DNA of 64,000 bases from Natronolimnobius sp. AArcel1 (GTDB lineage: Archaea; Halobacteriota; Halobacteria; Halobacteriales; Natrialbaceae): positions 434,001 to 498,000 of the forward strand of contig NZ_JAAKXY010000005.1 in NCBI RefSeq assembly GCF_011043775.1, given 5' to 3'. Position numbers and translations under genes: made by a program. Under the pieces are notes generated by a model. It made no database searches. It was given only the letters and a program-made list of their open reading frames with translations, and had not been told where the DNA came from. Positions 1 through 64,000 of this stretch are shown here, in pieces (the first letter of the stretch is position 1; every line of letters begins with the position of its first letter).

Positions 1-1
1 T

Positions 2-391
2 GAGGGGTGTATCCTGAATATCTCCTCGATGACCGCTGTCACGCCGCTGACCAAGATACCGGGCTACTCCGGTGCGAAGGCGGCAGTGTCGAATTTCACT
101 GAATGGCTGGCAGTTCATATGGCCCAGGAGTATTCACCAGACATCCGCGTCAACGCAATCGCCCCTGGCTTTTTCCTCACCGAACAGAACCGCTATCTGT
201 TGATCAATGAGGACACTGGCGAGTACACCGACCGCGGACAGTCGATTATCGACCACACACCACAGAACCGCTTTGGTGACCCGGAAGACCTCTCAACAAC
301 TGTTTGCTGGTTGCTCGCCCCCGGCTCCGCGTTCGTCACTGGAACCGTCATTCCAGTTGATGGTGGATTTTCGGCGTTCAGCGGCGTGTAA
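2..391 (+). CDS. SDR-family oxidoreductase, C-terminal part
   Basis: The reading frame is open from the first bases of the window, so the start lies outside and about 130 C-terminal residues are visible. They carry the short-chain dehydrogenase core: ILNISS strand, then YSGAKAAV with the catalytic Tyr-x3-Lys pair, then the VNAIAPGFF segment and the GTVIPVDGGFSAF C-terminal strand. The insert around LLINEDTG and the RFGDPEDL stretch resemble SDR enzymes annotated as mannonate/fructuronate oxidoreductases, but the substrate cannot be fixed from this fragment. It is an NAD(P)-dependent cytoplasmic enzyme by family. No gene follows it closely on the same strand. Confidence 0.85.
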   Translation, partial: EGCILNISSMTAVTPLTKIPGYSGAKAAVSNFTEWLAVHMAQEYSPDIRVNAIAPGFFLTEQNRYLLINEDTGEYTDRGQSIIDHTPQNRFGDPEDLSTTVCWLLAPGSAFVTGTVIPVDGGFSAFSGV

Positions 392-892
392 TTGTATTGG
401 AGCCATCAAAATTCAGCGCTGCTCTGGCGTTCGGTCCACGGTGACTCCGGCCACTCGAGTCCCCCTATTGACTTGCGATCACGAGCGGCCGGATCGCCAG
501 CAGGTGCCAGTGACCGACGGGCCAGTGAGTGGAGCCCAACGCGGGAGCACTGGCCCAGCCGGATGGCACCTATCTGGGTGAACGGTTGCCGGATCTGGTG
601 TGTGCCTCTGACGATGTGGTGATCCGGCATCAGACCATTCGAGTCAGCAGGCCTAACTGTGGGGGGTGACTAGTCAGCCTCGGGTGCACCGTCCATTGAA
701 TGCGGACACACAAATCTACTAGCTCTGTCAGCGACTATGAAGTAAAACACAATCAAGAACCCTTCGCTGGCTGAAATAGGTACCCATTACATCTATTGTG
801 GGAATTATATCTGTTTCAGCTATTATAGAATTTTATCACTATGTAGCTATTGCTAGGTGGCGAGGAGGTCCCAATACTTCGCCAAGAGACGC
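392..892. other. Intergenic, no gene recognised
   Basis: About 500 bases between the SDR fragment and the convergent trxB. The first 270 bases are GC-rich and contain overlapping short frames with no recognisable protein. The last 200 bases are AT-rich. No RNA gene, repeat or clear terminator was seen. Confidence 0.5.
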
Positions 893-1930
893 CTAGTCGT
901 CGAGTTTGACTTCGACAACTGGCTGTAAATCTCGGGTGGTGCCCCGAGTATCGAGCCACGCTTCAGCGTCGAGTGCGGCCATGCTCCCAGTTCCAGCGGC
1001 CGTAATCGCCTGGCGATAGTCTGGGTCCATCACATCACCTGCACCAAAGACACCCTCGACGGCAGTCTCGGTCGTCATCCCAGGTTCGGTTCGAAGGTAG
1101 CCGTCCTCCTCGAGTTCGACGGGCGTCTCCGCAAGGAACTCCGTGTTCGGGACGTGGCCGACACCATAGAAGATGCCGCCAACGTCGACGGTTTCGCGCT
1201 CGACTGCGAGACCTGACTCGAGTTTGTCCGTTGGATGGCCATCGGGGTGGTGGACCAGCGTTGCACCGGTAACGCCGTGTTCCTGAGAGCCCTGTATCTC
1301 GAGTAGTTCAGTGTTCCAGCGGAACTCGATCGCATCGTGGTCGCGGGCCCGTTGAGCCATGATGTCCGACGCACGGAGTTCGTCGCGGCGGTGGACAACC
1401 GTCACGCTGTCGGCGAACTTCGCGAGGAAGAGCGCTTCCTCCATCGCCGAGTCGCCACCGCCGATGACGAGGACATCGTCACCACGGTGGAACGCACCGT
1501 CACAGGTGGCACACGTCGACAGGCCATAGCCCATCAGATCATCTTCGCCGTCAGCGCCAACCCAGCGCGCGCTTGCACCGGTCGCGACGATCAGGGCACG
1601 CGTTCGCAGCGTCTCACCGGTTGCCAACTCGAGTTCGAACGGGTGCTCCTCGAGGCTGGCAGTCTCGACAGTTCCGTGGGCGAACTCGGCTCCGAAACGC
1701 GACGCTTGCTCCTTGCCATTCTGGATGAGTTCCATCCCGCCGACCCCCTCTGGGAAGCCGAGATAGTTCTCGACGTCGGTCGTCAGCGTGAGCTGGCCGC
1801 CGGGCTCGGGCCCCTCGAGGACGAGTGGCTTGAGATCTGCACGAGCGGTGTAGACGGCAGCCGAGAGACCGGCAACGCCGGAGCCGACAATGACGACATC
1901 TCGAACGTCCGGTGTCGTGTCCGTACTCAT
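893..1930 (-). CDS. trxB: Thioredoxin-disulfide reductase
   Basis: A flavoprotein of 345 residues that passes electrons from NAD(P)H through FAD to thioredoxin in the cytoplasm. The FAD-binding GSGVAG motif is at residues 16-21, the redox-active CATC at 140-143, the second nucleotide-binding motif GGGDSA near 157, and the C-terminal GVFGAGDV FAD motif is present. Length matches low-molecular-weight TrxB. The ATG start overlaps the stop of the upstream thioredoxin gene by four bases (ATGA), so the two are almost certainly co-transcribed and translationally coupled. The adjacent thioredoxin is the obvious partner. Some archaeal members use other cofactors, so the electron donor is not proven. 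Confidence 0.97.
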   Translation of the reverse strand: MSTDTTPDVRDVVIVGSGVAGLSAAVYTARADLKPLVLEGPEPGGQLTLTTDVENYLGFPEGVGGMELIQNGKEQASRFGAEFAHGTVETASLEEHPFELELATGETLRTRALIVATGASARWVGADGEDDLMGYGLSTCATCDGAFHRGDDVLVIGGGDSAMEEALFLAKFADSVTVVHRRDELRASDIMAQRARDHDAIEFRWNTELLEIQGSQEHGVTGATLVHHPDGHPTDKLESGLAVERETVDVGGIFYGVGHVPNTEFLAETPVELEEDGYLRTEPGMTTETAVEGVFGAGDVMDPDYRQAITAAGTGSMAALDAEAWLDTRGTTRDLQPVVEVKLDD

Positions 1931-2286
1931 TCGCTGTGGGTTTCGATGAGCGTCTGCAGTCGGTCAGCCGGCAACGCACCGGTGTGTTGTTCGACCTGTT
2001 CACCGTCGACGTACAGGATCAGCGTTGGGACGCCGCGAACGCCGTACGCACTGGCCAGTTGTGGATGCTGGTCGACATCGACTTTGGCGATGGTCCCTTC
2101 CGTCTTTCTCGCGAGGTCATCGAGGACCGGCTCGAGCATCTTGCACGGTCCACACCACTCCGCAAAGAAATCTACGAGGACGACATCGTGGCTCGCGACG
2201 ACTTCGTCGAGGTGATCTTTTCCGTCAATGTGGAGCGGTTCTACCGGAGATTGTGGCGTTGATCCACTGTTGACATCAGTTGTCAT
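1927..2286 (-). CDS. trxA: Thioredoxin
   Basis: A 119-residue single-domain thioredoxin with the classical WCGPCK active site (Cys45 and Cys48) and the conserved cis-proline loop GVPTLILYVDG. It reduces protein disulfides in the cytoplasm. It is the first gene of a two-gene operon with trxB, overlapping it by four bases. An in-frame GTG lies one codon upstream at 2289, but the ATG at 2286 is the likelier start. A GGAG sequence sits only two bases before it, which is too close for a normal ribosome-binding site. The first 15 residues are a variable acidic/polar extension. Confidence 0.95.
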   Translation of the reverse strand: MTTDVNSGSTPQSPVEPLHIDGKDHLDEVVASHDVVLVDFFAEWCGPCKMLEPVLDDLARKTEGTIAKVDVDQHPQLASAYGVRGVPTLILYVDGEQVEQHTGALPADRLQTLIETHSE

Positions 2287-2607
2287 CACTCCTTTCTACG
2301 AGCTGAGAGTGTTTAAAGGTTTTGCGTGTATTGCACAATAGAGTGGACAATAGTGCGTCACAATAGACGGCCAGACTGGCCAGAAATACGTGAGGAGTAC
2401 GCGACTCGAGAGAGGGGTTCCAGAAAGGGGGCACAAAACGCTTGAAAGAGGAGTATGCGCCTGGAGAGGTTGATGGCAATAACACTCTCCTAAATGCATT
2501 TCAAAATCCAAGGAGTGGGTGCGAAACGCAGTTGTGTCCAAATTGGGCAACCAAGTTCGGGAGATCCAACGCGACAAACTGCAGCCATCAAGATCAGACC
2601 GGCGCGC
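2287..2607. other. Intergenic between antiporter and thioredoxin genes
   Basis: About 320 bases downstream of the antiporter gene and upstream of trxA, so it should hold the trxA-trxB promoter. Short frames here have no recognisable product, and no clear TATA box or repeat was found. Confidence 0.4.
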
Positions 2608-4458
2608 TCAATCGTGTGGATGGAACCGCTTGCTGGCACGGTCAACTGCATCCGTTTGGCCGAGGAACGTCACCCGATCGCCATCGCGCAGTTCGTGATC
2701 GCCCGTCGGGACTTCGGTCGCACCGTCTCGGTGAGTGAGCAAACCGACGATAACACCATCTGGGATTTCAGCATTGAGTTCGGCGATTGTCTTTCCGACG
2801 AGGTCCGTTGCCGTTACTTCGATCTCCTGGACGTCACCAGTCCGTCCGAGTTCGTTCATCCACGCCGACAGCGACGGCCGCTCGAGGACGTTCTCGAGTG
2901 ACCATGCGGTCGCCATCGAGAGGTCAATCGCACGAACACCGAGTGATTCGAACGCATCGACGTTGTCCGGTTGGTTGACTCTCGAGGCAACAGTATCGAC
3001 GTCGAAGGTCGTCTTCGCAAGTTGGCAAACCAACAGGTTAACGTCGTCATCAGGCGTCGTCGCGATGACCGCTTTCGCGTTGTCGGCAGCCGCCGTCTCG
3101 AGGACGGAAGCGTCAGTTCCATCGCCCTCGAGGGCGGTAAGACCACGTTTTCGGGCTGTTTTGACTGCGGTGGAGTCGTGATCGACGAGCAGTACGTTTT
3201 CGCCATCCTGTTCGAGCCGTTCTGCAAGCGAGAGGCCGACTCGGCCCCCGCCGATGAGTATCGTACGCATTGGTGAAATGTTGAGGTAGTGTGCGAGTTG
3301 TCGTGCGAGGCCGGCCTGAAGGACGACCGTCGCGAAGATGATGAGAAAGACGGTGCCGGCGAGCAACTGCGCCTCTTGTGGCCGACCGAGTGTTTGCAAC
3401 TCGACGGCAAACAGTGTGGCGACGCTGGCGGGGATAATTCCCCGTGGGCCAACAGCGCTGAGGAACAGTCGCTCATTGCGGGTGAACCGCTCGTTCGTCG
3501 TCGAGAGGTAGATGACGGCCGGCCGAAGCACCAACGTGACTGCGATGACGATGGCAATGCCAGCCAGTCCGAGCGCGCGGATATCCGCAAAGTCGATCAA
3601 CGCCGCCAGCGCGACAAAGACGAACGAGAGGACGACGACCGAAAGATCGTCGAGGAAATCGATTACGTCCTCGTGGTAGGGAAGGTCGACGTTCCCGAGC
3701 ACGAAGCCGGCCATCGCAGCCGCAGCGATTCCCGTCTCGCTGGCGATCGTTTCGGCCCCGGCATAGGCAACGACAATCCCCGCAAGAACAATCAACCGAG
3801 CGTGCAACGGCGCTGCACAGGGCCTGGAACCACCGTAATCGAGGACCAGCCAGACGAGGCCAGCGATAGTCGCACCGACTGCGAGCCCGACAAACAGCCG
3901 TGTGATGAAATCACCGACGAGTGCGGCCGGCGTTCCGTTCCCGGCGATGAGAACCTCGAAAACGACGACAACCAAAATTGCCGCTGTCACGTCATTGAGT
4001 ATCCCCTCGCCCTCGAGTACGGCCGCGACGTGATCCCGGACAGTAACGACCTGCAGGATGGGGCCGATTACCGTCGGCCCGGTGGCGATCAACAGCGCGC
4101 CGACCAACAGGCCAACCTCGAGACTGGTCTCGAGGAACACGACAACTGCAGCAGCGGTCCCGAGCCACGTAATCGCCGCGCCGACGGTGACGAGACGGAT
4201 GAGCGCCGTTGGACTCTCACGCAGTTTCTCGAGACGGAGGTGATAGCTGCCCTCGAAGAGGATGATCGCGACACTCACGCCGACCATCGCCGAGAGGCCG
4301 CCACCGAACGTCTCTCGAGAGACGAGTCCGAGCACTTCGGGACCGATTGCGATTCCGGCGACGATCAGAAAGAGGACACTCGGAATCTGGAGTCGGTCTG
4401 CAAGAACTCGAGAGGCGACGCCGAGGGCGAGCACGAGCGCGACCGTCGCGACGAGCAT
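2608..4458 (-). CDS. Cation:proton antiporter with C-terminal TrkA (RCK) domain
   Basis: About 616 residues. The N-terminal 390 residues are a CPA-type sodium/proton exchanger with about twelve hydrophobic segments. The stretch GPTVIGPILQVV and the acidic, small-residue-rich helices are typical of this superfamily. A TrkA-N nucleotide-binding fold begins near residue 400 (ILIGGGRVGLSLAERL) and a TrkA-C domain fills roughly 545-616, so transport is probably gated by a nucleotide or ligand. It acts in the cytoplasmic membrane for ion and pH homeostasis, as expected in a halophile. GTG at 4461 is an alternative start directly before the ATG chosen. Ion selectivity (Na+ or K+) is not settled by sequence. 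Confidence 0.92.
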   Translation of the reverse strand: MLVATVALVLALGVASRVLADRLQIPSVLFLIVAGIAIGPEVLGLVSRETFGGGLSAMVGVSVAIILFEGSYHLRLEKLRESPTALIRLVTVGAAITWLGTAAAVVVFLETSLEVGLLVGALLIATGPTVIGPILQVVTVRDHVAAVLEGEGILNDVTAAILVVVVFEVLIAGNGTPAALVGDFITRLFVGLAVGATIAGLVWLVLDYGGSRPCAAPLHARLIVLAGIVVAYAGAETIASETGIAAAAMAGFVLGNVDLPYHEDVIDFLDDLSVVVLSFVFVALAALIDFADIRALGLAGIAIVIAVTLVLRPAVIYLSTTNERFTRNERLFLSAVGPRGIIPASVATLFAVELQTLGRPQEAQLLAGTVFLIIFATVVLQAGLARQLAHYLNISPMRTILIGGGRVGLSLAERLEQDGENVLLVDHDSTAVKTARKRGLTALEGDGTDASVLETAAADNAKAVIATTPDDDVNLLVCQLAKTTFDVDTVASRVNQPDNVDAFESLGVRAIDLSMATAWSLENVLERPSLSAWMNELGRTGDVQEIEVTATDLVGKTIAELNAEIPDGVIVGLLTHRDGATEVPTGDHELRDGDRVTFLGQTDAVDRASKRFHPHD

Positions 4459-4525
4459 CACGAGTGACTACGCCCGTTTGTGGCGTTATCAATCGCGAAA
4501 TCCATGCTGTTCATCACCGGAGACA

Positions 4526-5548
4526 TCAGTCACCACTGTTGGAAGTTGGCTGCGTCCGTGTATCGTCCTCGTTGAGCGACGTGAACACCTGATAGAGAAT
4601 CATCAAGGCCACAAAGAACGACGACCCAACGAGCAGGAGGACGCTGACCAGATCGAGCGCGCCCGTCCCTAGCCAGTTCGCGAGTTCGCTGAGGGCAATA
4701 CCGACGCTCGCGAGCACCATCATTAGTCCGAAGTAGATGATCACGTCGTCCTCGTCGACGATTGTGGTCGCTGCCGAGCCGATTCTGGCACCGAGTGCGC
4801 TGCCGACCAGCAGCAGGGAAACGACTGTCAGGTCGACACTACCGGACATGCCGTAGGTGAAGGTACCGAAGGCTCCTGAGAACAACCCGGCAAACAGGCT
4901 CGTGCCAACTGCGGCCGTCAACGGCGTCCCGATGAGATAGTAGATCGCGGGCATACGGATGAATCCGCCGCCAACGCCGATCAGGCCCGATACGAGACCG
5001 ACGCTCCCACCGGCCCCCGTAATCGTCCACACGGATGCACGACCGCCCGAAGACAGCGAAATCATTGGAGGGACGGTGTACGACTGTATTTTTGTGGCGA
5101 TTGGAGGGATCTCTTCGTCATCGACGTCGTCCTCGTCAACATCGTCATCGATGTTGTAGGCTCGTCGCAAGAACAGCGCACCGATACCTGCAAGCAGGAC
5201 GACGTACGCAATTCCCGTGACAAGGTTGGCGATTCCAAGCGCCTCGAGACCGAACACGAGTCGACTCCCAAGTTCAATCCCGACCGAGAGGACGACGAAC
5301 AGAATCGCACCGAGTTTGTAATCAACCTGCCCGACGTCGTAGTGTTTCAACACGGCGATCACGGACGTGCCAAAGTAAAACGCCAACCCACTACCGATTG
5401 CGACCGACGCGGGATAATCAAGCAACAGCAGCGTTGGTGTGATCAGGAACGATCCACCCATACCGAAGAATCCGAAGAGGACACCGACCATAAAGCCGAA
5501 GCTGACGAACAGCACCAGCAGGGTCAAGCTGAGTCCCAGTAATTCCAT
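4526..5548 (-). CDS. TauE/SafE-family anion exporter
   Basis: A 340-residue membrane protein with about eight hydrophobic segments in two repeated halves. The first half has FGMGGSFLITPTLLLL and the second half VSGLIGVGGGFIRMP, the glycine-rich hallmark of TauE/SafE. A strongly acidic loop rich in Asp/Glu lies around residues 130-150 between the halves. Family members export sulfite, sulfoacetate or other sulfur-containing anions; the substrate here is inferred only. A 48-residue membrane peptide gene ends three bases upstream of its start, so the two are co-transcribed. The thioredoxins and the rhodanese-MBL protein nearby fit a sulfur-handling role. Confidence 0.92.
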   Translation of the reverse strand: MELLGLSLTLLVLFVSFGFMVGVLFGFFGMGGSFLITPTLLLLDYPASVAIGSGLAFYFGTSVIAVLKHYDVGQVDYKLGAILFVVLSVGIELGSRLVFGLEALGIANLVTGIAYVVLLAGIGALFLRRAYNIDDDVDEDDVDDEEIPPIATKIQSYTVPPMISLSSGGRASVWTITGAGGSVGLVSGLIGVGGGFIRMPAIYYLIGTPLTAAVGTSLFAGLFSGAFGTFTYGMSGSVDLTVVSLLLVGSALGARIGSAATTIVDEDDVIIYFGLMMVLASVGIALSELANWLGTGALDLVSVLLLVGSSFFVALMILYQVFTSLNEDDTRTQPTSNSGD

Positions 5549-5551
5549 CGA

Positions 5552-5698
5552 TTAGGCGTCCATGACGGTTTTGAGCAGTGGCTGTGCGATTCGCTCGAGG
5601 ATGCCGTAGCCGGCATAGAGGAGAACCGCCTGAACGAAGACGGCACCAACGAGGAGTGTGGCCTGTACTGGCCCAGGCAAGGCAGCGGACTCGATCAT
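5552..5698 (-). CDS. Small membrane protein beside the TauE/SafE gene (DUF7512-like)
   Basis: A 48-codon gene starting MIESAALPGPVQ and carrying one hydrophobic helix (ATLLVGAVFVQAVLLYAGYG) with a short C-terminal tail. It stops three bases before the TauE/SafE start. From memory this matches the haloarchaeal family DUF7512, short single-helix proteins next to TauE-type transporters; the family name was not checked. A small subunit or regulator of the exporter is the natural inference. Confidence 0.75.
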   Translation of the reverse strand: MIESAALPGPVQATLLVGAVFVQAVLLYAGYGILERIAQPLLKTVMDA

Positions 5699-6037
5699 GC
5701 GTCTCGACCTCCGAGTTCTGTCGGTTGTGTGCAGATCATGGATTGCTACTCACCTATCACTACCCGGAGCGAGTGTATAACGCTTTTGGGATCACAGAGC
5801 AATATTACTGCAACCTATGTAACGGCTATCCAACGGAAATATCTCCATACGTTATTGAAATATAGGGCCTACGTGAGACGACTCGAGATTCTATAGCGCG
5901 ACATCCCAGATCAAAACCAACGTGTTCCTCAATGTATCACCGGTGATTACAGTACAGCACACACGCTCGAGTGGGTGAGGCCTACATCTGTATTGACTAA
6001 CCCAAACAATATTATATCGTCAGTGCTTAGAGCCGGT
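5699..6037. other. Divergent intergenic region
   Basis: About 340 bases between the divergent DUF7512-TauE pair and the universal stress gene. It must hold both promoters. The middle is AT-rich. A TATA-like ATTATAT at 6010-6016 lies about 28 bases before the stress-protein start and fits a leaderless promoter. No further coding was seen. Confidence 0.45.
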
Positions 6038-6871
6038 ATGAAAGCGGTACTCGCTACTGACCTCTCTGCTGCCAGCGAGGCAACTATCGAGAACGAGACC
6101 TGTCTCGAGTGTCTGGGCCGAATCGGGGTCAACGAGATGCATCTTGTGACCGTGATTCCGTCGAACGTCCATCGCGGAATGCCCGGGATTGACTTTGAGA
6201 AGCGGCGACGGAACGCAATCAGAAAATACGAACGAGTCATCGAAGACGCCGGCTTCGACGTTGAAACGCACGTCGTCCGCGGCACGCCACATCGCCGCAT
6301 TCGGGGAATCGCCGAAACGATCGGGGCAAGTCTCACGCTTGTCGGCTCGCGCGGGAAGAGTCCACTCGAGAACCGGGTCATTGGGTCGACGGCGCGCAAC
6401 CTCGCGCGGACGACCGAGACGCCGTTACTCGTCAATCGAATCGAGAGAGAAGCTGAGAATCCAGCTGTCGTCAGACAGCACCTCTTTCAGCGCATGCTGT
6501 ACGCGACGGACTTCTCCACAAACGCAGACCATGCGTTCGAGACATTTTCTTATCTCCGACACGCAACCCAAGAAGCAACCCTCGTCCACGTCGAGACACC
6601 AAAAGATCCGGATCCATCAGATGCCGATCCCACCGCACGACTCGAGGAGTTAGCAACCCAACTCGAGGAGTGGGATATCGAGACGCGAGTCGAACGTCGA
6701 CAGGGTGATCCAGCCGACGAAATCCTCGCTGTCGAAGACGCTGTTGATCCCACGACGATCCTCGTTGGTTCGCGCGGGCATAGTCGACTTCGCCGACTCC
6801 TGCTCGGGAGCGTTTCAGAAGATCTCGTCGCTCGAGCAACCGGCAACGTGATGCTCGTTCCGCCTGCGTAA
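6038..6871 (+). CDS. Universal stress protein with two UspA domains
   Basis: 277 residues forming two tandem Usp domains (about 1-137 and 150-277). Each begins with the strand-turn motif (VLATDLS and MLYATDFS). Each ends with the ATP-binding signature G-x2-G-x9-G-S: GSRGKSPLENRVIGS in the first and GSRGHSRLRRLLLGS in the second. Both nucleotide sites therefore look intact. Tandem Usp proteins are cytoplasmic stress-tolerance factors of unknown exact reaction. The frame continues 21 codons upstream, but the ATG chosen starts directly at the first domain and lies a normal distance after a TATA-like box. It stands alone as a single gene. Confidence 0.95.
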   Translation: MKAVLATDLSAASEATIENETCLECLGRIGVNEMHLVTVIPSNVHRGMPGIDFEKRRRNAIRKYERVIEDAGFDVETHVVRGTPHRRIRGIAETIGASLTLVGSRGKSPLENRVIGSTARNLARTTETPLLVNRIEREAENPAVVRQHLFQRMLYATDFSTNADHAFETFSYLRHATQEATLVHVETPKDPDPSDADPTARLEELATQLEEWDIETRVERRQGDPADEILAVEDAVDPTTILVGSRGHSRLRRLLLGSVSEDLVARATGNVMLVPPA

Positions 6872-7095
6872 CCGTTGGACAGCCATACTGGCCCTGGTTT
6901 TGCCCTCTTTCCACAATTACATGCGATAGAAAAGTCTCAAATATATCCATAGCATCGTCCAAATCCGCTATTTGACCAGTTCGAGACCAGTAGACAGGAT
7001 AGTATTGCTCTCAAGAGATCCCGTTGGATGCCCCCTTCATAGAATTGGGAAGAGTGCACAACACTTTTGTACTGGGGCAGCCAACGCAGTATTGT

Positions 7096-7731
7096 ATGTC
7101 AACAGAAATCCAGAGGTCCATGGCGTTCGATTACGACTGGGAGTACTCGCCGCGCGTAGCAACGTTATTCGGAGCCTTCGCGCTTGTTGCAGTTATTGGC
7201 TGGCTCGTGACAGTGATGCTGACAGCGATACACTTGTTCGCTATCCCCGCAATTCCAGCTGACGCACCGGTGCAAGGGAGCATCGAAGTGATCACGAGTC
7301 CATGGGCCTACGTCTTCGGCATTCCACTGGCAACCCTCGGTGGCTTCTACTACCTGACAACGATCGGGCTCGCACTCTGGTGGTTCGACACCCGACACCC
7401 GCTGCTCATCAAGATCCTGACGCCAATTACGGCAAGCGGCGTCGTGTTCTCGACGTACTTCGTCTACTTGCAACTGGGCGTCATCGGTGAGATCTGCCCG
7501 TTCTGCATGGTGTCCGCCGCGGCGACAGTCATCTTGTTCGCCCTCGAGATAGTGATCCTCCGTAAGAGCACAACGCCGTCACTGTCCAGTATGAGCAGCG
7601 ACCTAGGTCGCGTCCTCGCGGGGACGAACTACGCAATCGTGCTCGTGCCAGTCTTCATGGGACTGGTGACGATTGCCGGAATGTTCATCGTGCCCCTGCT
7701 CCCACTGCCGGACGCCGTCCAGTTCGTCTAG
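7096..7731 (+). CDS. VKOR-family membrane oxidoreductase with only the CPFC pair
   Basis: 211 residues with about five hydrophobic segments. The core SPWAYVFGIPLATLGGFYY and the motif CPFC (Cys134, Cys137) in a later membrane helix match the vitamin K epoxide reductase family. That family reoxidises disulfide-forming partners by passing electrons to a quinone. Residues 1-133 contain no cysteine, so the loop cysteine pair that classical VKORs use to contact their partner is missing. The ATG at 7096 was chosen because the longer frame from 7024 adds an unrelated leader. Thioredoxins encoded nearby are possible partners. Family placement is firm; catalysis is uncertain. Confidence 0.88.
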   Translation: MSTEIQRSMAFDYDWEYSPRVATLFGAFALVAVIGWLVTVMLTAIHLFAIPAIPADAPVQGSIEVITSPWAYVFGIPLATLGGFYYLTTIGLALWWFDTRHPLLIKILTPITASGVVFSTYFVYLQLGVIGEICPFCMVSAAATVILFALEIVILRKSTTPSLSSMSSDLGRVLAGTNYAIVLVPVFMGLVTIAGMFIVPLLPLPDAVQFV

Positions 7732-7853
7732 ACGGTCTTTCAGGCGTTTTCGGTCGATCAAATTCTCGCGAGCCATTGCTCTCGAGAGTCGAGTACGGGA
7801 GCGGCGAATCCGTGTCGGTCGTCAGAACGTTACGATGGAACGCACCGTCAAAC

Positions 7854-9101
7854 TCACGCGTCTTCGTGACCAGTCGGTTCTGCGTTCGGTCGCGGTGCCC
7901 GATCGGAATCACCTGTTCCGGCTGCGGGAAGCGTGATCAAAATCGTCGTTCCCTCGCCGGGTTCGGAGTCAACCCAGATCCGGCCACCATGGCGCTCGAC
8001 GACTCGTTTGCACAGTGCCAGGCCAATACCGGTCCCGGCGTGTTCCTCCTGTGTATGAAGTCGCTGAAACACCTCGAAGATTCGCTCCTGATCCGCTGGA
8101 TCAATACCGATCCCGTTGTCGCTAACAGCGATGACCCAATCGTCGCTGCCGATGTTGACAGTGTCGTCGGGCTGTTGTGAAGGCCGTGGCGACTCACCTC
8201 GCTTCGCATCGATCTCAATCCGTGGCGACGCGTCCTCCATGTTACTGTACTCGATCGCGTTCGTGAGGAGGTTTTGAAACAGTTGCCGAAGCTGTCTCGC
8301 ATCGCCGTCAACACGTGGCAGTTCGGACCACTCGAGTTCAGCGTGAGATTCCTCAATACAGAATTCGAGGTCCTTGCAGACATCGTCGAGCACCGCCTCG
8401 AGCGAGACGGGTTCGAACGGTTCTCCCTGTGTATCCACCCGCGAATACTGGAGCAGACCATCGATCATTTCTGTCATTCGTTCGGAACCGTCGACCGCGT
8501 ACTCGAGGAACTCCGTCGCGTCCTCGTCCAGCTCGTCACCATAGCGCTTGTCGATCAGTTGCAGATAGTTCGAGATCATCCGAAGCGGTTCCTGGAGGTC
8601 ATGGCTCGCAGCGTAGGCAAACTGTTCGAGTCGCTCGTTTGAGTCCTCGAGGCGTGCCTGTACCTGTTCGAGTTGTCTATTTTGGTGCTCGAGTTCGAGT
8701 TCTCGGGTCTTCGCACGCGCGTCGAAAGTACCAACGGCGAAGCCGGCAACCCCAGCGAATCCGGTGAGAATCGGCAACGATCGCTGCGGTTCGGAGAGGC
8801 CAATCCCAGGCTGAACGTGATAGAGCGCGAGAATAGCGAGCATCACGGCGATTCCAGCGAGTGTACGACTGAAGATATCATGATGGAACTGCGACGCAAT
8901 ATCGGTTTGTGGAAGACGATACCCACCGACTATCAGGACGAGACCGGAACCGGTGATAAAGGCGAACGTTACGAGGACAGAACTGAGCGACTCGTCGTGT
9001 GAGGTGGGAACAAATGCGGTCACGATCGCAACGAGAACATAGAACACCCCGAGCGCGTAAACAAGGTGTTTCCCGCTGATCGAAATAGACCACAGAGACA
9101 T
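7854..9101 (-). CDS. Membrane sensor histidine kinase
   Basis: 415 residues. The N-terminal 125 residues hold about four membrane helices and no recognisable extracellular domain. A short coiled coil follows, then a HisKA dimerisation domain with phospho-accepting His167 in AASHDLQEPLR. The HATPase domain has its N box (LLTNAIEYS), DNGIGI and GTGIGLALCK motifs. Such kinases sense a membrane or cytoplasmic cue and phosphorylate a response regulator, but no regulator gene lies next to it. The catalytic half is very similar in wording to the larger kinase at 36552-38972. It is monocistronic on the minus strand. Confidence 0.92.
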   Translation of the reverse strand: MSLWSISISGKHLVYALGVFYVLVAIVTAFVPTSHDESLSSVLVTFAFITGSGLVLIVGGYRLPQTDIASQFHHDIFSRTLAGIAVMLAILALYHVQPGIGLSEPQRSLPILTGFAGVAGFAVGTFDARAKTRELELEHQNRQLEQVQARLEDSNERLEQFAYAASHDLQEPLRMISNYLQLIDKRYGDELDEDATEFLEYAVDGSERMTEMIDGLLQYSRVDTQGEPFEPVSLEAVLDDVCKDLEFCIEESHAELEWSELPRVDGDARQLRQLFQNLLTNAIEYSNMEDASPRIEIDAKRGESPRPSQQPDDTVNIGSDDWVIAVSDNGIGIDPADQERIFEVFQRLHTQEEHAGTGIGLALCKRVVERHGGRIWVDSEPGEGTTILITLPAAGTGDSDRAPRPNAEPTGHEDA

Positions 9102-9234
9102 TAGTTATGATTATTGGAGGAGGATCAGTATAACAGTTGTGTGCGAGTTTTATCGACGGCCAAGGCGAAAACCCCGAGGCGATTCACGGGGTGGGTGAAT
9201 GGGCCGGTCAACCGGCAGACAGCTCGGTAACACG

Positions 9235-9789
9235 TTATCGACGAGCAACGACTGCTAGCGTCTCCGGACGGTTATGAATTCGCTCGACAGTAAAATCTGC
9301 ATCCTCGAGGTGTGCGACAACGTCGCTGACATTAAATCGCTCATCAATATCAGGTCCGTCGTCTCCTGTTCCATCGCCAGACCAGTCAACAGTCACAAGA
9401 CGGCCATCCGGGCGGATCACCCGGGCGAGTTCCACCATCGTCTCATCCGTGGCGTACTCGTGATGGGTCATCGTCGAGAACGCACCGTCTAGTTCGTCGT
9501 CATCGAATGGCAGTGAGTCAACACCGGCTGTCACCAGTTCAACGTTCTCGAGCAGACCCGCTTCGCGGTGATACTCGTGCATCGCTTCCTGGACGTCGAC
9601 TGCATACAGGGTATCGACAAACGGAGCCACATCGCGCGAGTAGAATCCAGTTCCTGAACCCAAGTCTGCAACGACAGCGTCGGAATCGAGTCCAAGCATC
9701 TCGAGTAGTTCCTCGCGTGAGCAAAAGCGGTATCGCGATGGGTCCTCGAGTTTGTCGGCACGTTCGATTGGAAACGTATGGAATCCCAT
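9235..9789 (-). CDS. Class I SAM-dependent methyltransferase
   Basis: 184 residues from the chosen start. A short helical region (KLEDPSRYRFCSREELLEML) precedes the Rossmann fold. SAM-binding motif I VADLGSGTGFYS is followed by the acidic motif II (YAVDVQE) and motif IV region DGAFSTMTHHE. This small haloarchaeal methyltransferase type has an unknown substrate. The frame extends upstream to 9957 through a Cys/Met/His-rich stretch and would then overlap the ATPase gene. The ATG at 9789 fits the usual family start MGFHTF. It lies 136 bases downstream of the metal ATPase on the same strand and may be co-transcribed with it. Confidence 0.87.
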   Translation of the reverse strand: MGFHTFPIERADKLEDPSRYRFCSREELLEMLGLDSDAVVADLGSGTGFYSRDVAPFVDTLYAVDVQEAMHEYHREAGLLENVELVTAGVDSLPFDDDELDGAFSTMTHHEYATDETMVELARVIRPDGRLVTVDWSGDGTGDDGPDIDERFNVSDVVAHLEDADFTVERIHNRPETLAVVARR

Positions 9790-9925
9790 GTGCATGCATT
9801 TGGGCTCCATGCACAAGAATGCATGTTTGTCTGATCGAGGAGAGAAGTTGCTCCGCAACTGTTGTCGTTCGGTATCGTGATCCGACTGGCCAAACGAGAT
9901 CCGGAAAACGCTACACCCCTCTGTA

Positions 9926-11956
9926 TTAGCCATCGAAAGCGAGTAGCCGCAACCCAATTAGACTGACGAGGACGGTCGATCCCTCATGTCCAATCACTGC
10001 AATTGGGAGTGGAATACCGGCGGTGAGAATTGCGATTACCATAACCGCAATTGCACCGAACGCGATAGCGAAATTGATGTACAGTGTGCGTTTCGTTTCG
10101 TTGCTGAGTGCAAACGCGTAGGGGAGGCGATCGAGTTTGTCCGACATAAGGACGATATCGGCCGTCTCGAGAGCGACATCGGTCCCAGCCCCACCCATAC
10201 CAATGCTGATATCTGCCGTCGCAAGCGCAGGCGCATCGTTGACCCCATCACCGACCATCGCAACGGCCTCGTGGCGTTCCTGTAACGCTTCGACGTGTTC
10301 GACTTTCTCTTCGGGGAGTAACGCTGCGTAGACCTCGTCAATCCCGAGTTCGTCAGCAATGTACTGAGCGACTCGCTCGTTGTCCCCAGTGAGCATGACG
10401 ATCTGTTCGACGCCGCGCTCGCGGAGCTGGTCGATCATCTCGGCCGCATCAGGCCGGATCGTATCGGTGAAAGCGAGCCAACCGAGGACGGTACAGTGGT
10501 CATCAGCGGGTTCGCGTACGACAAGAACGCTCGTCTTTCCGTGAGATTCGAGATCACGGACGGCCTCGAGTCCAACCTCTCGGCCGTCTATCGAGCATCC
10601 GCCCAGAACGGTCTCGATGTACCGTGGATTTCCGATATGAATCGTCTGTCCGTCGACGGTTGCATGGACCCCTTTCCCGACGACTGCGTCAAACTCACTC
10701 GAGTCGGGAATCTCGAGATTGCGCTCCGCAGCTACCTCAACGGTTGCGTCAGCAAGATGGTGTTCCGATCGTGACTGGACAGCTGCTGCAAGCGCCAACA
10801 GTTGATCATCGGTCGACATTCCGCCGTCAACCCACTCCTCGAGCAAATTGGGTTCAACAGAGCCTCCATCAGTGGCAGGAAAGGCGGCCTCACGTGCGGT
10901 CACATCGGTGAGACGAGTGTTCCCTTCGGTCAGTGTCCCTGTCTTATCGAATGCGATTGCGTCGACGTTTCCAGCAGTTTCGATGTGCTCACCACCTTTG
11001 AACAAAACACCCTGTCGGCCACCAGCAGAGATCGCCGATAGAACGGCTGCTGGCGTCGAAATGATGACTGCACACGGGGATGCGGCGACCATGAGCGTCA
11101 TCGCACGGTAGAACGTCGGCTCGAACGCGTGATTCAATAGCGTGAGCGGGAGAGCAATCGCAACCACCGTCATTGCAAAGACGCCGAGCACGTAGGGTTG
11201 CTCGAATCGGTCGATGAGTTGCTGTGTCGGTGCTCGCTTCTCTTGGGCTCGCTCAACCATCTGGATCAGCCGGGAGATCGCCGACTCCGTCGCCTCTCGC
11301 GTGACCCGTACCTCGAGACTGCCCGTCTCGTTGATCGTCCCGCTGAACACCTCGTCACCGGGCGATTTGGCCACGGGAATCGATTCACCAGTGAGCGAAG
11401 ACTGATCGACCGTACTCTCACCGGTTTCGACGACGCCATCGAGAGGCAGTCGATCACCTGGTCGAACAACGAACACGTCTCCGATGTTGACGTCGTCGAT
11501 CGGTGTCGTTATTTCCGTCCCATCACGAAGGATGCGGGCCGACTCTGGTCGCATCTCGACCAGTGACTTGATCGCGGTTCGTGAACGACCGATGGCGTAC
11601 TCCTCGAGAACGCCAGACAGGGAAAACAGAAACAACAACATCGCGCCTTCAAACGGCGCACCGATATAGAGCGCACCGAGTGCGGCGACGATCATCAACA
11701 GGTCGATCTCTACTGCAGGCTCTCGCAGTGCCGCAATGCTTGCTTTGAGACCGTACCAACCGCCAAAGACGTACGCACCGGCGTAACAGCTCCAAACAAC
11801 CCACAGTGGCGCACCGGTCCAACTCCCAACGAGCCCGCCGATCATCCCCAAAAACGTGAGAGCAACGAAAAGCCCCTGACGCCTGATGTTCAGGCGTGCA
11901 GCCAGCCCCTGTGACTCGTCAACGCCAGCTGACGTGGGACTCGAGTGTGTCTCCAT
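9926..11956 (-). CDS. Heavy-metal-translocating P1B-type ATPase
   Basis: 676 residues with the full P-type layout: two N-terminal helix pairs, actuator domain with TGES (189-192), the metal-binding membrane motif SPC (293-295) in place of CPC, phosphorylation site DKTGT with Asp337, the hinge MVGDGVNDAP, and a late HEGST motif. SPC together with HEG(G/S) marks the P1B-4 group, which exports Co2+, Zn2+, Cd2+ or related ions, or Fe2+ in some members. No N-terminal metal-binding domain is present. The ATG at 11956 was preferred to an upstream GTG-initiated extension of 26 residues. The product detoxifies metal at the cytoplasmic membrane. Confidence 0.95.
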   Translation of the reverse strand: METHSSPTSAGVDESQGLAARLNIRRQGLFVALTFLGMIGGLVGSWTGAPLWVVWSCYAGAYVFGGWYGLKASIAALREPAVEIDLLMIVAALGALYIGAPFEGAMLLFLFSLSGVLEEYAIGRSRTAIKSLVEMRPESARILRDGTEITTPIDDVNIGDVFVVRPGDRLPLDGVVETGESTVDQSSLTGESIPVAKSPGDEVFSGTINETGSLEVRVTREATESAISRLIQMVERAQEKRAPTQQLIDRFEQPYVLGVFAMTVVAIALPLTLLNHAFEPTFYRAMTLMVAASPCAVIISTPAAVLSAISAGGRQGVLFKGGEHIETAGNVDAIAFDKTGTLTEGNTRLTDVTAREAAFPATDGGSVEPNLLEEWVDGGMSTDDQLLALAAAVQSRSEHHLADATVEVAAERNLEIPDSSEFDAVVGKGVHATVDGQTIHIGNPRYIETVLGGCSIDGREVGLEAVRDLESHGKTSVLVVREPADDHCTVLGWLAFTDTIRPDAAEMIDQLRERGVEQIVMLTGDNERVAQYIADELGIDEVYAALLPEEKVEHVEALQERHEAVAMVGDGVNDAPALATADISIGMGGAGTDVALETADIVLMSDKLDRLPYAFALSNETKRTLYINFAIAFGAIAVMVIAILTAGIPLPIAVIGHEGSTVLVSLIGLRLLAFDG

Positions 11957-12101
11957 ACGGCCTGTTCGGAGCCAGTATGAATAAGCGTTAACGTAGGTTG
12001 ATACGCGTTGGAACTGCCAAAACGAGGCTGTCAATCACTTCGGACGGTACAGTCTTGTCCACACCACACAATTTATGGGCAACGAGTCCGTACAGTTGCG
12101 T

Positions 12102-12545
12102 ATGAGCGACTCACTCGAGGATGAACGAGCGCAGATTCGTGAACAGAAAAAACGAGAACTCCAGCAACGCCTCGAGAACGGTGGTGAGTTGGGAGCAGAC
12201 GAACCCGCCACTACAACGCCGTCCGAGCCAATTTCAATAAAGGGACAGTCCCATTTTGAGGAGGTCATCAACGCGCATACCGTCGTCCTCGTCGACTGTT
12301 ATGCCGATTGGTGTGGTCCCTGCCAGATGCTCGAGCCAACAATCGAGGCGCTCGCCGAAGAAAGCGATGCCGCCGTCGCGAAGGTCGACGTCGACCAGCA
12401 TCAAGTACTTGCCCAGCAACTGGGTGCACAGGGCGTGCCGACCCTTGTACTCTATGCCGATGGCGAGCCTGTCGAACGAACAGTTGGGGCACAAACGAAA
12501 GGACAACTCGAGGGCCTGATCGAGCGCCACAGCAGCCAGCAGTGA
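12102..12545 (+). CDS. Thioredoxin with charged N-terminal extension
   Basis: 147 residues. The thioredoxin fold occupies about 45-145, with active site WCGPCQ (Cys71 and Cys74) and the GVPTLVLYADG cis-proline loop. The first 40 residues are a highly charged helix (EDERAQIREQKKRELQQRLENG) followed by a Pro/Thr linker, which is unusual for thioredoxin and may be a docking or oligomerisation element. It is the second thioredoxin of the window and is transcribed away from the metal ATPase, with which it shares the short upstream region. The ATG at 12102 starts directly at the charged helix; an upstream ATG adds nine residues. Confidence 0.93.
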   Translation: MSDSLEDERAQIREQKKRELQQRLENGGELGADEPATTTPSEPISIKGQSHFEEVINAHTVVLVDCYADWCGPCQMLEPTIEALAEESDAAVAKVDVDQHQVLAQQLGAQGVPTLVLYADGEPVERTVGAQTKGQLEGLIERHSSQQ

Positions 12546-12553
12546 TCGGTACT

Positions 12554-12637
12554 TATAGTAGCCACTGAAAGTCAATGCACACCTGATCGCACGACGGCTG
12601 TGTGATCAGTGTGTAAATAGTTTCAGTTGTTACTATA
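12554..12637. repeat. 84-bp imperfect palindromic repeat, copy 1
   Basis: The element begins TATAGTAGCCACTGAAAG and ends CAGTTGTTACTATA, so the ends are imperfect inverted repeats. The middle CTGATCGCAC is mirrored by GTGTGATCAG around a short GACGGCT centre. It lies just after the thioredoxin stop. Two further copies of exactly the same length are at 39205-39288 (inverted) and 52538-52621. The structure suggests a non-autonomous mobile element or a hairpin-forming intergenic element; no coding is present. Confidence 0.85.
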
Positions 12638-12683
12638 GTCGGATCGATACCGAGTCGGATACAAAATGAGCAGTAACGGACAC

Positions 12684-12767
12684 TAGTCAGCGCTTGCCGG
12701 GGACGCTTCCGAGGCAGTACGCTGGCTGCGCCAGTAGCCCTGAAGATACGCGCCAATGAACAGTGGC
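12684..12767 (-). pseudogene. Possible C-terminal remnant of a membrane transporter (YeeE/YedE-like)
   Basis: A 27-codon stretch bounded by stops reads PLFIGAYLQGYWRSQ followed by an Ala/Ser-rich acidic tail. It resembles the last helix and tail of YeeE/YedE-type sulfur transporters, which often lie beside rhodanese/MBL genes. It sits directly downstream of such a gene and has no start codon. It may be what is left of a deleted transporter gene, but the match is short and unverified. Confidence 0.22.
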
Positions 12768-12787
12768 TATTCAGGTACTGTGTAGCG

Positions 12788-14029
12788 TTAGTCACCAGCC
12801 AACGATTCCTGGCTGGCAGCGCAGTTGTTCGGCCCGAGCTCGAGTTCGAACGCTTCCTCGTCATCGGTCTCCTGCTGGCCAAGGTTCGTCGCGATGATCT
12901 CCTCATAGTTGGCCGGACGAGGCGGCATGTCCGAGAGGATCAGTTCGACGAACTCGGCTTCATCCATCGTGAGCGCAGCCATGTTTGCCTCGAGGTCGCC
13001 GATCGTAGCTGTGTAGGTGCCGTCGTCGGCGGGAACCGCCGAGTCGCTGACGTGTGCCCCGCCGATGAGGGTATCTTCGGGTAGTGAGAGCACGCGCTCT
13101 TGCAGTGATTCATAGAGCTGTTTCGCAGCGTTTTCAGCGCCCGCATCACCCTCTTCGAGGTCGGGGCGGGCAACACTTTCAATGAACAGCCCGTCACCAG
13201 TGAGGAGCGCTTCGCCGTCGATCAGGTACGAAGTCATCCCGGAGGTGTGGCCAGGCGTATAAATAGTCTCGATCGTCACGTTACCCACCTGGAACTCGTC
13301 GCCATCGTCGGCCACCGTTACATCGTCAGCGTAGGTGACTCCCCGGTCGACTGCGGCCGCTGGAACAACACCTTCAACACCCGCTTCGGCCAGATTTCGA
13401 ACGCCCGAAATGTGATCTGCGTGGATGTGCGTGTCAATTGCGTATTCCAGTGCTGCACCGAGTTCGTCGGCGTCCTGTCGAGTTTGCGAGACAGGGTTCG
13501 CGGAACTCAGTTCTGCGGTGTCCTCGAGATACCGATCCGTAAACGCACGAAGTGGATCGATGACAGCCGCTTCGCCGCCATCGACGACGAGGTAGCCGAG
13601 ACAGCCAGACGACGGGCGCTGATACTGATACAGCGTTCCGCCGCCGTTGTAGCGTTCGACCTCGACACGCTCGTAGATACGTGCCCAGCCGTTCATTCCC
13701 TCCTCGAGGTGATTCACATCGTAGCCACGCTCTTTGAGCGAACCGGCGACGAACTCGCTGGCACCACCTTTCGCACAGAGTACCGTCACTTCACGGTCAT
13801 CGGGAACCTGTGCGAGAACGTCGTCATCGATATCCTCATCGAGGAAATGAAAATACGGCACATTGATTGACTCAATGTTTTCACCATCAATCTTCCACTC
13901 ATCGTAGTTCGACTTCATTCGCGCGTCAAGAAGCGTAACAGACGTTCCCGAGTCGATACGGCTTTTCAATGTAGCTGGCATCACCGATTCGATGTCGACG
14001 TCCGGCGTTGGGAAGTCCATGTCGTCCAT
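12788..14029 (-). CDS. Rhodanese-metallo-beta-lactamase fold fusion protein
   Basis: 413 residues with two domains. The N-terminal rhodanese domain (about 10-122) has Cys85 in VLCAKGG, the position of the sulfur-carrying cysteine. The MBL-fold domain follows, with the metal-binding HIHADH at 201-206 and later TPGHTSG and LLTGDGLF metal-ligand segments. This pairing is typical of persulfide dioxygenase (ETHE1-like) or related sulfane-sulfur enzymes acting in the cytoplasm. A consensus AGGAGGT five bases before the ATG at 14029 decides the start over an ATG seven codons upstream. The TauE/SafE exporter and thioredoxins nearby support a sulfur-handling role; the exact substrate is inferred. Confidence 0.93.
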   Translation of the reverse strand: MDDMDFPTPDVDIESVMPATLKSRIDSGTSVTLLDARMKSNYDEWKIDGENIESINVPYFHFLDEDIDDDVLAQVPDDREVTVLCAKGGASEFVAGSLKERGYDVNHLEEGMNGWARIYERVEVERYNGGGTLYQYQRPSSGCLGYLVVDGGEAAVIDPLRAFTDRYLEDTAELSSANPVSQTRQDADELGAALEYAIDTHIHADHISGVRNLAEAGVEGVVPAAAVDRGVTYADDVTVADDGDEFQVGNVTIETIYTPGHTSGMTSYLIDGEALLTGDGLFIESVARPDLEEGDAGAENAAKQLYESLQERVLSLPEDTLIGGAHVSDSAVPADDGTYTATIGDLEANMAALTMDEAEFVELILSDMPPRPANYEEIIATNLGQQETDDEEAFELELGPNNCAASQESLAGD

Positions 14030-14034
14030 GTTGT

Positions 14035-14041
14035 ACCTCCT
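14035..14041 (-). promoter_or_regulatory. Strong ribosome-binding site of the rhodanese-MBL gene
   Basis: AGGAGGT on the minus strand, five bases before the ATG at 14029. A consensus Shine-Dalgarno is uncommon among the mostly leaderless genes here, and it fixes the start inside the longer open frame. Confidence 0.75.
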
Positions 14042-14272
14042 CAGTACCATCCGTAACTACTTAATTCTTTGTGTAGTATTCCCCAAATTGAACAATATAG
14101 GAGCACCTATCAAAACAGCCAATCTGTGGGAAATACATCCCTGTACACCCGCATAGAGAGTGTCAACACTCTCAAACACCACAGAAACAGAACCGTTACA
14201 CAATCATAGAGATCCTTTTATAGAGCGAGGTCGATATTGTGGATTAGTACCAATACAGGACAGATATACACC

Positions 14273-14362
14273 ATGAGTTCGGAATACGAGACAACGGAAA
14301 CACTCCTCGAGCATACCGAACCGAACGGCCTGTACACCCACTACGTCAAAAAGATCGCATAA
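14273..14362 (+). CDS. 29-residue ORF, possibly a truncated small protein
   Basis: ATG-initiated frame of 29 codons beginning MSSEYETTETLLEH and ending HYVKKIA. A TTTTATAGAG sequence near 14215-14224 could be its TATA box. The composition is haloarchaeal (acidic), but it ends abruptly and may be only the N-terminus of a longer lost gene. The family is not recognised, and it may be chance. Confidence 0.3.
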   Translation: MSSEYETTETLLEHTEPNGLYTHYVKKIA

Positions 14363-14450
14363 GGCCAGAAACCCCAGTTAGTGTACCATGCCAGCGCTTG
14401 GAGTGGAACACGGGTAGTCATGACGTATTTAAATGTACAGTAGTACCGAA

Positions 14451-14460
14451 TTTTTATATA
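14451..14460 (+). promoter_or_regulatory. TATA box of the IclR-family gene
   Basis: TTTTTATATA ends 16 bases before the GTG start at 14477, placing the expected transcription start at or near the start codon. This fits a leaderless transcript. Confidence 0.6.
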
Positions 14461-14476
14461 GAGGAATCCGTTATGA

Positions 14477-15286
14477 GTGACTGTGACCTCCCAAACGGCG
14501 AAAACCACTGAACAATCACTGGCTATCATCGAGGCCATTCAAACCCTGGGCGGTGCGACACTCGAGGAGTTGACTGACGAACTCGATCGCTCGAGAAGTA
14601 CAGTCCATCTCCACTTACGGACACTTCTCGATGAGGGGTACCTGACAAAAGAGGGAGCAGTGTATCATATCGGATTGCGATTTCTCAATCACGGCGAGTA
14701 CGCCCGCTCGAGGAAAAAGGCCTACACGCTGGCAAAACAAACAGTGACGCAACTGGCTGATGAAATCGACGAGGAAGTCGAGTTTGTCGTTGAAAACAAT
14801 AACCGTGGCATTCTCGTCCACGAATCGTTTCACCCAGATACTCACATTCCATCCAAAGAACGACACCTCTCAACGTCGCCCAGCGCTGCCGGGATCTATT
14901 ACTATCTTCACAGCGTGGCAACTGGCAAAGCAATTCTCGCGGACCTCCCCGAGGAGCGTGTTAACGCGATTCTAGACGAAAGCGGACTTCCCAAGCAGAC
15001 TGCCCAGACCATCACAGACCGGGAGGAACTGTTGGCAGATCTCGAGGCGGTTCGCGACCGCGGGATCGCATTCGCCGACGAAGAGTACGTTGACGGCCTC
15101 AGGGAGGTTGGTCGACGAGTCATGGCACCGGATGGAAGCGTCATCGGTGCGATTGCCATCATCGGCCCAACATACCGGTTTACAGATGACCGGTTCCGAA
15201 ATGAATTGCCAAACATTCTTACAGAGCACGTCGATACCCTCGAGGCAGAAATTTCGGAGACTTATCTGGACGATTACCGGAAATAA
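14477..15286 (+). CDS. IclR-family transcription regulator
   Basis: 269 residues. The N-terminal winged helix (about 10-70, with STVHLHLRTLLDEGYL as recognition region) precedes an IclR ligand-binding domain (about 85-255). The second domain contains SAAGIYYYLHSVATGKAILADLP and the C-terminal GAIAIIGPTYRFTDDRF segment. It binds DNA as a dimer or tetramer and responds to a small metabolite. The start is GTG; the nearby ATG at 14473 is out of frame and opens only a 12-codon frame ending TGA. No catabolic operon is directly attached, so its target is unknown. The rhodanese-MBL gene is divergent and could be under its control. Confidence 0.93.
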   Translation: MTVTSQTAKTTEQSLAIIEAIQTLGGATLEELTDELDRSRSTVHLHLRTLLDEGYLTKEGAVYHIGLRFLNHGEYARSRKKAYTLAKQTVTQLADEIDEEVEFVVENNNRGILVHESFHPDTHIPSKERHLSTSPSAAGIYYYLHSVATGKAILADLPEERVNAILDESGLPKQTAQTITDREELLADLEAVRDRGIAFADEEYVDGLREVGRRVMAPDGSVIGAIAIIGPTYRFTDDRFRNELPNILTEHVDTLEAEISETYLDDYRK

Positions 15287-15717
15287 ATCAACCAGGCTGA
15301 ATAAAACAAATGTCAACCTCGATCCTGAATATCAATATTTCTAACCTGAAGACTACCTTCACGCCAGGGACTGACCGAGAACCGCGAACCGTGTCGGGCA
15401 GTGTATCCTTGACTCAGAATCTATTTGTTCGGCAATATCAGACTTTTATTACAACAGAGTGGCTAATGCCGTTATTCCACCATCAAGAAGGCATCAGTGT
15501 AGGGGAGACAGACCAGTTGAGAGATATCAGGTCAATAGATTCGGATATTGATTACATACATACGATTGTAATGTACACTGGTAGTAAGATCGATTGGAGG
15601 ACAATTGTGTCCGATCATAGTGGACCATTAAGAGTATCCGTGATCGATCGCTGAGCTGGCGGCTCGTTCCAGTGACCGATATGCTAATTATGACCGGACC
15701 CGCATCTGTTTTTACAG
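15287..15717. other. Intergenic, AT-rich, doubtful ORF only
   Basis: About 430 bases after the IclR gene. A 114-codon frame on the plus strand (15310-15654) has low GC, no haloarchaeal codon bias and no recognisable motif, so it is not called. No repeat or RNA gene was seen. Confidence 0.4.
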
Positions 15718-15897
15718 ATGGCCATGGGAGAGTATGACCAGCATGAGTACGAGCGACGCGAACAAACAATCGGAGACATCGACTCGAGTGCCGACGAACG
15801 CGCCACCGAATTTCGCGGTTCGATCACCTTCGAGATGAGTGAGTCCGCCTCTGACCTCCTCGAGAATTTCCGGAAACTCACGGAAGACGACGCGTGA
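15718..15897 (+). CDS. Small acidic protein, DUF5786-like
   Basis: 59 residues starting MAMGEYDQHEYERRE and ending in a helix DLLENFRKLTEDDA. The MGxYDxxExERRE opening, the middle RGSITFE strand and the C-terminal LLExF helix match, from memory, the haloarchaeal family DUF5786 of about 57 residues. Function is unknown. ATG at 15718 or 15724 are both possible. Its stop overlaps the next gene's GTG start by four bases, so they form an operon. Confidence 0.78.
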   Translation: MAMGEYDQHEYERREQTIGDIDSSADERATEFRGSITFEMSESASDLLENFRKLTEDDA

Positions 15898-16088
15898 CGA
15901 GACAACGCACGCAGACCAAACGATTTATCGCTCCTGACTGGATAGAGCAGCACATGGCGCTCGATACCGTCCTTAGTGGTGACCAGCTTACAGGCCGTCA
16001 GGCTGCGATTATATTCTTCGCTTGGCTTGCACTGGTAATTGCAGCGGGGGTTGTCCTCTTGCTGTTCACCCGGACAACGATCGGCTAA
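15894..16088 (+). CDS. Small single-helix membrane protein
   Basis: 64 residues from a GTG start overlapping the preceding stop (GTGA). The basic N-terminal half (TRQRTQTKRF) is followed by one C-terminal membrane helix AIIFFAWLALVIAAGVVLLLF. The basic-then-hydrophobic layout predicts a membrane anchor. An internal ATG at 15954 would give a 44-residue version. The family is not recognised, and the deoxyhypusine synthase gene follows after 66 bases. Confidence 0.62.
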   Translation: MTRQRTQTKRFIAPDWIEQHMALDTVLSGDQLTGRQAAIIFFAWLALVIAAGVVLLLFTRTTIG

Positions 16089-16154
16089 ACAAGCGACAAG
16101 AGAGTATCGTCTCGAGACGAGGCATTCAAATCAGTCCTCGCAATAGAGGCGGGT

Positions 16155-17126
16155 ATGGAAAACGACGATTCACGCGACCACGTTGTGCCGGGAAGTGAAG
16201 ACGAGGTACAGACAGCAGATGTCCGCGGCTATGATTTCCGCGGCGAATTCAGCTTCCAGGACCTGATGTCGTCCTACGAGACGACTGGTTTTCAGGCTAC
16301 CCAACTCGCCGAAGCCGTCGATATCGCCGAGCAGATGCAAGACGAAGAGGCAACGATCTATCTGACGGTCACCTCGAATATCATCTCTTCGGGACTTCGT
16401 GAAGTCGTCGCCTATCTGGTTCGTGAGGGATACGTTGACGTCCTTATCACGACCTCCGGGTCACTAACAGAGGACGTAATCAAGACGGCAAAACCATTCA
16501 AAATGGGCGAATGGGACGCTGACGAAGCGGCCCTTCGTGATCGTGGAATCAACCGACTTGGGAATATCTTTGTCCCATCCGATCGATATGTGTGGCTCGA
16601 GGAGTACCTCTATGACTTCTTCGAGGACTTCTTTGCGGAGGAGAAGGTTCGGACGCCGACAGCATTCGCTCGAGAATTGGGGGCAACACTCGAGGATGAG
16701 GATTCGGTCCTGAAACAGGCCGCGGATAACGATGTGCCGATCTACTGTCCGGCGTTGACGGATGCAGAGGTTGGAAACTTCCTCTATTACTACCGGCAGG
16801 GCTACGATTCGGAAGTCGGAATCGAAATTCTAGACGACTATGACTCGCTCATTGAAGACGGGTTGCTCGCAGATACCACGGGGCTGATCGCTGTTGGCGG
16901 GGGGGTGCCGAAACACCATGCGATTATGACGAATCTGTTCCGTGGCGGCGCAGACTACGTGATCTACATCTCGACGGGCATGGAAGGAGATGGCTCGCTT
17001 TCGGGAGCACCGCCAAACGAGGCTGTCTCCTGGGGCAAGATCAAAGACGGCCAGACGAATTATACACAGATCGAAGCCGAAGCAACGCTCGTGTTCCCAC
17101 TGCTCGTCGCGAGCGCGTTTGCCTAA
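16155..17126 (+). CDS. dhs: Deoxyhypusine synthase
   Basis: 323 residues. It transfers the aminobutyl group of spermidine, or agmatine as reported for haloarchaea, to a lysine of initiation factor aIF5A, the first step of hypusine formation. Conserved features are the NAD-binding segments (VTSNIISSGLREVV, GGGVPKHH), the STGMEGDGSLSGAPPNEA region, and the catalytic lysine in AVSWGKI (Lys295). The length is normal and the protein looks complete. It is essential for translation in archaea. It lies downstream of two small genes with a 66-base gap and is convergent with the hut operon. Confidence 0.97.
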   Translation: MENDDSRDHVVPGSEDEVQTADVRGYDFRGEFSFQDLMSSYETTGFQATQLAEAVDIAEQMQDEEATIYLTVTSNIISSGLREVVAYLVREGYVDVLITTSGSLTEDVIKTAKPFKMGEWDADEAALRDRGINRLGNIFVPSDRYVWLEEYLYDFFEDFFAEEKVRTPTAFARELGATLEDEDSVLKQAADNDVPIYCPALTDAEVGNFLYYYRQGYDSEVGIEILDDYDSLIEDGLLADTTGLIAVGGGVPKHHAIMTNLFRGGADYVIYISTGMEGDGSLSGAPPNEAVSWGKIKDGQTNYTQIEAEATLVFPLLVASAFA

Positions 17127-17305
17127 GTAGTACGACAGGGGCGACTGCTAGGAGGTGGCCAAAACTGTCCCAGGAATTGTTCACATATGTGGCAATACTA
17201 TGAGCTGAAGAAGGGCATATACATCAGATTCGAGAGAGGAAAAGCAGTTCTCACCCATCGACAGAGACGAACGAGCACGCTATCGGTTCTCCCGATGGAT
17301 TCAGC

Positions 17306-18595
17306 TCAGACCTCAACGACAAGGTCGCCGTCTTTGAGGACTGAGCCGACGACGTTCTCGTCATACCTGTACGGCAGATGTCGGTACGATGGTGCCTCGA
17401 GGACGACGAGGTCACCTGGCGCACCGGCCTCGAGCGTGCCCACGCCATCAGTTCGGTTGAGGGCGGCAGCCGCCCGATCGGTGATCCCGCGAACGGCTTC
17501 GCCGGGTGTCATGCCCATGCCGACGCAAGCCAGCGTCGCCGCGAATCCCATTCGCTTGGCATAGCAGTTCGGATTGAAATCACTGCCGATCGCTGGAATG
17601 GAATTTCGCTCGCGATACGGCTCGAGGCTGGGGTACTCATCACCAAGGCCGAACGCCGTTCCCGGAAGCAAGACCGGCGTCACGCCCGCCTCGAGAAGAT
17701 CGTCGATATCGTCAGGGGTCGACTGGAGCAGGTGGTCCGCGCTTGCGGCCTCGAGAGAGGCCGCCAGTTCTGCCCCGCCCAGATTTTCGAACTCGTCGAT
17801 GTGGAGTTTCGGCGTAAGTCCGTGTTTCACACCAGCCTCGAGAATCGCTCGGGACTGGGACACGGAGAAGACATCTTCCTCACAGAAGACGTCACAGAAG
17901 GTCGCGATGCCCTGTTTCTCAACGGCAGGGAGTTGCTCCTCGATCACCGACTCGGTATACTCGTCGGCGTCCATGCCATCCGGAACGGCGTGAGCGCCCA
18001 TGAACGTCGCCACGATATCGATCGGGTGGCGCTTGTCAGCGCGATCGATCGCAGACAGTAATTTGAGTTCGGTCTCCGTATCGAGTCCGTAGCCGGATTT
18101 GATCTCGAGGGTGGTCGTCCCGGCTGCGAGCATCGAGTCAAGGCGCTCGAGCAGGCGCTCGGTAAGATCGTCTTCGCTTGCTTCACGGACGGCACGGACA
18201 GTTCGGAGAATGCCGCCGCCGTCGGCGAGGATTTCCTGATAGTTCCGTCCACGGAGTTTCGCTTCGAACTCGTCGGACCGGTCACCCGCAAACACGGCGT
18301 GCGTGTGCGGATCAACGAATCCCGGCAGCACACACTGACCGCTCGCATCGATCGCCTCGGCAGCGTTTTGGACCGGGTACTCACGCGTAAGGGCCTCACT
18401 CGAACCCGTCTCGAGGACAATACCATCCTCGAGGACGACTGCAGCGTCAGAGTGAACCTCGATAACGGGATCATCGGGTGGGTCGGAAGCAGCGTTCGCG
18501 GCGCTGTCAGTTGCATCTGCGTCTGTGCCCGTATCCGTGCTAGTCGCCGGTCCAGTGATCAGTTCAGTCGCGTCGTAGACGATGGTGTAGCTCAT
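17306..18595 (-). CDS. hutI: Imidazolonepropionase
   Basis: 429 residues of the amidohydrolase superfamily. It opens the ring of imidazolonepropionate to N-formimidoyl-glutamate in histidine breakdown. The metal motif HTH is in DPHTHAVFAGDR, and KSGYGL, FMGAHAVP and LHIDEFENLGGAELA match HutI, with metal Asp in IGSDFNPNC. The ATG at 18595 overlaps the stop of hutG by four bases. The frame continues upstream to 18688 but only into hutG coding. It is the last gene of the operon as seen; hutH does not follow. Confidence 0.96.
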   Translation of the reverse strand: MSYTIVYDATELITGPATSTDTGTDADATDSAANAASDPPDDPVIEVHSDAAVVLEDGIVLETGSSEALTREYPVQNAAEAIDASGQCVLPGFVDPHTHAVFAGDRSDEFEAKLRGRNYQEILADGGGILRTVRAVREASEDDLTERLLERLDSMLAAGTTTLEIKSGYGLDTETELKLLSAIDRADKRHPIDIVATFMGAHAVPDGMDADEYTESVIEEQLPAVEKQGIATFCDVFCEEDVFSVSQSRAILEAGVKHGLTPKLHIDEFENLGGAELAASLEAASADHLLQSTPDDIDDLLEAGVTPVLLPGTAFGLGDEYPSLEPYRERNSIPAIGSDFNPNCYAKRMGFAATLACVGMGMTPGEAVRGITDRAAAALNRTDGVGTLEAGAPGDLVVLEAPSYRHLPYRYDENVVGSVLKDGDLVVEV

Positions 18596-19575
18596 GAATT
18601 GGCCTCCAGAACGCCGCGAATTGCGTGAGCGACCGTCCGTGCGGCGGCGTCGACGGTTCGGCCGTTCGTGTCGAGTGGCGGCGCACACTCGACGATCTCA
18701 ACCCCTGCTAGACGCTCGTCAGCAACGAGTGCACCCACTGCGGCGAACAGTTCTCGAGTCGTAAGCCCGCCCGGTGTCGGCGCGCTTACGCCCGGGGCAG
18801 CGCTCGCATCCAGTACGTCACAATCGACGCTCAGATAGAGCGTATCGACGGTCGCGAGTGCATTCTGGACCGTCTCGACAACGGCACGTGGCCCGTCGGC
18901 GAACGCGTCCGCCGGTACGATCGTCCCGCCCTGTTCGCGGACATACTCGACGTAGCGACTCGAGGTCTCGAAATGACGCGCCCCGACGGCGACGTACGCC
19001 TCGAGTCCGGCCTCGTGTAACTGCCGGTAGGGTGTTCCGCTTGTGGGTTCGTGATGAACCTCACGACAGTCCAGATGGGCGTCGAAGTTGATGACGCCGA
19101 CGTCGCCACCGTCCTCGTTCTCAAGCAGCGGCACGACGTTTCCGTAGGTCAGCGAATTATCCCCGCCGAGGAAAATCGGAACCGCATCCAGTTCGTAAAT
19201 AGCTGCAGCGGCCGTTCGGACGGACGCTTGGACATCAGCAACGCCCGAGCCTGGCAACTCGAGGTCCCCAAGATCGCCGATGACAGCCATCGATTCGTCG
19301 GGAGCGTTCGACTCTCCCTCGAGTGACGGGGCACCCGCCGAAAGATGGGCAGCCTTCGTCGACGCAAGCGAGCGACGGATCTCGAGTGGGCCCTCGCGAG
19401 TTCCTTTACGGCCGATCACCGCGCCGTCGTAGGGTTCACCGACGAGGACGATTGGGACGTCCGTTGTCTCCGTTGGCTCGAGCGCGGCGGTGATATCACC
19501 GAACTGGCGGTCGTTCGGATCGCTCGAGGTCCCCTCCCAGCCGTCCCAGTCAGGGTGGGTGAACGTCCCGTGCAC
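18592..19575 (-). CDS. hutG: Formimidoylglutamase
   Basis: 327 residues of the arginase/ureohydrolase family. It releases formamide from N-formimidoyl-glutamate to give glutamate. Manganese ligands are visible in GGDNSLTYG, NFDAHLDCR and SVDCDVLD. The start is GTG, and its first base is shared with the last base of the hutU stop, so translation is coupled. The N-terminal WEGTSSDP and GEPYDGAVIGRKGTREGP segments agree with archaeal HutG. An agmatinase or arginase role is less likely given the hut neighbours on both sides. Confidence 0.94.
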   Translation of the reverse strand: MHGTFTHPDWDGWEGTSSDPNDRQFGDITAALEPTETTDVPIVLVGEPYDGAVIGRKGTREGPLEIRRSLASTKAAHLSAGAPSLEGESNAPDESMAVIGDLGDLELPGSGVADVQASVRTAAAAIYELDAVPIFLGGDNSLTYGNVVPLLENEDGGDVGVINFDAHLDCREVHHEPTSGTPYRQLHEAGLEAYVAVGARHFETSSRYVEYVREQGGTIVPADAFADGPRAVVETVQNALATVDTLYLSVDCDVLDASAAPGVSAPTPGGLTTRELFAAVGALVADERLAGVEIVECAPPLDTNGRTVDAAARTVAHAIRGVLEANS

Positions 19576-21296
19576 TAGTCCTCACCCATCGGAATCCGGA
19601 CGTTCGATTGGCGTGCCTCATCCAGTGCCTCCTCGTAGCCGGCGTCAGCGTGGCGAATAACGCCCATGCCAGGATCGGTCGTGAACACAGCTTTTGCTTT
19701 CTCAGCGGCGAGGTCAGAACCGTCGAGGACAACGTGGTTGTTCGTATGCAGCGAGTTGCCGATCCCGACACCGCCGCCGTCGTGGACGCTGACGATATCA
19801 GCACCGCCAGCACAGTTGACTAACGCGTTCAGAATCGGCCAATCGGCAACGGCATCAGTGCCGTCTTTCATCGCTTCTGTCTCTCGATTCGGGCTGGCGA
19901 CGCTTCCCGCATCGAGGTGATCTCGAGTGACAACAATTGGGGCGGAAATCTCGCCGTCGGCAACGAGTTCGTTGATCCGGAGCGCAAAGCGAGCACGCTC
20001 GGTGTGTTCCTCGCCGTCGGTCGCGTAGCCAAGCCAGCAGACCCGACTCGGCAGTCCCTGGAACTGAACTTGCTCCTGTGCGAGGTCGATCCAGCGCCGA
20101 AGGTGGTCCTTTTCTGGGAACAACTCGAGGATGGCCTCGTCAGTTCGGTGGATATCGTCGGGGTCACCCGAAAGTGCAGCCCAGCGGAACGGCCCCTTGC
20201 CGCGACAGAACTGCGGGCGGATGTACGCAGGAACGAACCCGGGGAAGTCAAACGCGTTCTCCATCCCACGATGATCCTGGACCTGCCCGCGGATGTTGTT
20301 CCCGTACTCGAAGGCAATAGATCCACGCTCTTGTAACTCGAGAATTGCATCGACGTGGCGTTCCATCGTATCGAGACTTTCCTCGAGATACGCATCCGGG
20401 TCATCCTCGCGCAGTGCGTCGGCGTCCTCGACCGTGTAGCCGTCGGGATAGTAGCCCTCGAGTGCATCGTGTGCGCTCGTCTGGTCTGTAATCACATCCG
20501 GGACATACCCTTGCTCGAGCATGGTCTCGAGCAGTTCCGCTGCGTTGACGTGGACACCGACACTGTAGGGTTCGCCGGCGTCGCAGGCTTCTTCTGCGCG
20601 CTCGATTGCCTCCTCGATGTCGTCGGCTTTTTCCATACAGTAGCCAGTCTCGAGACGCCGGTCGATCCGGTCTTCGTCGACTTCAGCCGCGATACAGACG
20701 CCCTCGTTCATCGTTACCGCCAGCGGCTGTGCACCGCCCATGCCGCCGAGGCCAGCCGTAACGACTGTCTTGCCGGTCAGGTCGCCATCGTAGTGCTGGC
20801 GAGCGAGTTCGGCAAGCGTCTCGAACGTCCCCTGTATAATCCCCTGTGTGCCGATGTACGCCCACGAACCCGCGGTCATCTGGCCGTACATGATCTTGCC
20901 TTCAGCCTCGAGTTCGTGAAAGTGATCCCAGTTGTCCCAGTTGCCAACGAGATTTGAGTTCGCGATCAACACTCGAGGCGCGCGCTCGTGCGTTGGAAAT
21001 CGCCCGACTGGCTTGCCCGACTGGACCAGTAACGTTTCATCGTCTGCGAGCGAGCGCAACTCGGCCAAGATGGCATCGTAGGCGTCCCACGACCGCGCCG
21101 CTCGGCCTGTGCCACCATAGACGACCAGATCCTCTGGCTTTTCTGCAACGTCTGGATCGAGGTTGTTGTTGAGCATCCGCAGCGCCGCCTCCTGTCGCCA
21201 CCCTTCACACTCGAGGTCCTGTCCAGTCGGCGCGCCCTGGTACTCGTACCACTGCTCGCTCGGAGCGCCATCGCCGAGAGTCGGTTCAGTTCCCAT
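19575..21296 (-). CDS. hutU: Urocanate hydratase
   Basis: 573 residues, the NAD-dependent enzyme that hydrates urocanate to imidazolonepropionate. NYNxxGN-like and NAD-binding regions are present, including [21 protein letters not shown], and the long C-terminal conserved blocks ([33 protein letters not shown]) are intact. The frame extends 60 codons further upstream, but that part reads against the divergent regulator and its TATA box. The ATG at 21296 starts with the usual acidic haloarchaeal N-terminus. It is the first gene of hutU-hutG-hutI. Confidence 0.97.
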
Positions 21297-21334
21297 GTGA
21301 GTAATAAGCACGCGACGAACCAATACCCACGGTG

Positions 21335-21358
21335 TTCCAATCGGAATATGATTTATAT
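21335..21358. promoter_or_regulatory. TATA box and inverted repeat between hutU and its divergent regulator
   Basis: TTATATA at 21352-21358 lies about 23 bases before the regulator's ATG at 21381, so the plus-strand transcript is probably leaderless. Directly upstream, TTCC at 21335-21338 and GGAA at 21343-21346 form a small inverted repeat where transcription factor B and a regulator would bind. The same region must serve hutU in the other direction. Confidence 0.5.
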
Positions 21359-21380
21359 ACAGTCGCCGCATATCGCCGCT

Positions 21381-22031
21381 ATGTACGAGGCGACGTTTTC
21401 GATCAGCGACTCGAGCGCCTACACCGGTCCGACCGGTAACGCGGACTGCCGAATCGAACTCTGGTGTAACGACCACTCGGACCTGCTGTACGTCTCCGGG
21501 AGCGAGATTGATCCACTGTTGTCACAGATTCGCACCGATATCGGCATCGAAGCAGAACTCCGGCGTGAGGAAGAAGCCGTCGTTATCACGAGTTCGTGTC
21601 TCAAACAACACGAAGTTACCCACATCGAGCGCTATCTTCGAGCAAACAACTGCCTGTTGTTGCCGCCGCTTCGATACGAAAACGGCGAAAAACAGTGTCG
21701 TATCCTCGCGCTTGAGTCCGCGAATCTCACCACCCTCTATGCCGACCTCGTCGCGGATGAGTTCGAAATCGACGTCCGAGCTAAACGCGAAATCAGTACG
21801 CCGGTACAGTCAACTCCGCTCTTGACCCTCGACGATGTCATCCCAGACCTAACCGAACGCCAGCGCGAGGTACTCACACTCGCCGTCGATGCCGGGTACT
21901 ACGACCTTCCTCGAGAGACAACGACAGCAGCGCTCGCCGACGAAGTCGGGATCAGTCGACGGGCAACAGAAGACCATCTGCGTCGGGCCGAACGAAAATT
22001 GCTCACCTCACTCGTCTCGTATCTGTACTAG
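21381..22031 (+). CDS. HTH-10 (bacterio-opsin activator type) regulator
   Basis: 216 residues. The C-terminal 60 residues are the haloarchaeal HTH-10 domain: [25 protein letters not shown], then [25 protein letters not shown]. The N-terminal 150 residues form the usual sensing half without a named domain. It is divergent from hutU with 84 bases between starts, so control of the hut operon, and perhaps of the transporter downstream, is the simplest inference. The ATG at 21381 matches a TATA box at the right distance; the longer frame from 21297 would remove the promoter. Confidence 0.9.
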
Positions 22032-22053
22032 CTCAAACGTATGCCCCGGTGCC

Positions 22054-23523
22054 TTAGAGCAAGCCAAGCGCCGCAACAGCGTGCGTGATCACCGTGATGA
22101 CCGGGATGAGGATGATCGTTCGCATGACGAACAGCAAGACGAGATCACGGAACCGAATCGGGATATCGCTGAACATATCCATCATCATCGGCGCAGTCGC
22201 CGAGAAAAAGATCAGCTGAGAGATCGACAGCAACGCGATGAAAAATCGCGCCATTGCATCGGCTTCAGCGACCAACAGTGCCGGGATAAACATCTCGGTG
22301 ATGCCGATGATCGACGCCGGTGCGACGACCTCAGCGTCCGGAATGCCAAGGAGTTCGAAGACCGGAATCAGAGGCTGTGCGATAATGTCGAATACAGGCG
22401 TGTTCTCAGCGACGATGACCGCCGCAAGACCGATCGAGAGGATCGTCCCTAAAATCAAGATGGCGAGTTTGATTCCGTCAATGAACCCGCGAACCGACGC
22501 ACCGAGAATCGTTCCACCCTCCTCAGCCTTCTTGACGGCTTCTGAGAGGCCAAACCGGAAGTAATCCCCTGGAGACCCTCGAAACGGCGTCTCGGGATTT
22601 GGCTCAGCGATGTACTCCTCCGGGACGTTACTCAACGGCGGAATCCGAACGAGGATAATGCCTGTCACCGCAATGCAGACGAGGTACGACAGGAAGATTA
22701 CTGGGAACAACTCGAGGAGATCGACCGTTGCAGCGACGACGCCGACGAACCCGATCGAGACGGTTGCGAAACAGGTGCTGATGATGTAGACGTCCTGCTT
22801 CGAGTACTCACCACGATCGAAGACGTTTCGCGTCACGTAGAGTCCGACGCTGTAGGAACCCACCCACGAGGCGACGCTGTCAAGGGCTGACCGGCCAGGG
22901 ATTTTGAACAGTGGGCGCATGATCGGACGTGCCATTGTGCCAACGAACTCGAGGCCGCCGAGTTCGACGAAGAGATTGATGAAGATTGCACCGATGGGGA
23001 TGATCACCGCGACGCTCAGAATAAGCGTGCCCCAGACGAGACCGCCAGTGGCAGGACCAACGAGCCACTCGGGACCGATTTCGAAGAACAAGACGGGCGC
23101 GAGGACAGCACCAGCGACTCGGAAAAACCAGAACGGGGTAGAGGTCTCCCAGTAGGGAAGCGCCAGTTGTTCGGTCCGGTTGTCGCTGATCGAGATGACT
23201 CCGCGCTTTCGGAACTCGGCAAGCGTCGTCAAGAGCCCGCCGGCTGCGATGAGGCCGAGTGCGTAGACTCCCGCAAACATCGGGTACGTTCCCGTGATCC
23301 AATTGACGGCGATGTCAAAAGGGACTGTTATCTGGCCGTCCCAGGGTACTGGGACGAGAAAAAAGAAAAAGCCAACCGCAAACGCCACCACGAACTTCGA
23401 AATCGGCCCACCACGGATTTCAGCGAGATCGATATCTTCGATTGTTTTTGTTTCTGGTGCCGTTTCCACCCGTTTTGTATCCTGGTCCTCCCGAGACCAT
23501 GCTGTTTCGTCAAACACACCCAA
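22054..23523 (-). CDS. YjiH-family (nucleoside-recognition/gate domain) membrane protein
   Basis: 489 residues with about eleven hydrophobic segments. The gate-domain blocks (SIGFVGVVAATVDLLELFPVIFLSYL, and IIGITEMFIPALLVAEADAMARFFIALLSISQLIFF) match the YjiH family of presumed transporters. It is convergent with the HTH-10 gene and only 22 bases from it, beside the hut operon. Import of histidine, urocanate or a related compound is a reasonable inference, but no substrate is established. A promoter with a palindrome over the expected start site lies upstream. Confidence 0.88.
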   Translation of the reverse strand: MGVFDETAWSREDQDTKRVETAPETKTIEDIDLAEIRGGPISKFVVAFAVGFFFFLVPVPWDGQITVPFDIAVNWITGTYPMFAGVYALGLIAAGGLLTTLAEFRKRGVISISDNRTEQLALPYWETSTPFWFFRVAGAVLAPVLFFEIGPEWLVGPATGGLVWGTLILSVAVIIPIGAIFINLFVELGGLEFVGTMARPIMRPLFKIPGRSALDSVASWVGSYSVGLYVTRNVFDRGEYSKQDVYIISTCFATVSIGFVGVVAATVDLLELFPVIFLSYLVCIAVTGIILVRIPPLSNVPEEYIAEPNPETPFRGSPGDYFRFGLSEAVKKAEEGGTILGASVRGFIDGIKLAILILGTILSIGLAAVIVAENTPVFDIIAQPLIPVFELLGIPDAEVVAPASIIGITEMFIPALLVAEADAMARFFIALLSISQLIFFSATAPMMMDMFSDIPIRFRDLVLLFVMRTIILIPVITVITHAVAALGLL

Positions 23524-23549
23524 AGATTGGGGTGCCCGCTAACAAGTGT

Positions 23550-23580
23550 CATATGGTGCCATATGGTAGGTGATTTATAT
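23550..23580 (-). promoter_or_regulatory. TATA box plus palindromic operator upstream of the YjiH-family gene
   Basis: On the minus strand ATATAAATCA (23571-23580) is followed by CATATGG-CA-CCATATG (23550-23565), a perfect 7-bp-arm palindrome. It covers the expected transcription start about 25 bases downstream of the TATA box. Binding there would block transcription, so a repressor site is likely. Confidence 0.6.
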
Positions 23581-24159
23581 ACAAATATCAGAGTCACCAA
23601 AACAGTGAGTGTTGAGAACGAATAGACTCCGCAAAAATATAAAACGAGAGTTGTAATGTTCCAGCCATTCCTCAAGGGCGAGCAGAATTGTTTGATTAAT
23701 AAAATACTCGATGGCTCGAGCGTCTGAGGAGAGGATGGTATCAATTGAGGAGAGAAATATGAGAACTTATATAATATCCCGTCAAAATTCACAGATATGA
23801 TGATTTTATTTCCTGTAGTATAGATTAGATATTGATACTTGAGTAGAACAGTAAATATTCATACTATGTAGTACTGGCAGACAGCGTAGTGGTGGACAGC
23901 ACAAGAATGAGTAAAAGTAAATACTATTTGACACACATAATATTTTGTGAGTTGTCATTTGATATCTCACAATCATGTAATCTTCAGCACAACATAGTTT
24001 GTATATGAATCAATTGAATTATCATATAGTCAGGACCCGTTCTGAGATGAGATTCTGCTATACAGTTAGTGAGCAGTACTATTGATTGATTTCGTCATAA
24101 CTGGGCACACGGATTCATGATTAGTTGAGAATTGACAATATCAATTATGCGGCTGGATC
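23581..24159. other. AT-rich intergenic island, no gene recognised
   Basis: About 580 bases of clearly lower GC than the surroundings, between the YjiH promoter and the sulfatase 3' end. Short frames exist but show no haloarchaeal codon preference or known motif. It may be decayed foreign DNA. Confidence 0.5.
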
Positions 24160-25500
24160 TCAGAACACACTATACCCGTTTTCGTACGGCCTAATTCGGG
24201 GGGATTCACCTTCCACCGTTTCGATGTACTCGAGAAGACGCGCTTGGAGGTCATCAGCGATGGATCGGAAATCAGGTCGGCCAACTAGGTTGACCTTTTC
24301 GTGTGGGTCCCGTGCGAGGTCATAGAGATACCGTTCAACGTACGTGTCAGATGATTTCGTTCCACTTCCACCTCGCCATCCGGTCGAAGAAGTTGCGGCA
24401 ACACCGTATTTCCACTGATCGGTTCGGAGCGCTCGACCAACCTGAGACTCACTAATTTGGATGAACGCATCACCGCCGGTATCGGGTCTGTCACCGTGGG
24501 CAATCGGAAGAAAGCTATCCCCGTGCATCGCATCGGGAATATCAATTCCAGCGGCAGCAAGCAACGTCGGCGGAAGGTCGACAAGACTCGTCGGCGTCTC
24601 GATAGCAGTACCCATGTCGAATTCGGGGCCAGCTAAAACAGCAGGGACCCGGACAGCAGACTCGTGGGGTGTTCGCTTGTACTCACCCGGTCGAGTACGG
24701 AAATGACAGCCGTGATCCGCAGTATAGGCTACAATCGTTTCGTCTTCGATATCCCGGGCAGAGAGTGCTTCCAAGAGGTCGTCGACACACTCGTCAAGGC
24801 GTTTGACGGTCCCATAGTAGTCTGGGAGCTCTTCGTACCAGTCACCAGGTCGATTACGGAGGTCCTCGGGAACATACGGCCGCTTCTTGTAGGGTTCTGC
24901 ATACCCATCCGGAGCGGCGTACGTCATCATATCGTTCTGATTGTGCGGTTCGAGATACGCAACGACGAGAAAAAACGGCTCCGAGAGAGACGCGATGGCC
25001 TTGCATGCAAAGTCAGTGAACGCATCTGCACGATACGAATCAAACTCGACAGGCTCGTTGTCAGGACCGAACAAGTGTCCTTCCATCGGATAGGACGTGA
25101 ATTCCGGGACGTCAGCAGCAATCCAGAAATCTTCGTACGCACCACGGAGATTTTCGGGAATAGGATCATCGAAGGTCCCTGAGATATGCCAGTTGCCGAC
25201 ATACCCAACGTCGTATCCAGCCTCTTTGAATTGTCGAGGGAGACGCAACTCGTCGGTCGAAATGGGCATCGTATCTCGCCATACGTCGACCTCACTGGCA
25301 TACTTCCCACTCTGGAACATCGCACGGAACGGGCCACACAGCGGTTGTGGAGTGATCGCCTGTTTCAAAACAGTCCCGCGCGTTGCGAGTCCATCGAGTG
25401 TTGGCGTGAGATTCAGTGGGCATCCGTATGCACCAAGCGTATCCCAGCGCTGTTGGTCCGTCAAGACCATGAGCACGTTCGGATGTTCATCGGCGGTCAT
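24160..25500 (-). CDS. Sulfatase (type I, formylglycine-dependent)
   Basis: 446 residues of the alkaline-phosphatase/sulfatase superfamily. The N-terminal metal site is NVLMVLTDQQRWDT, the active-site motif is PLCGPFR (Cys55-x-Pro-x-Arg59, the cysteine converted to formylglycine), and the second metal site is YTADHGCHF. No signal peptide or membrane helix is visible, so it probably acts in the cytoplasm on an imported sulfate ester. GTG at 25506 is an alternative start. An IS200/IS605 element begins about 60 bases upstream and separates the gene from the sugar module on its right. Choline sulfatase or a glycan sulfatase are both possible. Confidence 0.9.
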   Translation of the reverse strand: MTADEHPNVLMVLTDQQRWDTLGAYGCPLNLTPTLDGLATRGTVLKQAITPQPLCGPFRAMFQSGKYASEVDVWRDTMPISTDELRLPRQFKEAGYDVGYVGNWHISGTFDDPIPENLRGAYEDFWIAADVPEFTSYPMEGHLFGPDNEPVEFDSYRADAFTDFACKAIASLSEPFFLVVAYLEPHNQNDMMTYAAPDGYAEPYKKRPYVPEDLRNRPGDWYEELPDYYGTVKRLDECVDDLLEALSARDIEDETIVAYTADHGCHFRTRPGEYKRTPHESAVRVPAVLAGPEFDMGTAIETPTSLVDLPPTLLAAAGIDIPDAMHGDSFLPIAHGDRPDTGGDAFIQISESQVGRALRTDQWKYGVAATSSTGWRGGSGTKSSDTYVERYLYDLARDPHEKVNLVGRPDFRSIADDLQARLLEYIETVEGESPRIRPYENGYSVF

Positions 25501-25630
25501 TACCACTTCCTGTAGTGGGGAGCGTATATTTGTTTCCGATATTTCTGTCTCAAGACACAGTAGTAAACAGCCTCGGGCGCGGTGGCCCGGGGCTTTTGTT
25601 GGTTCCCTCAGCTGTGTGCTAGCACTCCCT

Positions 25631-25697
25631 GCTCGGCAAGCGAGCGGGATGAGGTTGGGCGGCTTACGCGCCCCGACCCGGACAGACGCACCAACCG
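25631..25697. repeat. Stem-loop cluster in the tnpB C-terminal tail
   Basis: GCTCG/CGAGC around GCAAG at 25631-25645 and CCGC/GCGG around ACCT near 25695, with an imperfect GC-rich hairpin between them. All lie in the variable C-terminal tail of tnpB, close to the right end and in the region expected to form the omega-RNA. Confidence 0.5.
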
Positions 25698-26402
25698 CAC
25701 CTGCGGCTGGGTTTTGTGAGTCCGGTAATCTGTAGTATTACTGTCAATTTTCGCCTTCTCGCGCCACGCGATGTTCACCGACGCATTCCGGTCGGCGTGG
25801 TCTTGCGCCACGTCACACTCGTCGTTCGGACATCTGAACCGCCGACCCTGCCGATACCCACGCTCACCACAGCACGAACACGTCTGCGAGTTGTAGTAAG
25901 CGTCCACCGTATCCGTCAGAATCTCCCGCCACGTCGCCTTGTACGAGACGAACTTCTCAAATTTGTGGAACGGCAGTTTGTGCAACCGGCGGTTCATATA
26001 CGACCCGTACTGCATCTCCTCGCGGATACCACTCATATCCTCGAACACGATAACCAGGTTCGGGAACTGCTCTGCGAACTTTACGACAGCACGGGAAAGA
26101 CGGTGCAACACCCACTCGGTGAATCGCTCTTCTTTGTCACTGAGTTTCTGGTGGATGCTCGTCTTGCCGTATTCCTGACAACGTTTCGTAATGGTGTGGT
26201 AGCGTTGGCGTTCCTGCTTCACCCGTCCGTAGTCGAGGACGAGTGTGCCCTTCGTTCGCATCGTGTCGCGGTCGAGGGCGGTGAGAGCGACGTTGCGCTC
26301 GTTGATGTCCACACCGACTACCGTATCGGCGGTATCGGGTTCGGGCACGTCGAACTCGCGTGTGACCGTGACGTGTAGGTAGTACACGCCATCGCGGTAT
26401 CT

Positions 26403-26470
26403 CGAAGTGCCGTGGCACTTCGATGACTCGTCGAAAATCTTTGATTTTCGAGACAGGAGGTCGGCCTGTC
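26403..26470. repeat. Triple stem-loop cluster inside tnpB
   Basis: Three adjacent hairpins: CGAAGTGCC/GGCACTTCG (26403-26422, perfect 9 bp), TCGAAAATC/GATTTTCGA around TTT (26431-26451, perfect 9 bp) and GACAGG/CCTGTC (26452-26470). They are translated in frame as extra residues in tnpB. The arrangement matches the cluster in tnpA at 27099-27183. Confidence 0.8.
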
Positions 26471-27009
26471 CTATATCCACCTCATCCGACGTGAGGGCGT
26501 CTCGAAGTTCGTTCATTGCGTCCGGCTCACCGCGAAGATGGCCCTTCACCTTCTTGTAGGGTTTCGGGCTGATGCGGAACTGGACGCGGTTCGTGTTGTT
26601 GTTCACGGTGAGGCGGTAGCCTTCCGTGTGCGCCATCACAAGCGGGTAGGCACCAGATTTGTCCGTACTCGGCGGAGTCGGCTTCCCTCGGTCAGGGTCG
26701 TCTTGATTCTCCCACCAGTCTTTGAGTGATTGGTAGGAGTCCCATGTTTGGAGGGCTTTGCCGACGACCGCGCACTTGTTGTTCTGTAGGAAGTCGTCGG
26801 GTCAACCTCCTTTTGTATCTCGGTGCGATTGTACCCTTGTTGTTTGAGGCGGATGGTTTGGTTGAAGCTCTCGCGTGAGGCGAGGCGGGCGTCGTGAAGC
26901 CACGATCGTTCACCAGACGCTATGTGGAGGCGCGTCTGGATCGTCTTCGTGGCTTCTTCACCCATGCATTGACAATCGTTCCAGATTATCATAAATGTAG
27001 AGATTAGAG

Positions 27010-27526
27010 ATGGAAGAGTACCGCAGTCACGCACATTCGGTTAGTTCCTGCAAGTATCATTTCGTGTGGTGTCTAAAGTCAAGCAAAGCGAAGTCGTTCG
27101 AGACGGCGCGCCGTCTCGTGATGACGAAACGTGTTCGCACGTTTCGAACCACTTTGCGTACCTCGCGGGATCTCTGATCCCGCTCAGTATAGACACCCTG
27201 TTCTCGGTGTGGTCGAGGAGGACGTGAGAGAGTTGTTTGCGGAGACTGCCGACCACTTCGGCCACGAGATCTTGGCGTTGGAGATTGCAGACGACCACAT
27301 TCATCTGTTCGTGCAAACAGACCCGAAACATAGCCCTGCTGAGGTAGCACGGCAGTTCAAGTCGTACTCTGGAAAGCACTTGCTGGAACGGTATCCCGAG
27401 ATTCGAGAGTCGTATTTCTGGGGCGGTGGATTCTGGAAGGTTGGATACTACGTGGGAACAACGGAAGCAGTATCGGAGGAAGTGGTTGAACGGTATATCG
27501 AGGAGACGGAACATATGCCGGAGTGA
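27010..27526 (+). pseudogene. tnpA: tnpA, Y1 transposase interrupted by a stem-loop insert
   Basis: The true N-terminus starts at 27010 (MEEYRSHAHSVSSCKYHFVWC). After the Trp-Cys codons the expected Pro-Lys-Tyr is replaced by about 109 extra bases, and the family sequence resumes at 27188 (YRHPVLGVVEEDVRELF) in a different frame. The rest is intact, including the metal motif DDHIHLF and VGYYVGTT. The catalytic Tyr region is thus present but severed from the start. This single-strand transposase of the HUH class would normally excise the element at its hairpin ends. A 131-residue frame from 27131 begins inside the insert and is not a genuine start. Confidence 0.85.
27099..27183. repeat. Triple stem-loop cluster inserted in tnpA
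   Basis: CGAGACGG-CGCG-CCGTCTCG (27099-27118, perfect), CGAAACGTG-TTCG-CACGTTTCG (27125-27146, perfect 9 bp) and GCGGGATC-TCT-GATCCCGC (27165-27183, perfect 8 bp). Together they make up most of the insert that breaks tnpA. Confidence 0.85.
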
Positions 27527-27554
27527 CGCGCTTTACCCCCGCCCACGGTGTTGA

Positions 27555-27598
27555 CGCAAATCTTCGATTTGCGAAAGCCGAAAACCTACGGTTTTCGG
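27555..27598. repeat. Paired stem-loops near the tnpA-side end of the IS
   Basis: CGCAAATC-TTC-GATTTGCG (27555-27573) and CCGAAAACC-TAC-GGTTTTCGG (27578-27598), both perfect with 3-base loops. They may form the left-end hairpins or belong to the same stem-loop family as those inside the genes. Confidence 0.75.
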
Positions 27599-27779
27599 AA
27601 GGGCAGGGAACTCGCGCTGCTATTCATTTAGATCTGCCACCAGACAAAACACGCATCGAAAATAATAACTTATCTATCAATAGTCGATGTTCACATATCA
27701 AAAACAGACTGACGAGTGATCTTCGAGTATAACGCATAATAGCCAAATTTGACCCAGAATACGCCGCATATTCGCCTAT

Positions 27780-27798
27780 TGTTCATGAAGTGTGAACA
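27780..27798. promoter_or_regulatory. IclR operator candidate, site 1
   Basis: TGTTCA-N7-TGAACA, 19 bp, 27 bases beyond the 3' end of the IclR gene. The same motif occurs at 28649 and (one mismatch) 28769. It faces the IS and, beyond it, the sulfatase gene, so it may have been the sulfatase operator before the insertion. Confidence 0.55.
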
Positions 27799-27824
27799 CA
27801 TAGATTACAATAGTATGTTCGTAA

Positions 27825-28616
27825 TTAGTCCTCGAGACGTGAAAGACGATTACGGATGGAATTTATCGTACTACCAACGAGGCTCTCGAAATCGGTACTT
27901 GCGTCCTTGCGTTTCATCCGGGTTGCTGGTCCCGAGACTGTTACTGCAGCGATTGCACGCTCATCAGCATCCATCACTGGGTGAGCAATACAGTGACGAT
28001 TCGAACGGTGCTCGCCCCGATCGTAAGCAGTTCGGCGGTCACGGACAAGTTGGAGTTCGTCCTCGAGTTCGTCTCGATCCGTAATGGTGTGCTCAGTGAG
28101 GGCTGGAAGTCCACGGCGGTCAAGAATCATGTTGCGTTCGTCTGGAGGCATGTACGAAAGGATAGCCTTCCCACCCGCAGTTGCGTGCATGGGAAGCCTA
28201 TCACCGACTCGCACATCATCCGTACGCTGTCTGGAACCACTTTCTTGTGCGATGTATATGCCGTGTCCATGTTCAGGGATCATCAGACTCGCCGTTTCGC
28301 CCGTTGCTGCTGCCAGATCTTCCAGTGGGTGTAACGCAGCATCATAGATGGGAAGGCGGGCTCGAGCGCTTGTTCCCAGTCCAAGGAAGCTGACACTCAA
28401 TCGATACTCGTGACCATCCTTGACGACGTAATCTAACTGTCGAAGCGTGTTGAGGTGTTTGTGAACCGTTCCTTTCGACAGTTCGAGTTCGGTAGCCAGT
28501 TCAGTGACACCCGCAGTGTGGCGGTCTTTGAGTGCCTCAATCACCCGTACACTCGTTACAGACGTCGTCGCAGTCGGTTGCTCGTCAGACCCTGGAGGGA
28601 CATTTACCGTGGTCAT
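27825..28616 (-). CDS. IclR-family regulator of the sugar module
   Basis: 263 residues. A winged helix occupies about 15-75 (GVTELATELELSKGTVHKHLNTLRQLDYV). The IclR effector domain follows, with PMHATAGGKAILSYMP and the C-terminal IAAVTVSGPATRM segment. The ATG at 28616 is preferred over an upstream ATG 13 codons earlier. An inverted repeat TGTTCA-N7-TGAACA lies 33-51 bases upstream of the start and recurs before the ABC ATPase gene, so the protein probably represses or activates itself and the divergent operon. The effector is probably galactose, galactonate or a derivative, inferred from the neighbours. Confidence 0.94.
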   Translation of the reverse strand: MTTVNVPPGSDEQPTATTSVTSVRVIEALKDRHTAGVTELATELELSKGTVHKHLNTLRQLDYVVKDGHEYRLSVSFLGLGTSARARLPIYDAALHPLEDLAAATGETASLMIPEHGHGIYIAQESGSRQRTDDVRVGDRLPMHATAGGKAILSYMPPDERNMILDRRGLPALTEHTITDRDELEDELQLVRDRRTAYDRGEHRSNRHCIAHPVMDADERAIAAVTVSGPATRMKRKDASTDFESLVGSTINSIRNRLSRLED

Positions 28617-28648
28617 AGAAATATATCCACACCCCATCGACAAAAAAT

Positions 28649-28667
28649 TGTTCATACTTGATGAACA
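28649..28667. promoter_or_regulatory. IclR operator candidate, site 2
   Basis: TGTTCAT-ACTTG-ATGAACA, a perfect 7-bp-arm inverted repeat in the TGTTCA-N7-TGAACA pattern. It lies in the promoter region just upstream of the IclR gene, so autoregulation is likely. Confidence 0.65.
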
Positions 28668-28768
28668 CAGTAGAGCAAGTGTGGGCTCACTCGAGCCAGA
28701 CGTGGACTCAAAGCCACTAGGGGCTGTCCATCATCGTACGAACTGCACACCTTCGGTGCAACACACAT

Positions 28769-28787
28769 TATTCACACACCGTGAACA
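28769..28787. promoter_or_regulatory. IclR operator candidate, site 3
   Basis: TATTCA-N7-TGAACA, one mismatch from the consensus with identical spacing. It lies about 150 bases upstream of the ABC ATPase start, in the intergenic region shared with the IclR gene. The ATPase gene has its own TATA-like CTTAATAT near 28908-28915. Confidence 0.6.
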
Positions 28788-28937
28788 CACGAGCGATGAC
28801 GAATTCTGGATCTGAAAACAAACAATAGAGTGGGTAGACAGAAAAGCAAAAGATGGCCCGATCAAATCGAGCGAGAAACACCGCCAATCGATACTGTGAC
28901 CAAAGTCTTAATATCCGAGGGTACGATTGCCGTTCAC

Positions 28938-30083
28938 ATGGGTCAGATTGCGATTCGGAACCTGAGAAAGGTCTTCAACACCGGCGAGAACGATATCGTC
29001 GCAGTTGACGATCTCGATTTCACGATCGAAGATGGTGAGTTTCTCGTCCTCGTCGGTCCGTCCGGGTGTGGCAAATCAACGACGCTCCGTTGTATCGCCG
29101 GTCTGGAAACCGTGAGTTCGGGTGAAATCGTCGTGGATGGAGAAGACGTTACGCACAGTAACCCCTCGGCTCGAGATATGGCGATGGTATTCCAGAGTTA
29201 CGCGCTGTATCCACACATGACGGCTCGAGAGAACATGGCGTTCGGGCTGAAAATGACGACCGATATGGCGAAAGACGACATCAATGACCGGGTTGAAGAC
29301 GTCGCGGAAGTGACCGGTATTGAGGACCTCCTCGAGAAGAAGCCTGGTGAACTCTCGGGTGGCCAGCAACAGCGTGTGGCACTTGGTCGGGCGATTGTTC
29401 GGGATCCCTCCGTGTTCTTGATGGACGAGCCACTCTCGAATCTCGATGCAAAGCTCCGGTCGCAGATGCGAATGGAGTTGCAGAATCTCCAGCAAGAACT
29501 CGACGTGACGACGATTTACGTCACCCACGACCAGACCGAAGCGATGACCATGGGTGATCGAATCGCGGTTCTCAACGACGGAGAGTTACAACAGGTTGGC
29601 ACGCCGCTCGAGTGCTACCACGAGCCCGCAAACCGGTTCGTCGCCGGCTTCATCGGCTCGCCAAGCATGAATTTCCTTGATGTCACGTTGGCTGATGCGA
29701 CCTTCGAGCACGACGTATTTGCCTATACGCTTACCGAGACGACGACCAGCGAACTCGAGACGACAACCGGGACATACACGCTTGGAATCCGGCCCGAAGA
29801 CATCAGGCTGGCAGCACCAGACGATCCGAACGCAATCGAAGCGACTGTTAACGTCGTCGAACCGCTTGGTGACGTTTCGCATATCAACATCGACATCGGA
29901 TCACAAACCTACACTGCCAGTATCGACGGCACACCACGGTTACAGCCTGGCGAAACGCTCCATGTGACGTTCCCCGAGGACGATATTCACGTCTTCGACG
30001 CCGAAAGCGGAGAGGCACTTAAGAATGCCTCACTGGACGAAGAGACAGTCATCCCGGGGTCGAACACGAACGCGACAGCATAG
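28938..30083 (+). CDS. ABC sugar transporter ATP-binding protein (MalK/UgpC type)
   Basis: 381 residues. The ATPase core has Walker A GPSGCGKST (40-48), Q-loop VFQSYALYP, signature LSGGQQQRVALGRA, Walker B VFLMDEPLSNLD and switch-region THDQTEAMTMGD. A C-terminal TOBE-like domain follows (TLGIRPEDIRLA), typical of CUT1 carbohydrate importers. It energises the permeases encoded 3 kb downstream. The ATG at 28938 lies 22 bases after a TATA-like CTTAATAT, fitting a leaderless start; a 36-codon extension upstream is unlikely. The GH4 gene on the opposite strand lies between it and the rest of the transporter. Confidence 0.95.
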   Translation: MGQIAIRNLRKVFNTGENDIVAVDDLDFTIEDGEFLVLVGPSGCGKSTTLRCIAGLETVSSGEIVVDGEDVTHSNPSARDMAMVFQSYALYPHMTARENMAFGLKMTTDMAKDDINDRVEDVAEVTGIEDLLEKKPGELSGGQQQRVALGRAIVRDPSVFLMDEPLSNLDAKLRSQMRMELQNLQQELDVTTIYVTHDQTEAMTMGDRIAVLNDGELQQVGTPLECYHEPANRFVAGFIGSPSMNFLDVTLADATFEHDVFAYTLTETTTSELETTTGTYTLGIRPEDIRLAAPDDPNAIEATVNVVEPLGDVSHINIDIGSQTYTASIDGTPRLQPGETLHVTFPEDDIHVFDAESGEALKNASLDEETVIPGSNTNATA

Positions 30084-30123
30084 ACTCTCGAGTGGTCGAA
30101 CAGCGTAAAAAGAAACTGGGTGA

Positions 30124-31431
30124 TTAGGTTAACGTCGGGAGGTACGCTTCGTTCGCGTCGATGAGTTCCTCAGTCATGTCGTGAATCTCGTCGAGCGAAA
30201 GCGCTGCTGCGGTTAGCGGATCGAGTTTGAGCGCCTGGTGAACGGCGTCACGGTCGCCCTCGAGACCACCTTTGACCGCGAGCTGTTGGACGTTGACATT
30301 GGTTCGGATCAGTGAGATCAGCTGTGGTGGCAGATCGCCGACTGAGCACGGTCGGACGCCAGTGCCGTCGATCAGACACGGGACTTCGACGCAGGCTTCG
30401 CTGGGGAGATTCGTGATATGCTCGTCGTGGTTCGGGACGTTGAGGTTGAGTCGACGCGGTGTATCCGTCTCGAGAGAATGAATCAAACGGGCAGCATACT
30501 CCTCGGAGCGTTCGATCTCAGCGTCTTCGGGATTGAAATCGTCGAGAGCACTGTCGCGTTCTTCGGAGCGTTCCTTCCAGCCGTTAAGGTACGTCGCGGT
30601 TGGCATCCGCTCGGCGTAGTCCGTCCCAGTCATCTCGTCGATCACGGCCTCATCCGTGCGGAAGTGCGGGACGTACTCCGAGAAGTGGTGGCTCGATTCC
30701 GTGACGAACGCATCGAAGTGGTTCATGATTTCGAAACGGACCGTGTCCCGCTCGTAAATTTCGGGATCCGTCATTGCCTCCTCGAGCATCGGATAGACGT
30801 CTGTCCCGTCGTGCTCCAGTTCGAGGAACCACGCCATGTGGTTGATTCCGGCGACCCAATAGTCCAGTTGGTCCTCTGGGAGTCCAACGTAGTCTGCAAT
30901 CGCTTCGGCGGTGTGTGGAACACTGTGACAGAGACCAATCGTTTCGATGTCCGTCGCTTCGGCCATCGTCCAACAGAGAATCGCCATCGGATTAGTGTAG
31001 TTCAACAGCAAGGCATCAGGGCACAGTTCCTCCATGTCTCGAGCGATCTCGAGCATCGTTGGAATCGTCCGCAGCCCACGGAAAACACCGCCAGGCCCCA
31101 ACGTGTCACCAATTGACTGTTTGACGCCATACTCCTGTGGGATACGGATCTCGTTTTCGAACGGCTCGGTCCCGCCAACGTTGATCATATTCAAGACGTA
31201 ATCAGCACCCTCGAGCGCCTCGCGGCGGTCAGTCGTCGACTCGATAGTGGCGTCGACATCACCGTTTTCGACCATCGCGTCGGCAACAGCGGTCGTCTGC
31301 TCGAGGCGGTGGTCGTCGATATCCATGAGCCTAATCGTGCTGTCAGAGAGGGCATCAAATGAAAGGATATCACCGACGAGGTTCTTTGCGAAGACCATAC
31401 TTCCGGCACCGATGAAGGTTATCGTTGGCAT
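30124..31431 (-). CDS. GH4 family alpha-galactosidase/alpha-glucosidase
   Basis: 435 residues of glycoside hydrolase family 4, which cleaves by NAD- and Mn-dependent redox steps. The N-terminal Rossmann motif is ITFIGAGSMVFAKN, the NYTNPMAI loop precedes the metal ligands Cys168 (GLCHS) and His198 (GINHMAWF), and the C-terminal EVPCLIDGTGVRP block is conserved. The CHS motif and overall wording favour the alpha-galactosidase (MelA) branch over phospho-beta-glucosidases, and no phosphotransferase system is nearby. It is cytoplasmic and should split an imported galactoside. It is transcribed convergently with the ATPase gene and divergently from the solute-binding protein. Confidence 0.92.
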   Translation of the reverse strand: MPTITFIGAGSMVFAKNLVGDILSFDALSDSTIRLMDIDDHRLEQTTAVADAMVENGDVDATIESTTDRREALEGADYVLNMINVGGTEPFENEIRIPQEYGVKQSIGDTLGPGGVFRGLRTIPTMLEIARDMEELCPDALLLNYTNPMAILCWTMAEATDIETIGLCHSVPHTAEAIADYVGLPEDQLDYWVAGINHMAWFLELEHDGTDVYPMLEEAMTDPEIYERDTVRFEIMNHFDAFVTESSHHFSEYVPHFRTDEAVIDEMTGTDYAERMPTATYLNGWKERSEERDSALDDFNPEDAEIERSEEYAARLIHSLETDTPRRLNLNVPNHDEHITNLPSEACVEVPCLIDGTGVRPCSVGDLPPQLISLIRTNVNVQQLAVKGGLEGDRDAVHQALKLDPLTAAALSLDEIHDMTEELIDANEAYLPTLT

Positions 31432-31604
31432 CTACATGCATCTGTCTCAGACACCAGCATAAAATTGTCGCAGCAGGCCCTCGCTCGTGCGTTAAGGAAA
31501 TTTAGCGCTTAGACTGTTGGCTGGCCAGAATTGTTTTCATCCCTTTTTGTCCAGATTCTGAGACTGACTTTTATCATAGTTGGTCCAAGACAGTGGAGTA
31601 TACG

Positions 31605-32897
31605 ATGGAGCTTAGCAAGCGGACCTTCCTGAAAGCGAGTGGTGCAACGACCGTTGCAGCTCTTGCGGGTTGCCTCGGTGACGATGATGATGACGGGCGC
31701 ACCTTCTGGGCAGGGTGGTGGGATGAAGACCACCTCGAGGACTTCCGACCAGAGTTCGAATCCGAACTGGAAGAAGAAACCGGCCAGGAGTGGGAGCTAA
31801 CTGAGTACCAGTACGACGATTTACAGAGCAACGTGCTCACCGGTGGCAACACGGGAACACCGGACCTTCTCGAGGGCGTCCTCGAGCATCCGGGCGATTA
31901 CGTTGCGGCGGATGCGATAGAACCGTTGACTGACCACGTTCAGGATTTCGATCATTTCGATGGCTATCTTGACGCTGCAATCGACGCCTTCGAGTTCCAG
32001 GGTGAACTTTGGGGCCTGCCACTCGCTGGCGGCAATGGTCGCGCACTTGTTTACCGGACAGATATTCTCGCGGAGTATGGGTACGAAGACGGGCCACCAG
32101 AGGACCTCGATGAATTGGTCGAACTAGCTGGAGAGATCAACGCGAACGAGGACATGAACGGCCTCCACCTGACGACTGAACACGGCGAGGTTCGCGCAAC
32201 ACAGGAGTTCCTCTCACACGTCTACCAGCGTACTGGTAACATCTACGAATACGATGGTGACGAATGGGTGTTGCAAGCAACTGCTGATGATTTCGAAATC
32301 GTCCTCGATACGCTGTATTACAATCTGTTCCACGGTGACGAACCGATGGCTGACGATGATTACCGTGGTGCCGGCTGGGAAACCAACGACGAAGGATACT
32401 CGATGGGTGACCACGCAATGATCCACTGTGGACCATGGATTCAACAGGATGCCGACTCCTCCGATGAGCAAGCCGAAGTCATCGAAGAAAACACTGGGAT
32501 TGCAGAACTGCCTGTCATCGATGGCGGCGAGCGAGCAACGTATATGGAAGTCTCGCCAGTCATGATCAACGCCCACACCGACGACCTCGATGCCTCACTC
32601 GAGGCACTTGAACTGTTCACGAGCCCAGAGATGATGCAGCGGTTCGAGGACGCTGATCCAGCGACAAACGCACCGACGCATGACTCCCTCGAGGTCGAAC
32701 ACGACCTGGAGGCGTTCGAGACGTTCGAAGATGCGTTCGAGAACGGTGTCGCCCCAGCGCAGATTCAGTGGGGCGAGGTTCGAACCCCGATGTACGATGC
32801 AATAGAGGAGGTCATCTACGACGAGACCGACCCCGCAACCGCTGCCGAGGAACTCGAAGCAGCACTCTCTGAAGCCGATGTCCAACTCGAGGCCTGA
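31605..32897 (+). CDS. ABC sugar transporter solute-binding lipoprotein
   Basis: 430 residues. The N-terminus is a signal peptide with KRTFLKASGATT and a lipobox LAGC (Cys about 22), followed by an Asp-rich tether, as in haloarchaeal lipoproteins. The single basic KR in place of twin Arg makes Tat export less certain. The mature part matches family 1 carbohydrate-binding proteins (GLPLAGGNGRALVYRTDILAEYG). It binds the sugar outside the membrane and hands it to the permeases encoded directly downstream. A GGAG seven bases before the ATG at 31605 supports that start over a GTG four codons upstream. Confidence 0.93.
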   Translation: MELSKRTFLKASGATTVAALAGCLGDDDDDGRTFWAGWWDEDHLEDFRPEFESELEEETGQEWELTEYQYDDLQSNVLTGGNTGTPDLLEGVLEHPGDYVAADAIEPLTDHVQDFDHFDGYLDAAIDAFEFQGELWGLPLAGGNGRALVYRTDILAEYGYEDGPPEDLDELVELAGEINANEDMNGLHLTTEHGEVRATQEFLSHVYQRTGNIYEYDGDEWVLQATADDFEIVLDTLYYNLFHGDEPMADDDYRGAGWETNDEGYSMGDHAMIHCGPWIQQDADSSDEQAEVIEENTGIAELPVIDGGERATYMEVSPVMINAHTDDLDASLEALELFTSPEMMQRFEDADPATNAPTHDSLEVEHDLEAFETFEDAFENGVAPAQIQWGEVRTPMYDAIEEVIYDETDPATAAEELEAALSEADVQLEA

Positions 32898-32925
32898 GCT
32901 GTCGAGTCGCTCCATATACTAATCA

Positions 32926-33837
32926 ATGTCTACGCAATCAGACCGTTCCGGAACATACGTCCGCGAGCTACTCTCCCTTTCGAAGGAGAGTTGGCTCGGC
33001 TACGCGTTCCTCGCACCGGTAGTCGTCATTATGGGAGTCATCATCGGCTACCCAATCCTCGAGGGTATTTTGATGAGTTTCCAGGAGCGATCGATGCTCC
33101 AGCCAGATGATTGGACCTGGGTTGGTCTCGGGAACTACAGCCAGTTAGTGAACGACGAACTATTCCGGACGGCATTGTGGAACTCTGCGGTATTGACCGG
33201 GGTTGCCGTTGCCTTCCAGTACCTGCTTGGACTCGGGCTAGCCTTGTTGTTGATGCAGAAGGTTCCGGGTATCCAAATCTTCCGAAGCCTTACGATGGTG
33301 ACGTGGGTGCTGCCTGTGATCGTCATCGTGATTATCTTCAACTGGCTGGTTCAGCCAGGCTACGGTGCAGTAAACATCATCTTCGAACGGCTCGGACTTC
33401 CGACGACCTACTGGTTTGCGGATACCCGGTGGGCAATGCCGCTGGTTATCCTCATGCACGTCTGGAAGAACGTTCCGTTCTTCGCAATTGCACTGTATGC
33501 CGCGATGCAGTCAATCCCACGTGATCTCTACGAAGCAGCCCAGATGGACGGGGCAAGCTCAATCCAGCAATTCCGATATATTACGCTGCCGAACATCTCG
33601 TACGTCTCGATGATCATGATCGTGTTGCACGTGTTGTTCACGTTCAACAACTTCGACTTCGTCTGGCTGTCGACCGGCGGCGGACCGTTGCAGACGACTG
33701 AAGTGCTGCCAACGTACATTTACCGCGAGGCGTTCGAAACCTACGCACTCGGGTACGCAGCGAGCGTTGGTGTCGTGATGATGGTGATCATGGTCACGTT
33801 CACGACGATCTACATCAAACTGGAGGACTTCAACTAA
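32926..33837 (+). CDS. ABC sugar permease (MalF/UgpA type)
   Basis: 303 residues with six predicted membrane helices and the cytoplasmic EAA loop (EAAQMDGASSIQQFRYITLP) that contacts the ATPase. Family placement is firm; substrate specificity cannot be read from sequence. It lies 28 bases after the binding-protein gene, and its stop overlaps the next permease's ATG by one base (TAATG), so the three are one operon. Confidence 0.95.
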   Translation: MSTQSDRSGTYVRELLSLSKESWLGYAFLAPVVVIMGVIIGYPILEGILMSFQERSMLQPDDWTWVGLGNYSQLVNDELFRTALWNSAVLTGVAVAFQYLLGLGLALLLMQKVPGIQIFRSLTMVTWVLPVIVIVIIFNWLVQPGYGAVNIIFERLGLPTTYWFADTRWAMPLVILMHVWKNVPFFAIALYAAMQSIPRDLYEAAQMDGASSIQQFRYITLPNISYVSMIMIVLHVLFTFNNFDFVWLSTGGGPLQTTEVLPTYIYREAFETYALGYAASVGVVMMVIMVTFTTIYIKLEDFN

Positions 33838-34757
33838 TGGCGACGAAAACGGACACCTCGCAATCGACTGATGCCGATGGGACGATAGACGGCCTCATCC
33901 AGCGGTTCGATCGACATTTGGGCAATGACATGTCGATTCGCAAAGCCGCGACCGTTTACGGCCTGTTGTTCGCCTATTACATCTTCTTGCTCGTCCCGAT
34001 CGTCTGGCTCATGCTCTCGTCATTCTTGACGACCTCTGGACTCTACAGCGGCGAGTTGATCCCATCGATCGACGAGTACACGATTGCCAACTATGAGCGC
34101 GTGCTGGGCGATGGGCTCTTCCAGCAGTACTTCCTCAATTCCGTCATTGTAGCCGCTGCAACGACCCTTCTCACGCTGGTCGTTGCCATCCCAGCAGCGT
34201 ATTCAGTGAGCCGATTCGAGTACCCTGGCCGAGACTACGTGATCATTGGGCTCATCTCGAGTCAGATGCTTCCACTGGTGCTCGTATTGTTGCCACTGTT
34301 TACCATCATGTTCCGGCTGAACCTCGTTGACAGCCTGATGGGACTGGTGATCGGCCACACTGTCGGTGCCCTCCCGTTCGCTGTCTGGCTCCTGAAAGGG
34401 TTCTTCGATGGGATCCCGGAGGCACTCGACGACGCAGCAATGATGGATGGCTGTAATCGGATCCAGATCATGTACAAAATCATCGTTCCGCTGTCGATTC
34501 CAGGAATTGCCGTAAGCGCGTTCTACGCGTTTATCGCCTCGTGGAACGATTACCTCTTCGTGTCCATCCTCTCGCAGTCCTCGGGCACGCGAACGCTACC
34601 GATGGGTCTCCAGTTATTCCAGACGGCTAACCAAGTCGACTGGGGAGCAGTCACTGCAGCAGCAGTAGTGACGATGATCCCCGTCTTGTTGCTGTTCGCG
34701 TTCGTCCAGAGTTGGCTCGTTGAAGGACTCTCAAACACTGGAACGAAGGGGTCATAA
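33837..34757 (+). CDS. ABC sugar permease (MalG/UgpE type)
   Basis: 306 residues with six membrane helices and the second EAA loop (DDAAMMDGCNRIQIMYKIIVPL). It pairs with the preceding permease to form the membrane channel of the importer. The start codon shares one base with the previous stop. The GTRTLPMGLQLF segment near the C-terminus is typical of the MalG side. A 144-base gap separates it from the dehydratase gene, which may have its own promoter. Confidence 0.95.
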   Translation: MATKTDTSQSTDADGTIDGLIQRFDRHLGNDMSIRKAATVYGLLFAYYIFLLVPIVWLMLSSFLTTSGLYSGELIPSIDEYTIANYERVLGDGLFQQYFLNSVIVAAATTLLTLVVAIPAAYSVSRFEYPGRDYVIIGLISSQMLPLVLVLLPLFTIMFRLNLVDSLMGLVIGHTVGALPFAVWLLKGFFDGIPEALDDAAMMDGCNRIQIMYKIIVPLSIPGIAVSAFYAFIASWNDYLFVSILSQSSGTRTLPMGLQLFQTANQVDWGAVTAAAVVTMIPVLLLFAFVQSWLVEGLSNTGTKGS

Positions 34758-34901
34758 TACAGTCTGGGGCGATCTACAAAGGCTGTCTCTCAATGCGGTT
34801 TCGGATTCAAGCATTGGATCGGCTACCCCATCGATACTAGCTGCACAACATCAAAGACCAACTGCAACACTCTCCCAACATAGACGCATTCACAGAGATC
34901 C

Positions 34902-36056
34902 ATGACAAGAATCACTGAGTACGAACTGTTCGAGGTACCGCCACGCTGGGTATTCCTCAAAATCACGACGAGCGACGGCACCGTTGGCTGGGGAGAGCCA
35001 GTCGTCGAAGGCCGTGCAAAGACCGTCCGTACTGCTGTCGAGGAACTGATGGACAACTATCTCCTCGATGAAGATCCGTCACGGATCGAGCATCACTGGC
35101 AACGCCTCTACCGCGGGGGCTTCTATCGCGGTGGACCCATTCTCATGAGCGCCATCTCTGGAATCGACCAGGCGCTGTGGGACATCAAAGCAAAGCAGTT
35201 TGATGCACCAATCTACGAATTACTTGGTGGTGCTGCCCGCGACCGTATTCGTGTCTACCAATGGATCGGTGGCGACCGGCCGTCCGAGGTCGGTCACGCT
35301 GCAGTTGAAAAAGTTGACAACGGCTTTACCGCATTGAAAATGAACGGCACCTCGGAGATGCGCCGTGTCGATACTCCTGGGGCCGTTCAGGAGGCTCGAG
35401 ACCGGCTATCCGAAGTTCGTGACGCCGTTGGTGATGATGTCGACATCGGCGTGGACTTCCATGGCCGTGTCAGCAAACCGATGGCCAAGCGACTCGTCGA
35501 GGCTCTCGAGCCGTACGAACCGATGTTCATCGAAGAGCCAGTCTTGCCGGAACACAACGACGCGCTCCCAGAAATCGCTCAGCACACGACGGTTCCAATC
35601 GCGACCGGTGAACGAATGTACTCTCGGTGGGACTTTAAATCGCTGTTCAAGCAGGGCGTCGTTGACGTGATCCAGCCGGACCTCTCCCACGCTGGCGGCA
35701 TTACCGAGGTCAAGAAAATTGCGAGCATGGCAGAGGCCTACGACGTTGCCGTTGCGCCACATTGTCCGCTCGGACCAATCGCACTGGCTTCGTGTATTCA
35801 GGTTGACGCCTGTACACCAAATGCACTGATTCAGGAACAGAGTCTCAATATCCACTACAATCAAACGAGTGATGTGCTCGATTACCTGGCTGATCCGACC
35901 GTCTTCGAGTACCAGGATGGGTACGTCACCCTGCCAACTGGGCCTGGGTTAGGCATCAATATTGACGAGGACGTCGTTCGCGAACGCGCGGCACAAGACG
36001 TCAACTGGCACAATCCAGTCTGGAGACACGACGACGGGAGCGTCGCCGAGTGGTAG
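34902..36056 (+). CDS. dgoD: Enolase-superfamily dehydratase, D-galactonate dehydratase-like
   Basis: 384 residues of the mandelate racemase/muconate lactonizing family. The metal-ligand residues lie at DFHGR, FIEEPVLPE and ATGERMYS, and the catalytic His-containing loop is VAPHCPLGP. The last two patterns are the signature of galactonate dehydratases, which turn D-galactonate into 2-keto-3-deoxygalactonate in the De Ley-Doudoroff route. Its position after an alpha-galactosidase and a sugar importer supports this. A gluconate or other sugar-acid dehydratase remains possible. The galactose dehydrogenase, KDGal kinase and aldolase are not in the window. Confidence 0.9.
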   Translation: MTRITEYELFEVPPRWVFLKITTSDGTVGWGEPVVEGRAKTVRTAVEELMDNYLLDEDPSRIEHHWQRLYRGGFYRGGPILMSAISGIDQALWDIKAKQFDAPIYELLGGAARDRIRVYQWIGGDRPSEVGHAAVEKVDNGFTALKMNGTSEMRRVDTPGAVQEARDRLSEVRDAVGDDVDIGVDFHGRVSKPMAKRLVEALEPYEPMFIEEPVLPEHNDALPEIAQHTTVPIATGERMYSRWDFKSLFKQGVVDVIQPDLSHAGGITEVKKIASMAEAYDVAVAPHCPLGPIALASCIQVDACTPNALIQEQSLNIHYNQTSDVLDYLADPTVFEYQDGYVTLPTGPGLGINIDEDVVRERAAQDVNWHNPVWRHDDGSVAEW

Positions 36057-36551
36057 CGACCGGAGGGAGGGAGTACTAGTACGATCTTCACAAGACTGCT
36101 GTGGAAATACAATCTGAGTGTAAATACGGTAAAATAGCATGTATAAATATGTATTTTGTAAGCAGAGGCGCATAACACCCACCAAGAGATCAATAAGCAA
36201 TCGCCGTGTATCTCAAGTTATAGCTGACGACGCGACCAACAAAAACACCGACATAACTATCAATAAGTTTTCCTTTTTAGAGTGGAAAATTCAAACAGGA
36301 GCCTTAAACCGCCCATAGGACACAAATACAACTATTATAGATCCGCAGAGTCCCATATGTGAATTGATTTTATTGTCTCTTGATACAGACTCACTCAACA
36401 GCATAGAACAGTTAATAGTTCACAATGAATACAATGTTGATGTCGACGCCATCCCCGTTCGTTCCAGGCAATCGCTCGAAAGCACACCGGAAAGACCCAA
36501 AGGTGATCCCCAGAACGGAGAAATAAGTCCCTCATCGGGGCGGCCCAGCGC
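36057..36551. other. AT-rich intergenic region
   Basis: About 495 bases between the convergent dgoD-like gene and the PAS kinase. It is AT-rich, especially 36100-36430, with no recognisable gene, repeat or RNA. A transcription terminator for both genes is expected, but no clear T-run or hairpin was identified. Confidence 0.45.
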
Positions 36552-38972
36552 TCACACAGTGGTGTCTGCACGCGGGAGCGTAAAGTAGAACGTCGTCCCA
36601 GAACCGGGTTCTGACTCGAGCCAGATGTCACCGCTGTGGCGTTCGATGATGCGGGTGCAAACGGCAAGTCCAATGCCCGTTCCCGAATGCTGATCGGTTG
36701 GATGTAAGCTTTGAAAGAGTTCGAAAACACGCTCGCTGTTGTCTGGCTCAATACCGATTCCCTCGTCAGCAACCGATATGAGTGCATCTGAGCCCTCCGT
36801 GGTCGCCGAGACTGTTACTCGTGGCGGATCGTCCCCACTATACTCAATTGCGTTCGACAACAAGTTCTGGAAGACCTGGCGCAACTGGCCTGCGTCACCG
36901 TCGACTCGAGGCAGCGATTCAGCCGTGATCTCGGCGTTGCTTTCTTCGATTCGCATGTGAAGGTCCTGGCGAACATCTGCCAGCACAGCGTCCAATTCGA
37001 CCGGTTCGAACGGATCGCCGTGCGTTTCGATCCGTGAATACTCGAGGAGACCGTTGATCATCTCGCGCATCCGTTCAGCACCGTCGACGGCGTAGTCGAT
37101 GAATTCTTGGCCATCCTCGTCGAGTTCGTCTGCGTAGCGGTTCTCGACCAACTGGAGATAGCTTGTAACCATCCGCAGCGGCTCTTGGAGGTCGTGTGAG
37201 GCCGCGTACGCAAACTGCTCGAGTCGTTGGTTGGAAGCCTCGAGTTTGCGTTCGAACTGCTTGCGCTCGGTGATGTCAGCCAGTGCACCGGGAAACAAAA
37301 CAGGCTCACCATCGTCGTCGTACGTGACGTGACCGCGGGCAACCACCCATCGGAGGTCGCCGTCGTCGTTCCAGACCCGATACTCCTGGTCGTACTCGTC
37401 TCCCGACTCGATGGCGTCCTCGATTCGTTGTTTAACGCGCTCGCGATCGTCTTCGTGGATGGCTGTGATGAACTCCTCAAGTGAAACCCCCTCAGTAGCT
37501 GCGTCCGGATCAATCCCGAACTTATTGGCAAACGACGCACTCGTGACCATCCGGTCGTCGGGAATGTGCCACTCCCACGTTCCAACAGCACCGGCTTCGG
37601 CCGCCGCCTCCAACCGCTCTTTTGCATCCTCAAGTTCTTGCTCGCGTTCGACCCGTTCGGTGACGTCGTTCGCCGTCCCGAGCCAGCGAGTGACGGTTCC
37701 ATCGTCATCTAAAAGCGGGGTGGCACGCGAGACGACCCAGGTGACACTACCATCCTCGCGAATAATACGGTGTTCAAGCTCGAAGCTTTGTTGTGTACGA
37801 ATAGCGTCGTCGATGGTTTCCCGAACACGGGGCCGGTCCGCAGACGGGACGTGCTCGTCAATCCACGATGATCCGTCTTCGTCAGTATTGGGGAAGAAAT
37901 TGGTCCCCTCAACACTCTGTACCTCGGTCCACGCTGCGTTCGTCGTGAACACAGCATCTGATGTCGTCGTCACTAACGCACGAAACCGCTCTTCGCTCTC
38001 ACGCAGTTGTTCGTACGCCTCCTGCTTTGCCTCTCGGAGAACCTTCTGTCCACGCAAGACAACATCGGATGCGAGTTGTTCGTCGACGGGCGTGTCGGGG
38101 TCCTGCAACAACTCCATGTCACCATCTGCATGAAGCTCCTGAACGATTGGCGTGACATCGTCAACAGAATGGATAATATACTCGAGATCACCGTCTGAGG
38201 TGAAAACCGGCGAATTAATCGGGCTCCACCAGCGTTCCTCGAATTCCTCACCACCCGACTCACGGGTGGGAATCGGATAGTGTGTCACCGACATTACATC
38301 GATCTCACCGGTCTCAGTAACTGTCTCGAGTGAACGGCGCAAGTTTTCGGCGCCATCAGCCGGGTCGTCAGGGTTGTTCGGAAAGATTTCAAAGAGTGAA
38401 GCACCCAAGACATCCGCCCGATCAGTCATCGTCGCCTCGAGATAAGCGTCGCTCACGGCGATTATTTTGTGGTTCCCAGGTTTGACAATGAGATAGTTCC
38501 CTGGAACGTTCTCGAACAACCGGCGGAAGGTCGCTTCCGTGGTCTCTGGACCCGTTCCATCACAGTCAGGGCATTCGCGAACAATGCCAACAGCTCCCTG
38601 TGGGCCGTTGCTCGTCTCGAGGACGGTGACTCGGACAGTACAGTGAATCTGTTCTTCGGCGGCAGTCCCGATACTAAGGGTAAGGATGTTGCTCTGTTCG
38701 TCTGGGTTCGCTCGAAGTCTGTCGACCTCGCGACTGATCGCCAAAGTGTCTCCGCCGAAGAGCACAGACATGTGCTCGCCACGCAGTGTCTCGCGTGTGT
38801 ATCCAGTCAGCGCAACAAGCGCATCGTTGAACGCGATGAGACGTCCCTCACCATCGAGTCGGTAGACTCCATCGTCGATCGTATTGATAAGAGCCCGATA
38901 GTGCTGGAGGGCTTCAGAATTGTCTGCATCACCCCACAATAGAAATTCAGCAGACCTCGCCGAGTCGTTCAT
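36552..38972 (-). CDS. Multi-PAS sensor histidine kinase
   Basis: 806 residues without membrane helices, so cytoplasmic. Four PAS-type domains lie at about 22-135, 147-275, 325-440 and 450-570. A HisKA domain follows with His593 in AASHDLQEPLR, and then a HATPase domain with the N box (LLSNAIEYS), DEGIGI and GTGIGLAVCT motifs. A CPDC pair near residues 134-137 lies between the first two PAS domains and could be redox-active or bind metal. No response regulator is adjacent. The promoter region is bordered by an IS-derived right end at 39043. The signals sensed are unknown. Confidence 0.93.
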   Translation of the reverse strand: MNDSARSAEFLLWGDADNSEALQHYRALINTIDDGVYRLDGEGRLIAFNDALVALTGYTRETLRGEHMSVLFGGDTLAISREVDRLRANPDEQSNILTLSIGTAAEEQIHCTVRVTVLETSNGPQGAVGIVRECPDCDGTGPETTEATFRRLFENVPGNYLIVKPGNHKIIAVSDAYLEATMTDRADVLGASLFEIFPNNPDDPADGAENLRRSLETVTETGEIDVMSVTHYPIPTRESGGEEFEERWWSPINSPVFTSDGDLEYIIHSVDDVTPIVQELHADGDMELLQDPDTPVDEQLASDVVLRGQKVLREAKQEAYEQLRESEERFRALVTTTSDAVFTTNAAWTEVQSVEGTNFFPNTDEDGSSWIDEHVPSADRPRVRETIDDAIRTQQSFELEHRIIREDGSVTWVVSRATPLLDDDGTVTRWLGTANDVTERVEREQELEDAKERLEAAAEAGAVGTWEWHIPDDRMVTSASFANKFGIDPDAATEGVSLEEFITAIHEDDRERVKQRIEDAIESGDEYDQEYRVWNDDGDLRWVVARGHVTYDDDGEPVLFPGALADITERKQFERKLEASNQRLEQFAYAASHDLQEPLRMVTSYLQLVENRYADELDEDGQEFIDYAVDGAERMREMINGLLEYSRIETHGDPFEPVELDAVLADVRQDLHMRIEESNAEITAESLPRVDGDAGQLRQVFQNLLSNAIEYSGDDPPRVTVSATTEGSDALISVADEGIGIEPDNSERVFELFQSLHPTDQHSGTGIGLAVCTRIIERHSGDIWLESEPGSGTTFYFTLPRADTTV

Positions 38973-39042
38973 ATACGTAGTAGCGGCCCCGAATCAGATA
39001 AGTTTCGTGCCGACCTCGAGTTGTGGATGACAGAACGGCACG

Positions 39043-39175
39043 GTAAACTACCCCACCCTACTCCTTCGGCGAATAAGCGCCTCAGTCCTTGAGGGTAGCG
39101 CGGGACCGAAGGTCCCGCTGACCATGCAAACGGGCGCTTCGCACCCGTGAGCAGATGGGGCTTTGATGTGGACTC
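39043..39175 (-). mobile_element. Solo right end of an IS200/IS605 (IS1341-type) element
   Basis: On the minus strand, a stretch resembling a TnpB C-terminal tail (ESTSKPHLLTGAKRPFAW in one frame) is followed by the hairpins listed separately and the end GGGTAGTTTACC. The same GTTTAC end occurs behind the tnpB at 25563. There is no tnpB or tnpA around it, so this is an orphan end or palindrome-associated remnant. If transcribed it would be an omega-RNA-like transcript whose guide part would read into the promoter region of the PAS kinase. Confidence 0.6.
39068..39148. repeat. Four stem-loops within the solo IS end
   Basis: GGCG/CGCC (39068-39081), CCTCA/TGAGG (39080-39094), GCGGGACC-GAA-GGTCCCGC (39100-39118, perfect) and ACGGGCGC/GCACCCGT around TTC (39130-39148, one mismatch). 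The last two resemble in size and loop the clusters in the intact IS element. Confidence 0.7.
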
Positions 39176-39204
39176 CCGGCAATCAGTCACCAGCAATAGG
39201 CTGC

Positions 39205-39288
39205 TATAGTAACAACTGAAACTGTGTACACACCAATCGCATAGCCGTCATGCGATTGGGTGTGCACTGACTGTCAGTGGCTACTATA
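39205..39288. repeat. 84-bp imperfect palindromic repeat, copy 2 (inverted)
   Basis: Same element as at 12554, here in the opposite orientation, bounded by TATAGTAACAACTGAAAC and CAGTGGCTACTATA. Its inner arms are CCAATCGCAT/ATGCGATTGG, perfectly paired. It lies between the IS remnant and the amidohydrolase promoter. Confidence 0.85.
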
Positions 39289-39408
39289 GATATCGTGTGT
39301 TCCATGTAGATAACTAATAGTTTCACCGAATATACATCTCGTGTGTATTCCAATTTGGTCCCAGGCTGGATAGCAACCATTTTCCTGCAGAACGTACCGT
39401 ATGCGCCT

Positions 39409-40743
39409 ATGTTACTCTCTGGAACCGTCATCGCCGATGCCTCGACCGTCATCGAAGACGGTAGCATCGTCGTTGATGGCTCGCGTATCGAGGCAGTCGG
39501 GCCTCGAGAGACGCTTCGCCAGCGCTATCCCAACCTCGAGGAACGCACAGTCGATATTCTTCTCCCGGGGCTCGTCGGCGGCCATCTCCACTCGGTACAG
39601 AGTCTCGGCCGTGGCATCGCCGACGATCACGAACTGCTCGATTGGCTGTTCGAGTACGTGTTGCCGATGGAAGCCTCGCTCACCGCAGACGAGATGGAAA
39701 TCGCCGCGAAGTTGGGCTACCTCGAGATGATCGAGAGCGGGACAACGACCTGTATCGATCACCTCTCGGTCAATCACGCCGAACGGGCGTTCGAAGCAGC
39801 TGGCGAAATCGGCATTCGCGGCGTGTTGGGCAAGGTATTGATGGACCAACGCGCCCCCGAGGGACTGCTCGAGTCGACCGAAGACGCACTCGCTGAAAGC
39901 GAACAGCTCATTCAGGAGTACCATGGGGCGTTCGACGATCGCATCCGGTATGCGGTGACACCCCGATTTGCGGTCTCCTGTACTGAAAACTGTCTCCGCG
40001 GTGCTCGAGAGTTGGCAGACACCTATGACGGCGTTCGGATCCACACGCATGCAAGCGAAAATCGCAGTGAGATCGAAACCGTCGAAGGTGATACCGGCTT
40101 GCGAAACATCCACTGGCTCGACGAGGTCGGCCTTACCGGCGAAGATGTGGTGCTCGCACATTGCGTCTGGACTGACGAAAGCGAACGGGAGGTACTTGCA
40201 GAGACGGGTACCCACGTCACGCACTGCCCATCTTCGAACATGAAACTCGCAAGCGGGATTGCGCCGGTCGTTGACTATCTCGAGCGCGGGATCAACGTCG
40301 CACTGGGCAACGATGGCCCGCCGTGTAACAACACGCTCGATCCGTTCACCGAGATGCGCCAGGGGAGTCTCCTACAGAAAGTCGACCGACTCAACCCGGT
40401 TGCAGCCTCCGCAAGCGAACTACTCGAGATGGCGACACTGAACGGGGCACGCGCGGCTGGCTTCGACAAACTCGGCGCGATCCGTGAGGGATGGCGAGCC
40501 GATATCATCGGCATCGATACCGATCATACCCGGGCAACACCGCTGCATGATCCGCTCTCGCATCTCGTCTACGGCGCCCACGGCGACGACGTCGTATTCT
40601 CGATGATCGACGGCAACGTCGTTCTCGAGGACGGCGAGATTCAGACGGTCGACGCCAACGCAATTCGGGAGGAAGCGACCGCCATTGCCGATGGTTTTGA
40701 TCTCGAGGGCCATCGGGACGCTGCCAGAAACGTTCAGCCATGA
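39409..40743 (+). CDS. Amidohydrolase, adenosine/SAH-type deaminase (ATZ/TRZ family)
   Basis: 444 residues of the metal-dependent amidohydrolase superfamily. Metal and catalytic residues are visible in GGHLHS, THASEN, AHCVW and GNDGPPCNN, matching the S-adenosylhomocysteine/5'-deoxyadenosine/methylthioadenosine deaminase and chlorohydrolase group. The reaction is probably hydrolytic deamination of a purine nucleoside or related ring in the cytoplasm; the exact substrate cannot be fixed. The ATG at 39409 starts directly at the first beta strand (LLSGTVI), and a 22-codon upstream extension is unlikely. It is a single gene. Confidence 0.9.
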   Translation: MLLSGTVIADASTVIEDGSIVVDGSRIEAVGPRETLRQRYPNLEERTVDILLPGLVGGHLHSVQSLGRGIADDHELLDWLFEYVLPMEASLTADEMEIAAKLGYLEMIESGTTTCIDHLSVNHAERAFEAAGEIGIRGVLGKVLMDQRAPEGLLESTEDALAESEQLIQEYHGAFDDRIRYAVTPRFAVSCTENCLRGARELADTYDGVRIHTHASENRSEIETVEGDTGLRNIHWLDEVGLTGEDVVLAHCVWTDESEREVLAETGTHVTHCPSSNMKLASGIAPVVDYLERGINVALGNDGPPCNNTLDPFTEMRQGSLLQKVDRLNPVAASASELLEMATLNGARAAGFDKLGAIREGWRADIIGIDTDHTRATPLHDPLSHLVYGAHGDDVVFSMIDGNVVLEDGEIQTVDANAIREEATAIADGFDLEGHRDAARNVQP

Positions 40744-41055
40744 TTGTCGGCGGGAAGGAAACCATGTGCGGAAAACGATGAAGGTGTTGCTGCCCTGTAC
40801 AATAGGTGCCTATTTCCTAAAAGAAGGCTATTTTACAACAGCAGGCTCTTTCGCCTATCAAATTTGCTGATGAGTGAGTACTACCGAGCGATGAGACACT
40901 GATTCGTCCGGGAAACAGGACAAGACACCTCAAAAACCGAACGTATATCGTGACATATATAGTCCACAACCAATAAGAAAATCTAGACGAGACAACCACG
41001 CACAGGAGTCCACTCCCTTGTTGCACCAGTTCAAGTCGACAAGGAGACGAAATTC
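40744..41055. other. Intergenic, AT-rich
   Basis: About 310 bases before the zinc-ribbon regulator gene. Nothing was recognised apart from AAGGAG at 41041-41046, a plausible ribosome-binding site nine bases before the ATG at 41056. Confidence 0.45.
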
Positions 41056-42024
41056 ATGACAGACGATCTCTCCGTGAGTTTACCGGATGATGCCTTTGGG
41101 GTACTGAGTCATGATCTTCGACTGGCTGTCTTAGACGTTCTGCAACGGGCACAAAAGGCCGATACGTTCGCCGCCGAACCCGTTGCCTATGCTGAACTCG
41201 CTATGTTGGTCAGTGAACGCCTCGAGAAGGACTTTACGCGAGATTCTGGCAATTTCAATTACCATCTTCGAACACTACGAGACGCGGGATTCATCCGTCG
41301 GGTTGATGGGGGATATCGCATCCGTCAGGCAGGCGTTCGGGTTGTTCGCGCCGTCAGAGCAGGAAACATTTCTAATGAGACACAGTTCGAGTCGGTTCCG
41401 ATCAACGAGCCCTGTCCGTACTGCAACGCAGAGTCAACAATTTCGTTAGACGATGATTGGCTGTTTATCCGCTGTTCGTCCTGCGATGGGGCCTTCGCAC
41501 AGGACGAAACGCTTCCTAGTGGAACACTGGCTGGATTCGAAGTATCGCCAGCTAGCGTCCAGGGTCGTGACCCAATCGAGACATTCAAAGTTGCGTTTCA
41601 ACTCGGCCAACAAGTGCACCGATCGTTCGCTGCAGGTATTTGTCCAGAGTGTGGTGGCACAACCACGACAGAAATTCTCGAGACCTGCCTCGAGCATGAA
41701 TTGACAGAAGAACACGTCTGTGATGCCTGTGGACGAACGACGGATGAGTTCGTTGCCGTTTCGTGTGATGTGTGTAATCGATCGCTGATGACGTTTCCGG
41801 CAATCGTCGTTGCGACTGATCCACATGTCATCGCAACTATGTACGAACGTGGGAGAGACGTCACTGATCAGACGTGGGGAGCACTCTCTCGACCACCCGA
41901 TTGGCCGTGTCACCACGTTCAGACTGAGCCACCAATTCTCGAGTATGTGATCCCTGTACCTGACGGAGAGGATATCCGCGTACAACTCGATATGTCACTA
42001 ACGGTCCGTATCATAAATCCATGA
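41056..42024 (+). CDS. ArsR-like winged-helix protein with zinc-ribbon C-terminal domain
   Basis: 322 residues. The N-terminal winged helix (about 10-95) has GVLSHDLRLAVLDVL and FNYHLRTLRDAGFI. The C-terminal half carries several cysteine pairs (CPYC, CSSC, CPEC, CDAC, CDVC) that form zinc ribbons. This layout is common in haloarchaeal ArsR-type regulators of unknown ligand. A GGAG precedes the ATG by nine bases. It is followed, 17 bases after its end, by a convergent acetyltransferase gene. The target genes are unknown. Confidence 0.87.
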   Translation: MTDDLSVSLPDDAFGVLSHDLRLAVLDVLQRAQKADTFAAEPVAYAELAMLVSERLEKDFTRDSGNFNYHLRTLRDAGFIRRVDGGYRIRQAGVRVVRAVRAGNISNETQFESVPINEPCPYCNAESTISLDDDWLFIRCSSCDGAFAQDETLPSGTLAGFEVSPASVQGRDPIETFKVAFQLGQQVHRSFAAGICPECGGTTTTEILETCLEHELTEEHVCDACGRTTDEFVAVSCDVCNRSLMTFPAIVVATDPHVIATMYERGRDVTDQTWGALSRPPDWPCHHVQTEPPILEYVIPVPDGEDIRVQLDMSLTVRIINP

Positions 42025-42041
42025 GCGGGGAAGGCCGACAG

Positions 42042-43094
42042 TCAGAACAACGGCGCAATTGGATCGTTCCGAACCGGTGCACCCGCAATCGCAACAGAGA
42101 GACTCATTTCGCCAACACCTGCCTCAAGCTCGAGGACATCGCCGAGCGGTCCCCGTGGATCGTAATTCAGCATAAGGCGATTCGCGCCGCCAGGATTCGC
42201 CCGAAGCGTTTCCCAGAGTGTCCGTGCGGCGTCTTCGTGTCCGGATGCATACCAAAGGTCAGAGAGCATCGTCATTCGAAGTTCCTTGCTGTCGGGAATC
42301 GCCGGTGGCAGTGAGTCTGCCTCCTCGAGTTCCGGTGGCAGTGAATCAACAACAAGAGACATCACTTTGTGCATGTCCGAGGCGAAAACGCCTGCAACGA
42401 CCTCGTCGTCGACGGTCGCAACGACGTAGCGATGAATCGGTTCCTCGATCGGCGAATCACCAAGCCGGTCTGTCAGGCCCGAAGCTGTGTACGGTCGGTA
42501 CACGTCCGTCTCGGAGTAGAATTCGTTTGACTGTTCGACGGCAACTGCTTGCTCATCCAGAGTTCCGTCGTGAATAGCAATGCGGTCGGTGGTCGGACCC
42601 TCCTCGAGCGGTGAGGCGGGATACATGACGAACTCGGACTCGAGCGAATCGGCCCACCATTCAGCGACCGCTTCTGAGGGATCGTTTCCGTGCTGGATAT
42701 TCGAGAACACAACGCAGTCTTCGCCCAGTTGTTCTCGGGCGAACTCGATACGTTGTGTGACAATCCGTTTGGCTAGTCCCTGCCCGCGGAAATCAGGATG
42801 GACTGCAAGCGCGTTTAATAGTGCACTTGGCCGTAGTTCATCGTCGAAGCGCGCTTCGGTAAATGAAACGAAACCCACTCCTGCGAGTCGCCCATCATCG
42901 GTTTCGGCAACAAATCCCGTCGTATCAGGTCGTAACCCAGCGTAGACGTCGTATGGATCGTACGCAAACCGTGGTGCAAAACTCACGGCCCCTTCGTCAG
43001 GACTGTTCGTAAAGAGTCGTCCAATCGCCTCTCCATCGGCAGGTCGTGCGGTTCGGATCTGCACGGGTGTCGCTGCATCGCTTTTGGTTGTCAT
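42042..43094 (-). CDS. GNAT-family N-acetyltransferase
   Basis: 350 residues. A GNAT acetyl-CoA-binding domain occupies about 10-150, with motif A at HPDFRGQGLAKRIVTQR. A second, degenerate GNAT-like half follows (HRYVVATVDDEVVAGVFASDMHKVM), as in fused double-GNAT proteins. It transfers an acetyl group to an unknown amine or protein. No partner gene is evident, and a SipW-linked cluster begins downstream on the same strand after 150 bases, separated by an AT-rich gap. Confidence 0.87.
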   Translation of the reverse strand: MTTKSDAATPVQIRTARPADGEAIGRLFTNSPDEGAVSFAPRFAYDPYDVYAGLRPDTTGFVAETDDGRLAGVGFVSFTEARFDDELRPSALLNALAVHPDFRGQGLAKRIVTQRIEFAREQLGEDCVVFSNIQHGNDPSEAVAEWWADSLESEFVMYPASPLEEGPTTDRIAIHDGTLDEQAVAVEQSNEFYSETDVYRPYTASGLTDRLGDSPIEEPIHRYVVATVDDEVVAGVFASDMHKVMSLVVDSLPPELEEADSLPPAIPDSKELRMTMLSDLWYASGHEDAARTLWETLRANPGGANRLMLNYDPRGPLGDVLELEAGVGEMSLSVAIAGAPVRNDPIAPLF

Positions 43095-43247
43095 TTTCGA
43101 ACAGCCTCGTCTCTTCCTGTGCCTGCACTATTATAAACTCTTCTGAACGTATATTAAATTGATACATACACATACATTGTGAGAATCAGTTTGGCTCTGA
43201 CATCGGTATCAAGAGTAGAGTATATTGCTCTAAGGAGTTATTCAGCG

Positions 43248-43682
43248 TTAATAATCTCTATTGGCATCGGTGTGGATGTCACTTTCATTGTCAGATCCGT
43301 TTTCTGTGACGTTATCGTCTTCACTATCATCTTGATCGTTGTCAATACGTTCGCTCGTATTCTCGACAGAATCACCACCGAAATCGGTATTCGTATTTTC
43401 ATCCTCGAGTACGTCCTTTTCAGAAGCGGTCTCGTTGTCTGTACTCGATGCGGTCTCGTTCTCACTCGTATCTGCTGACTCCTCGAGATCGGACGGACCG
43501 ACAGCAGGCTGATTGGTAGCTGCGGTTGTGACTGTCGAGACAGAATCGTCGTCAGTTGTGGTTGTCGAAAACTCGCTGGTTACCTGTTCAGAGTCAGAGA
43601 ACATGGCAAGGGTTCCTGCGCCACTGAAAACAGCGCTCCCAATAATTATCACTGCAATGACGGCGACCAGACGACGACTCAT
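43248..43682 (-). CDS. Exported acidic protein with SipW-type signal peptide
   Basis: 144 residues. The N-terminus RRLVAVIAVIIIGSAVFSGAGTLAMFSDSEQ matches the SipW-dependent signal seen in TasA/camelysin-type proteins. The rest is Asp/Glu/Ser/Thr/Asn-rich low-complexity sequence without a fold signature, probably disordered outside the cell. It is the last gene of the sipW unit: its ATG overlaps the signal peptidase stop by four bases. It could be a minor subunit or tether of the structure built by the larger proteins upstream. Confidence 0.8.
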   Translation of the reverse strand: MSRRLVAVIAVIIIGSAVFSGAGTLAMFSDSEQVTSEFSTTTTDDDSVSTVTTAATNQPAVGPSDLEESADTSENETASSTDNETASEKDVLEDENTNTDFGGDSVENTSERIDNDQDDSEDDNVTENGSDNESDIHTDANRDY

Positions 43683-44791
43683 TGGACTACCTCCTCGTTA
43701 TCAACGGATTGCTGGCTAGTGTTGTCTGCAGTCTCGGTAGTGACACCAGCGCCCGAAGGTGTCGAATCGGTTGTCTGAGAGCCTTCCCAGATGAACGCGG
43801 ATTCATCCGGTGTGCTAATGGGCCCAGATTCAGCGTCCTGTACAGCGACCTCGTCAGTTGAAGTGGAGTCTCCCTCATCTCGATTGAGAGCGTCGGAACC
43901 ATCTGGTAACGGACCCGAGGCACCAGCAGAGCTGCCATCTGATTCTGCGCCGCTACGTCGTGCTGCGAGCCAGATGGCACCAAGGCCAAGGAAGGAAAAA
44001 CTCGTGGCGAACGCTGCAGTGATCGCGAGTGGTGTCTGCACCAACATTGCAACGTAGATGCTGTATGGCATCACCAGAGACAGAATACCGAGTGTAAGCG
44101 TTAGATCCGCTGCATGGACGCCGACGACATCGTCCCCATCCATCCCATCAGCCGACTCGCCGTCTTGGTCACTGGAACGTGTGTGAGTCATCTCTGCGTC
44201 GGCTGCCGTTCCAGTGACCTCATCTGTGTCGTCTGTAGTGTTTGAGGCAGCTGCCGTCTCCCCCGGTGAATCAGGCGCTGTGTCGCTCGAGTCGTGTTCG
44301 ACGGACTGGAACAGCGACCAGAGTTCCGAGAGGACGAGGAATCCGACTGGAATGCCCACGAGCAACACGATACCAAGCGGTGTCGAGCCAAACTGGATGA
44401 CGTGACCGATAAGCGGAATCGTCAGGATAACCGACCCGAGGAGGTTATCTTCAGGAACGAGTTCCGTATCTGGCTCAGGATTTGCATCACCCTGCGTTTC
44501 GTACGCCACATTGCCGTTTTGTTCCTGGACATCGATCACGCGGTGTGTCACCGGCGTTGCCTCGTCGGCTTCGGCGTAGGTGATGACATCGCCGTCAGTG
44601 ATGGCTTCTGGGTCAGTCTCATCGACAATGACGACATCACCAGGCGAGAGTTCCGGCTCCATGCTGCCCGAGAGGACAACAAATCCGTGATCGGCACCAA
44701 TTACACCAGGAACGGCGTACACGATGAACGGTACAACAAGCGTGATCAACAGGACGATACCACCGATGTGAGCTAGTTTTCGGATATTCAT
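43679..44791 (-). CDS. sipW: SipW-type signal peptidase I with C-terminal extension
   Basis: 370 residues. The peptidase domain occupies about 1-165, with an N-terminal membrane helix, catalytic Ser43 in SGSMEP and the archaeal/SipW-type His83 in THRVIDV in place of Lys. A later Asp-rich segment (GDANPEPD) and a second helix complete it. A disordered, Thr/Ser/Asp-rich linker and two further helices (about 230-285) follow, then another acidic tail, making it longer than most. It overlaps both neighbours by four bases. Its likely role is to cleave the SipW-type signal peptides of the exported proteins encoded beside it. Confidence 0.92.
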   Translation of the reverse strand: MNIRKLAHIGGIVLLITLVVPFIVYAVPGVIGADHGFVVLSGSMEPELSPGDVVIVDETDPEAITDGDVITYAEADEATPVTHRVIDVQEQNGNVAYETQGDANPEPDTELVPEDNLLGSVILTIPLIGHVIQFGSTPLGIVLLVGIPVGFLVLSELWSLFQSVEHDSSDTAPDSPGETAAASNTTDDTDEVTGTAADAEMTHTRSSDQDGESADGMDGDDVVGVHAADLTLTLGILSLVMPYSIYVAMLVQTPLAITAAFATSFSFLGLGAIWLAARRSGAESDGSSAGASGPLPDGSDALNRDEGDSTSTDEVAVQDAESGPISTPDESAFIWEGSQTTDSTPSGAGVTTETADNTSQQSVDNEEVVQ

Positions 44792-45885
44792 CGGGAATCA
44801 CCAGCCTCCGCAGGTGGGCAGACGTAAACCGAGAGGTTGCTAATCGCCGGCCGCTCGCTATCGTCGACGGAATCAGGGTCAGTTTTTGCGTCGCCATGGG
44901 CAGCACAGACCGACTGTCGTGTCCGGGTGAGCGGCGGCGACACGTCGTAGCTTGCAACCCGTGAGTCAGGATCGCTTGGCGGGTCCATTGGCCGTCCACC
45001 ACCGACCGTCACTCGACAGATTGGTGGGGCACCGTTCTCGTCGCCATCTTCTAAGAGCCGAATGCGTGAACACACCGTCTCAGCACCAGCCCCCTCTCCC
45101 TTATTCGTCACCCCCAACACCTCGAGTTGGTACTCGTGATCAACTGTAAATCTGTCATCTAATTCGTCGAATTCGTATACGCGCGGCTCCAGCTGATCGC
45201 CTTCAACATCGAGTTTGCCCAGTTCGACACAGTCAGGACACTTGAGTTCCGGACAGTCCTCAGTTGGGTCGAACGGGTTCTTGAGGTCAGCAGGCTGTGA
45301 GCGACATTGCTGAGCAAACAGGCGAAACGAAAAGTCTGCCTGTGCGTTGACGGTCCACTCCGCGTCGGCCGGTAGTTCGTACTCAAGTTCCAACGAAAGA
45401 TCATCGTCTGCGGAGAAGCAGGTGTCTTCGCTCTGATCATCGAGATGGACGCCTCCACTGAATGTTCGACGGAGCGCAGACAGCGAGCCGGAGTCACCGT
45501 CCGTTGGGAACAACTGGGTTTCCTCACCGTTGCGAACAAATACGACGCTGACCTCGAGTGCATCAGCAAGCGGGTCGACGGTAGATGGACAGGCTGTTTT
45601 GAGCCAGAGGTGTGATGGATTTCCGTCAAGTGTCAGCGAAAATGTTTCGGAGTCTCGGTCGCCAGGTTCGATATCACTGAACGAGACAGTAAGTTCGTCA
45701 TCAGTACTGTTACACCTCGAGCAGTCAATTTCAACCGAGACCTCACCCGCCTGAATCGTTGCTGAATTGCGCTCAGAGTGTGCGAGGCGGGCAGCAGTAA
45801 CACCAGCGGTCGCACCAAGGGCGCCGGCACCGGCAACGGCTCCGAGCAGTTGTCGGCGAGTCGGTTCGGTAGATCGGTTTGTCAT
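44788..45885 (-). CDS. SipW-dependent exported protein
   Basis: 365 residues. The N-terminus has twin Arg (TRRQLLGAVAGAGALGATAGV) suggesting Tat export, then a TasA-like mature start (NSATIQAGEVSVEIDC). The middle has paired cysteines, and the segment FSFRLFAQQCRSQ matches a motif repeated in the neighbouring exported proteins. The last 130 residues form a separate Cys-containing acidic domain without a known fold. It is the first gene of the unit ending with sipW and the small acidic protein, all with four-base overlaps. An extracellular structural or surface protein is inferred. Confidence 0.85.
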   Translation of the reverse strand: MTNRSTEPTRRQLLGAVAGAGALGATAGVTAARLAHSERNSATIQAGEVSVEIDCSRCNSTDDELTVSFSDIEPGDRDSETFSLTLDGNPSHLWLKTACPSTVDPLADALEVSVVFVRNGEETQLFPTDGDSGSLSALRRTFSGGVHLDDQSEDTCFSADDDLSLELEYELPADAEWTVNAQADFSFRLFAQQCRSQPADLKNPFDPTEDCPELKCPDCVELGKLDVEGDQLEPRVYEFDELDDRFTVDHEYQLEVLGVTNKGEGAGAETVCSRIRLLEDGDENGAPPICRVTVGGGRPMDPPSDPDSRVASYDVSPPLTRTRQSVCAAHGDAKTDPDSVDDSERPAISNLSVYVCPPAEAGDSR

Positions 45886-46218
45886 GAGTCACACTCTGCG
45901 GTTGGCGGGTTCGTTCCAGGCCAGTCGACCACTCGGTGGAGAGACGATCATGGTCTCATCCTGTTTTCGTCGCTCGTTCAATCGGTACGGAAGCACGGAC
46001 GTTTCAACTGAGAGGCCTGGAATACTGTGTTGGCTCACAGACGGACAACTCATAAGCATACAGTGTGTACCGGGTCGAACACCGACCAACAAGCATCGCT
46101 TACCGGCTTTCAAGCATGTGCTGTTGGACCGCGCCGGCGTGTGAAACTGGAGTCCCCACGGTATTGAACCCCGTTCAGACCTGGTTGGGAAGTCGTGAAG
46201 TATCATTGTCAGTCGTCG
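45886..46218. other. Intergenic within the SipW cluster
   Basis: About 330 bases upstream of the sipW unit and downstream of the next exported-protein gene. A 105-codon frame on the minus strand shows no coding signature. The promoter of the sipW unit should lie here, but no clear TATA box was found. Confidence 0.4.
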
Positions 46219-46914
46219 TTAGCACTGTGTGGCATCAAAGGAGAGATCAAACTCAAGAGAGTCTCCCTGTGCCGCGTTGATGTTCGGTTGATCCGGCGGG
46301 AACGACCAGCCAAACGTGACTGTAACGCCGTCGCCACCAGACTCGAGACAGCGTCCCCCAAGCCGTTCAGGAGTTCCAGTAAGGTCGATACCATCACGGA
46401 ATACGGCCGCAAGATCCTCGAGCGTGCCATCAGCCTCAGGGTGGACGAGTGATTCACCAAGGTCTTGCTCGCCGTTATCACCGCCGAACGCGGAGATTCC
46501 CAAGAGTCCGCCGTCATACCAGACAGACCCGTTGATAAACGCTTGCAACGGTGAGGACTCGCCCGAAGCAAGATCGAACGCCATCGACGGCACGACTGCA
46601 AGACTCGAGTCCTCACTCTCGAGGCGGAGCCGAACACTTAGCGAGCCCGAATCACCTGGCAAGACGTTCCCCACAGAAATTCCCGGCTCGCTCGACGAGG
46701 CTGTGCCATCGCTGTCGTCCAGTGGCGTCAGCGTTGCGCCGTTGTACGTTTCTCGCCAGTCAGCAACGAGTCCATCAACGCTGTCGGTTGCTATCGCCGT
46801 GGTTCTGGTGAACGACTGACTACGGTCAGTCGTCAGGGCAACGCTGGCGGTCGTGATCGAGACGCCGCCAACCAGCCCAGCGAGTACCGTTCGTCGTGGG
46901 ATTCGGTCAGGCAT
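46219..46914 (-). CDS. SipW-dependent exported protein, short form
   Basis: 231 residues from the ATG at 46914 (MPDRIPRRTVLAGLVGG), which keeps a Tat-like twin-Arg signal. The mature chain has a beta-rich, Ser/Gly/Asp-rich composition. It ends with QGDSLEFDLSFDATQC, the same motif that closes the related proteins at 47030 and 48468. No known enzyme motif is present. The frame runs further upstream to 46983 through a tRNA-like T-arm sequence and was not used. A secreted beta-sandwich subunit is inferred. Confidence 0.82.
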   Translation of the reverse strand: MPDRIPRRTVLAGLVGGVSITTASVALTTDRSQSFTRTTAIATDSVDGLVADWRETYNGATLTPLDDSDGTASSSEPGISVGNVLPGDSGSLSVRLRLESEDSSLAVVPSMAFDLASGESSPLQAFINGSVWYDGGLLGISAFGGDNGEQDLGESLVHPEADGTLEDLAAVFRDGIDLTGTPERLGGRCLESGGDGVTVTFGWSFPPDQPNINAAQGDSLEFDLSFDATQC

Positions 46915-46954
46915 ATCTTGTCGAGAGCGTACGCACGGTGTACGAAAACCCGCC

Positions 46955-46971
46955 GGCGGAATCGAACCGCC
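46955..46971 (-). other. tRNA-like T-arm fragment
   Basis: GGCGG-TTCGATT-CCGCC on the minus strand matches a tRNA T-arm (5-bp stem, TTCRANY loop). It is followed by GGCGGGT as a possible 3' acceptor strand, but no 5' acceptor or anticodon arm was found upstream. It may be an attachment-site remnant or a chance match. Confidence 0.3.
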
Positions 46972-47029
46972 GAATGCCAGCACGGGTCAGGGTGTGTGAA
47001 TGACAATGAACAATGGGCCCTGGCCGCCG

Positions 47030-48436
47030 TTAGACTCCGGATGGACCAGACGGCAGGGTGTTGTGGCGACACTGTTCGGTGTAGAATCCAAGATCAAAGC
47101 TCAGCGATCGCCCCTGCAACTCGTTGATATCCTCGAGGTGCTCTGGTGTCGTCGTTGGGAGACACCATTTGAAGGCGACACAGAACGTCTCATCCGGCGG
47201 GAAACACGGTGGGATAACGTCATCATCAGGGCAGTACCGGAACTCGATGACGTTAATCTCGTCTTCGTTGTCGTTCTCTGGAATACGAACATTGGTCTGT
47301 CCGGTCGTACAGCCATCGAACGTCACGAGGGTGTCCCCATCCTCGTTGATCACGAGTTCTCCAAACCCGAAGTCATCACTCGAGTCGACAATATCCCAGT
47401 CGAATCGCGTGATTTCCGAGAGATCATCCGCGTCTGCATCGACGGCCGTCCGCTCGAGTCCGTCCGATGTTGGGATCTGTAAGTCCGACAGGACAACATC
47501 GAACCAGACCGAACCATCGACAGAGACGAGTTTGAGTTCAATCTCAACTTCATCGACACCATCGTCGTTCTCGTCTCGAATCTCTAGGACCTCTCCGTTC
47601 TCGATGTGGACACCGTTCTCTTCGAACGTAATCGGCTCGAGTGGTTGTGGGTCAGTTGGATCACCACCAGCATCGACCCCACTGCCGTCGTAGACGTCTG
47701 GGTTGAGGAATCGTCCGTCGGGTGAGAGACGGTCCTCGAGGAACGTCTTGAGATCGGTTGTCTCGATAAAGACGACATCGCCGTCGTCCTCGAGGAGTGT
47801 GTTCGTACACCCGAGATCGTACCAGGCTTGGACTTGGATGGCTTCTGCTAACTCCGCATCGTAGTCACCGATGTCGGCAAGCATCCAGATGTACCCAGAG
47901 TTATCGCACAGGTGGAGACTGAACGTGACCTCACCGCAGTCTCCTGGCTTCACATCGTCGAGTTCGATCAACCGCTGCTGTTCGGGTTCGACTCCGTTTG
48001 CAAAGTCAGCTGGATCCTCGAAGTTTGAAAGCGTCTCACAGGTCAGATACTCCTGAATGTTTGCGCCTTCTTCAGGATCCTCGACTTCGTCCATGTACGA
48101 CACCTCGTCCGACTGGTCAGCGAATTCCCCATCGTCAAAGGCACTGAGATCGAGCGACTGCATACCGTTGGTGTCGTGATCTGGGTGTGCGTTGACGAAC
48201 GGATACCCTGCGTCACCGTACGGTGCGTAGTGATCCTGGTTCGTCTCCGGACCGAAGTACAACTGTTGCCAGTCGATTCTGAGGTCAAGTTCGCCAGCGG
48301 TCAGTTCGTTCCCTTCGAACGACTCTTGATCACTAAAGAGCGCACTCGTCCCCAGCCCGGCCCCCGCCGACAACGCGCCGATGGCACCGATTCCAGCGAG
48401 GGCCTTGCGTCGCGTCAATGTAATTTTCTTACTCAT
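47030..48436 (-). CDS. SipW-dependent exported protein, TasA/camelysin-like, long form
   Basis: 468 residues. The N-terminus has twin Arg (LTRRKALAGIGAIG) and the SipW-type junction TSALFSDQESFEGN, then ELTAGELDLRIDW, as at the mature start of TasA/camelysin proteins. Middle segments are Asp-rich with a short cysteine-containing sheet (GDCGEVTFSLHLCDNSGYIW). The C-terminus has RSLSFDLGFYTEQCRHN. The acidic content fits calcium binding and a salt-adapted extracellular protein. It is encoded 31 bases downstream of a close relative, so the two form an operon and are probably exported together. Confidence 0.88.
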   Translation of the reverse strand: MSKKITLTRRKALAGIGAIGALSAGAGLGTSALFSDQESFEGNELTAGELDLRIDWQQLYFGPETNQDHYAPYGDAGYPFVNAHPDHDTNGMQSLDLSAFDDGEFADQSDEVSYMDEVEDPEEGANIQEYLTCETLSNFEDPADFANGVEPEQQRLIELDDVKPGDCGEVTFSLHLCDNSGYIWMLADIGDYDAELAEAIQVQAWYDLGCTNTLLEDDGDVVFIETTDLKTFLEDRLSPDGRFLNPDVYDGSGVDAGGDPTDPQPLEPITFEENGVHIENGEVLEIRDENDDGVDEVEIELKLVSVDGSVWFDVVLSDLQIPTSDGLERTAVDADADDLSEITRFDWDIVDSSDDFGFGELVINEDGDTLVTFDGCTTGQTNVRIPENDNEDEINVIEFRYCPDDDVIPPCFPPDETFCVAFKWCLPTTTPEHLEDINELQGRSLSFDLGFYTEQCRHNTLPSGPSGV

Positions 48437-48467
48437 ATGGAATCAGGATGTGAGTATCGGCGACGGG

Positions 48468-49241
48468 TTAGTCGTCGGACTCCTCGTCTCCGACCGTTGC
48501 AGCAGCACGCGCGACGAATTCTTCGAGATCGTCGTTGTGTCGCTGCTGTTCAGCGTAGAATGCCAGATCCCACTCGAGGACAGCCCCCTGCAGTTCGTTT
48601 CCGACGTCGGTCGGAATGCTCAGTTCGATGCAGAGTTCCTGTGACTCCTCGATCTCGAAGTCAGCAGCATCCCCATCCTCGTCGACGAGTAGTTCGCCGT
48701 CTGCGAGGGAATCAAGGAGGTCCGCGAGCGAGTCGTACTCCGCGATGGTCTCGTCCTCGAGCGTCACGTCGTCGACCTCCGTCGCTTCGGCGACGGTCGT
48801 GAGGTCGTCTTCGTCATCGACGTCCCAAAGGTCGTCCAGGTCGACGTTCTCGGCTTCGACGCCGTCGTAATCGCTGCTGTCAGCAGCAAGTGCGACGTAG
48901 CCGGGATTTTCGTCAACAGTAATCTCCCAGCAGAATTCGTACTCGTCACCGGGTTTGGCGTCTTCGATTTCAATCGTTTCAGTGGCCCAGAGACCGTCCC
49001 CGCCACTCACTTCATCAAAGAACATCTCGTCCGGACCGATTCCATCCTGATCAATGTCGTGGACAAGTTGTTCAACACTCAGTGCGAACTCACCGGCTGT
49101 GATCGTGTTGTCCTCAAAAGACTCCTGATCACTGAAATACGCGCTCGTTCCGATGCCTGCGCCTGCGGATGCGATACCAATACCGGCGAGGCCACCAAGG
49201 GCACGTCGCCGCGTCAGTCGAAGTTTGTTGTCGTCGGTCAT
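48468..49241 (-). CDS. SipW-dependent exported protein, TasA/camelysin-like
   Basis: 257 residues starting at 49241; a longer frame to 49391 has no signal-like N-terminus. A twin-Arg signal (LTRRRALGGLAGIG) leads to TSAYFSDQESFEDN and TITAGEFALSVE, nearly the same junction as the next gene. GDEYEFCWEITVDENPGYVAL matches the Cys-containing sheet region, and VLEWDLAFYAEQQRHN the C-terminal motif. The two cysteines of the related proteins are only partly kept. It is the first gene of the pair and faces an intergenic region shared with a winged-helix regulator. Confidence 0.88.
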   Translation of the reverse strand: MTDDNKLRLTRRRALGGLAGIGIASAGAGIGTSAYFSDQESFEDNTITAGEFALSVEQLVHDIDQDGIGPDEMFFDEVSGGDGLWATETIEIEDAKPGDEYEFCWEITVDENPGYVALAADSSDYDGVEAENVDLDDLWDVDDEDDLTTVAEATEVDDVTLEDETIAEYDSLADLLDSLADGELLVDEDGDAADFEIEESQELCIELSIPTDVGNELQGAVLEWDLAFYAEQQRHNDDLEEFVARAAATVGDEESDD

Positions 49242-49616
49242 GGTTGTAAGCCCCAAGTCGCCGGTGTTGTCGGCGGTTGGGTTGTTTTCATCCAGACCGG
49301 GTACCGGTGTAGTTATGAGCGAGCACGTCACCATCGAACGAATTGATAGAACGGTCGCCAAGATGTCGAACACTCCGTTGAGTCGCGTCAAATGGTGTAT
49401 TTGACTGACGTATGGTTCTCAACCCCACCTCCAAGAACCCGTCAATGCAGAATAAATTCTATATTTCTACTAGCTGGTGTTACTTGAAACAATATTGCTC
49501 GAGTACAAACACTGTATACGATACCGGTATGGAGTGTGTACATATGGTAGCTGGTAGCTACCCAGCATGTGGGGGATGACCGTGGATACCATGTCCACGT
49601 CGTTCAGTAGCAGACA
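49242..49616. other. Divergent promoter region of the SipW cluster
   Basis: About 375 bases between the divergent exported-protein operon and the first winged-helix/membrane regulator. It should hold both promoters. The part 49440-49540 is AT-rich. No operator repeat was recognised. Confidence 0.4.
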
Positions 49617-50156
49617 ATGTTCAACACGAACACCATTCCGGAAGAACAGATCTACGAAATACTCGCGAATCGCCGCCGGAGAGAGACCATTCGAGAGCTC
49701 ATGTACTCGAGTGAGGCAGCACCAATGTCGTTGCACCAACTATCGAAAGAGGTTGCAGCGCGGGAAACAGGGGAAACGCCTCCACCATCGAAGCTTCGCG
49801 AAAGCGTGTATAACTCGCTCCACCAGACACACCTTCCGAAGCTTCACGAACTCGGGATTGTCCAGTACGACCGCGACAGTCGAACCGTACAACTACACGA
49901 GCGTGCCCACGACGTCGACCAGTATATGGCGGTCGAAGCCGGGTATGGCATTACCTGGAGCGAAGTGTATCGAACGCTTGGCGTCCTCTCGCTGACTGTC
50001 CTATTGGCCGCATTGCTCGAGGCACCCGCCGTCTCGGCTGTCGACCCACTCTTGTGGTCTGCGGTCTTTCTGGTCGCGTTCACCATCGCCATTAGCGGAC
50101 AACTCTGGACAAACCGCTGGCAAATCGCTCGAGCGCTCCGATCGCCGACGCTCTGA
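49617..50156 (+). CDS. Winged-helix protein with two membrane helices (DUF7344-like)
   Basis: 179 residues. The N-terminal winged helix (about 8-100) contains ILANRRRRETIRELMYSS and SVYNSLHQTHLPKLHELGIVQYD, followed by two C-terminal helices (about 120-165). From memory this is the haloarchaeal DUF7344 type. A DNA-binding domain on a membrane anchor suggests a membrane-tethered regulator. It is divergent from the exported-protein operon, which is its most likely target. Three paralogues lie within 4 kb. Confidence 0.85.
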   Translation: MFNTNTIPEEQIYEILANRRRRETIRELMYSSEAAPMSLHQLSKEVAARETGETPPPSKLRESVYNSLHQTHLPKLHELGIVQYDRDSRTVQLHERAHDVDQYMAVEAGYGITWSEVYRTLGVLSLTVLLAALLEAPAVSAVDPLLWSAVFLVAFTIAISGQLWTNRWQIARALRSPTL

Positions 50157-50207
50157 TTTAATTTTTTGCGGAGAACGTCTAGGCAGACAACGGTCCCAGA
50201 TCGAGGC

Positions 50208-51083
50208 CTATTTCCGCCAGTCACTGACTGTAGTGGCCACTGTTGCCGATTCAGCTGCATCGAGATCGATCGGTACCTCAGCTATTCGAGTATCACAGTC
50301 TTCACACGTAACGACGGCAACGTCTAGAGTTCGACAACAGGACTCTACGACGCCGTGTGCCAGTGAGACCGTACCCGTACAGTTCGGGCAACGCTCGAGA
50401 AAGAATCGTAACGTCGCCAGTAACTCCATCCGGTCGTCGATAGAACGGCGGCCCCAGTCAGGGTCTCGCTGGGCGAGGACAACGGCTGCGGCGACGTCGG
50501 CTCGACAAGCCGCTTGTGACTCCCATCTCGCAATCGTGTCGCCGTCGTAGGTCGCGATAAACGACGACAGCTCCGACGAGACCGCAAGACGATCCGGAGA
50601 CAGCAACAAGATGTCAGCGATACCATGTCGAAGGTCACTCTCCGTGTTCGTACATGCCGACAGTGATTCGCGCCACGCCTGTGCGAACGACGGTGTCAAC
50701 AACAGGTCATCGACTCGAGGATCAGGTTCAATCGCCCCGATTCGACGCAACTCGACCTCCGGGTTGTACAACCCTCGAGCCGGATCGTCAGCCGTGTCAA
50801 ATATCGCAAGCAGCCAATCCGGAAGGTATCGCTTGGTCAGACGAGGTGTTCCGGGAACGAGATACCCTCGAAAATAGATGACACTCAGCGCACAGCCAAA
50901 CACGAAGAGCCCAGCAACGACACCACCAGCGGAACTGGCGCGTGCGACGACGCCAGCAATGAGGGCAATCACACCGGCCAGGAACGTATTGATGGCTGTA
51001 CAGGGAATACACCGATTGTCGCCAGTGTAGGCCGGGTTCTTGAATCGCTCGAGGAGTGTATCAAAGCGGTGTGTCCGTGGCAT
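50208..51083 (-). CDS. Membrane protein with cysteine pairs at both ends
   Basis: 291 residues; the ATG at 51083 was chosen because the extension to 51212 has no coding character. A CIPC pair near residue 25 precedes two membrane helices. A 180-residue soluble part follows with a C-terminal CPNC...CCRT...CEDCD cysteine set that could bind zinc. I do not recognise the family. It lies between two winged-helix paralogues, convergent with the first, and may belong functionally to that regulator group or to cell-surface maturation. Confidence 0.75.
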   Translation of the reverse strand: MPRTHRFDTLLERFKNPAYTGDNRCIPCTAINTFLAGVIALIAGVVARASSAGGVVAGLFVFGCALSVIYFRGYLVPGTPRLTKRYLPDWLLAIFDTADDPARGLYNPEVELRRIGAIEPDPRVDDLLLTPSFAQAWRESLSACTNTESDLRHGIADILLLSPDRLAVSSELSSFIATYDGDTIARWESQAACRADVAAAVVLAQRDPDWGRRSIDDRMELLATLRFFLERCPNCTGTVSLAHGVVESCCRTLDVAVVTCEDCDTRIAEVPIDLDAAESATVATTVSDWRK

Positions 51084-51281
51084 AGCACTCCTATTGTGGG
51101 TAGATCGGTAGTTACAGTGGCCGTACCGAGCTCCAAACCCCGTATTGTACGGAAACGCTGTCGAAATCACGGTTTGAATGGCATATTTGATCGACAGCAC
51201 AATCGATCGCACAGCTATTATGATATTAGATCACCAACAAGTAGAGTATTCTTATGCCTCATCTGGCGCGACTACTGTCAG

Positions 51282-51845
51282 ATGCAACGGGTTGGGACGG
51301 GCGGCGACGACCAGACCGAGACAGATGCACAATCGGACGCGCCCTCGAGGCCACAGATCGAAGCAACACGTGATGGAGCGTTCAAAATTCTTTCAAACCC
51401 GCGTCGACGGTATACGATCGAGTATCTGGTTCAGTCGGACGAAGAGGTCGTTCGACTGCGCGACGTTGCCGAACAGATCGCCGCCTGGGAAAACAACGTT
51501 TCGACGCAAGAGATTACCTACAAACAGCGAAAACGCGTCTACACGTCGCTCTACCAGACCCATTTGCCGAAAATGGATCGGGCAGGTGTGATCGAGTACG
51601 ATCAAAGCGCCGGCGTGATCCGGTCGACCCCAACGGTGGCAGACCTCGCAACCCACCTCAACTCGAGTACCCACGCACGCCGGTGGGAGAGGATTGGACT
51701 CCTCACTTCGTTTGGAAGTGGAATTGTGGCACTCAGTCTGACCGTGATGACAGCCGGAGGAACCGGCTCCGTAGGTGCGCTTGTGATTTCGGTCGTCTTT
51801 GTGTTGGTATCGATTGCACAGTACCGGAGTCGACGCTCAATTTGA
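51282..51845 (+). CDS. Winged-helix protein with C-terminal membrane helices (DUF7344-like)
   Basis: 187 residues. The polar N-terminal 25 residues are followed by a winged helix (ILSNPRRRYTIEYL, KQRKRVYTSLYQTHLPKMDRAGVIEYD) and two C-terminal membrane helices. It is a paralogue of the genes at 49617, 51837 and 52691. The upstream frame to 51069 lacks coding character and overlaps the divergent gene, so the ATG at 51282 is used. Its 3' end overlaps the convergent next gene by nine bases, so the two transcripts would be antisense at their ends. Confidence 0.85.
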   Translation: MQRVGTGGDDQTETDAQSDAPSRPQIEATRDGAFKILSNPRRRYTIEYLVQSDEEVVRLRDVAEQIAAWENNVSTQEITYKQRKRVYTSLYQTHLPKMDRAGVIEYDQSAGVIRSTPTVADLATHLNSSTHARRWERIGLLTSFGSGIVALSLTVMTAGGTGSVGALVISVVFVLVSIAQYRSRRSI

Positions 51846-52430
51846 GTCAGTAGAAGACACTTCGGGTGGCGGACCGCGCTGTGTCGAGCGCCCACGACAG
51901 GTCCGGTATCTGTGACACAGTCCAAGCACAACGAACAACAGTGACGTGCCAACAGCCCAGACATGACCAGAGTACCACGCAGCGGGGACGATTCCTACCC
52001 AGCCAAAGAGCGCGCCGACACAGAGCACTGCCGCAATAGCGGTATAGCGAACGCTCCAGGGAACACCAGCCCTGGGTACGACATCCATGTAGACAGTCAA
52101 CGTCTCGAGTGCATCAGTTGGACGAACAACAGTCTGGCGGGTGTCGTATCGAACGATATCCATTCGCTCGAGTTTTGGTAAGTGTGACTGGTGTAACGCG
52201 GTATACACACGCTTGCGTTGTTGTGGTGTCACAGCACTCGTTGACACCCCATTCTCCCAGGCGGCTACCTGTCGAGAAAGCGCTCGCAACGGAATGGGTT
52301 TCCCCACCTGGACGAGATGATGAAGCGTGAATCGCCGCCTCCTGTTTTGGAGGATCTGATACGCCATTTCACGGTCGACCGTCGTTTCAGACTGACCTGG
52401 CGAACGATCCCAGCCAAATTGCTGACCCAT
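51837..52430 (-). CDS. Winged-helix protein with membrane helices (DUF7344-like)
   Basis: 197 residues. The winged helix (ILQNRRRRFTLHHLV, then QQRKRVYTALHQSHLPKLERMDIVRYD) is followed by RQTVVRPTD and two membrane helices around residues 125-170. It is very close to the gene at 52691, so the pair arose by recent duplication. The tail GPPPEVSS is shared between them. The start was taken at the ATG rather than the adjacent GTG at 52433. Confidence 0.87.
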   Translation of the reverse strand: MGQQFGWDRSPGQSETTVDREMAYQILQNRRRRFTLHHLVQVGKPIPLRALSRQVAAWENGVSTSAVTPQQRKRVYTALHQSHLPKLERMDIVRYDTRQTVVRPTDALETLTVYMDVVPRAGVPWSVRYTAIAAVLCVGALFGWVGIVPAAWYSGHVWAVGTSLLFVVLGLCHRYRTCRGRSTQRGPPPEVSSTDSN

Positions 52431-52537
52431 CACACTTGGACACCGATCACTGTGGGTTCGATTCGAGTAACGCTCATTCCGTACTGACTCTTGTTAGCGA
52501 GTGGTCATAAATGACCTACCAGCATGCGGGGGTGTGC

Positions 52538-52621
52538 TATAGTAGCCACTGAACGTCAGTGCACACCCAATCGCACGAGGGCTGTGCGATTGGTGTGTAA
52601 ACAGTTTCAGTTGTTACTATA
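52538..52621. repeat. 84-bp imperfect palindromic repeat, copy 3
   Basis: Same orientation as copy 1 and same length. It has TATAGTAGCCACTGAACG at the left, TTCAGTTGTTACTATA at the right, and perfectly paired inner arms CCAATCGCAC/GTGCGATTGG. It lies between the duplicated winged-helix genes. Confidence 0.85.
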
Positions 52622-52690
52622 GGTATATCGCGAAAACCTGAACACCGCGGAGGGTACCAAGAATCCTCGTATCGACTCCGTCGTCAGTGA

Positions 52691-53290
52691 TTAGTGATGA
52701 GAAACTTCCGGCGGCGGCCCTTCGACACCGAGTCGATTGTGCCGGTCTCGATACATGTTAACAACGCCCGTCAGCATAATCACCGCCGAAATGAGAATCG
52801 CCCAAAGGTAGCCAGAAACGAGTCCGAACGGAAGGAGGCCACCCCATCCAAGAAGCGCACTGCCACCAAGCAGTGCCGCGGTTCCTGTATAGAAGACACT
52901 CCACGGAACATCATCACTTGAGACAACATCCATGTAGACAGTTAGCCTCTTGAGGTCGTCCGTAGGCTTGACAACTGTCTGGCGCGTATCGTACGTGATG
53001 AGTCCGTACCGATCCAACTTCGGTAGATGTGCCTGATGCAGAGCCGTGTAGACGCGCTTTCGCTGCTGTGGCGTTACCGCTTGCCTCGGGACATTGTTTT
53101 CCCATGCGGCAACTTGTTCTGAAAGCGGGCGAAGCGAGACCGGCCCGCCATGTTGAATCAAATAGTGGACTGTAAAGCGCCGTCGCTGATTCCCCAGAAC
53201 CTGATAGGCTATTTCGCGGTCACTCTCCGTTTCGTCTGACTGCCCCCCGGCAACAGCTGCGTGTTGTGGTCGTCCTTTTGTGAGACTCAT
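52691..53290 (-). CDS. Winged-helix protein with membrane helices (DUF7344-like)
   Basis: 199 residues, paralogue of the gene at 51837: VLGNQRRRFTVHYLIQ, QQRKRVYTALHQAHLPKLDRYGLITYD, then RQTVVKPTDDLKRLTVYMDVV and two membrane helices, closing with GPPPEVS. The two proteins differ mainly in the linker and helices. A membrane-bound transcription factor is inferred from the layout; targets are unknown. An 84-bp palindromic repeat lies downstream of it, between the two copies. Confidence 0.87.
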   Translation of the reverse strand: MSLTKGRPQHAAVAGGQSDETESDREIAYQVLGNQRRRFTVHYLIQHGGPVSLRPLSEQVAAWENNVPRQAVTPQQRKRVYTALHQAHLPKLDRYGLITYDTRQTVVKPTDDLKRLTVYMDVVSSDDVPWSVFYTGTAALLGGSALLGWGGLLPFGLVSGYLWAILISAVIMLTGVVNMYRDRHNRLGVEGPPPEVSHH

Positions 53291-53755
53291 GCTATCACCC
53301 CCACCCGAATTATGCCTGTCCAGCGAATTGACCCGCCAGCGCTGACTCGAGTCGTTCCACTGAGATGGATAATCTGATCAATTGTCGAGTCATAGTAGTT
53401 CCACAGTCCAGAGTGGCCCACTGATTAATATGTACGCGAGGTACCTCCGATTGGCTGTTGGGTTGTATTGTCATCAGATAATACTCCCTTCGGTGGGAAT
53501 TAATTAATAGTTCTGAGCAACCAGTTATGGTATTTTTTCTGACGGGAGGATTGGCAGGTTGGAAGCGAGAGAAGTGAGTATTTATAGAGATGTTTATTTA
53601 AAAATGTATATGGTTCGGGGACGAACCGCTCAATTCATCGGGATGACTACGCCGCTCAGCCGCCTCGAGAACGGAGAAGAGTGGACAAAACTGTGTGTCC
53701 AAGTCCCGTTCTGTTGGACGGGTTCCCACCACACCCGCAATTTTGAACAGTGAAA
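53291..53755. other. Intergenic, AT-rich, no gene recognised
   Basis: About 465 bases upstream of the last winged-helix gene. The section 53440-53640 is AT-rich. A 64-codon plus-strand frame at 53559 has no recognisable product. It must hold the promoter of the 52691 gene. Confidence 0.45.
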
Positions 53756-53902
53756 TTAAAGATTGTTCTCTCCTGCTGCACTACCTTCTTTGAGTTCAGA
53801 ATACGTGGAACACGATGGACAGCCATGTACCTCTCCATCAATGCCATAAACTCGAACAAAATCCGACGTCACGTGACTACCACACTCGGCACATTCAGGC
53901 AT
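53756..53902 (-). CDS. Small four-cysteine zinc-finger protein (DUF7563-like)
   Basis: 48 residues. CAEC near the start and CPSC at residues 28-31 form a compact zinc-binding site. The order MPECxxCGxHV...GEVHGCPSC matches, from memory, the haloarchaeal family DUF7563. Function is unknown; short zinc fingers of this type are proposed to bind nucleic acid or protein. Confidence 0.78.
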   Translation of the reverse strand: MPECAECGSHVTSDFVRVYGIDGEVHGCPSCSTYSELKEGSAAGENNL

Positions 53903-53975
53903 TGTCCAAGTCAATGAAGTAATAGAATATAAATTCTAGTGAGAGAGTTTGTTCTCAATATCTGTACGGGTGTTC

Positions 53976-54092
53976 TCATTCCCAGTTATCAACTGGGTCG
54001 TACTCTTCTACTGTTGTGCCCCCATTTTTCGCTAACATGGCGATTAATAGAGTGATTACAGTAAGCACAACAAGGATGGTAAGCCGTCTCAT
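53976..54092 (-). CDS. 38-residue membrane peptide
   Basis: 38 codons: RRL start, one hydrophobic helix (LTILVVLTVITLLIAML) and a short acidic tail ending DPVDNWE. The basic-hydrophobic-acidic layout is typical of small haloarchaeal membrane proteins and is hard to get by chance, but there is no family match and no ribosome-binding site. Confidence 0.45.
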   Translation of the reverse strand: MRRLTILVVLTVITLLIAMLAKNGGTTVEEYDPVDNWE

Positions 54093-54306
54093 TGCAGTTC
54101 AATGGTTGATTCTCCAACCTATAAAAATAAATTGGTATTTTCTCCATGAACAATGAACATAGTGCGATGATTCTCTGATTTCATGAGATGTTCTGTAGTA
54201 TTCCGTAATCCATGGGGAGACCGAATTGAGTTATTTGATTTTCGCACATCATTTCCGATAGGTGAACTGAGCAGAGATCGGAATCCGCAGAGATGTGTAA
54301 TTTGGG

Positions 54307-56094
54307 CTACTCGACGGTAACGCTTTTTGCGAGATTCCGAGGTTTATCGATTGAGCGATCCAACTGATTGGCAACCCAATACGAAACCAACTGCAACTGG
54401 ACATTAGCCAGAATGGGTGTTAGATAGGGTCCAGCATCAGGAACCGCGAGTACATGCGATGCGTATTGACCAACCGCTTCTGGTGAATCAGTCACAGCGA
54501 TTACAGGGGCACCGCGGGCCTCGACTTCTTTGATGTTGCCAATTGTCTTGGCTGCATCTGTGCCAGTGACCACTGCAAAGACTGGCGTGCGCTCAGTGAC
54601 GAGCGCAAGTGGGCCATGTTTGAGTTCACCAGCTGCAAAGCCCTCAGCATGCTTATAGGTGATCTCTTTCATTTTGAGTGCTCCCTCGAGAGCGACTGGT
54701 GCATTGTAGCCCCGGCCGATGAAAAAGTATGCATCGGCGTCGACGAACTCGGTAGCAACTGCCTGAGCCGTTGACTCGTCGAGGACGTGTTGCAGTTTGT
54801 CAGGGAGCCCACGGAGATCTTTGATCAGCGTTGGTGAGTCCCCATTTGACAGCACACCAGAGAGCATGGCGAGAGCAGCTTGCTGACTCACGAACGTTTT
54901 GGTTGCGGCGACGCCGATCTCTGGACCGGCCCGAATATACATCACATGGTCACACTCGCGTGCAGCAGAACTACCGACAACGTTCGTGAGCGCAAGCGTC
55001 GTTGCACCAGCCTGATTCGCGGCTCGAAGCGCACTCATCGTATCGGCAGTTTCACCGCTTTGTGTGACTCCAACAACAAGAGTCTCATCAGTAATCGGGA
55101 TCGAGCGCGCATCGTACTCGCTGGCAAGGAAACACTGTGCGGAGCGCCCATTCTCACGGAGCAAACGGGCGCCATACAATGCTGCGTGATAAGAGGTGCC
55201 ACACGCGACAAACTGGATTGGACCGGTGGACTCGAGCGAAGATAGTTCGTCAACAGTTATTGTGTTCTCGAGTTCTGAGACACGCTCACGAAGACACTTA
55301 CGGAGTGCAGTTGGTTGTTCGTGGATCTCTTTGAGCATGTAGTGATCGTAGCCTGATTTTCCGGCGTCCTCAGGATCCCAATCGACAGTGTCAATTGCCG
55401 TGTCGATGACTGCTCCCTGTTCGTCCGTGACGACGATTCCAGACGGGCTAACTCGTGCAAACTGTCCATCCTCGAGATAGATTACCCGGTCTGTGTACTC
55501 GAGAAATGCAGGGACATCACTGGCAAGATAGTGTCCGTCGTCACCGACGCCAAGGACGAGTGGAGACTCATTGCGTGCTACGTAGATGGTCTCATCGGCC
55601 TGAAACACCGCTGCAACTGCATAGCTCCCCTCGAGGCGGTCAACAGCCTGTCGAAATGCCTGGTCAGGAGTAGCACCGTTCTCGAGCGCTGATTCGATTA
55701 AATGTGGGATAACTTCAGTATCAGTATCGCTTTCGAACTCATGGCCGGCCGTCGAAAGTTCTGTCCGAAGTGCTTGGTAGTTCTCGATGATCCCATTGTG
55801 GACAACGGCAACACGTGACTCACAATCGGTGTGTGGGTGGGCGTTTTCGTCCGAGGGTGGACCATGCGTACTCCAGCGGGTGTGACCAATCCCAGCAAGC
55901 CCATCGTGGTTACTTGCTGGCACTTCGGCTTCCAGTCCCGAAACATCACCCTCGCGCTTGTGGACGGCTAATGAGCCATTTGAAATGGCAAAACCTGCAG
56001 AGTCATAGCCACGGTACTCGAGTCCAGAAAGGCCCGTTAACAGTACTTCTTGGACATCGTTGCCGGTACCGGAGTAACCAATAATCCCACACAT
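54307..56094 (-). CDS. glmS: Glutamine-fructose-6-phosphate aminotransferase (isomerizing)
   Basis: 595 residues. The N-terminal glutaminase domain (about 1-220) begins MCGIIGYSG with Cys2 as nucleophile. Two SIS sugar-isomerase domains (about 275-410 and 445-585) follow, with VACGTSYHAALYGA and the C-terminal NLAKSVTVE closing motif. It makes glucosamine-6-phosphate from fructose-6-phosphate and glutamine, the entry to UDP-GlcNAc for surface glycans. Its start shares one base with the upstream nucleotidyltransferase stop, so the two form one operon. The length is normal. Confidence 0.97.
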   Translation of the reverse strand: MCGIIGYSGTGNDVQEVLLTGLSGLEYRGYDSAGFAISNGSLAVHKREGDVSGLEAEVPASNHDGLAGIGHTRWSTHGPPSDENAHPHTDCESRVAVVHNGIIENYQALRTELSTAGHEFESDTDTEVIPHLIESALENGATPDQAFRQAVDRLEGSYAVAAVFQADETIYVARNESPLVLGVGDDGHYLASDVPAFLEYTDRVIYLEDGQFARVSPSGIVVTDEQGAVIDTAIDTVDWDPEDAGKSGYDHYMLKEIHEQPTALRKCLRERVSELENTITVDELSSLESTGPIQFVACGTSYHAALYGARLLRENGRSAQCFLASEYDARSIPITDETLVVGVTQSGETADTMSALRAANQAGATTLALTNVVGSSAARECDHVMYIRAGPEIGVAATKTFVSQQAALAMLSGVLSNGDSPTLIKDLRGLPDKLQHVLDESTAQAVATEFVDADAYFFIGRGYNAPVALEGALKMKEITYKHAEGFAAGELKHGPLALVTERTPVFAVVTGTDAAKTIGNIKEVEARGAPVIAVTDSPEAVGQYASHVLAVPDAGPYLTPILANVQLQLVSYWVANQLDRSIDKPRNLAKSVTVE

Positions 56095-57275
56095 TATGAT
56101 CGCACCTCCGTTCCGTCCGACACCGTTCCACGGACTGTTGCTCCGGCTTCGATGACTGTCTCTGAGCCGACGACAGTGCCTGGAACGTACGTGCTCCCAC
56201 CACGGTCTTCAACGCGGTCACTGAGCAATGCGCCCAATTGCTCGCCCTCAAAGACTTGATTACCAACACGAACATCACCAGGGCCGCCAGGAATTGTTGT
56301 TCCGGGGCCAATAGTGACGCCAAGACCAGTGACACAGTCGACGACGGTTGCCCCAGACTCAACTCGCGTATCAGCATCAAGGACGCTCCGCTCGACAACA
56401 GCATTCGATCCTACTGTTGTGTTCTCACCAAGGCAGGTGTAGGGACCGACGACAGCGTTAGCACCAATTTCACAATCGGAGGCAATAACGACCGGCTCGC
56501 GGACAATAGCTGAGTCATGAACTGTCGTCGACTCAGCAACTGACGTATTACCATGTGTCTCGAGAAGGCCCGACTCGAGTAACTCAAATGAGATATCAAG
56601 CAAATCCCACGGATATGTTGCATCAACCCAGGTGCCAGCAGACCGTGTTGCACCAATCGCTCCATCGGTACACAGTTCACTAATCGCATCCGTCAATGAA
56701 TATTCACCAGCTTGTGGCTCTGCGTCGTATATTGCATCGAATATCGCGGGCTCGAACGCATAGACACCTGCATTGAGCCGATACGTTCGATCATCCTGTG
56801 GGTTCTCAACAATTTCTGTGACAGTGCCGTCTTCGACGATCACACCGCCATATGAGCCAATCTCAACTCGATTGAGAACGCCGAGTGTTCCAACAGTATC
56901 ACCGGTGTGGGACGCAAGTACATCAGCGATGATTGGACTCTCAACGAACTGATCACCATTGACAACAAGGACAGCCTCGTCTACTTCGGATTCAGCAGCC
57001 AGTAACGCGTGTCCACTTCCAAGTTGTTGCTCCTGAACGACGTACGTTAGCGGTACGTTCCGATACGTTGAGCCGAAATGCGCTTGGACACGGTTGCGCT
57101 TGTACCCGACAACAACTGTAATGTCAGTGATTCCTGCGTCGATGAGTTGATCAAAGACGTGCTCGAGAATTGGCGTCGTTGCCGCAGGTAACAACGGCTT
57201 TGGCCGATTGCTTGTCAACGGACGGACTCGAGATCCCTCACCCCCAGCAAGAACGACAGCAGAGGATATTCCCAT
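56094..57275 (-). CDS. Sugar-1-phosphate nucleotidyltransferase (GlmU/RmlA-like)
   Basis: 393 residues. The nucleotidyltransferase domain (about 1-230) has the nucleotide-binding LAGGEGSRVRPLT motif and KPLLP. A left-handed beta-helix domain with hexapeptide repeats (about 240-393) follows, as in UDP-GlcNAc pyrophosphorylase/acetyltransferase enzymes. It probably activates glucosamine- or N-acetylglucosamine-1-phosphate to the UDP sugar. Overlap with glmS supports this role. Specificity for glucose-1-phosphate cannot be excluded. The ATG at 57275 begins right at the domain; a GTG-like extension upstream is not needed. Confidence 0.92.
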   Translation of the reverse strand: MGISSAVVLAGGEGSRVRPLTSNRPKPLLPAATTPILEHVFDQLIDAGITDITVVVGYKRNRVQAHFGSTYRNVPLTYVVQEQQLGSGHALLAAESEVDEAVLVVNGDQFVESPIIADVLASHTGDTVGTLGVLNRVEIGSYGGVIVEDGTVTEIVENPQDDRTYRLNAGVYAFEPAIFDAIYDAEPQAGEYSLTDAISELCTDGAIGATRSAGTWVDATYPWDLLDISFELLESGLLETHGNTSVAESTTVHDSAIVREPVVIASDCEIGANAVVGPYTCLGENTTVGSNAVVERSVLDADTRVESGATVVDCVTGLGVTIGPGTTIPGGPGDVRVGNQVFEGEQLGALLSDRVEDRGGSTYVPGTVVGSETVIEAGATVRGTVSDGTEVRS

Positions 57276-57399
57276 ACACAATGGAGAAGGTGACAAGCAT
57301 ATAGTAGTATTGTTTCGGGAAACAATAGCGCATGTACAGGAGTGGATCGTAGCACGAGCGTCATACTTCCTGATTTAAATGGAAATTTCTATCTTTCTT

Positions 57400-57770
57400 C
57401 GAGGAGAGAATCCCGTCGTTTACGACGGGCGTGAATCCGACAACGCCCCTACAACTCACGTTCAGCAACAATACTGATATTTAAGTGGGAACGTCTCGTA
57501 GCATGACGTACACCGAGGCGGCATGACCGCCCACCTAATCGGACAATATCGGGACTCCGAGACCCAGAACGTTCGAGACACCCTCTCGAACCGCTGTGGT
57601 GTCTCGGTTACAAGATAACTCCAAGTCCCCCTACCTGGGATAGGAGTAACGGCGGTGTGGCCCCGCCAGCGGCCCGTCATGCCGACAGGTCGTCAACCAG
57701 CAAATATCCCAACCCAGCGGTGCGGTGCCGTGGGAAGCCTCGCTGTTTACGGCGAGGAGGAGGTCACAGC
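57400..57770 (+). mobile_element. IS200/IS605-derived remnant with two right-end hairpins
   Basis: Two perfect or near-perfect hairpins with TTTA loops lie in the same orientation: CCCGTCG/CGACGGG (57412-57429) and CCTCGCTG/CGGCGAGG (57738-57757). The second is followed by GAGGAGGTCAC, as at right ends of IS1341-type elements, and the first by GCGTGAATCCGAC. No transposase frame is left between them. The remnant abuts the 3' end of the DUF1616 gene, so an omega-RNA-like transcript from it would run antisense into that gene. A further hairpin-rich stretch (57480-57700) has no coding. Confidence 0.6.
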
Positions 57771-57777
57771 CAGCAAT

Positions 57778-58914
57778 TCATTCTTCAACGTCGACCCAAA
57801 GGTGAACGTGATAGTCTGTAGTCTCCATGGAGACATCCTCGGGAATGTCATCTGGGTAGAGAAGCCAAACCAGTCGAATATCTTCGCCCGTCATCGTCGG
57901 CTCAACGTCGTGTGAATGATGCCACGTTTCGTTGTGTGCAAGTTGTGTTTCGAAGCGCTCGAGTTCGCGTTGTTCGTCCACGACCGTTTCATTACCGTCT
58001 TGACTTACTTGCTGTTCGACCAGTACAACAGAGTAATCAACCGTGCGGTGTTCGTTGTTATCAACACCAACGACAAGCTCTTCTGACTCTCCTTGCGTAA
58101 ATTCAGTGGGGTAGTTATCTGCGACGTACTCGCCATCATCGTCTTCAGACAGGATGTAGACGGCAGAAAATTGTTCTCCGTCCGGTGGAACCATAACTGC
58201 AAATGTGACGCTACCGGCAGCGAGTAAAATCGACGCAATCAACAAGATGTTCAACAGTGCGTCGCCCCGACTGTCTGGTTCCAACAATTCTGATCGGCCT
58301 GTGGCGTACCACGATTTATACGGAACACGAAAGCGCTGATCAGCGGGAAGATTCCACCGACGAACGGCCGCAATCACGGTGGCAAGAACCGTAAAGAGAC
58401 TCACAGTGATCATAATCGGGACCAACCGAATCCCCCACGGCGTGAAGTTCAATATGAGTCCCAAAAGCGGGGTGATCGCAATACTGAGCCCGAACGAGAG
58501 TGCAACGCGTTCGATGCCATCAATACCGGACCGGCCAAGCCCATGTTGTAACAGACCCGTCTCGTCAGTATTGTCGTCTGCAGTCGACGACGAACTCGAA
58601 CCCCAGTCAGTCTCTGAACCCCAGGTTGAATCTGGTGCTGCCTCAGAGTCGGAGTCACTGTCTGTATCAGTATCAGAATCTGTGTCTGTAGGTGAGTCGC
58701 CCTCTTCCGGAAACAGCGCGGCTATGAACGCATAGCCAGGGATAAACAGTACAAAGACCAGTCCGAGTGGAATTCGAAGTGAGGTCTCGCTGATGACCGG
58801 CGCAAGGACCGCGACGTTGGTGAGCGCGACAAAGATGAGAACCACAGCGAGATCGGCAGGGAGCGTTCGGACTGGACGTGGAAGCAATGCCAGCAGTGAA
58901 CGCAACTCGGTCAT
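57778..58914 (-). CDS. DUF1616 membrane protein with acidic linker
   Basis: 378 residues. Two N-terminal membrane helices (about 20-70) are followed by a Ser/Thr/Asp-rich low-complexity linker (DSDTDTDSDSDSEA region, about 75-125). More helices and a C-terminal extracellular beta-rich domain follow (about 240-378), with segments such as YAVFVAV-like strands. The order matches DUF1616 proteins, envelope-associated and of unknown function. It is divided from the DUF4129-like gene by 40 bases on the same strand and may be an operon partner. The linker is encoded by a repetitive DNA tract that could vary in length. Confidence 0.85.
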   Translation of the reverse strand: MTELRSLLALLPRPVRTLPADLAVVLIFVALTNVAVLAPVISETSLRIPLGLVFVLFIPGYAFIAALFPEEGDSPTDTDSDTDTDSDSDSEAAPDSTWGSETDWGSSSSSTADDNTDETGLLQHGLGRSGIDGIERVALSFGLSIAITPLLGLILNFTPWGIRLVPIMITVSLFTVLATVIAAVRRWNLPADQRFRVPYKSWYATGRSELLEPDSRGDALLNILLIASILLAAGSVTFAVMVPPDGEQFSAVYILSEDDDGEYVADNYPTEFTQGESEELVVGVDNNEHRTVDYSVVLVEQQVSQDGNETVVDEQRELERFETQLAHNETWHHSHDVEPTMTGEDIRLVWLLYPDDIPEDVSMETTDYHVHLWVDVEE

Positions 58915-58954
58915 TCGAACCTACGTAGCGACGACGATAATAAAAACCAACCGG

Positions 58955-61192
58955 TCATCGGCTGTCGGTGTCGTCATCTGCACACAGTTGCTGTGCGTTC
59001 TCGAGAATCGTTTCTGCCTCTGTTTGTGAGATACCAGCCGTATCGAAAGTCGCCATCTCGTAGCCTTCTGTGATGGTACGGAGTGAATCAGCCATTGAGG
59101 TTGTCGCCGTCTGTTGTTGGAACGCACGATAGAACTCCCAGTGGGTGTAGCTGGCTGTGTTAGCCGAGCGAAGTTGGGGCTCGAGTGTATGGCGCACTGC
59201 TGTATAGCAGGTTCTGACGGCTGCATCTGCCTCGCCATTAGTCAGACGGCCAGTTGCTTCCTCGAATAAGACCTCTGTGAGCGATGGAGCGGATGGCTCG
59301 GAGACAGCCACTGTCTCAGAGGTTGCGTGGTTACCAGGAGGGATGGAGTCGTTCGAACTATCACTAGAGGTGCCAGGCGAGCCTCGAGATCGATACCAGT
59401 AAAGACCACCACCGGCACCGACAACTGCAAACACACCCATCGCAACCGCGATCCAGAGCCATGGGATCCCTGTAGAGTCACCAGCAAGCGAAAGCGTAGT
59501 TGTTTCGCTGGCGTCTCCAATATTCGTATCCGCATCGGTATACGTCGCAGTGAGTTCAGCATCCGATGGCGTGTCTGCAGGAATCGAAAGAGTGCTACCG
59601 AACGAACCGTCTTCTGCGGTCGTCACTGTCTCAAGCGTTGTTCCATCAAGAGCAAACGCGACAGATTCACCACCGAGTCCGTCACCAACAGCGGTAAGCG
59701 ATCCATTGACAGTGAGTTCATTTTCATCCGCATCACTGTCGGTCACATCGATGGTGAGATCTGGATCGGTCTCTTCGACCGTCACAGTCGTCTCGGCCGT
59801 CACGGGCTCGAGTGCACTGTCTTCGAACGGAAGCGAAACCCTCAGAGGCTGTTCGCCTGCACTGACACCCGCCGGGAGAGTCGGTTCGCCATCCAGATAC
59901 AAAGATCCAGACTCCAATGAACCCGTCCCAAGATCTGTCTCAGCAATCGAGACCGCAAGTGGAACGTCATCGATTTCGTGGCCATCAGCCTGTAACTCGA
60001 CCTCGAGTGAGACAGCCTCGTTGTACGCGACCGTCTCAGGTTCAACAGATGTGATCGAAATAGTTGGTTCGACCTGGTCAACATCGGCTGTAATGGTCGT
60101 TTCAGAGTCAAGGTGTGTCGACTCGTCATCAGGGATGTACTGAATATCGATATCAGTCGTCCCGGCAGCAATGGAAATCGGTCGGTATGTGAACTCGAAC
60201 GAACCAGTTTGATCCGTATCTACCTCGAGTAACTGATTGCCAACATTGAGTTGGATCGTTTCATTGGCAACCGGAGTCCCATCATCTGTGGTTACCTCAC
60301 CAGTTGCGACAAGTGGATCAGTAAATGATACTGTCTCTGATTCAGTCGACGTAATCTCGATAGTCGTCTGTTCAAACTCAGAGTCACGGATTTGGTCCTG
60401 ATCTGTTTGAACTGATTGATTCGTCGAGTTAATCGCTTCCGTCGAACTATCGACATCAGCATCGGTTGCTTCGCCTATCGCATCGTAGTGGTTACGGACT
60501 GTCTGGCTCGTATCACTGATATCACCAGCTAATGATTCGAGCTCGCGTGCGAGTTCGCGCGCTCGATCGTCATCACCGTCATCACGAGCCTCCTGATATT
60601 CCTCTTGTGTCTCGTTGTACTCCGAAATCGTCGCAGAGAGGTTTTGCTGATCCTGTTGTGCCTGCTCATAGGCCGATGGTTCGTCATCATCAGTCTCACC
60701 GGAAACAGAGACGTACTGTTCAAGGCGCTCGTCAAATTCATCGCCGAGATATTCGCTTGCAGCATCATACTGACCGTCGCTAATCTCTGCTGCACTCTCT
60801 TCGAGTTGTTCAGAAAGCCAGCCAGAGAGCCACTCCTCAAGTTCCTCGTCATCTGCATCCTCACTGTACGTCTCTGGATTCTGGTGGCGAACCGTTTCGT
60901 TATCGTCGTCTGCCTGCTGTGTCGTACCGGAAACGACAGATGTAACCACTGGATCAGACGAATAGAGTGACTCTGAGTGGCCCGAATCCGTCGTCATAGG
61001 TGAGGCCGACGCACCGAAAGCGACCCCTGTCGTGGCCACGAGCAGACAGCAAATCAAAGCCAGGAGGGCAATCGTCCGACCAGCAGCGAATGTCACAGTA
61101 GCCGAATGTGAACCAGACCGCAAAAATCTGTCTTCTCGCAATGCCCGATTCGGAGCTACCGAACCAGTACCTTCAACAGGGGGCCCGCGCAT
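58955..61192 (-). CDS. Exported beta-rich protein with C-terminal DUF4129-like domain
   Basis: 745 residues from the ATG at 61192; a GTG at 61096 (VTFAAGRTIALLALICCLL) is an alternative start that keeps a signal-like helix and leaves room for divergent promoters. The protein has an N-terminal signal helix, a coiled-coil-prone acidic region (about 80-280), repeated Ig-like beta domains (about 290-590), one membrane helix near residue 610 and a cytoplasmic helical domain with ATGRLTNGEADAAVRTCYTAVRHTL. The last domain is of the DUF4129 kind found with DUF58 and transglutaminase genes. Envelope function is inferred. Confidence 0.82.
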   Translation of the reverse strand: MRGPPVEGTGSVAPNRALREDRFLRSGSHSATVTFAAGRTIALLALICCLLVATTGVAFGASASPMTTDSGHSESLYSSDPVVTSVVSGTTQQADDDNETVRHQNPETYSEDADDEELEEWLSGWLSEQLEESAAEISDGQYDAASEYLGDEFDERLEQYVSVSGETDDDEPSAYEQAQQDQQNLSATISEYNETQEEYQEARDDGDDDRARELARELESLAGDISDTSQTVRNHYDAIGEATDADVDSSTEAINSTNQSVQTDQDQIRDSEFEQTTIEITSTESETVSFTDPLVATGEVTTDDGTPVANETIQLNVGNQLLEVDTDQTGSFEFTYRPISIAAGTTDIDIQYIPDDESTHLDSETTITADVDQVEPTISITSVEPETVAYNEAVSLEVELQADGHEIDDVPLAVSIAETDLGTGSLESGSLYLDGEPTLPAGVSAGEQPLRVSLPFEDSALEPVTAETTVTVEETDPDLTIDVTDSDADENELTVNGSLTAVGDGLGGESVAFALDGTTLETVTTAEDGSFGSTLSIPADTPSDAELTATYTDADTNIGDASETTTLSLAGDSTGIPWLWIAVAMGVFAVVGAGGGLYWYRSRGSPGTSSDSSNDSIPPGNHATSETVAVSEPSAPSLTEVLFEEATGRLTNGEADAAVRTCYTAVRHTLEPQLRSANTASYTHWEFYRAFQQQTATTSMADSLRTITEGYEMATFDTAGISQTEAETILENAQQLCADDDTDSR

Positions 61193-61201
61193 CGAACGAA
61201 T

Positions 61202-62692
61202 ATGCATCCCACGCGCCGATTGTGGGCAGCAATCGCACTGGCCGTCCTTCTTGGACTGCTCGCAATTAGTACTGCCCAGCCTGTGTTGCTTGCCGGGAGC
61301 GGACTCATCGGTGCGTGGATCATCGTACAGCAGTATCATTTTCTGCAGACAGTGAGAACAACGGCCGCACAACTCGAGGTCCAGCAGGCCCCAGTGCGAT
61401 CTGGAATCCAAACTGGTGAATCAGTGCCAGTAACCCTCGCAGTCAGTCTCGATAAGCCATCGCCGCTCTCGATAGCAGTCAACGGTGGACTCCCAACCGT
61501 AGCAGTATCAGATACTGATTTGGAAGTAATTCTCGCACCGGGAGAAACAGATGCTAGTCACACACTGGAGTGTTCGTGGTCTGTTGCAGGCCATCATACA
61601 TTTGAAACGCCAACGGTTGTTGTCGAGAACAACTTCTTTAAACAGACACTCACGATTGGCTCGGCACCGTCGGTGACAGCAGAGCCACATGGACCACGAA
61701 CCATCCATGTTGGCGAAGGAGGAGATCGACTGGCAACGGCATACGGAGAACACGATGGTGGACGCCACGGTTCGGGCATCGAACCTGCAGAGCTTCGGGA
61801 GTACATGCCAGGCGATACGATGGACCAAATTGACTGGAAAGCAACCGCACGACTATCCGCCCCACACGTTCGAGAGTATGAAGCCGAAACGGAGCGCCGA
61901 ACGCTATTGCTTGTTGATCACCGAAGCGTCCTCGGGACAGGCAATGAAGACGGTACAAAACTCGAGTACCTTCGCGAAGTTGCACTCGCAATCGCTGCCA
62001 GTGCACGACGACTTGGCGATCCAATCGGCTTGCTGAGCGTCGGAGACGATGGAATCACGACTCGCATTGATCCAGCGACGACGCCTGCAACCTACAATCG
62101 GATCAAGCGCGAACTGCTTGAACTCGAGCCAACAACACCCGAGGGCGACACCGTTGAGACCAAATCTGCTGTGAGAGCCGATGCGAAAGCGCGTGCTGAA
62201 CCACACCAGCCAGGCGTTCAAAAAACAGCTGCTGACGCCCGTCAGACACTCGAGAAACTCACTGACGGAACTGTGGATGAGCCGACGGATTTTGTCTCGA
62301 CACTGCGCCCCTTCTATGCGGCCAGAGATGGCTACCAGAGACGAATTGAATCCGAACCCCTCTATGGAGCGGTCAAAACCGCTATCCAACGGACGGACAC
62401 ACAACGCTGGACGATCATTTGTACGGATGATTCGAACCCAGCCGAACTCCGCGAAGCAGTGACGTACGCTCGCAAGAGCGGCAACTCCGTCATGGTGTTG
62501 CTCGCGCCCACCGTATTATATGAATCCGGTGGCCTCACAGATATCGAACGTGCGTACGACCGCTACGTGGAATTCGAAGAGTTACGGCGTGACCTTGCGC
62601 GGATGAACCGCGTCACCGCACTCGAGGTTGGGCCAAAAGACCGACTTGCGAGTGTGCTGGCTGCACGTCGTCCACGAGGTGAGGTCGCATGA
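61202..62692 (+). CDS. DUF58 domain protein
   Basis: 496 residues. Two N-terminal membrane helices are followed by an Ig-like region and a DUF58/VWA-like core whose signature is LREYMPGDTMDQIDWKATARLSAPHVREYEAE. DUF58 proteins accompany MoxR AAA ATPases and act in metal-ion or protein-complex assembly at the envelope; MoxR is not in view here. The gene overlaps the next one by four bases (ATGA) and is divergent from the DUF4129-like gene with nine bases between starts if the long version is right. Confidence 0.9.
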   Translation: MHPTRRLWAAIALAVLLGLLAISTAQPVLLAGSGLIGAWIIVQQYHFLQTVRTTAAQLEVQQAPVRSGIQTGESVPVTLAVSLDKPSPLSIAVNGGLPTVAVSDTDLEVILAPGETDASHTLECSWSVAGHHTFETPTVVVENNFFKQTLTIGSAPSVTAEPHGPRTIHVGEGGDRLATAYGEHDGGRHGSGIEPAELREYMPGDTMDQIDWKATARLSAPHVREYEAETERRTLLLVDHRSVLGTGNEDGTKLEYLREVALAIAASARRLGDPIGLLSVGDDGITTRIDPATTPATYNRIKRELLELEPTTPEGDTVETKSAVRADAKARAEPHQPGVQKTAADARQTLEKLTDGTVDEPTDFVSTLRPFYAARDGYQRRIESEPLYGAVKTAIQRTDTQRWTIICTDDSNPAELREAVTYARKSGNSVMVLLAPTVLYESGGLTDIERAYDRYVEFEELRRDLARMNRVTALEVGPKDRLASVLAARRPRGEVA

Positions 62693-63180
62693 ACACGTCA
62701 ACACCGGTGTCGATGCCAGCACGGGATATCCCCTCAGCTATCGCAATACTCGCCTGTGTGATCATCCTGACGCTGGTTGTTGGCCCACTTGGCGCAGTGA
62801 TTGCACTTGTCGGTGCAACTGTCTGGTACACCTTGGGGACGCCGTATGCGATTGCAACGGGGTTTGTACTGCTTGCGGTACTATCACCACCAACGACTGC
62901 TGTGACATGGGGTGGAATTGTACTGGCGTTTCTCGCACTCGCCTTGTTGCCAGCATTGCGCCAATCATGGGGCTACCTCGAGAGTGGTGGATTGGTCACT
63001 GGGACGGCCGTGTATAGCGTGTTAACCTGGTGGCTAGTCCAGACACAGCCGCTGTGGCTTGCTACAGGAACGGTTGGTATTTGTATTGTGCTGACAGCAT
63101 ACACGATGCATCGATACGAACTGGTAGAGCTCGGACTGGTTCCCGAAACGCAATCGACCAAATCTAAAACAGAGCGATGA
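62689..63180 (+). CDS. Small membrane protein of the DUF58 cluster
   Basis: 163 residues with four or five membrane helices and no soluble domain, ending in a short basic tail. From memory the position and size match a haloarchaeal family listed as DUF7519. It overlaps the DUF58 gene before it and the next gene after it by four bases each, so all are co-transcribed. Function unknown. Confidence 0.75.
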   Translation: MNTSTPVSMPARDIPSAIAILACVIILTLVVGPLGAVIALVGATVWYTLGTPYAIATGFVLLAVLSPPTTAVTWGGIVLAFLALALLPALRQSWGYLESGGLVTGTAVYSVLTWWLVQTQPLWLATGTVGICIVLTAYTMHRYELVELGLVPETQSTKSKTER

Positions 63181-64000
63181 GTGACTCCAATACAGAGACC
63201 GATACAGGCACCGATACCAAAGCTGCAGCGACTGATCAAACCGCCGTTGAATTTGCAGCACAGGTCGAACTCTTAACTGAAGAAAACGAGCGATTGCGCG
63301 AGGAATACGTTCGAGCACGTCGGACACAGTACCGTGCAACGGCGATCGGACTTGCTGGGATTGGACTACTTGCAGTCCTCGGTGGACTACTCTTTCCAAC
63401 CGCGCGTGAGGTATTGATCGGACTTGGTGCAACTGGTCTCTTCGGTGCAGTACTGACGTACTATCTCACGCCAACTCAGTTCGTCGCTGCTGATGTCGGT
63501 GAACGTGTCTATACCGCCACGACTGCAAACCTGGCCGACATCGTTGATGAGCTCGGGTTGCGTGAAGACCGAATCTACGTGCCCGGTGAAACCGAGCCTG
63601 CACGTCTGTACGTGCCACAGCACGCCGATATCTCCGTTCCAGAGTCACGATCAGGTCCATTCGTCGCTGCAGAAGAAAGTCGTGGTCTGTTACTCACTGC
63701 GAGTGGAACCGAACTGTTTCGAGAGTTCGAACGTGGATTGACTGGCACACTCGCTAGTGCCCCACCAGTACTTGCTGAACAGCTCACCGATGCCCTCATC
63801 CAGCAGTTCGAACTAGCTCGCAGCGCCGAGATCGACACCGACCCAGAACATAATCGAATCACGGTTGCGATCACCGAAAGCGCATTTGGGCCCGTTGATC
63901 GCTTTGATCACCCGATTGGCTCATTTCTCGCTGTCGGCTTTGCAAGTGGACTCGGGCAACCCGTTCGACTCGAGGTTACACCAGACTCGGGTCGAGCAGA
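63177..64000 (+). CDS. DUF58-cluster membrane protein, cut by the window end
   Basis: At least 274 residues are visible, starting MSDSNTETDTGTDT. A charged helix (AQVELLTEENERLREEYVRARR) precedes two membrane helices, then a soluble domain with strands such as RIYVPGETEPARLYVPQ and ITVAITESAFGPVDRF. The stop is beyond the window. I do not recognise the family firmly, but the position next to DUF58 is conserved in haloarchaea. It overlaps the preceding stop by four bases. Confidence 0.8.
   Translation, partial: MSDSNTETDTGTDTKAAATDQTAVEFAAQVELLTEENERLREEYVRARRTQYRATAIGLAGIGLLAVLGGLLFPTAREVLIGLGATGLFGAVLTYYLTPTQFVAADVGERVYTATTANLADIVDELGLREDRIYVPGETEPARLYVPQHADISVPESRSGPFVAAEESRGLLLTASGTELFREFERGLTGTLASAPPVLAEQLTDALIQQFELARSAEIDTDPEHNRITVAITESAFGPVDRFDHPIGSFLAVGFASGLGQPVRLEVTPDSGRA

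Follow-up and report, generated by a model that had tools for sequence, protein, structure and literature searches.

Gene content and conservation of the locus

Within the 64,000-nucleotide window of the Natronolimnobius sp. AArcel1 genome, the minus strand from 43248 to 49241 carries six open reading frames, the cargo genes P1, P2, P3 and P4 followed by sipW and P6. A divergent regulator gene and several further genes lie beyond P1. The features of the region, with the evidence for each in brackets, are as follows.

43248..43682, minus strand: P6, with a hydrophobic Sec-like signal, the junction GTLA-MFSD, a short strand and a disordered, acidic tail; candidate for a donor-only subunit or an anchor (conserved position and architecture in relatives)
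43679..44791, minus strand: SipW-type (archaeal/ER-type Ser-His-Asp) signal peptidase with an extra C-terminal membrane region (TIGR02228)
44788..45885, minus strand: P4, 365 aa, with a TasA-like domain and a C-terminal Cys-containing domain, overlapping sipW (hhalign, ATGA overlap)
46219..46911, minus strand: P3, with a TasA-like domain and a twin-Arg signal, lacking a SipW junction; candidate cap or acceptor-only subunit (AlphaFold, Foldseek)
47030..48436, minus strand: P2, a larger subunit candidate of 468 aa, with a P1-type domain carrying a long insertion (TIGR04088, hhalign)
48293..48340, minus strand: P2 segment LFSDQESFEGNELTAG, post-cleavage donor-strand candidate (sequence and alignment)
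48468..49241, minus strand: P1, a TasA-sized fibre subunit candidate of 257 aa, with a Tat-type signal, a SipW junction and a jelly-roll core (TIGR04088, AlphaFold, Foldseek)
49092..49139, minus strand: P1 segment YFSDQESFEDNTITAG, the predicted N-terminus after SipW cleavage, with Phe at P2'; donor-strand candidate (conservation, pLDDT)
49206..49214, minus strand: TRR twin-arginine motif of P1, with RR 20 residues before GTSA (sequence)
49617..50156, plus strand: winged-helix-like DUF7344 regulator, predicted to have two membrane helices and divergently oriented to P1 at a distance of 375 bp (PF24035, 96.4 bits)
50208..51212, minus strand: conserved neighbour with two predicted membrane segments and Cys motifs near the C-terminus (no Pfam match)
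51069-51845, plus strand: DUF7344 paralogue
51837-52433, minus strand: DUF7344 paralogue
52691-53290, minus strand: DUF7344 paralogue

The peptidase matches TIGR02228 at 120.8 bits, where the cut-off is 51.85, and is the only gene above that cut-off in a scan of the genome, where other Sec11-like genes score far lower. Its catalytic Ser43 and His83, together with Asp102 and Asp108, are kept in 36 of 37 relatives. Four-base ATGA overlaps join sipW to P4 and to P6, confirming the sequence-only reading of a SipW-type peptidase (Ser43, His83) that overlaps two exported proteins. Against the Bacillus SipW equivalog NF046067 the protein reaches 105.8 bits, below the cut-off of 190; judged by these profile scores, it is SipW-like and not the Bacillus equivalog. 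The 4.56-Mb genome contains three SipW-cognate signals in total, those of P1, P2 and P6, all of them at this locus. Since the sole TIGR02228 gene over cut-off thus stands beside the genome's only SipW-cognate signals, SipW appears to be dedicated to the linked cargo set.

The P1-P2-P3-P4-SipW-P6 cassette is conserved across Natrialbaceae, and comparison of the relatives' loci reveals that its gene order is kept across genera. Together with the confinement of the SipW-cognate signals to this site, the retained gene order places the pattern well beyond chance. Additionally, a divergent DUF7344 gene lies upstream in nearly all operon-type relatives, homologues of the gene at 50208..51212 adjoin the same cassette in many loci, and some of the three further DUF7344 paralogues are conserved beside relatives' cassettes. 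The divergent DUF7344 protein, with its predicted membrane anchor, may act as a regulator controlling the P1–P6 operon. Rfam gave no match within 40000-54000, and no archaeosortase-type PGF motif was found in the six proteins.

TasA-like folds and candidate donor strands

The model for SipW-cognate signals, TIGR04088, scores P1 at 34.9 bits and P2 at 27.2 bits, both above the cut-off of 19. Profile comparison with hhalign links the P1 family to that of P2 at E 4.9e-41, with further pairings between P1 and P3 (E 4.5e-11), P1 and P4 (E 1.2e-16) and P2 and P3 (E 7e-20). On this evidence P1–P4 are judged mutually homologous, with a common domain bearing a C-terminal '(F)DLxF..(E)QC' motif. The FDLxF...QC-type motif noticed earlier is real and belongs to this domain, with the qualification that in P1 the motif closes with QQ instead of QC.

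P1 and P3 were modelled template-free with AlphaFold, and the models were compared with the PDB by Foldseek. In both cases the TasA fibre 8aur was the only PDB match below E 1e-3 (P1, with a core pLDDT of about 90, E 4.9e-5 and probability 1.00; P3, E 2.0e-6 and probability 1.00), at moderate TM-scores of 0.46–0.53. The archaeal bundling pilus 7ueg was the second match of P3 (E 7.8e-3, probability 0.95) and reached E 0.07 with P1. Folds unrelated to the TasA jelly-roll, the outcome that the sequence-only reading had named as counting against it, did not occur in these predictions. Family profiles of P1 and P2 found no match among PDB chain sequences, so the kinship is visible by fold comparison only. 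A viral origin was also considered and dropped, as the viral structure library gave nothing below E 1e-3.

At the SipW junctions, position P2' is Phe in 114 and Leu in 11 of 125 haloarchaeal cases, and TasA has Phe at this position (PMC10269814). The segment of P1 that follows the predicted cleavage site is highly conserved, yet AlphaFold assigned pLDDT <50 to mature residues 1–16. A segment that is conserved and predicted to be unfolded is what a donor strand should look like; the underlying alignment was shallow (19 sequences), and the unfolded N-terminus could reflect this shallowness. In P2, some relatives carry a VWA domain inside the insertion, which fits a surface or adhesive role. Five substrate-like proteins had been proposed from the sequence, a description that is clear for P1, P2 and P6. 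The junction of P4 is degenerate in the host genome and intact in many orthologues, and P3 does not belong to the set by this measure, the junction being absent from 15 of 15 orthologues.

The position and architecture of P6 are conserved in relatives. It scores 17.4 bits against TIGR04088, just under the cut-off, and one orthologue reaches 24.7. Past the junction there is a short donor-like strand only, followed by an acidic low-complexity tail. P6 resembles TapA in its SipW-type junction, its overlap with sipW and its N-terminal donor-like strand, by which it may donate to a neighbouring subunit. The Ig domain of TapA was not found in P6, TIGR04087 scoring 11.6 bits against a cut-off of 80 in one orthologue.

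Collectively, these features make it likely that the locus encodes a haloarchaeal form of the fibre system represented by TasA/SipW and the archaeal bundling pili. In this reading Tat would export P1, P2 and probably P4 as jelly-roll subunits whose core has already folded. SipW would then cut between GTxA and xF, freeing the N-terminal strand (YFSDQESFEDNTITAG in P1), which would slot into the following subunit through donor-strand exchange, so extending a surface or matrix fibre. P3, having the domain without a free strand, is a candidate cap at the fibre end. P6, a strand without a domain and with a Sec-type signal, is a candidate filament starter or membrane anchor, in a role comparable to that of TapA.

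In another reading the cargo are secreted, TasA-like proteins that SipW processes but that stay unpolymerised, acting as monomeric or matrix-bound adhesins or as cell-surface binding proteins. The large insertions in P2 and P4, the VWA domains of relatives and the wide size range of the cargo (about 180–730 aa) would be as much at home in ligand-binding proteins as in fibre subunits. We consider this reading unlikely. A conserved, predicted unfolded strand directly after the cleavage site favours strand exchange, the nearest structural matches are fibre subunits, and a domain-less P6 beside sipW would stay unexplained.

Tat-type signals in haloarchaeal cargo

All 123 complete haloarchaeal SipW cargo contain [ST]RR, with the twin arginine placed exactly 20 residues before GTxA in 122 of them, and the motif occurs in 0 of 15 SipW cargo from other archaea of the phylum. 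A lack of Tat in the comparators was rejected as the sole reason for this distribution, TatC being found in 9 of the 13 non-haloarchaeal genomes. The signal core is also less hydrophobic in haloarchaeal cargo than in other archaeal cargo (mean 1.70 versus 2.35), so the cargo combine an [ST]RRx(x)L n-region motif with a weakly hydrophobic core. Three PF00902 matches represent TatC in the host genome. The presence of Tat-type signals in haloarchaeal SipW cargo thus appears to be a lineage-wide switch. Tat export followed by SipW cleavage, as first suggested from the twin arginines, is strengthened as a prediction by the fixation of RR in haloarchaeal SipW cargo and its absence from the other archaeal cargo examined. 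The description of this pairing as unusual holds against Bacillus and fails within haloarchaea, where it is the rule.

The twin arginine might instead be merely a basic n-region typical of haloarchaea, the cargo being exported by Sec as assumed for Bacillus TasA, and P1 indeed falls under the cut-off of the NCBIfam Tat model TIGR01409 (16.0 against 16.7 bits). Several observations render this improbable. The same model is matched at E<0.1 by 20 of 32 cargo, the pair is always RR preceded by Ser or Thr, never KR, RK or KK, in the 123 cargo, and the cargo core is rich in Gly and Ala as well as weakly hydrophobic. Moreover, P6, encoded in the same operon and sharing the peptidase site, keeps a hydrophobic core (2.47) and in nearly all relatives has no twin-Arg motif, which means that RR is not simply a default feature of n-regions; the host P6 does have an N-terminal SRR. 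The recent NCBIfam fimbrial families TafA and TafE gave weak matches to the cargo signals, and no paper on either was found.

The Tat pathway carries folded proteins, and donor-strand-exchange subunits are usually thought to need separation or incompleteness until they are outside the cell. The camelysin cargo of Bacillus cereus are presumed Sec substrates. For the haloarchaeal fibre system we tentatively suggest a fuller, and still doubtful, scheme in which the fibre moved from Sec to Tat with its jelly-roll pre-folded and the signal peptide became a safety catch. The signal peptide would hold the donor strand back until SipW frees it outside, preventing polymerisation inside the cell; P6 and P3 would supply the two ends, and DUF7344 would sense or control the process. 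If true, Tat routing of donor-strand-exchange fibres would be a new solution.

Relation to known fibre systems

The cassette resembles the genes that build protein fibres in Bacillus biofilms, with subunits apparently exported by Tat rather than Sec. With Bacillus subtilis tapA-sipW-tasA (PMC9674648, PMC10151520) it shares a dedicated ER/archaeal-type SipW, a cleavage site with Phe at P2' and a conserved strand just after it, an accessory gene overlapping sipW, and the jelly-roll fold, for which the TasA fibre, assembled by donor-strand exchange, is the top Foldseek match. It differs in the Tat-type signals of its cargo, in having four TasA-like paralogues where B. subtilis has one, in the lack of a TapA Ig domain in P6 and in its linked DUF7344 regulator. 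The AbpA bundling pili of Pyrobaculum calidifontis (7ueg), as presented in PMC9674648 and PMC10151520, also consist of an archaeal TasA-related jelly-roll subunit, but from a distant lineage and with no detectable sequence similarity. The proposed haloarchaeal system would add a second class of haloarchaeal surface fibre beside type-IV-like pili, with candidate starter, cap, VWA adhesin and regulator genes. No discussion of SipW in haloarchaea was found in the literature searched.

The Bacillus cereus sipW-calY1-bc_1280-calY2 camelysins (PMC10151520) likewise group one SipW with several clustered TasA-like paralogues. At the present locus, by contrast, the camelysin family PF12389 (Peptidase_M73) matches the N-terminal junction stretch only, and below its cut-off of 22.5 (P1 19.7 bits, P2 17.2 bits), for which reason these proteins are called TasA-like and not members of PF12389. 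A PF12389 search of the whole genome returned no match over cut-off, so the system would have gone unnoticed with Pfam alone. That the cargo are camelysin-type metalloproteases (M73) rather than structural proteins, as these weak matches of P1 and P2 might suggest, is extremely improbable and was rejected, since HExxH occurs in none of the six proteins, the matches span signal and junction only, and TasA, whose homologues are named camelysins, is itself structural (PMC10151520).

Finally, the cassette is related to the proteins of NCBIfam TIGR04088 in that P1, P2 and one P6 orthologue score above its cut-off, but the model covers only 34 residues and makes no mention of the Tat n-region, of the cassette, of a P6 without a domain or of the link to DUF7344. 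In public plasmid records of relatives, proteins are already named as having SipW-dependent-type signal peptides.

The SipW locus and its cassette in relatives

The locus comprises six open reading frames, all present as the sequence-only reading had described them (43248-49241, minus strand):

48468-49241, minus: P1, cargo (exported protein, putatively cut by SipW)
47030-48436, minus: P2, cargo
46219-46911, minus: P3, cap candidate
44788-45885, minus: P4, cargo
43679-44791, minus: SipW-type peptidase
43248-43682, minus: P6, starter/anchor candidate

The overlaps reported with sipW are likewise found, an ATGA being shared by P4/SipW and by SipW/P6. The assignment as a SipW-type peptidase is borne out by a match to TIGR02228, the model for archaeal signal peptidase I (120.8 bits, cut-off 51.85), and by Ser43 and His83, which, together with Asp102 and Asp108, are kept in 36 of 37 relatives. 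In the 4.56-Mb genome only this SipW passes that cut-off, other Sec11-like genes scoring far lower. P1 and P2 exceed the cut-off of TIGR04088 (SipW-cognate signal), P6 falls slightly under, and the whole genome holds no further match. Because the sole TIGR04088 matches and the sole TIGR02228 gene over cut-off sit together here, SipW looks dedicated to its linked cargo. At one relative's locus (L056:3111-4141, own coordinates) sipW seemingly occupies two reading frames, through frameshift or sequencing error, with cargo and P6 intact.

Of 121 Natrialbaceae genomes, 43 encode relatives of P2, and the order P1/P2 copies, P3, P4, SipW, P6 is repeated across genera (38 regions inspected), with P3 missing or additional P1/P2 copies in some regions. 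Relatives with cassette proteins include Salinadaptatus, Natronococcus and Natrialba; those of Natrarchaeobaculum and Natronorubrum are plasmid-borne. In a second, smaller arrangement the only P2-type gene lies on the opposite strand, facing a DUF7344-sipW-P6(-like) unit (relatives' loci L051-L054, L057, L059-L061 and L066). L039, L041 and L076 also keep the downstream GNAT acetyltransferase and DUF7347/DUF7351 genes (41056-43094) close to the cassette, which is probably ordinary synteny.

Shared domain and predicted fold

Profile comparison reveals a single domain common to P1, P2, P3 and P4 (E 4.9e-41 for P1/P2, 4.5e-11 for P1/P3, 1.2e-16 for P1/P4 and 7.2e-20 for P2/P3), and the C-terminal strand of that domain is the 'FDLxF..QC' motif noticed earlier. 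Both P2 and P4 contain large insertions or additional domains; in several P2-type relatives the insertion houses a von Willebrand A (VWA) domain (PF00092, best E 8e-23). These VWA-bearing TasA-like subunits, adhesin-like variants, are:

L055:7081-8490
L055:5074-7005
L064:7137-9329
L049:2944-4833
L070:6251-8023

For mature P1, the template-free AlphaFold model has a mean pLDDT of 74.8, rising to about 90 in the core, and for P3 the mean is 74.4. Both models are usable, and their comparison with 350,542 PDB chains supports the suggested relation to TasA. The TasA fibre 8aur is the sole match below E 1e-3 for both P1 (4.9e-5, probability 1.00) and P3 (2.0e-6, probability 1.00). Second in rank for P3 comes 7ueg, the bundling pilus of Pyrobaculum (E 7.8e-3, probability 0.95), with chaperone-usher pilus subunits among the next places. 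The moderate TM-scores (0.46-0.53) indicate kinship of fold, not close similarity, and no PDB relative was found with sequence profiles.

The 16 residues past the predicted P1 cleavage site (YFSDQESFEDNTITAG) are among its best conserved positions and yet are predicted unfolded (pLDDT <50), as would be expected of a strand that is donated to the next subunit. In TasA the donor strand sits at the mature N-terminus. TasA assembles by donor-strand exchange, and truncation of its residues 28-38 has been tested (PMC9674648). The P3 N-terminal segment differs in sequence from that of P1 and is mostly folded in the prediction.

Of the five substrate-like proteins originally proposed, P3 drops out, its SipW junction being absent from all 15 orthologues checked; the P4 junction is degenerate in this genome and intact in many orthologues. 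P3 is the converse of P6, with domain present and junction absent. In full-cassette relatives, P6 begins with a Sec-like signal that leads into a SipW-type junction; a short strand-like FTDxExxSGxFST follows, and then a hyperacidic or low-complexity tail in which no domain was found. TapA gives its N-terminal strand and is limited to the filament start (PMC10151520); P6, although outside the TapA family, may play a similar role as filament starter or anchor, and P3 could act as cap.

Tat-type signals of the haloarchaeal cargo

All 123 complete haloarchaeal cargo proteins with a SipW junction (a count omitting one P6-type protein and one fragment truncated at a locus end) carry [ST]RR, exactly 20 residues ahead of the junction in 122 and usually followed by [VIAL]L. 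The set extends to other families of the order. In other archaea of the same phylum the motif occurs in 0 of 15 cargo proteins, and TatC is encoded in 9 of 13 of those genomes. Fisher's exact test gives p 2e-20, which overstates the evidence as the sequences are related; the weight lies on the clean split between lineages. The haloarchaeal signal core is also less hydrophobic (Kyte-Doolittle 1.70 versus 2.35), as in Tat signals. P6 provides an internal control: it has the same operon and peptidase site, yet its core is strongly hydrophobic (2.47) and RR is mostly absent, the P6 described here exceptionally carrying SRR. With TIGR01409, the general model of Tat signals, P1 stays slightly under the cut-off (16.0 against 16.7); conservation of the motif, not a model call, is therefore what the Tat claim is based on. 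Together, these patterns suggest that haloarchaeal SipW cargo switched lineage-wide to Tat-type signals. As Tat has a mainstream secretion role in some haloarchaea (PMC3068169), the direction of such a switch is unsurprising; what surprises is its completeness within a fibre-subunit family. The recent NCBIfam fimbrial protein/adapter families NF052520 (TafA) and NF052522 (TafE) weakly match haloarchaeal SipW-type signals; a literature search did not find their source publication.

Relation to known systems and neighbouring genes

TasA homologues have been described from archaea before (PMC10151520, PMC9674648), and 'SipW-dependent-type' is a label that such proteins already bear in public annotation. 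New are the haloarchaeal cassette, its lineage-wide Tat-type signals, the domain-less P6, the junction-less P3, the VWA-bearing subunits and the DUF7344 linkage. A literature search of partial coverage found no link between SipW and haloarchaea, and this silence is therefore weak evidence of novelty.

A DUF7344 gene lies divergent from P1, 375 bp upstream (49617-50156, plus); its product, a putative regulator, has a winged-helix-like N-terminus by inspection and two predicted membrane helices. A script located a divergent DUF7344 gene no more than about 0.5 kb from the leading cargo gene of 23 operon-type relatives, and inspected coordinates add L050, L056 and L074, where the script misplaced the first gene. 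At most small-type loci a DUF7344 gene instead lies ≤12 bp from sipW. Given this recurrent siting against about 33 DUF7344 genes in the genome, its placement beside the cassette is not a matter of chance. Another conserved gene neighbours the cassette here and in many relatives, and is split into pieces in L041 (10683-11924):

50208-51212, minus: no Pfam family; two membrane segments predicted; Cys motifs close to the C-terminus

The 3.7-kb stretch adjoining the cassette (49617-53290) holds four DUF7344 genes on alternating strands.
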